Source of the DNA: a virus
Length of the DNA: 20,911 nucleotides
Strand: one strand, 5' to 3'
IMG/VR virus record: IMGVR_UViG_3300023109_000176
Span: 1 to 20,911 of that record
Made by a program: the position numbers and the translations under genes. Of this stretch, positions 1 to 20,911 are shown one piece after another. Under the pieces are notes generated by a model. It saw only the letters and a list, made by a program, of their open reading frames with translations. It was not told where the DNA came from and made no database searches. The first letter of the stretch is position 1. Each line of letters starts with the position of its first letter.

Positions 1-3000
1 AAGAATCAAGAGATTTTAAATTTAATTAAAAAGAAGACTTTAGATGGAGCTAGAGAACTTAAAAAAATGTATACCGCTCAAGGAAAGCAAGCAGGAATAG
101 CAAGCGAAGCTATAAAAGGAGAAGCTGCAACACTATTCGTTATAAATAAATTTCAAGAAAACAGACTATCGAATTTAATCGATTCCGGCAGTCTTGATCA
201 AAAAGCATATGAATTGCAGGTAGAAAAAAACAGAAAAGATGCAGAGGCTGGAATTTTATCACTAAAACAGTTAGAGTCTCAAAAACATTTATTAAAATTA
301 AATCTTAAATCATCCGACGATTATAAGAACATAATAAGGATACAGGAGGCGAAATTTAAATCGGAAGTTGTATCTTCTGAATTAGCTGCAGACGAAGCGG
401 CTAGAAGAGAAGAATTTTTTAAGCACGAAGATACAAGAAAGCGCCTAGTGGAAAGCCAGCTAAAGACTGAGATTAGCAACGCTTCTATAGCCGCAAGAAT
501 TAATCAACAAAAAGTTAAGCTACTTCTTGAAAACGATAATTTGCAAAAAATGGCAAAATCTCAAGTTCAAGAAGAATTAAACTCTTTACAGCAAACCGTC
601 TTAGTGGCGTCTGAAAGATCCAAAATTCTAGAAAACAATAAGGGCATATCCGAGGCATTAGAAAGAGGAAAAAGACTGCAGGAACTGATCAACAAGAAGG
701 ATGAGATTATAGCGGCTCAAAAAAATGCCACAATTAGTATAGAAGAACTAAAATCAAAAGTTCTGGCCGATATAACCCTAGAAAAGACGAATAAAATATT
801 GTCTGCTAGAGAAAATGCAATAAGGTTATCTCTGTTGTCTAGTTACGATGAATTAAATAATCAAGTGTCCCTGGAGTTAGAAGAAGAAATAACTTCAACT
901 CAAACATCAGCACTTCTGGCTTCTGAAAAAGCTATTATTTTATCCAAAATGGGCGAGCAAGGAAAACTACTTTCAAAAGCAAATGAACTTCAAGAAGCCT
1001 CAAATAAACTATTGGAACTTGAAAATGCGATACGAAAAGCTGGCGTAAGTAAATCTCAGCTTGCCCTAAACAGCGCGACAAGTATAGCCACCGAACAGTC
1101 TTCGTCTATATTGGCCACACGAGAAGCGGCGATGAAATCACTTCTGACAGGTAGCCCTGAAGACGCTTTGGCTTTCGCGCAAAGCCTAGAGGAAACAAAC
1201 AAGCAAATAAATTTTGGAACTAGGGCTGTAGATAGGCTGAGATCTAGAATGGCTGAAATGAACGTCTCCGCAGCTAACCTTGGGGCAGATTTAATAGATA
1301 TCGGAATAGATGAAACAAGAAGTGGAATAATACAATTGTTTGATGATATTGGGTCTGGATCAAAAACAGCAGAAGAAGCTTGGGAAAAATTCGGATTAAA
1401 CTTAGCTAAAAAATTATTAGACAGATTTACTGAAGCAAATGTAGATAGAATAATATCTAATTTAACTTATGCTTTTACAGGGGTGGGTGGTAATTCTGAG
1501 GCCGATAAAATGGCTGGATTAAATAATCATTTAGTTAATCATTTAAGTAAACTTAGTGGCGTGCTGTCCGAAGAAATAAAGGAGGTTGCTAAATTGGAAG
1601 CAACGATAAGAAATGGAATAGATATTAGGACCGAAAATTTAGACAAAAAGTTGCTAGGAATGGCGGAAACACTGAAAACTCCTATTAAGGATTTAAGCAC
1701 AGAGATAACTATACTTTCCAAAGCGGTCAAAGAAGATGTTATACGCAAGGATATAGATGGAAGTAGAACTGGAGAAGCTCCGGGGATGACTGATATCACA
1801 GTGAAAAGACCGACAGTTACTACTGAACCTGATCCACAAGGCAGAAGAGGTGGATTCATAGAGCCAATACTACCAGAAATTATTAAAAAAGAAATAAAAG
1901 AAATAAAACCAAAACCTTTAGAAAAAGAAAAAAATGTTCCTCATCAAAAGGCCGAGGATTTCAACAAGAAAATAATCAATAAGACAGCTGAATTAGAGGA
2001 ATTGAAAACACGCCAAAAATACCTCACTGAAAATCCTGGTTTGGTAGATAAATTTATTTCATTATTTAGTTCTAATTCTAGCAACACCCCAAGTGGTCGT
2101 TTTAATTGGGAAATTTCGCAAGGCGTACAAGAAGGGGAAGAGAAGGTGGGGTTCACCAAGCACATGGAAAACGTAAAGCCATTAAATAAAGAGGTTTTTG
2201 ATGCTATGCTTAATGAAGGGATTGGGGATAATGGGTATTATTCAGATAAGTTTTATCAGGCTCATCAAGTAATGGGCAAAATGTCTTCAAGTATCAAATC
2301 AGACCAAGGAAGCCTAAATTCGAAAAATAGATTTATTTCCGAATATGAGGAAAAATTACACAATTTAAATACTGACACTACAGGCAATTTAAAAGTTAAA
2401 GAAATTCAAAAAACTGAAGCAATGCTTGAGAAGGTAAAAAAAGAAGCAGAACTTCTAAAAACAAACATTGCCGACGCCAGAGTTACCTATGAATCAGCTT
2501 TACATGTAATTGGAGAGCAAGGTCGAGTAGAACAAGAAATCCTAAGGATCAAGCAAGAGCTGAAAGCGCTTGAATTACAGCGCAAGAATAAACTTCAGTC
2601 GCAGCCTGAAAACAATCAAGGAATAAACTTGGTACCAGTAACCCCGGACTCGAAACATTCCGGAGGAATAATCCAGCACTTTGCAGAAGGAGGTTTCGTA
2701 AAAGGGCCAGCTGGAGTAGACAAAGTTCCTGCTATGTTAACTGCAGGAGAATATGTTATACCTAAAGATAGAGTAAGAGAACTAGCTCAGGGTGGAGCTA
2801 TACAAAACCTTCAGGCGGGAGGAAAGAGTCGACTACAGGCAGGACTGGAAGGCGTGGCGCAAACAGCGGTAATGGCATATACCACAAAGAAAATAGGGGA
2901 ATCTATCAATAAAAAACAAGACAAACCCCCCACATTTGATAAAAAGAAATTTGAAAGATTAGATTTAGGTTCTGATGTTAAATTAAGAAGTGGCGACCCA

Positions 3001-4275
3001 AGATTAAGTGGAAAAGCCATAGCTCAAGACCCTGTAATGAAAGAATATGGGGATCACTTGCTTGATTTAGCCGCCTACCGCGTGCAACAAAAAAATGAAA
3101 AATTCCAAGGCAGAATGCAAACACTTGGATCAATATTGGGGGCAGTGCAATCTTTTATTGTCGCAGAGACGACCTCTATATTAGCTGAGCCGATTAATAA
3201 ATATGTGGTTAGCCCAATCAGAGAAAAAATAGGTCAAGCTAAAGACAGCGTCATGAACTGGACCGGAGAGACTTTTGGTAAATATGGAGATGAGTATAGC
3301 CAAGCTGCTAAAAAAGCAAAATACGCAGGCAACCAATTAAATTATTCTGATTTTAGTAAGTCAATGAAGGCTTACGAAAAAAGCACTGGATATAAAGGAT
3401 TCTACGAGGGCCCTTCGGGACTTAATTACATTAATGAATCTGGCGGCATATACGATATGAATAAAATTTCTCATATTAGATCCATGGAACCTCACGAACA
3501 AATAAAAGTTCACGGTTTTCATGCTTCAGGTGCGCCTGTCACAAACGCAATGCAAAGCTTTACTCTTGCAGAATCCCAACAGGTTGTGAAATCGTTCAGT
3601 GGTTCTGGAATAAAAGATTATCTTAAAAATATAGCTGTTAGAGAAAACTCCGGAGGTGCTATACCAACAATGCTTACAGCGGGAGAAGCTGTTATACCAA
3701 ACGATATAGCAAAGAAAATAGGCTACGACTCTTTAGGTAAAATGAATTCAACAGGAAGTGTCCCTATTGTCACAGGAAAAAGTGGGGTTGATCAGGTAGG
3801 ACCTGTAGGTTTAAATTCTGGAGATTTCGTAATCAAGAAAAGTTCTACGAATAAATTAATGCGTGAAAACCCTCACATGATGAGGTTTGCAATGCAAAAC
3901 CCAAAAGGATTCAAGAAGGCTGAAAAAAGATATCAAGGAGGCATAGTAGGAACATCTGGTTCACAATCAACCCCGTCCTTTGGAGGGAATACAGCTACTG
4001 CAACACAGAAATCTTCGCCTGCGGTTAATAGAGTTCAGCCTTTAATTGAGGCAGCACAGCAAAATAAAAGTAATGCAATAACTCAGTCCACAAATAATGA
4101 TGTAACAAACAATATTAATGTAAATGTTAAAATCGACCAAGCTGGAAACGAAAAAGTTTCTTCAGACGCTGGAGTTAATTCTGTCGAGCAAGAGCAGGCC
4201 TTGGCAATGAAAATAAAAATGAAAGTAATGGAAGTTATTAGGGAAGAAAAAAGGATAGGTGGGGAACTTAGCTAA
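1..4275 (+). CDS. Tail tape measure protein, 5'-truncated by window edge (lambda gpH-like)
   Basis: Tape measure proteins set tail length, fill the tail tube and help DNA enter the cell. The frame is open from base 1, so the ATG at 67 is probably internal and the true start lies upstream; 1424 residues are visible. Numbering from base 1, about 1-420 is Lys/Glu/Gln-rich coiled coil. About 430-495 resembles the lambda tape-measure C-terminal domain (IIQLFDDIGSGSK, then AWEKFGLNLAKKLLDRF). A second coiled coil covers about 650-870. Three copies of a typical tape-measure motif (GPAGVDKVPAMLTAGEYVIP and variants) start near 887, 1216 and 1255. A hydrophobic stretch at about 1042-1065 may be membrane-active. 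The end (NNINVNVKIDQ, then IREEKRIGGELS) is the usual tape-measure C-terminus. The stop overlaps the next ATG by one base (TAATG). Family call is firm; the size of the missing part is unknown. Confidence 0.93.
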   Translation, partial: KNQEILNLIKKKTLDGARELKKMYTAQGKQAGIASEAIKGEAATLFVINKFQENRLSNLIDSGSLDQKAYELQVEKNRKDAEAGILSLKQLESQKHLLKLNLKSSDDYKNIIRIQEAKFKSEVVSSELAADEAARREEFFKHEDTRKRLVESQLKTEISNASIAARINQQKVKLLLENDNLQKMAKSQVQEELNSLQQTVLVASERSKILENNKGISEALERGKRLQELINKKDEIIAAQKNATISIEELKSKVLADITLEKTNKILSARENAIRLSLLSSYDELNNQVSLELEEEITSTQTSALLASEKAIILSKMGEQGKLLSKANELQEASNKLLELENAIRKAGVSKSQLALNSATSIATEQSSSILATREAAMKSLLTGSPEDALAFAQSLEETNKQINFGTRAVDRLRSRMAEMNVSAANLGADLIDIGIDETRSGIIQLFDDIGSGSKTAEEAWEKFGLNLAKKLLDRFTEANVDRIISNLTYAFTGVGGNSEADKMAGLNNHLVNHLSKLSGVLSEEIKEVAKLEATIRNGIDIRTENLDKKLLGMAETLKTPIKDLSTEITILSKAVKEDVIRKDIDGSRTGEAPGMTDITVKRPTVTTEPDPQGRRGGFIEPILPEIIKKEIKEIKPKPLEKEKNVPHQKAEDFNKKIINKTAELEELKTRQKYLTENPGLVDKFISLFSSNSSNTPSGRFNWEISQGVQEGEEKVGFTKHMENVKPLNKEVFDAMLNEGIGDNGYYSDKFYQAHQVMGKMSSSIKSDQGSLNSKNRFISEYEEKLHNLNTDTTGNLKVKEIQKTEAMLEKVKKEAELLKTNIADARVTYESALHVIGEQGRVEQEILRIKQELKALELQRKNKLQSQPENNQGINLVPVTPDSKHSGGIIQHFAEGGFVKGPAGVDKVPAMLTAGEYVIPKDRVRELAQGGAIQNLQAGGKSRLQAGLEGVAQTAVMAYTTKKIGESINKKQDKPPTFDKKKFERLDLGSDVKLRSGDPRLSGKAIAQDPVMKEYGDHLLDLAAYRVQQKNEKFQGRMQTLGSILGAVQSFIVAETTSILAEPINKYVVSPIREKIGQAKDSVMNWTGETFGKYGDEYSQAAKKAKYAGNQLNYSDFSKSMKAYEKSTGYKGFYEGPSGLNYINESGGIYDMNKISHIRSMEPHEQIKVHGFHASGAPVTNAMQSFTLAESQQVVKSFSGSGIKDYLKNIAVRENSGGAIPTMLTAGEAVIPNDIAKKIGYDSLGKMNSTGSVPIVTGKSGVDQVGPVGLNSGDFVIKKSSTNKLMRENPHMMRFAMQNPKGFKKAEKRYQGGIVGTSGSQSTPSFGGNTATATQKSSPAVNRVQPLIEAAQQNKSNAITQSTNNDVTNNINVNVKIDQAGNEKVSSDAGVNSVEQEQALAMKIKMKVMEVIREEKRIGGELS
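2659..2770 (+). repeat. Tape-measure Gly/Pro motif, copy 1
   Basis: Coding repeat within the tape measure gene. It encodes SGGIIQHFAEGGFVKGP followed by AGVDKVPAMLTAGEYVIPKD. This is the full version of a motif common near the C-terminal part of siphophage tape measure proteins. Shorter versions recur at 3646-3705 and 3763-3837. Similarity is at the protein level and is seen by eye. Confidence 0.8.
3646..3705 (+). repeat. Tape-measure Gly/Pro motif, copy 2 (shortened)
   Basis: Encodes NSGGAIPTMLTAGEAVIPND. It matches the second half of copy 1 (PAMLTAGEYVIPKD) closely, while the GPAGVD part is missing. The same gene holds the full copy 329 residues earlier. Confidence 0.75.
3763..3837 (+). 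repeat. Tape-measure Gly/Pro motif, copy 3 (diverged)
   Basis: Encodes PIVTGKSGVDQVGPVGLNSG followed by DFVIK. It keeps the GVDxV and L-x-x-G-[ED]-x-VI pattern of copy 1 but has diverged. Copies 2 and 3 are about 20 codons apart. Confidence 0.6.
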
Positions 4276-5345
4276 TGAAGCAGGCAGTCTTAGGTTATGA
4301 ACAAAAATTCTTTATAGACGGAACTCAAATATCAGGAGTTCAAAGCGTTCAAGGCTCATACGCAATTCAGGAAGCTCCTATTAATGTTCTCGGGTGGGGC
4401 CATGTAGACGCTGGATATCACCACGGAGTAGATAACTTTGAGGACGAGCAAGAAGGTTTCCTTTTAGATGAAAATGGCTTTAGGTTTCTACAAGACAGGA
4501 CTTGCAATAGGGGTGAAGAAATTACACCTAAGAGTTTGGCAGTGTTAAGCTCGCCATTAGAAGGTAGTTTTTCGATTGAATCAATATTGGTCAGTCAAGA
4601 CTTTTTTCTTCAATATCTAGGGGATACTCCTTTTACAGGAAGCATACATCATGGAAATGATTTTTTTGGCTTTCATAGTGGTTATATAACAAATCACTCT
4701 ATCGAATGCGCTGTTGGTCAATTGCCGACAACTTCAACAAACATAAGAGTTTTTGGAGATATAGGTGGAACGCCAGACTATGTCGAGCAAGACGGAGAGG
4801 TTGTTTCTTTTATAAGAGGAGAAAACGATGAAAGATTTGTTCAGGAAACGTCTTACAATAGTGCTGCTTATAACGCTTCGGGAGATAATCCTTTTCCTGA
4901 AATTAGATTGACAAATCAAGGTAATATCAGTATACAATGCACTGGCATCGATACGGATAGAGTCACTTCCTTTAGCCACTCTATAGACGTACAGGTTGAT
5001 CCGATATATGTCGTAGGGTCAGCTTATGCAGCGCAAGTTGATGTTTTGTGGCCAATCGAGACTAATACTAGTTTTACTTTGGAAATAGATCAATATCAAT
5101 ACCAAAGCATGAGGAAATATATAAGGACCCCAACTGTACAAGATATATCAGTAAAAATAAACGATTGCTTTGGTAACCCTATACAACATTACACAGTCAA
5201 AGAGGCTAGATTAATAGGTGAAGCAATGTCGGCTTCTACGGACGGAAGAATGACTGTAAATTTATCGTATAAGTCTTACTATAATAAGAGAGGGCTCATG
5301 CCTCATCAAGAAGACCTAAATAGAAGTAAATTCATTGAACAATAA
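4275..5345 (+). CDS. Tail protein of unknown family, probable tail-tube-like beta-barrels (356 aa)
   Basis: I do not recognise a named family. The protein is almost wholly beta-rich, acidic and without a signal peptide or membrane segment. Two halves look alike in pattern. In each, a membrane-tube-like stretch of alternating polar and hydrophobic residues (near PLEGSFSIESILVSQDFFLQ, residues about 96-115, and SFSHSIDVQVDPIYVVGSAY, about 233-252) is followed by a further strand set. This recalls tail-tube or distal-tail barrels. Its start overlaps the tape measure stop by one base and its stop overlaps the next start in the same way. The gene sits between H and M homologues, where lambda has nothing. 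The following gene looks like a distant paralogue. A tail-tip or distal-tail ring role is inferred from place and fold pattern only. Confidence 0.6.
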   Translation: MKQAVLGYEQKFFIDGTQISGVQSVQGSYAIQEAPINVLGWGHVDAGYHHGVDNFEDEQEGFLLDENGFRFLQDRTCNRGEEITPKSLAVLSSPLEGSFSIESILVSQDFFLQYLGDTPFTGSIHHGNDFFGFHSGYITNHSIECAVGQLPTTSTNIRVFGDIGGTPDYVEQDGEVVSFIRGENDERFVQETSYNSAAYNASGDNPFPEIRLTNQGNISIQCTGIDTDRVTSFSHSIDVQVDPIYVVGSAYAAQVDVLWPIETNTSFTLEIDQYQYQSMRKYIRTPTVQDISVKINDCFGNPIQHYTVKEARLIGEAMSASTDGRMTVNLSYKSYYNKRGLMPHQEDLNRSKFIEQ

Positions 5346-6544
5346 TGGCAAAACCTTTTTACAGATATGAAGACGTACCTGTCTTGCTTGCTCCAGATGG
5401 AGAGTACCCTACTATGGTCTTCGCTTCTTCTGCTAGGATATCAGCAAGCCAACCACTTGAAGCTAAAAAATTTGTAGAAGATTACAATATATCATTCGCC
5501 CAACAAGACGAAGATATATATTTTGAATCTGCTCACGAGTCTGGTTTTTTATTAGGTGAAACCAATGGGTTGGGCATGAAAATTCCATCTTCAGTTGAGA
5601 TTATCAAAAGCGGACAAAGAATATCATATCCTAATGGTCAGGCTTTATATATGGCAGAAGATGCATTTGCTGGAGATTATTACATTAAAGTAAGGTCTAC
5701 TGGTGAAACAAAATTAGACCTCATAGAAGATGTTCCTTATGGAGAGATTGATATAGTAAGAAATTATTCAGCAGAAGGGGTTGTAAGGGGTAGGTTAAGT
5801 ATTGATTATTATATGAATACAGGGAATCTGGACTCCTTTGCAGATTTAACAGGGATGATGGATTCAACTGCTTATCCACAAGTAAATGAGTCTAAAATTA
5901 CAGGGTCAATAGGTGATTACCTTTTTAATGATGCGTATTTAAGGTCTTTATCTTTTTCTGCTCAACCATTTCAACCTATTATTGCAAGTATAGATTTAGA
6001 TGTTTACGGCAAAATGGAATACCAGGAAGGTTTCGGCGAGCAAGTTTTCGAAACATATGATTGCATAAGACCAAATCAATTAACAGTTCCGCACGCAATG
6101 AATACAAAAATATATGGAGCTAATAGTGTAGGCATAGATTACCCATTAAGCTTTGATTACAACATATCAGCAAACAGAATACCAGAAATACCTTTACCAA
6201 TTAGTGGATATATTGATGATGACGGAGAGATACCATCAAGAGTATGTAAAAACGAAATTGATATAACCATTAACCTAGAGGGTGAAAAATTAGACCCATT
6301 CCTTAAAATAGAAGGACAGAGAGCAGATGTAACAATCAAGCTTTCAGATATTGGGTTTGAAAAAGAGTTCACAGACAATAACTTTGGCGAGCTTAATGAA
6401 TTCAAGCTGGCTGGGAAATTAACCCTACCTGAAGAAGTTCCTGTTGAGTTAGAGCAATATGGCGTCAAAGATGAGGATGCTCTTTCTGTTTCAGAAGGAG
6501 GATTCTTAAGAGGAAGAGCAACCGTAAGGCAGTCTTATAGATAA
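5345..6544 (+). CDS. Tail protein of unknown family, likely paralogue of the preceding gene (399 aa)
   Basis: No named family is recognised. The protein is beta-rich and acidic, with no signal peptide or membrane helix. It shares layout with the 4275-5345 product: a GFLL-x-E/D segment near residues 66-75, a strand-rich stretch around GVVRGRLSIDYYMNTGNL (about 146-163) matching the neighbour's PLEGSFSIESIL region, a strand ending ASIDLDVYGKMEY (about 217-229) matching TNIRVFGDIGG, and a second barrel opening PLSFDYNISANRIPEIPLPI (about 262-281) matching the neighbour's SFSHSIDVQVDPIYVVGS. ATG overlaps the previous stop (TAATG) and the stop TAA directly abuts the next ATG. It probably forms a ring or adaptor between tube and tip; this is inference from fold pattern and position. 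Confidence 0.6.
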   Translation: MAKPFYRYEDVPVLLAPDGEYPTMVFASSARISASQPLEAKKFVEDYNISFAQQDEDIYFESAHESGFLLGETNGLGMKIPSSVEIIKSGQRISYPNGQALYMAEDAFAGDYYIKVRSTGETKLDLIEDVPYGEIDIVRNYSAEGVVRGRLSIDYYMNTGNLDSFADLTGMMDSTAYPQVNESKITGSIGDYLFNDAYLRSLSFSAQPFQPIIASIDLDVYGKMEYQEGFGEQVFETYDCIRPNQLTVPHAMNTKIYGANSVGIDYPLSFDYNISANRIPEIPLPISGYIDDDGEIPSRVCKNEIDITINLEGEKLDPFLKIEGQRADVTIKLSDIGFEKEFTDNNFGELNEFKLAGKLTLPEEVPVELEQYGVKDEDALSVSEGGFLRGRATVRQSYR

Positions 6545-9500
6545 ATGGATATTGGGGTTAAAGAGTGGGAGCTTGATAAAGCTTACAATGTTGATGACAT
6601 TATTAGGGTTGGTAATTTATCATTGCCAAGTTATGTCGATTTAAATGATCCGAAAGATGAAGATGGATTTTTTCATTTAAGTACTATTAGGGTGGGATTA
6701 GATTCAGGGGAAAAGGTTATCACTGATGATAATTATAAAGTTGTTATAGATAATAGAACCAAAGGAGATTTCTTTGAGAGAATAGATTTATCAGTAAGCC
6801 AAGAAGTTAACTTTGGATATTATTTTCCTGTGAATAAAAACATAGGATACAAAGTCAGGTCTCTTGTAAAAAAGATAGACGAAAACTCAGAAACCGCGGA
6901 CCCATACAATACATTTATAGAAGAAAAGGAGGGTAAAATAAATCTAAATACTTCTATAGGTGTTGGGGTTGGTATAAGATTTTACGACCAAAATCAAGAT
7001 GAAATTAAAAACGTAGACAGAAGGAAAACTACAAGGTTAATGGCTTCAAGCGAATTAAGCCATAAAGAATATTACAATGTACAAATAGATATAAGGCCTG
7101 AGGATATACCCTCTGATGCCGTCTCCGCATCTGCCGTCATTTTAATATATGGTTTACGCAAAGGAGGGTTCACTTTTAGAAAGATAAAATCAACCAATCT
7201 TAGCGAATTTTTTTATTGCACTAAAAAGCATACCTCTAGTTTAGCTAGAATGCCTAATGCTAATGGAGATGATTTTTGGACTCAAGATTTTAAGTGGCGC
7301 CCTTCTTATGGGTCAAAGTCTGATTTCACCGCGATCAACGACGATATGAAAATGGGGGAAGGCTCTGATTACGTCAATAATTTGTCGATAAACTCCTTGC
7401 CAATGAAGTTGGATGTTTTATTTGACAACAGAACCGATAAGCAAGCTAAAGCTATTATGCACTTCTTACAAGAAAAACATTTTGCTTATGAATCAACTTT
7501 TGGTATTGATTACAAGGGTGATAGGCTGGCATCTAGTGAAGTATCTTATTTTAATTTTATTTATACAAATCCTTATAGAGAAGATTTAAAATTTGTATGT
7601 AGTGAATTTAGTCATAATATTAAGTACAGGAATAATAATGCTATATCTGCTAGGTTTGTTTGTGATACGGAGAGCACCTTAAGGAGTGTAGAAAGTCATT
7701 CTGGTTTTAATAAAAGACTGGATGTTATATTAAAAATTTTTATAGACGAAGAAACTCATTTTAAAAAAGGTGAAAAGATAAAATTAAGCACTTTCCCTAA
7801 ACCAAAAGATAAATTTGATGAAGAAGGAAACCTTATAGAGTCTGGCCTAGAGAAAATGGGTGAAGTTATATATATAGAAGCCTCTGAGTATGATGAAAAC
7901 GGAAACCCGAATATAGCTAAAATAAAATTTAGAGAAGATCAGGATTTAAATCAACTAGACTGTATATCAATTACAAATTTAGAATCAGAAGAGTCTATAT
8001 ATAATTTAGATAAAGCTAATATAATTAAAGTAATCGACAATAAAACATTCTTAATAAAGTTTCATGTTGAAAGTGGAAGCTATGATATTAGCGATGTTGG
8101 AGGGTATGATCATTTACAAGACGACGAAGAACTTTTCTTTGAAACAGACGACGGAAGATCTTTGACTGTAACCAACGAAGAAGTTAGCGCTCCTGTAGAT
8201 GTAAGAAAGCTTATGAGGTGCCCCGAGGATTGCTTATCCACTTCTCCGTTTTTCCCGGAAAGCTTAGATGAAATCACCAGTGAACTTACGGACCCTAGCA
8301 CTGGAGGAAAAAGAAAAAGAATTATATTTTTAAAAGATTTTAGACAGCTACAGTTAGAAGAACCTATCTCTAGGGAGTCAACATCTATTACTGTCACTCC
8401 CTTGTCATCGTTTACATTAAAAGATAAAGATGATTTTGATTTATTAATTCCTGCTGTAAGGGGTAGAAGTAGTATATACCTTAGAGACCCAGACCGTATA
8501 CCCAAATTCCCTTGGGCTCAGGTAAGAAATTTAGAGCATAGACCTAGTTTAACGTTTACATTAAATGCGACCCCAACCAACATAAAAAGTGATTTCGTTA
8601 AATACTATGAAAAAAGATATAAAAAAGAAATCAACCAAAACATGTCTACCTTTACGGTTGTGTTTGATCAAAGAGATGATGAAGAGACTCTGGAGATTTT
8701 ACAATTTCTAGAAAGCCATCTTGGTTATAAAAAGTTCAAGTTCCCAATGCCGCGACCTCATCAATCTGACGCTAGTTCTATAACAACTCAATCCAGAAAG
8801 GGTGGTTCTGCTTTCTATTGTCCAAGTTGGTCGCATGAAATAGTATACAAAAATAACCATAAGATAACTGCGACTTTTATAGAATCCTCGACATCTATAA
8901 ATGAAAATCTTTCTGACTTTAAGGGTCCTTGTTATAGTGCGGCGCTTTACAATCCTGTCACTAAACACGAATTGTGCACTTTTGCATCTGTAGGAGTTGG
9001 TATGATGTGCGAGTCTACCGAAAATATGGTAAACATAAATGGAGGTTTTAATGGAAAAAGGAAAGCTGTTGATATAGTATTCGTGGTTGACACTACTGGC
9101 AGTATGACATATAGAAATATTAGCGGAGAAGGAACGAACGGTAATTATTCTTATTCAAAATACATGTCGGCGATTGATGTAATCATGAAAATGGTCACAT
9201 CTTATGGGAAGCTAGTGATGCCTGGAACTTTTGATTACGCAGGACTCATCGAAGCGCCTGCCATATCTCAAAGTGAACCACCTTGGCCTGTAGACGAAAA
9301 CTTAACCACCCTCATAGATCCAGAAAAAGAAGATATTAATGAAGATTTAAGGTTAAAAGGTTACGATACTAAAAAGCTAGAAGAATTCTCTATAAAAATA
9401 GAAAAAGATAGAGTGAATTTTGGATTAATATTGATGGGTCATGGTAATACACCAATAGATTTATCAATCTACCCTCAATCTTTTGATAAGAAAATTTTTT

Positions 9501-10885
9501 ACGATACAGCTTTAGCATGGAGAGGGGCTGGTGTTCAATACGGGCAGGGTGAGTTCTTAACGGATGCTTTAAGTAAGGCTGTAGCTCAACTTTATAATAG
9601 TCCTAGAGCTCAACACGTTTCAGACAGAATAATTGTAGTTCTTAGCGATGGAGTTCTTACAACCGGGGACTGGCGTCATGAAGGTGGATTTTATAATAGA
9701 TATAGCCCAACTTCCTTGAATATAGCTGGATCTTTAAGAAAAGGAGGAGCTTTATCAAAAAGAAGACCGAGTGATGCGGTTTTAGGCGATAGTTCTTACG
9801 CTTATGGGCCGGCAAATCCATTAGCTAAACTGAACGAATACGAAAATCAAAATAACCCAGAAACTGAACAAAAACCTGAATGGTATTCTGAAGAAGTTCC
9901 TACGATTTTAATGTTTGCATCAGTAGGTAGTTCACCCTATCTTTCTAGCCATAATAAAAAATATGTTTATGATTATGATCCAAATAAAACTGAGGAACCT
10001 CAATTTCATTTCCCTATAAGCGCAGAACCCTCGAAGGAGGTTGCTAGGCTATTAAGTTTAGTTCAAACAATTTCTAGAATAACATCTGACACTGGTTATG
10101 AAAATTTATTCTGCGTTAGATTAAAGAATTGCGGACCAAACCCAATTAAAATACTTAATACCATCGTAAACCTAAAAAACGAACCAAGTGAATTAAAATG
10201 GACAACCTCAGTATTAAATTCAGGAATCCCAAGAGATGGTAATTACAGGGTAGTTACGGAAATCGAGAAAGAGCATAACATAGTCAACATAAAAAAGGGA
10301 TATGGCGGGCAATTCCATGGAGACCCTAATAATGTTTCATTTTTTCAAGAAAGCGCTTACGGAAGCAAGCAATCAAACACTTTATGGGAAAATTTTAACA
10401 CTGAATATGAAGTAATCAGAAATGGAGAAGTTTTTGAAATTAATGGGGGTTGGCATAGTAGGCAATCATACAAAATAGAAACTGAAGAAAATTTTAAAAT
10501 ACAACTTGATGATGGGTCTTTCATCGCAACCGACCCCATTTTAGTGAACCCTCCAAGAACTAGAGGTGTTTATAATACCGGAGTAGCATTTAGGGGTATG
10601 CCCATAAGATTATTCAAAACCACATCCGAATTGGAAATAGTAGATTACAATATAGGTGGGGTTGATTTAAGTAAATGGGATGAGGGACAAGAGGGTAATT
10701 ACGACCATTTACCTATACTGCAAAACGAAGAGGTTATTGATCTATTTTTCGGGTTGAGAATCGGAAGCTTAAGAAGCATAGGGGATACGATAGAATTAGT
10801 GTTTAACACTCAAGATATGAAGCATAAAAAAATGGACTGCTACGGAAAAGTGGAAGTTCCAGTTCAGGTAGAACCTATAGATTAG
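6545..10885 (+). CDS. Giant multidomain tail-tip protein: two gpM-like domains plus VWA adhesion domain (1446 aa)
   Basis: Lambda gpM is about 109 residues and joins the tail tip. Here two gpM-like domains lie at about 243-375 and 660-785. Both have a strand pair, a helix like AIMHFLQEKHFAYES or EILQFLESHLGYKKFKFPMP, and a closing strand pair like HNIKYRNNNAISARF. Residues 8-22 (W8, Y14, D18) and 222-246 (C225, H229, W245) together look like a CBM5/12-type sugar-binding module, split by a beta-sandwich (about 50-215) resembling CBM_4_9 folds. A VWA domain covers about 840-1185, with metal-site residues D849, T851, S853, T1006 and D1035 and the strand RIIVVLSDG; an insertion of roughly 90 residues follows its first helix. 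Ig-like strands at about 1188-1240 and 1350-1446 close the protein. It starts directly after the previous TAA. Domain calls are by eye. A host-surface adhesin role is inferred. Confidence 0.8.
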   Translation: MDIGVKEWELDKAYNVDDIIRVGNLSLPSYVDLNDPKDEDGFFHLSTIRVGLDSGEKVITDDNYKVVIDNRTKGDFFERIDLSVSQEVNFGYYFPVNKNIGYKVRSLVKKIDENSETADPYNTFIEEKEGKINLNTSIGVGVGIRFYDQNQDEIKNVDRRKTTRLMASSELSHKEYYNVQIDIRPEDIPSDAVSASAVILIYGLRKGGFTFRKIKSTNLSEFFYCTKKHTSSLARMPNANGDDFWTQDFKWRPSYGSKSDFTAINDDMKMGEGSDYVNNLSINSLPMKLDVLFDNRTDKQAKAIMHFLQEKHFAYESTFGIDYKGDRLASSEVSYFNFIYTNPYREDLKFVCSEFSHNIKYRNNNAISARFVCDTESTLRSVESHSGFNKRLDVILKIFIDEETHFKKGEKIKLSTFPKPKDKFDEEGNLIESGLEKMGEVIYIEASEYDENGNPNIAKIKFREDQDLNQLDCISITNLESEESIYNLDKANIIKVIDNKTFLIKFHVESGSYDISDVGGYDHLQDDEELFFETDDGRSLTVTNEEVSAPVDVRKLMRCPEDCLSTSPFFPESLDEITSELTDPSTGGKRKRIIFLKDFRQLQLEEPISRESTSITVTPLSSFTLKDKDDFDLLIPAVRGRSSIYLRDPDRIPKFPWAQVRNLEHRPSLTFTLNATPTNIKSDFVKYYEKRYKKEINQNMSTFTVVFDQRDDEETLEILQFLESHLGYKKFKFPMPRPHQSDASSITTQSRKGGSAFYCPSWSHEIVYKNNHKITATFIESSTSINENLSDFKGPCYSAALYNPVTKHELCTFASVGVGMMCESTENMVNINGGFNGKRKAVDIVFVVDTTGSMTYRNISGEGTNGNYSYSKYMSAIDVIMKMVTSYGKLVMPGTFDYAGLIEAPAISQSEPPWPVDENLTTLIDPEKEDINEDLRLKGYDTKKLEEFSIKIEKDRVNFGLILMGHGNTPIDLSIYPQSFDKKIFYDTALAWRGAGVQYGQGEFLTDALSKAVAQLYNSPRAQHVSDRIIVVLSDGVLTTGDWRHEGGFYNRYSPTSLNIAGSLRKGGALSKRRPSDAVLGDSSYAYGPANPLAKLNEYENQNNPETEQKPEWYSEEVPTILMFASVGSSPYLSSHNKKYVYDYDPNKTEEPQFHFPISAEPSKEVARLLSLVQTISRITSDTGYENLFCVRLKNCGPNPIKILNTIVNLKNEPSELKWTTSVLNSGIPRDGNYRVVTEIEKEHNIVNIKKGYGGQFHGDPNNVSFFQESAYGSKQSNTLWENFNTEYEVIRNGEVFEINGGWHSRQSYKIETEENFKIQLDDGSFIATDPILVNPPRTRGVYNTGVAFRGMPIRLFKTTSELEIVDYNIGGVDLSKWDEGQEGNYDHLPILQNEEVIDLFFGLRIGSLRSIGDTIELVFNTQDMKHKKMDCYGKVEVPVQVEPID

Positions 10886-10886
10886 T

Positions 10887-11999
10887 ATGACATTTTTGAG
10901 CCCAGAAGACTATCAGATTAAATTTTCATCCTTGGATGAAGCCGTTGTTATTAATAAGAAATTTTTATCCAAAGAAGCTAGTGAAACACTAATTACTACT
11001 GCAGATAATGGTTTGCTCATAGAGGTTGATGGGTATGAGACAAAGAGTATTCAGTGTGATTATTTATGTAGAGAAAACCTGGTTGACTCTGGGAAATTCA
11101 CACTCATAAATACTTGTTCTATGCCTATAACGGTTACAGGTTTCACTGTTTCAGATTCTGAAAGGTTTTCTTTGTTTGATCATGAAAAATACAAAGATTT
11201 AAATATATATAGTAAAGAGATCGTCGAGGAATTGCCATTCACTATAGAGCCGAAGAAAAAGAAAACGGTTAATACTTTCTTTCACCCAAAATATGAAGAA
11301 TTACAATATGGGAACGAGGGAACTATTCTAAATAGAAATGGAGATAAATTTGGGGCAAAAGTAGAAATATACCCAGGATTTAAAATATCAAATTGTGAAT
11401 CAAATGATATATGCGACGCAAGCCTCACATTAACAGGAGAATTTTTATGCGAAAGAAGTGAAGAGGGTCTAGAGTTGCTAAAAAATAAACATAACTTTGA
11501 AACACCAGGAGAACTTCCGGAAACTTTTGACCCTAATATGGATGCAATTCCTGACCCTAGTGCTGATTTATTTATATGCCCTATCCTTGAAGATGAATAT
11601 AGTTATACTATAAATTTTACTTCTCAAAATGGTGATAGCGCAACAGCTATAGGTGAATTTAGGGTTAATGAACAAGGAAAATGGGAAACTAAAATACAAG
11701 TTAGTCAAGAATTTGATGGTGAATCCCAACAAACAGACTGGCAAGTGGGTCATAGTAAGGCTGAAGCGGGTAATACATCGTCATGGATTATAGTTCCAGA
11801 CGTCGAGAATAATATGTCTGAATATCCAATTATATTTGCGCAAGGCGTAGATGGAGGTACAACTTATTACTCTATACATGAGTATGAAGATACATCCACA
11901 AACCAGGAGAACTTAACTACCAAACCCGATGAATTCTTGGATCTTGTCGACGGAAACCTACCTGAGACAACGCAACCAGACTGCGTTCCATTAGGTTAA
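10887..11999 (+). CDS. Tail-associated protein with ASH/Hydin-like Ig domain (370 aa)
   Basis: Residues about 65-188 follow the pattern of ASH/Hydin-type (choice-of-anchor D) Ig-like domains. An opening strand LINTCSMPITVTGFTV is followed by SERFSLF, then PFTIEPKKKKTVNTFFHPKY, the hallmark hydrophobic-Pro-x5-x-F-x-P stretch, and a closing strand ASLTLTGEFLCE. Similar strands occur near residue 1188 of the preceding gene product (VRLKNCGPNPIKILNTIV), so the two may stack or share origin. The N-terminus has several Cys residues (in IQCDYLCRE). The second half (about 225-370) is acidic and beta-rich, with no recognised family. There is no signal peptide or membrane segment. It starts one base after the previous stop. 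It sits between M-like and L-like genes, where lambda has none, and is probably a tail-tip decoration or spacer (inference). Confidence 0.6.
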   Translation: MTFLSPEDYQIKFSSLDEAVVINKKFLSKEASETLITTADNGLLIEVDGYETKSIQCDYLCRENLVDSGKFTLINTCSMPITVTGFTVSDSERFSLFDHEKYKDLNIYSKEIVEELPFTIEPKKKKTVNTFFHPKYEELQYGNEGTILNRNGDKFGAKVEIYPGFKISNCESNDICDASLTLTGEFLCERSEEGLELLKNKHNFETPGELPETFDPNMDAIPDPSADLFICPILEDEYSYTINFTSQNGDSATAIGEFRVNEQGKWETKIQVSQEFDGESQQTDWQVGHSKAEAGNTSSWIIVPDVENNMSEYPIIFAQGVDGGTTYYSIHEYEDTSTNQENLTTKPDEFLDLVDGNLPETTQPDCVPLG

Positions 12000-12004
12000 T
12001 AATT

Positions 12005-13042
12005 ATGAGAGATACAACTGGAAACGTAAAGTCACTTTTTGATATATCACCTTCTGCTATAGTTTGTTTTTACAAAATAGACTTAAAAGGAAAAGGTAGT
12101 TATTTATTTCACGCCGGAGAAAACGGATACAGGAAAGGAATAGTATTTAATGGAGAAAAGTATGATTTTTTCCCTATAAAAGTAGAAGGTTTTGAGACTC
12201 AGGGAGATGGAAGATTGCCTAGACCGAAAATGACTTTCTCAAATCATCAAGGAAATATATCTATAAGATTGGGCGCGTTTAAAGATTTTATAAATTATAA
12301 AGTTACAAGAATCAAGACATTCGTTAAATTTTTAGATAATGAAAATTTTCCTGACAATATTAATCCTCACGCCGATCCAAATCCTGACGCTTCTTTTTCA
12401 GAGGATGTTTTTTATGTGAATCAAAAAACAAAAGAAGATGACAATATAGTTGAATTTGAATTAGTATCACTTTTAGAACTACAAAATGCTAAGGTCCCGG
12501 CCCGAACAATGTACTCTAATTACTGTAGTTGGCAATATAGATCAAACATAGGCTGCAGATATAAAGGTAAGCCTATTGCAGACGGAAAAAATAAAAGATT
12601 CGTACCAAGTGGTTATAGTGGAGCTATGGTTGGATCCGAAGTATATATAACAGGAGAAGTATTAGATCAAGAATTTGCAAAAACAGGAGAAGATGGATTT
12701 TACTTGGAATGGGACAGGTCGATTAAATATAATAAAGGAGATGTGGTTAGAATTGAACCTTTCGATCAAGATAAAGATATATATCCAGCTAGTATATATG
12801 TATGTCTGGAAGACGGAACTAGATCCTACCCTGTAACAGACAGAAAAAACTGGGTGCTTGATGCGTGCGATAAAACTCTATGCGGTTGCCGATTAAGATT
12901 TGGAGAGAATGCAACTGGCGCAGGGGGCGGATCAAGAGGTGATGTATCTCTTGGAGAAGAAGGGCAGCTTTGGACAGAAACGGGGGGTAATGGTTTACCT
13001 TTTGGCGGTTTCCCTGGAATTGACCCTTATGACTTTAAATAA
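12005..13042 (+). CDS. Minor tail tip protein, lambda gpL-like, iron-sulfur cysteines (345 aa)
   Basis: The protein matches lambda gpL along its length: IVCFYKIDLKG near residue 19, VEGFETQGDGRLPRPKMTFS near 60-80, an FVKFLD strand near 107-112, and the cysteine region. Cysteines C174 (NYCSWQY), C184 (IGCRYKG) and C288, C293, C295 (ACDKTLCGCRLRFG) align with those that bind a 4Fe-4S cluster in lambda gpL (established for lambda). Lambda gpL is about 232 residues. Most of the extra length lies between C184 and C288, where W236, Y242, D246, C267 and W283 fit a CBM5/12-type sugar-binding module. The Gly-rich tail after C295 ends FGGFPGID, like lambda's FGGF. A weak TTAGGT lies about 8 bases before the ATG. 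The last 14 bases overlap the next gene. gpL joins the tip complex beneath gpJ. Confidence 0.9.
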   Translation: MRDTTGNVKSLFDISPSAIVCFYKIDLKGKGSYLFHAGENGYRKGIVFNGEKYDFFPIKVEGFETQGDGRLPRPKMTFSNHQGNISIRLGAFKDFINYKVTRIKTFVKFLDNENFPDNINPHADPNPDASFSEDVFYVNQKTKEDDNIVEFELVSLLELQNAKVPARTMYSNYCSWQYRSNIGCRYKGKPIADGKNKRFVPSGYSGAMVGSEVYITGEVLDQEFAKTGEDGFYLEWDRSIKYNKGDVVRIEPFDQDKDIYPASIYVCLEDGTRSYPVTDRKNWVLDACDKTLCGCRLRFGENATGAGGGSRGDVSLGEEGQLWTETGGNGLPFGGFPGIDPYDFK

Positions 13043-13754
13043 ATACTACAAAGAGATTATTGAGCACGCAAAGTCTAATCAAGAAGAAGAGATTTGCGGG
13101 TTAGTTATATTAAATAAAGACCTAAGCCTCGATGTTAAAAAATTAAAAAACAACAGCGGTAACCCAAGAGAATGTTTTGCTATATCGGCGCAAGATTTTA
13201 TAGACAACAAACTTAAACACAAAATTTTAGGCATATATCATTCTCATCCTGTGTCTAGTGAGCTTCCTTCAGAGCAAGACATTAAGGTTTCAGAGGAAAT
13301 GGGTATACCTTATTTAATATATAGTTTAAAATCTAATAATTTCTTTTTATATTATCCTGAGTCTTATATTCCTGATAGTTTAATTGGTAGGCCTTATGTT
13401 AAAGGTTTTTATGAATGCACTTGTTTGCTTAAAGATTATTTTATTAGTGAGCTAGATATAAATATAACAAAATGGAACAAAAACTATTGGCTGACAGAAT
13501 CAGACCAAGAAGCTAATGAGCAATTAAATAAAATACTAAATAAAAATTTGAATAAAGTAAAAATTGAAGATATAAAAAAACATGATGTTATAGTATTTGA
13601 GGTAAAAAAAGAAGCAAGAAGACATGTTGGTATTTATATGGGTGATGATTATTTTATCCATCAGTGCGGTAATACTATATCGCGCCGCCAAATACTAGAC
13701 AATAGATGGCAATCTAAAATAAAAGAGTTGTACAGGCACCCCTCTTTGGTGTAA
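13029..13754 (+). CDS. Tail assembly peptidase, lambda gpK-like: JAMM plus NlpC/P60 domains (241 aa)
   Basis: The N-terminal half is a JAB/MPN (JAMM) metallopeptidase: catalytic Glu E21 in EEICG, then H71-S-H73-P with S81-x-x-D84, the complete zinc-binding set. The C-terminal half is NlpC/P60-like: probable nucleophile C130 in YECTCLLKDYF (C132 is also near) and H199 in RRHVGIYMGDDYFIHQ. Lambda gpK has the same two-domain order and acts in tail-tip assembly; NlpC/P60 domains commonly cut cell-wall peptides. The ATG at 13029 was chosen because the protein then opens with the JAMM helix MTLNKYYKEIIEHAKS. An ATG at 12900 is in frame, but would add 43 residues lying inside the gpL gene with no family match. 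The overlap with gpL is 14 bases, suggesting coupled translation. No good Shine-Dalgarno sequence is visible. Order L-K-I/J matches lambda. Confidence 0.9.
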   Translation: MTLNKYYKEIIEHAKSNQEEEICGLVILNKDLSLDVKKLKNNSGNPRECFAISAQDFIDNKLKHKILGIYHSHPVSSELPSEQDIKVSEEMGIPYLIYSLKSNNFFLYYPESYIPDSLIGRPYVKGFYECTCLLKDYFISELDINITKWNKNYWLTESDQEANEQLNKILNKNLNKVKIEDIKKHDVIVFEVKKEARRHVGIYMGDDYFIHQCGNTISRRQILDNRWQSKIKELYRHPSLV

Positions 13755-13760
13755 ATAAAG

Positions 13761-13771
13761 TAGGAAAAAGG
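13761..13771 (+). promoter_or_regulatory. Shine-Dalgarno-like site for the gpI-gpJ fusion gene
   Basis: TAGGAAAAAGG lies in the 17-base gap after the gpK stop, directly before the ATG at 13772. The AGGA core is about 6 bases from the start. It is the clearest ribosome-binding site among the plus-strand genes, and this is the only plus-strand junction where the next start is not close enough to the previous stop for simple coupling. Confidence 0.6.
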
Positions 13772-16700
13772 ATGAAAAAAGTATTTTTACACGGAGAGCT
13801 AGGTAAGCGTTTTGGTTCAGAATGGGATTTGCATGTAAGATCCCCAGCTGAAGCAGTGCATGCGCTTTTTGCTAACAGCCCCGAAATAGAGAAATACTTA
13901 AACAGAAAACACCAAGAAAATATATATTACGGAATCAAAAAAGAAGGCAGCTCTAATTTTGCTGAAAAAGAAGAGTATTTTCTTGATTCAAATAAAGATT
14001 TTCATGTATTCCCATTACCCCAAGGAGCCTCTCTTGGAGCTCTCGTAATGACAGCTATAACTACCGCTGCCAGCATGTATATATCTAAAAAAATAGCTGA
14101 GGCTATGGAGCGAGACGATGATACATTACAAGCTCAAACCAAATCTTACATATACAACGGAACGCAAAATAGATATCAGCAAGGAAATTCTATCCCTGTA
14201 GGATATGGGACGCTTAAGGTTGGTCCGAATGTGATATCCTCCTGTTCTGTAAACTATGATTTTGATTCGGAAAAAGGTAAAATTTTTAATTTTAGTAATG
14301 GCCTTTACAGTTTGATACCTGAATATCATAAATATCATATTAGCGATTTAGGCCCTTTATTTTCTTGTTTTGCGCAAAATTCTTTTGATGGAAGCAGTAA
14401 GTATAAATTTATAGATCCAGCTTTTCAATATTTAAGTAACACTATTGCTGATGGAGCGTTTGGAACAACCGACGGAATATATGGAGGTTTTGAAGAAGTT
14501 GAAGCGCAGAAAGACAGATTCGTGACAATGAAGAAAAAGGGTAATGCTATTGGGGGTTATTACTACTATACATATAATTTTTCAAAAGGCGTAAATCAAG
14601 CTTTTCTTGGTAATTTTCACGAACTTGGAAACTGGTATCCTTCTTTAAGATTAATGACAGAAGAAGAAAGGACTGCTGCTGAAGCATTTAGGCTGGCTGT
14701 ATCTGAGGGTAACGCATTAAGGTCAGCTTATGTTTGCCTGCAAAGCAAGCCTTTGCTGGAATCGAGCGAGGAACAAAAAATATTTTACCCAATATCTTTT
14801 GTTGAGAAACTACCCGAGCACCTGCAAGCAGGAGATAGCCCAAGCTTTCTTGAAGAGTCAAAATCTTTTCCTCTTCATGTAGGGCAGAGGTGGAGAGGGG
14901 CATTAAAATCAAAGGGAGTTGGTTGGCATAAACTTGAATCAACATCGGTATTAAAAAGCTTAGATCTTGTAGGTGAAGGAGAAATTGGAGGATTTGCCGA
15001 CACAGACGGATCTCAATTATTGTTTGATGATAGTTCAGTAGCTAACGTAACCCCTGAAAGCCTTGACTCAATAAATCTTAGAAATGAAAAAGATGATTAC
15101 TTGAAAGCTGTATATCTAGATGATACGCCAGTGAAAGAAGTGAGTTTCGATAGAATATCGCAAGGCCTTGACGCTTACAATATCAACGAGTTTGATATAG
15201 ATATATCAAGAAATGAAGACAGAATAGGCTCTGAAGATCAAAAATTATTAGAGCCTCAATATTTATTCACAGCTTATACGAAAGAAATAAATGGAACTCT
15301 TTACGGTCCAAGAACAATAAATAAAAAAGATTTAGCCGCAATAGTTCCCTCTAACGAATTTGTAGAAAAAAAAATTTATGATAATGGAGAATATGTAACG
15401 TATCAAGAAGAAGGAGCTAAAAATGCCGGAACCTACGTTGTTAAAGTAGGGTTTAATGAAAAGTTTGATCCTAGTGGTAATTATTATAGTGGGGATTTAG
15501 CTGCTGAATCTGAATCTATAATTTACGAAGGAGAACCTGATGATGCTGATTTTTATGCGGTTGACTCAGCGATGAATGAGTATGAAATTTTTTCTGGGGA
15601 ATATGTAAATTACATATCAGAGGGACATGAAGATAATGAATTTTATGAACAAGGAGACAAAGTAAGATGTAAAAATACAAGCGGAACAATGGGGTATTAC
15701 GAAATGGGCCCTAATGCAAACAAATTCCTAGGAATTTACAACCAGAACTCGGATTATACTGATAAAAAAGGACATTTTTTGATGGACGATATTCCATCTA
15801 GCCAACCCACAGCAAACTCTCCTTTGTTTATTATTACAGGCAATACGAATGGTCATGAAAGTATTAATGATATCGCATCTGGGTTGAGTGCTATAGTCGG
15901 CAGGACAAGTAATTATAGCAATGATCCAATGTTTGTCATTTTAAATCCACAATTTAATGAAGCAATAGTTGATGGGGTGATAAATATATATAGCGCTGAT
16001 GCTGATGATGAGGGGGTAGTAAGTAACACAATAATAGACAGTATAACTTACCCTGATGACGTAGTAGAAGAATTGGATATTACTCCGGGCGAAGAGCTTG
16101 ATATTGAACAAAAACTATGGAAAAAAATAGAAATCAAAAGCCCAATAAAAGTAGAAGATTCTACAGGGTTAGATATAACAGAAGATCTCGCGATATTTGA
16201 AGAATTGGTAGGTCAAAACTTAGATAAAATCATAACAAAAAGGTTCTCTGAGGAAAACTATTTATCACATACTATCATAAACTCTTTAGTTGAAGAAGCT
16301 TATGTTTCCTTAAGAATTGATGAACTAGGATATGTTTATCAAGGCGATGAAGTTGAGGTAGAATACAAAATAGGAGAACTTTGGACTATACTTTTAGGCC
16401 TTATTGGGGTTTACCATGCATTTAGAGCAAGCAGTACCGGTGCTTATTCTGTTAGCTCTTTAGTGGTAGGCAAAGCGGCGACGGCAGCAGTACCTAGCGC
16501 TACTCCTAATGTTGGAGCAGCTACAGCACTTGGGCTATTATCAAGCCATGCATATGCAACGTCAGCTTGGGCTTCGTCAAACGCAGCAGCAAGCACAGCA
16601 TTAATAGCGGGAATTGCAACAATTGTATTAGCTGTCGTCCTGGCAAACCATCGATTTCGTATCGGTACAAAAATTGAAAACTCTGGAGAAATCTGGCCGA

Positions 16701-19036
16701 ACCGCGCCAGATTTAGAATCAAATATGGTAATGAAGGGGAGCAGTTATATTCTACAGATATATATATCTTTGGAGTAGCTACATCTTCATATCAAAAGGA
16801 TGTCAAAATATATTTCCCACCAAATCCAAATCAAAGAGATCGTATAATTAAAGTATTTAAATTAAATAGAGAAAGAAATTTAGTGAAAGAAGGCGAGCAA
16901 GCCGCGAGATATAAAGAAAAAATGTCTTTAGCTTCTATAACCGAAATTACGCCTGCCATACTGAATTATCCTAATTCCGTAATCATAGGAACAAGAATAA
17001 ACGCTAAAGATCAACCCAACATACCTGAAAGAAACTACAACTTGAGATTAAAAAAAGTCCAAGTTCCAAGCAACTACGATACTGAAACACGAGAATATAC
17101 AGGTAACTGGAATGGCGTATTTCATCCAGAACTTAAATGGACTAATAATCCAGCCTGGTGTCTTTACGATTTAATTTCAAATAAAAGATTTGGTGTAGGT
17201 AAATTCGGGATCAAGCCTGAGAATATAGATCGTTGGACATTATATAAAATAGCAAAATATTGTGACGAAATAGTTCCGACAGGTTATAGCCCGAAGTATA
17301 AAAAAAGAAAAGCCATAAGAGGGGAAGATGATAACGGATTAGTTACTTATAGTTTTGATCTAAGCGTAGAAGATTTCAGGCTTGAATTTCAACATGTTAA
17401 TAAACAGTTAGCTGTTTTTCATTCAGACGGCTCTTATCAATCAATAAAAATTGTAAGCGCAGATCCAGCTTCAAAAAAAATATCGTTATATAATCAGCCT
17501 AATAGTGAAGATTTTGAATGCGCAGTATCTATCGACTATCCTATTTTAGAGCCAAGGTATACTTTGAATGCATTCATAATGAACCAAGAAAATGCCTTTA
17601 AATTGATTAATGAATTTGCAGTGATTTTTAGGGCATATGCTTATTGGTCTGGTGGCGCTATAAACTTTTTTCAAGATGAAAAGAAAGAGGCAGTAATGCT
17701 TTTCTCTAACAATAATATTTCAAATAAAGGTTTCTCGTATTCAAGTACACCAAGAACCTCAAGATCTAATTCATGCAATATTAAATATATTGATAGGTAT
17801 AATAAGTATAGACCAAAAATAGAGCACGCAGAAGATAGGGAGGCTATCGAAGAAAACGGTTTTATTGAACAATCAATCGACGGCTTCGGGATTACATCTC
17901 AAGCTCAAGCAAAAAGGGCTGCGGAATTTATCGTGAAAGGCGCAAACCTTGAAACTGAAATGATATCTTTTTCCACAAATATGGCGGGTGCTTATCTTAA
18001 ACCCGGAGATGTTATAGATGTATTAGACAATAAAAAGACTGTGGGCAGGTTTGCCGGGAAAATCATAGAAGCGGAAGTTCACCCTAGAGGTTTTTTTGCA
18101 GAATTAACAATTGACTATCCAATTTACACGTTCATCGATAAGTATGATAAAGAAACCTGGAAGACTATAAAAATTTATCAACCAACAGGAAATGAGACCA
18201 TTGAGTCTTTGGATTCAACAGAAGAAGTAACAGACGAAAAAATAAGTAACATAAGAGCTAAACAGATAGGAGAGTTCCTTATATATGATACCTCAGAAGA
18301 TAATACAAAACTTAAAATATTTAATAATGTATTTTCTTTTGTAACCGGAGAGTACCAATGGACAGAGGCCTTAAAAGATGCAAAAGAAAAAGGGGGTCAG
18401 TTGGCATCTATAGAAGATGAAGACACGCAATTTTTAATAGAAGCAATTCTACCAACAGGAGAAGTAGGATGGATAGGTGGATACAATAAAGAAACGCCTC
18501 CTCCTGAGGAATTGATATGGTATACTTCGTCTTCCTGTGCAGACGATAAAATTACGTACTCTAATTGGTCTGAAGATTTTCCTAAATTTACAAATCAGTT
18601 AACCACAGACTTGGAGTCAGAAATACAGCCAATCGTTACTGACGATCCTGAATTAGGTATATCTGCAGACGTAGATGGTTCGTTTGGTAACTTTTTAGCC
18701 GTTAGCGGCTCCGATGATGAATCAAAACATGGAAGCTGGATTCATATGGAACATACAGTCCCCACAGGATACGTTTTTCAAAATTACGGTAATAATTTAT
18801 TAGATAATGTGGAGGACTCAGAAGGGGCATCTTTTTATTTAGAAGATGACGTTAATTACGCTAATGCTAAACAATATAAAATATTAAATATTACAGAGGA
18901 AAGCAATGGCATATTTAATATACAAGGATTAGAGTATAATGTAGATAAATTTGATAACGTTGAGAAAGACTTATCAATTAAAAGACCGAATTACCCTATT
19001 ATATATAACGAAAACAGCTCTTATAATCAGAGTTAA
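13772..19036 (+). CDS. Central tail tip / host-specificity protein, gpI-gpJ fusion with C-type-lectin-like domain (1754 aa)
   Basis: Residues about 1-165 resemble lambda gpI: a ubiquitin-like start (KVFLHGELGKRFGSEWDLHV), a hydrophobic helix (LGALVMTAITTAASMYI, about 89-105), and the end NRYQQGNSIPVGYGTLKVGP. gpJ-like sequence begins near 381 (LKSLDLVGEGEIGGF) and is clearest at about 1090-1170 (KVQVPSNYDTETREYTGNWN, AWCLYDLISNKRFGVGKFG) and 1340-1452 (GDVIDVL). About 866-960 is an Ala/Ser-rich stretch with two hydrophobic segments inside a gpJ beta domain. About 1516-1672 looks like a C-type-lectin-like domain (WTEALKDAKEKGGQLASIED, GWIGG, YSNWSEDFP), without the classical cysteines or a clear WND motif. 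The gpJ signature returns at about 1700-1737 (YKILNITEESNGIFNIQGLE). gpJ binds the host receptor and forms the tip hub in lambda. The stop overlaps that of the converging gene. Family call is firm; inserted-domain calls are by eye. Confidence 0.92.
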   Translation: MKKVFLHGELGKRFGSEWDLHVRSPAEAVHALFANSPEIEKYLNRKHQENIYYGIKKEGSSNFAEKEEYFLDSNKDFHVFPLPQGASLGALVMTAITTAASMYISKKIAEAMERDDDTLQAQTKSYIYNGTQNRYQQGNSIPVGYGTLKVGPNVISSCSVNYDFDSEKGKIFNFSNGLYSLIPEYHKYHISDLGPLFSCFAQNSFDGSSKYKFIDPAFQYLSNTIADGAFGTTDGIYGGFEEVEAQKDRFVTMKKKGNAIGGYYYYTYNFSKGVNQAFLGNFHELGNWYPSLRLMTEEERTAAEAFRLAVSEGNALRSAYVCLQSKPLLESSEEQKIFYPISFVEKLPEHLQAGDSPSFLEESKSFPLHVGQRWRGALKSKGVGWHKLESTSVLKSLDLVGEGEIGGFADTDGSQLLFDDSSVANVTPESLDSINLRNEKDDYLKAVYLDDTPVKEVSFDRISQGLDAYNINEFDIDISRNEDRIGSEDQKLLEPQYLFTAYTKEINGTLYGPRTINKKDLAAIVPSNEFVEKKIYDNGEYVTYQEEGAKNAGTYVVKVGFNEKFDPSGNYYSGDLAAESESIIYEGEPDDADFYAVDSAMNEYEIFSGEYVNYISEGHEDNEFYEQGDKVRCKNTSGTMGYYEMGPNANKFLGIYNQNSDYTDKKGHFLMDDIPSSQPTANSPLFIITGNTNGHESINDIASGLSAIVGRTSNYSNDPMFVILNPQFNEAIVDGVINIYSADADDEGVVSNTIIDSITYPDDVVEELDITPGEELDIEQKLWKKIEIKSPIKVEDSTGLDITEDLAIFEELVGQNLDKIITKRFSEENYLSHTIINSLVEEAYVSLRIDELGYVYQGDEVEVEYKIGELWTILLGLIGVYHAFRASSTGAYSVSSLVVGKAATAAVPSATPNVGAATALGLLSSHAYATSAWASSNAAASTALIAGIATIVLAVVLANHRFRIGTKIENSGEIWPNRARFRIKYGNEGEQLYSTDIYIFGVATSSYQKDVKIYFPPNPNQRDRIIKVFKLNRERNLVKEGEQAARYKEKMSLASITEITPAILNYPNSVIIGTRINAKDQPNIPERNYNLRLKKVQVPSNYDTETREYTGNWNGVFHPELKWTNNPAWCLYDLISNKRFGVGKFGIKPENIDRWTLYKIAKYCDEIVPTGYSPKYKKRKAIRGEDDNGLVTYSFDLSVEDFRLEFQHVNKQLAVFHSDGSYQSIKIVSADPASKKISLYNQPNSEDFECAVSIDYPILEPRYTLNAFIMNQENAFKLINEFAVIFRAYAYWSGGAINFFQDEKKEAVMLFSNNNISNKGFSYSSTPRTSRSNSCNIKYIDRYNKYRPKIEHAEDREAIEENGFIEQSIDGFGITSQAQAKRAAEFIVKGANLETEMISFSTNMAGAYLKPGDVIDVLDNKKTVGRFAGKIIEAEVHPRGFFAELTIDYPIYTFIDKYDKETWKTIKIYQPTGNETIESLDSTEEVTDEKISNIRAKQIGEFLIYDTSEDNTKLKIFNNVFSFVTGEYQWTEALKDAKEKGGQLASIEDEDTQFLIEAILPTGEVGWIGGYNKETPPPEELIWYTSSSCADDKITYSNWSEDFPKFTNQLTTDLESEIQPIVTDDPELGISADVDGSFGNFLAVSGSDDESKHGSWIHMEHTVPTGYVFQNYGNNLLDNVEDSEGASFYLEDDVNYANAKQYKILNITEESNGIFNIQGLEYNVDKFDNVEKDLSIKRPNYPIIYNENSSYNQS
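16369..16665 (+). other. Ala-rich hydrophobic hairpin coding insert within gpJ-like region
   Basis: Encodes two hydrophobic segments, GELWTILLGLIGVYHAF (residues about 868-884) and ALIAGIATIVLAVVLAN (about 943-959), joined by about 58 Ala/Ser/Thr-rich residues. Lambda gpJ sequence flanks both sides without an equivalent at this point. It may be a membrane-inserting hairpin released during DNA delivery (inference). Confidence 0.55.
18318..18786 (+). other. C-type-lectin-like domain coding segment nested in gpJ
   Basis: Residues about 1516-1672 of the gpI-gpJ fusion carry the C-type-lectin order: a WTEALKDAKEKGGQLASIED opening helix, then FLIEAI, GWIGG, YSNWSEDFP, FLAVSGSDDESKHGSW and GYVFQNYG. 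Disulfide cysteines are missing and no clear calcium-binding EPN or WND motif is present, so a receptor-contact domain of protein-binding type is as likely as a sugar binder. Confidence 0.65.
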
Positions 19037-19051
19037 GAAATTAAACTTAAC
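19032..19051. repeat. 6-bp inverted repeat at the convergent gene junction
   Basis: GTTAAG at 19032-19037 and CTTAAC at 19046-19051 form a perfect 6-bp inverted repeat with an 8-base A/T loop. It contains both overlapping stop codons. The stem is weak (two G-C pairs) and neither strand has a following T-run, so it is not a convincing intrinsic terminator, though it is the only palindrome noted at this end of both operons. Confidence 0.45.
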
Positions 19052-19833
19052 ATGATCCTAGTCTCTTTTGCTGGTATATCTTCCCAGCGTTCTGCATTTT
19101 TAATAGAATCATTTTGATAAATTCCGTCAACTTTATCTTGCCACCATTTTTTAATATGCTCTTTTCTGAATTCTTCAAACGAATCGCAACCCAAAGATTC
19201 TTTTGCTTTTTTCTCTAATAAGCTTGATGGGCTTAATGGATTACCTGCGCTCTTTTTAGGTGTAGAGATAGATTGCCCTGATTCGGATTTATCTATTTCA
19301 TCGTCACCAACAATATGAACTTGCAAAAAGTTTCTAACACATCTTACGAAAGCTCTATTGCAAGCTATAGTCTCAAGAAATTTCGTGGCAAAACTACTAG
19401 TATTATTTAATGTAGCATTAGCCATATCTTGAAAGGCAACAGGCTCTCCGAACGTTTCGTAATTAGGAAGAAAGGTTACCGTACAAATTACAGAAACGTG
19501 ATTTTCTTCGCATTTTACTACCTCGTAAGATACGTCGGAAAAACCTCTTAGTTTTGCTAGCTCTTTAATTCCGCTAAGTTTAATTAACAATTGATAGTCT
19601 GATAATCCATCTATAGACCTAGGCATATCTTTACCCCTTGATTGGAACCAACTTTTATTAGGAAACAGATGTTCTCCGCCAACCATCTCTCTCCAGTTAA
19701 TAGATCCATCTTCGTTGAAGCTATATTGAATATTCTTAAGTAAACCGTTTTCGTCCCTGCTAAAAAGGTTTGGCCCTGATGAATTGTCTATTGGTTGACT
19801 TTTACTCTCTGTACTATTTTTTGATTTTGCCAT
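19033..19833 (-). CDS. Probable single-strand-annealing (Rad52/Erf-like) recombination protein, low confidence (266 aa)
   Basis: The core (residues about 55-185) has an amphipathic helix region, a strand series VSYEVVKCEENHVSVICTVT, then FLETIACNRAFVRCVRNFL, a helix like the RA-rich helix of phage annealing proteins, and IVGDDEI. A Ser/Lys-rich linker (about 185-210) leads to a short helical C-terminus (FEEFRKEHIKKWWQDK, then KETRIMLSLIS). Core plus linker plus small C-terminal domain is common among phage annealing proteins that pair single DNA strands in replication and recombination. No catalytic motif is expected and no signal peptide is seen. The ATG overlaps the upstream minus-strand gene by 20 bases. 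A GGGAAGAGG stretch is too far upstream (about 25 bases) to be its ribosome site. It could instead be a conserved phage hypothetical of other function; the fold call rests on pattern alone. Confidence 0.45.
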   Translation of the reverse strand: MAKSKNSTESKSQPIDNSSGPNLFSRDENGLLKNIQYSFNEDGSINWREMVGGEHLFPNKSWFQSRGKDMPRSIDGLSDYQLLIKLSGIKELAKLRGFSDVSYEVVKCEENHVSVICTVTFLPNYETFGEPVAFQDMANATLNNTSSFATKFLETIACNRAFVRCVRNFLQVHIVGDDEIDKSESGQSISTPKKSAGNPLSPSSLLEKKAKESLGCDSFEEFRKEHIKKWWQDKVDGIYQNDSIKNAERWEDIPAKETRIMLSLIS

Positions 19834-20911
19834 GATTATATATATTTAAGTGCTGCACCTCTTCCCAGAATTCATCTGAATCAATCAACTTTTGATGATC
19901 CTCTGTTTTTTCTATATTTGACTTCCATGCAGCTTTACTATAATATTGTTTATTATTTGATATTAATACTTTATTACTATGATAGTATGTATTATTGCAT
20001 AGTTGATCAAGAAAGTCAAGGTCTTTTTTCTTGGTAGGGTTATACTCTTCAATTGTATAATCAAAATATTTAAATCTTAAAGAATTTATATCTTCTAAGT
20101 TTTTACTTATCAGGTTGTAATTTATTTTTAATTTAGTTAGGTTCTCTAAGTATTTTATTGGGAAATTTTCTTCGTTAACGAATATAGTCATTCCTGCTAT
20201 ACTAGATTTGTATTTAGATATAATGTTTATATCTATGGGTTTATCTATCATTAAGTTAACCCTGCGCTTAAGCCAAAAAGGTAGAGATTCTTCAAGTAAT
20301 TCGTAATCACATCTGAGGTTCAGGAGGTTCTTGAACTTCAGGTTTTCGTCAGGAATAAAATCAGGGACAATTTCTACAATTTTATTATTGTAATGATTCC
20401 CTATATTTAATGTTTTATAATGATTTAGGTCGTTTTCAATATCTAGAAAGGATAATATTTCCCGCGCGATATCTTCAGGGTTTATCTCGTTAATTCTTTT
20501 TGGGTTTTCAGAAAAAGAAAAGGAAGGTTTTATTTCGGAAAAATCTGGGCTTAACAATTTGTATTCATTTTTTTTATTCCATACAGGGTTCGCAATAGAA
20601 GGAAATAAATTAGAGAAAAGACAAACCATTTTTTTGTCATGATGGCTAGCTATATGCATCGGTAAACTGTCTATACCAAAATGCAATAAGCAATTACTAA
20701 TGATATAGGACATTTGCTTGAATGTTGATCCTCTGGTATCTAGGTCACATTGATTGAATTCTGGATCCTTGGGCCCTCCTACTTGAACTATTTTAATGCT
20801 TTCTTTTGATAAATAGTTTTGTATTAATTCAAAAACTATAGACCAATAATCATAGTTCTTGGATTCCACTTCCTCGCCATCAGTATGGAAAGTGATATAT
20901 TTATCATAAAC
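19814..20911 (-). CDS. Glycosyltransferase family 9-like protein, 5'-truncated by window edge
   Basis: The frame stays open to the last base (VYDKYITFHTDGEE precedes the GTG at 20869), so that GTG is unlikely to be the start and the N-terminal part lies outside the window. The visible 365 residues begin in the second half of a GT9/heptosyltransferase-like fold: YITFHTDGEE, KIVQVGGPKD, LDTRGSTFKQMSYIISNCLL, then GIDSLPMHIASHHDKKMVCL, the D-S-x-x-M-H-I-A motif that contacts the nucleotide-sugar in this family. A further region (about 190-365), rich in Asn, Lys and Tyr, has no recognised family; it may hold the acceptor or a second enzyme domain. It would modify lipopolysaccharide, DNA or a virion protein; the acceptor cannot be told. 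It is the first gene of the minus-strand pair visible here and overlaps the next by 20 bases. Confidence 0.75.
   Translation of the reverse strand, partial: VYDKYITFHTDGEEVESKNYDYWSIVFELIQNYLSKESIKIVQVGGPKDPEFNQCDLDTRGSTFKQMSYIISNCLLHFGIDSLPMHIASHHDKKMVCLFSNLFPSIANPVWNKKNEYKLLSPDFSEIKPSFSFSENPKRINEINPEDIAREILSFLDIENDLNHYKTLNIGNHYNNKIVEIVPDFIPDENLKFKNLLNLRCDYELLEESLPFWLKRRVNLMIDKPIDINIISKYKSSIAGMTIFVNEENFPIKYLENLTKLKINYNLISKNLEDINSLRFKYFDYTIEEYNPTKKKDLDFLDQLCNNTYYHSNKVLISNNKQYYSKAAWKSNIEKTEDHQKLIDSDEFWEEVQHLNIYNHGKIKK

Follow-up and report, generated by a model that had tools for sequence, protein, structure and literature searches.

A predicted VWA domain with an altered MIDAS-like site belongs to an exchangeable block of a gpM-type tail-tip protein in uncultured phages

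The 20,911-nt window, as we call the whole stretch of DNA analysed here, comes from an uncultured virus record and contains a lambda-like tail gene cluster, in which a tail-tip protein of 1446 aa (6545..10885, + strand) carries a predicted VWA domain behind two gpM-like domains. Comparison of related sequences indicates that the VWA domain forms an exchangeable cassette with the C-terminal part of the protein and the greater part of the following gene. The best overall explanation, to which we assign a probability of about 0.6, is that the VWA domain, a fold by which cells grip other proteins, is the working part of an exchangeable tail-tip adhesin cassette, used for host recognition.

The cluster opens with the tape measure gene (67-4275), followed by two tail genes and by the gene of the 1446-aa protein. 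The next gene (10887..11999, + strand) codes for a 370-aa protein, weakly similar, below threshold, to the Ig-like domains of Cep192/TMEM131L; it is mostly included in the cassette, whose right border is the gpL homologue (12005..13042, + strand; PF05100, E 4.1e-47). On the 3' side of gpL are found gpK, with JAB and NlpC/P60 domains, and a fused gpI/gpJ gene. The gpM-family gene is therefore located between the tape measure and the gpL-K-I/J genes, in the order known from lambda, with the addition of the extra gene between M and L and of the two tail genes after the tape measure. In the C-terminal part of the gpI/gpJ fusion, near the end of the gpJ homologue, a C-type-lectin-like region is observed (18272-19036; PF00059, sub-threshold, E 0.011). 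Two genes on the minus strand adjoin the cluster: the first (19033-19833), whose 3' end shares 4 bases with that of the gpJ gene, codes for a 266-aa protein with no Pfam or PHROG match, and the second (19814-20911) for a glycosyltransferase family 9-like protein (sub-threshold, E 0.0037).

The 1446-aa length of the product of ORF 6545-10885 agrees with the preliminary description, and so does its assignment to the gpM-like tail-tip proteins. The second gpM-like domain (residues 664-778; 8534..8878, + strand) matches the Pfam family Phage_min_tail (PF05939) with an E-value of 1.6e-14 and a score of 54.6 bits, above the cut-off of 39, and lambda gpM (8iyk_M) in a profile search of the PDB (E 0.004). 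The first copy (residues about 280-385; 7382..7699, + strand) was recognized by hhalign against the second, with a probability of 97.6% and an E-value of 3.2e-12, and the order of strand, helix, strand and strand is the same. A tail-tip protein with a tandem gpM duplication is thus supported. Between the protein start and the first gpM copy, a jelly roll (residues 80-245; 6782..7279, + strand; pLDDT about 75-88) resembles the carbohydrate-binding modules of families 4 and 16 (Foldseek match 2zey, probability 1.00, TM by target 0.54), and may be a second glycan binder on the same chain. As the model of the N-terminal part is poor overall (pLDDT 55), only this region and the strand order were used from it. 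The C-terminal beta domain (residues 1188-1442; 10106..10870, + strand), in which an NCGP motif is invariant, is weakly ASH/PapD-like, its match to CEP192 (6fvi) having a probability of only 0.38.

The VWA domain of the window scores 22.4 bits against Pfam (E 1.6e-4), below the curated cut-off of 23.8 bits, which is a detection threshold and not a defining structural feature of VWA. Relatives were gathered through gpL, gpM and VWA alignments, for a total of about 30 distinct uncultured sequences; PF00092 was matched by 10 of the 17 that were scanned (E<0.1, best 1.4e-5). A scan with the single VWA sequence found no close relatives, and in PDB sequence searches neither the domain alone nor its profile returned a related entry. 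An AlphaFold model of the VWA domain and C-terminus, built from 21 sequences, reaches pLDDT values of about 75-92 across most of the VWA domain, with a few blocks near 62; the overall mean of 69 is due to the C-terminus. The predicted model shows the alternating strand-helix fold of solved VWA domains, and its best PDB match in the fold search was TRAP (4hql, probability 1.00), the next confident one being TEM8 (3n2n, probability 0.99, TM 0.67 by target length). Structure prediction and fold search thus bear out the proposed VWA fold, and on the strength of the model and of the about 30 relatives we consider the VWA domain in this tail protein to be real. It had been placed at 9020-10105 (residues 826-1187), close to the extent of about residues 838-1198 (9056..10138, + strand) that results from Pfam, the relatives and the model. 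Two insertions interrupt the domain. The one between helix 1 and strand 2 (residues 886-955; 9200..9409, + strand), in which all 21 aligned sequences have a PPW motif, had been noticed before but measures about 70 residues rather than 90; the second (residues 1037-1119; 9653..9901, + strand) is larger, directly follows the SDG strand, and consists of a hypervariable loop and a conserved KRRPxD segment.

The exchange of the cassette is clearest in two relatives, L006 and L026, whose breakpoints correspond to 9002..11945 (+ strand) of the window, a position inferred by alignment. On the left side, as far as the codon corresponding to window residue ~820, the two sequences are 99.7% identical in DNA. 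Inside the block, which covers the VWA domain and the C-terminal part and takes in the greater part of the next gene, ending before gpL, amino acid identity is 38% for the VWA domain and 45-58% for the C-terminal part. Starting 60-84 nt ahead of gpL, the DNA of the gpL, gpK and gpJ region is again 99.3% identical. At the left breakpoint two 30-base steps are enough for identity to drop from 30/30 to 19/30 and 9/30; at the right one it is back to 30/30 about 60 bases before gpL. This is an exchange of one block between near-identical phages, as would be expected of a receptor-binding module. An equivalent drop in identity is seen in L024, L027 and L013, with 96-99% identity in the second gpM. 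In a contig from another metagenome (L008), which also holds gpL, the last 1.5 kb of the L006 cassette, about its 3' third, are found at 99.5% identity. An assembly chimera behind the L006/L026 difference is unlikely, since two junctions would be needed and the same 3' part is present in L008. The region L006:4801-10060 and its L026 counterpart form an almost clean natural pair, with one cassette exchanged and flanking tail genes ~99% identical.

Phylogenetic trees point in the same direction. In the gpM tree the window and L059, located on the same contig as L001, are sisters with a support of 100/100, a pairing that the VWA data reject at a cost of 179 log-likelihood units (p-AU 1.5e-47); the p-AU value assumes a group named before seeing the tree, and this group was taken from the independent gpM tree. 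The swap of the VWA block between near-identical phages suggests that it takes part in deciding which bacterium is bound, although the exchange as such shows that the block varies, not why.

The arrangement of the domains also varies among relatives. In L061, L062, L087 and L088 the VWA domain and C-terminus (905-931 aa) are encoded by a gene of their own, adjoining a gpM-gpM gene (1079-1098 aa). No VWA domain was detectable in the gpM proteins of L098-L100, L102 and L103, while in L097 gpM continues directly into the next Ig-like part, without VWA. C-terminal tails are variable among the members, reaching about 390 residues. It seems that surface modules can generally be accommodated at the C-terminus of gpM. 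In L102 (9548-11593) a double-gpM tail protein has a BspA-type LRR_5 region where VWA would be; in L087, a 200-kb contig, a PA14 domain protein is encoded between the VWA cassette and gpL (17413-18255).

The preliminary description had read D849, T851, S853, T1006 and D1035 as a complete metal site (MIDAS). Four of these residues are correctly placed: the first site loop, D849-T-T851-G-S853 (9089..9103, + strand), provides the DxSxS (or DxTxS) motif, kept in all 15 members of the window's type, and the Asp expected after strand 4 is D1035, invariant in the family, within the SDG triplet S1034, D1035 and G1036 (9644..9652, + strand). T1006 (9560..9562, + strand) is not, as it is located in the first turn of helix 4 (1005-1017) in the predicted model, and the position is occupied by T, P, S or A even in the closest members. 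The canonical Thr, in the loop before helix 4, is replaced in the window by a Glu, E1003 (9551..9553, + strand). This assignment rests on L063 and on the helix border, because in hhalign comparisons with two bacterial VWA proteins a good alignment of the Thr loop was not obtained, although strand 1 and SDG were aligned. L063 is a distant fused relative with a textbook DISGS / GGT / TDG site, whose GGT aligns with that of the CLCA1 VWA domain (6pyo) by phmmer; its Thr is found 32 residues before the Asp, and the equal spacing, without gaps, leads to E1003 in the window. The predicted site geometry is accordingly based on sequence spacing and helix position. The site of the window is not a canonical MIDAS.

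At position 1003, the 30 family members have Glu in 15 cases, Lys or Arg in 13, Ser in one (L053) and Thr in L063. The Ser of L053 is accompanied by a Lys at position 849, so that every one of the 14 members that are neither of the Glu nor of the Thr type has one basic site residue (13 at 1003, one at 849), and none of the other 16 has a basic residue at the site positions. A metal cannot be general to the family, as 14 of 30 members have Lys/Arg at 1003 or Lys at 849; these are not 14 independent cases, because the VWA tree shows few events, with one or two origins of Lys/Arg. The distribution of Glu and Lys is nearly clean on the VWA tree, while the gpM tree requires at least four or five changes between these states. 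It is plausible from the residues present that a divalent metal is held by D849, E1003 and D1035 in the Glu type, and that in the Lys/Arg type the side chain acts as a built-in cation.

The complete MIDAS and the metal dependence, as originally claimed, are thus not supported, in view of the Glu at the Thr position of the window's type and of the basic residue in 14 of 30 members. Classical MIDAS adhesion, with D849, T851, S853, T1006 and D1035 binding a metal and, through it, an acidic residue on a host protein, would agree with the conservation of DxTGS and SDG in 14 of the 15 members of this type (the exception, L051, has DGSGS/SDF) and with fold matches that are adhesion proteins; we consider it improbable, given the unconserved T1006 in helix 4, the Glu at the Thr position, and the relatives at the same tail position, with Lys/Arg in place of the Thr and a DxSxS that is often disrupted. 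The change from Thr to Glu could weaken metal-mediated ligand binding rather than support it. The more specific proposal of phage tail-tip VWA adhesins swapped independently of gpJ, with the MIDAS rebuilt either as an acid-rich metal site with Glu or as a metal-free one with Lys/Arg, is tentative, and its chances fall somewhat short of even.

Variability within the domain was expressed in bits. Among members of the window's type the site motifs hardly vary (DTTGSM 0.22 bits, SDG 0.15 bits), while the loops beside the site, at 1.67, 1.98 and 2.09 bits, are the most variable segments of the domain. The VWA fold places these loops on one face, and a fixed site surrounded by variable loops fits a binding face. 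The same loops bear on the possibility that the domain has an assembly or structural role, joining tail-tip subunits or shaping the collar with no host contact. Many VWA domains mediate complex assembly, this one is encoded beside gpM and gpL, and its strongly conserved PPW, RRP and NCGP segments suggest structural constraint; nevertheless, this role appears unlikely for a domain that is exchanged between tails with about 99% identity in the neighbouring gpM, gpL and gpJ, is absent in some relatives, and is most variable in its site loops. Exchange and hypervariable surface loops would fit any recognition conflict, including an escape from antagonists (masking, grazing or defence recognition) with the receptor unchanged. 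The tail-tip position, beside adhesin-like domains such as the CBM-like one and the PA14 of L087, points instead to attachment, and makes such an escape very improbable.

The adhesin reading can be detailed as follows. In lambda, six gpM copies, which adopt two conformers, form a ring of 3-fold symmetry (PMC10721106). By analogy, the tandem duplication suggests a trimer of doubles: as each chain has two gpM units and the lambda ring six, three chains could build a six-unit ring of the lambda type, between the tail tube and the 3-fold hub. The ring would anchor the VWA domain and the Ig-like C-terminus around the tail tip, where the face with D849/T851/S853, E1003 and D1035, edged by the hypervariable loops, most likely touches a bacterial surface molecule. 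In the window's type, with Glu in place of the usual Thr, a divalent cation is probably bound at the acid-rich site and gives order to this face; in the other type, Lys or Arg at 1003 probably does the job of the cation without metal. Specificity would change by the swap of the whole cassette between gpM and gpL. Of the metal-dependent grip on the host surface proposed earlier, the surface grip is thus favoured, indirectly, by the block swaps and the hypervariable loops near the site, while metal dependence as stated is not. The real receptor binder may alternatively be gpJ, with its C-type-lectin-like region.

The phages carrying the cassette, all uncultured, recur in many metagenomes and are apparently marine. 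No isolate of this VWA-gpM group was found among 50,697 phage records; the tblastn matches to Erwinia phages were discarded as chance, because no VWA core is present in the aligned region and the protein carries an ILEI domain. Scanning bacterial genomes with the VWA profile gave no match, and with the gpM profile one 6.8-kb contig, binned as Flavobacteriaceae, which is too weak to name the host. If the main reading is true, host recognition in these phages, which have no cultured member, would extend beyond gpJ and fibres to the gpM collar, and the group would show, as variants found in nature, the retention of a classic metal-dependent adhesion site, its modification, and its substitution by a charged side chain.

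In the open-access literature searched, a VWA domain in a phage tail tip was not found, and virus VWA proteins are described only elsewhere. Those of haloviruses Hardycor1 and HVTV-1 are encoded in a replication/accessory region, beside an AAA ATPase (PMC7911831), and the VWA protein of Vi01-like phages is listed under classes other than tail structure (PMC10892097). These domains are also virus-encoded, but the halovirus ones are located outside the tail module, unlike that of the window. With MIDAS-type VWA domains (TEM8/ANTXR1, TRAP, CLCA1 and the PilB pilin adhesin) the window family shares the fold, the DxTxS loop and the SDG after strand 4, and differs in the Glu, or Lys/Arg, in place of Thr, in the two long insertions and in the phage tail setting. 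Lambda gpM, the distal tail protein (PF05939), has the same fold family, by Pfam and PDB profile, and the same M, L, K, I/J gene order; it is composed of 109 residues, in contrast to a 1446-aa chain with two gpM copies plus CBM-like, VWA and Ig-like domains. Tailed phages are known to exchange receptor-binding modules, as in the mosaicism of tail fibres and of the gpJ tip, where, likewise, one block is sharply exchanged and the tail clusters are otherwise near-identical. The block of the window group hangs instead on gpM, and gpJ is unchanged in the clearest pair, L006/L026. Taken one by one, VWA domains, gpM and the exchange of receptor modules were known before; what is new here is the location on gpM, the altered site, and a cassette exchange without gpJ.
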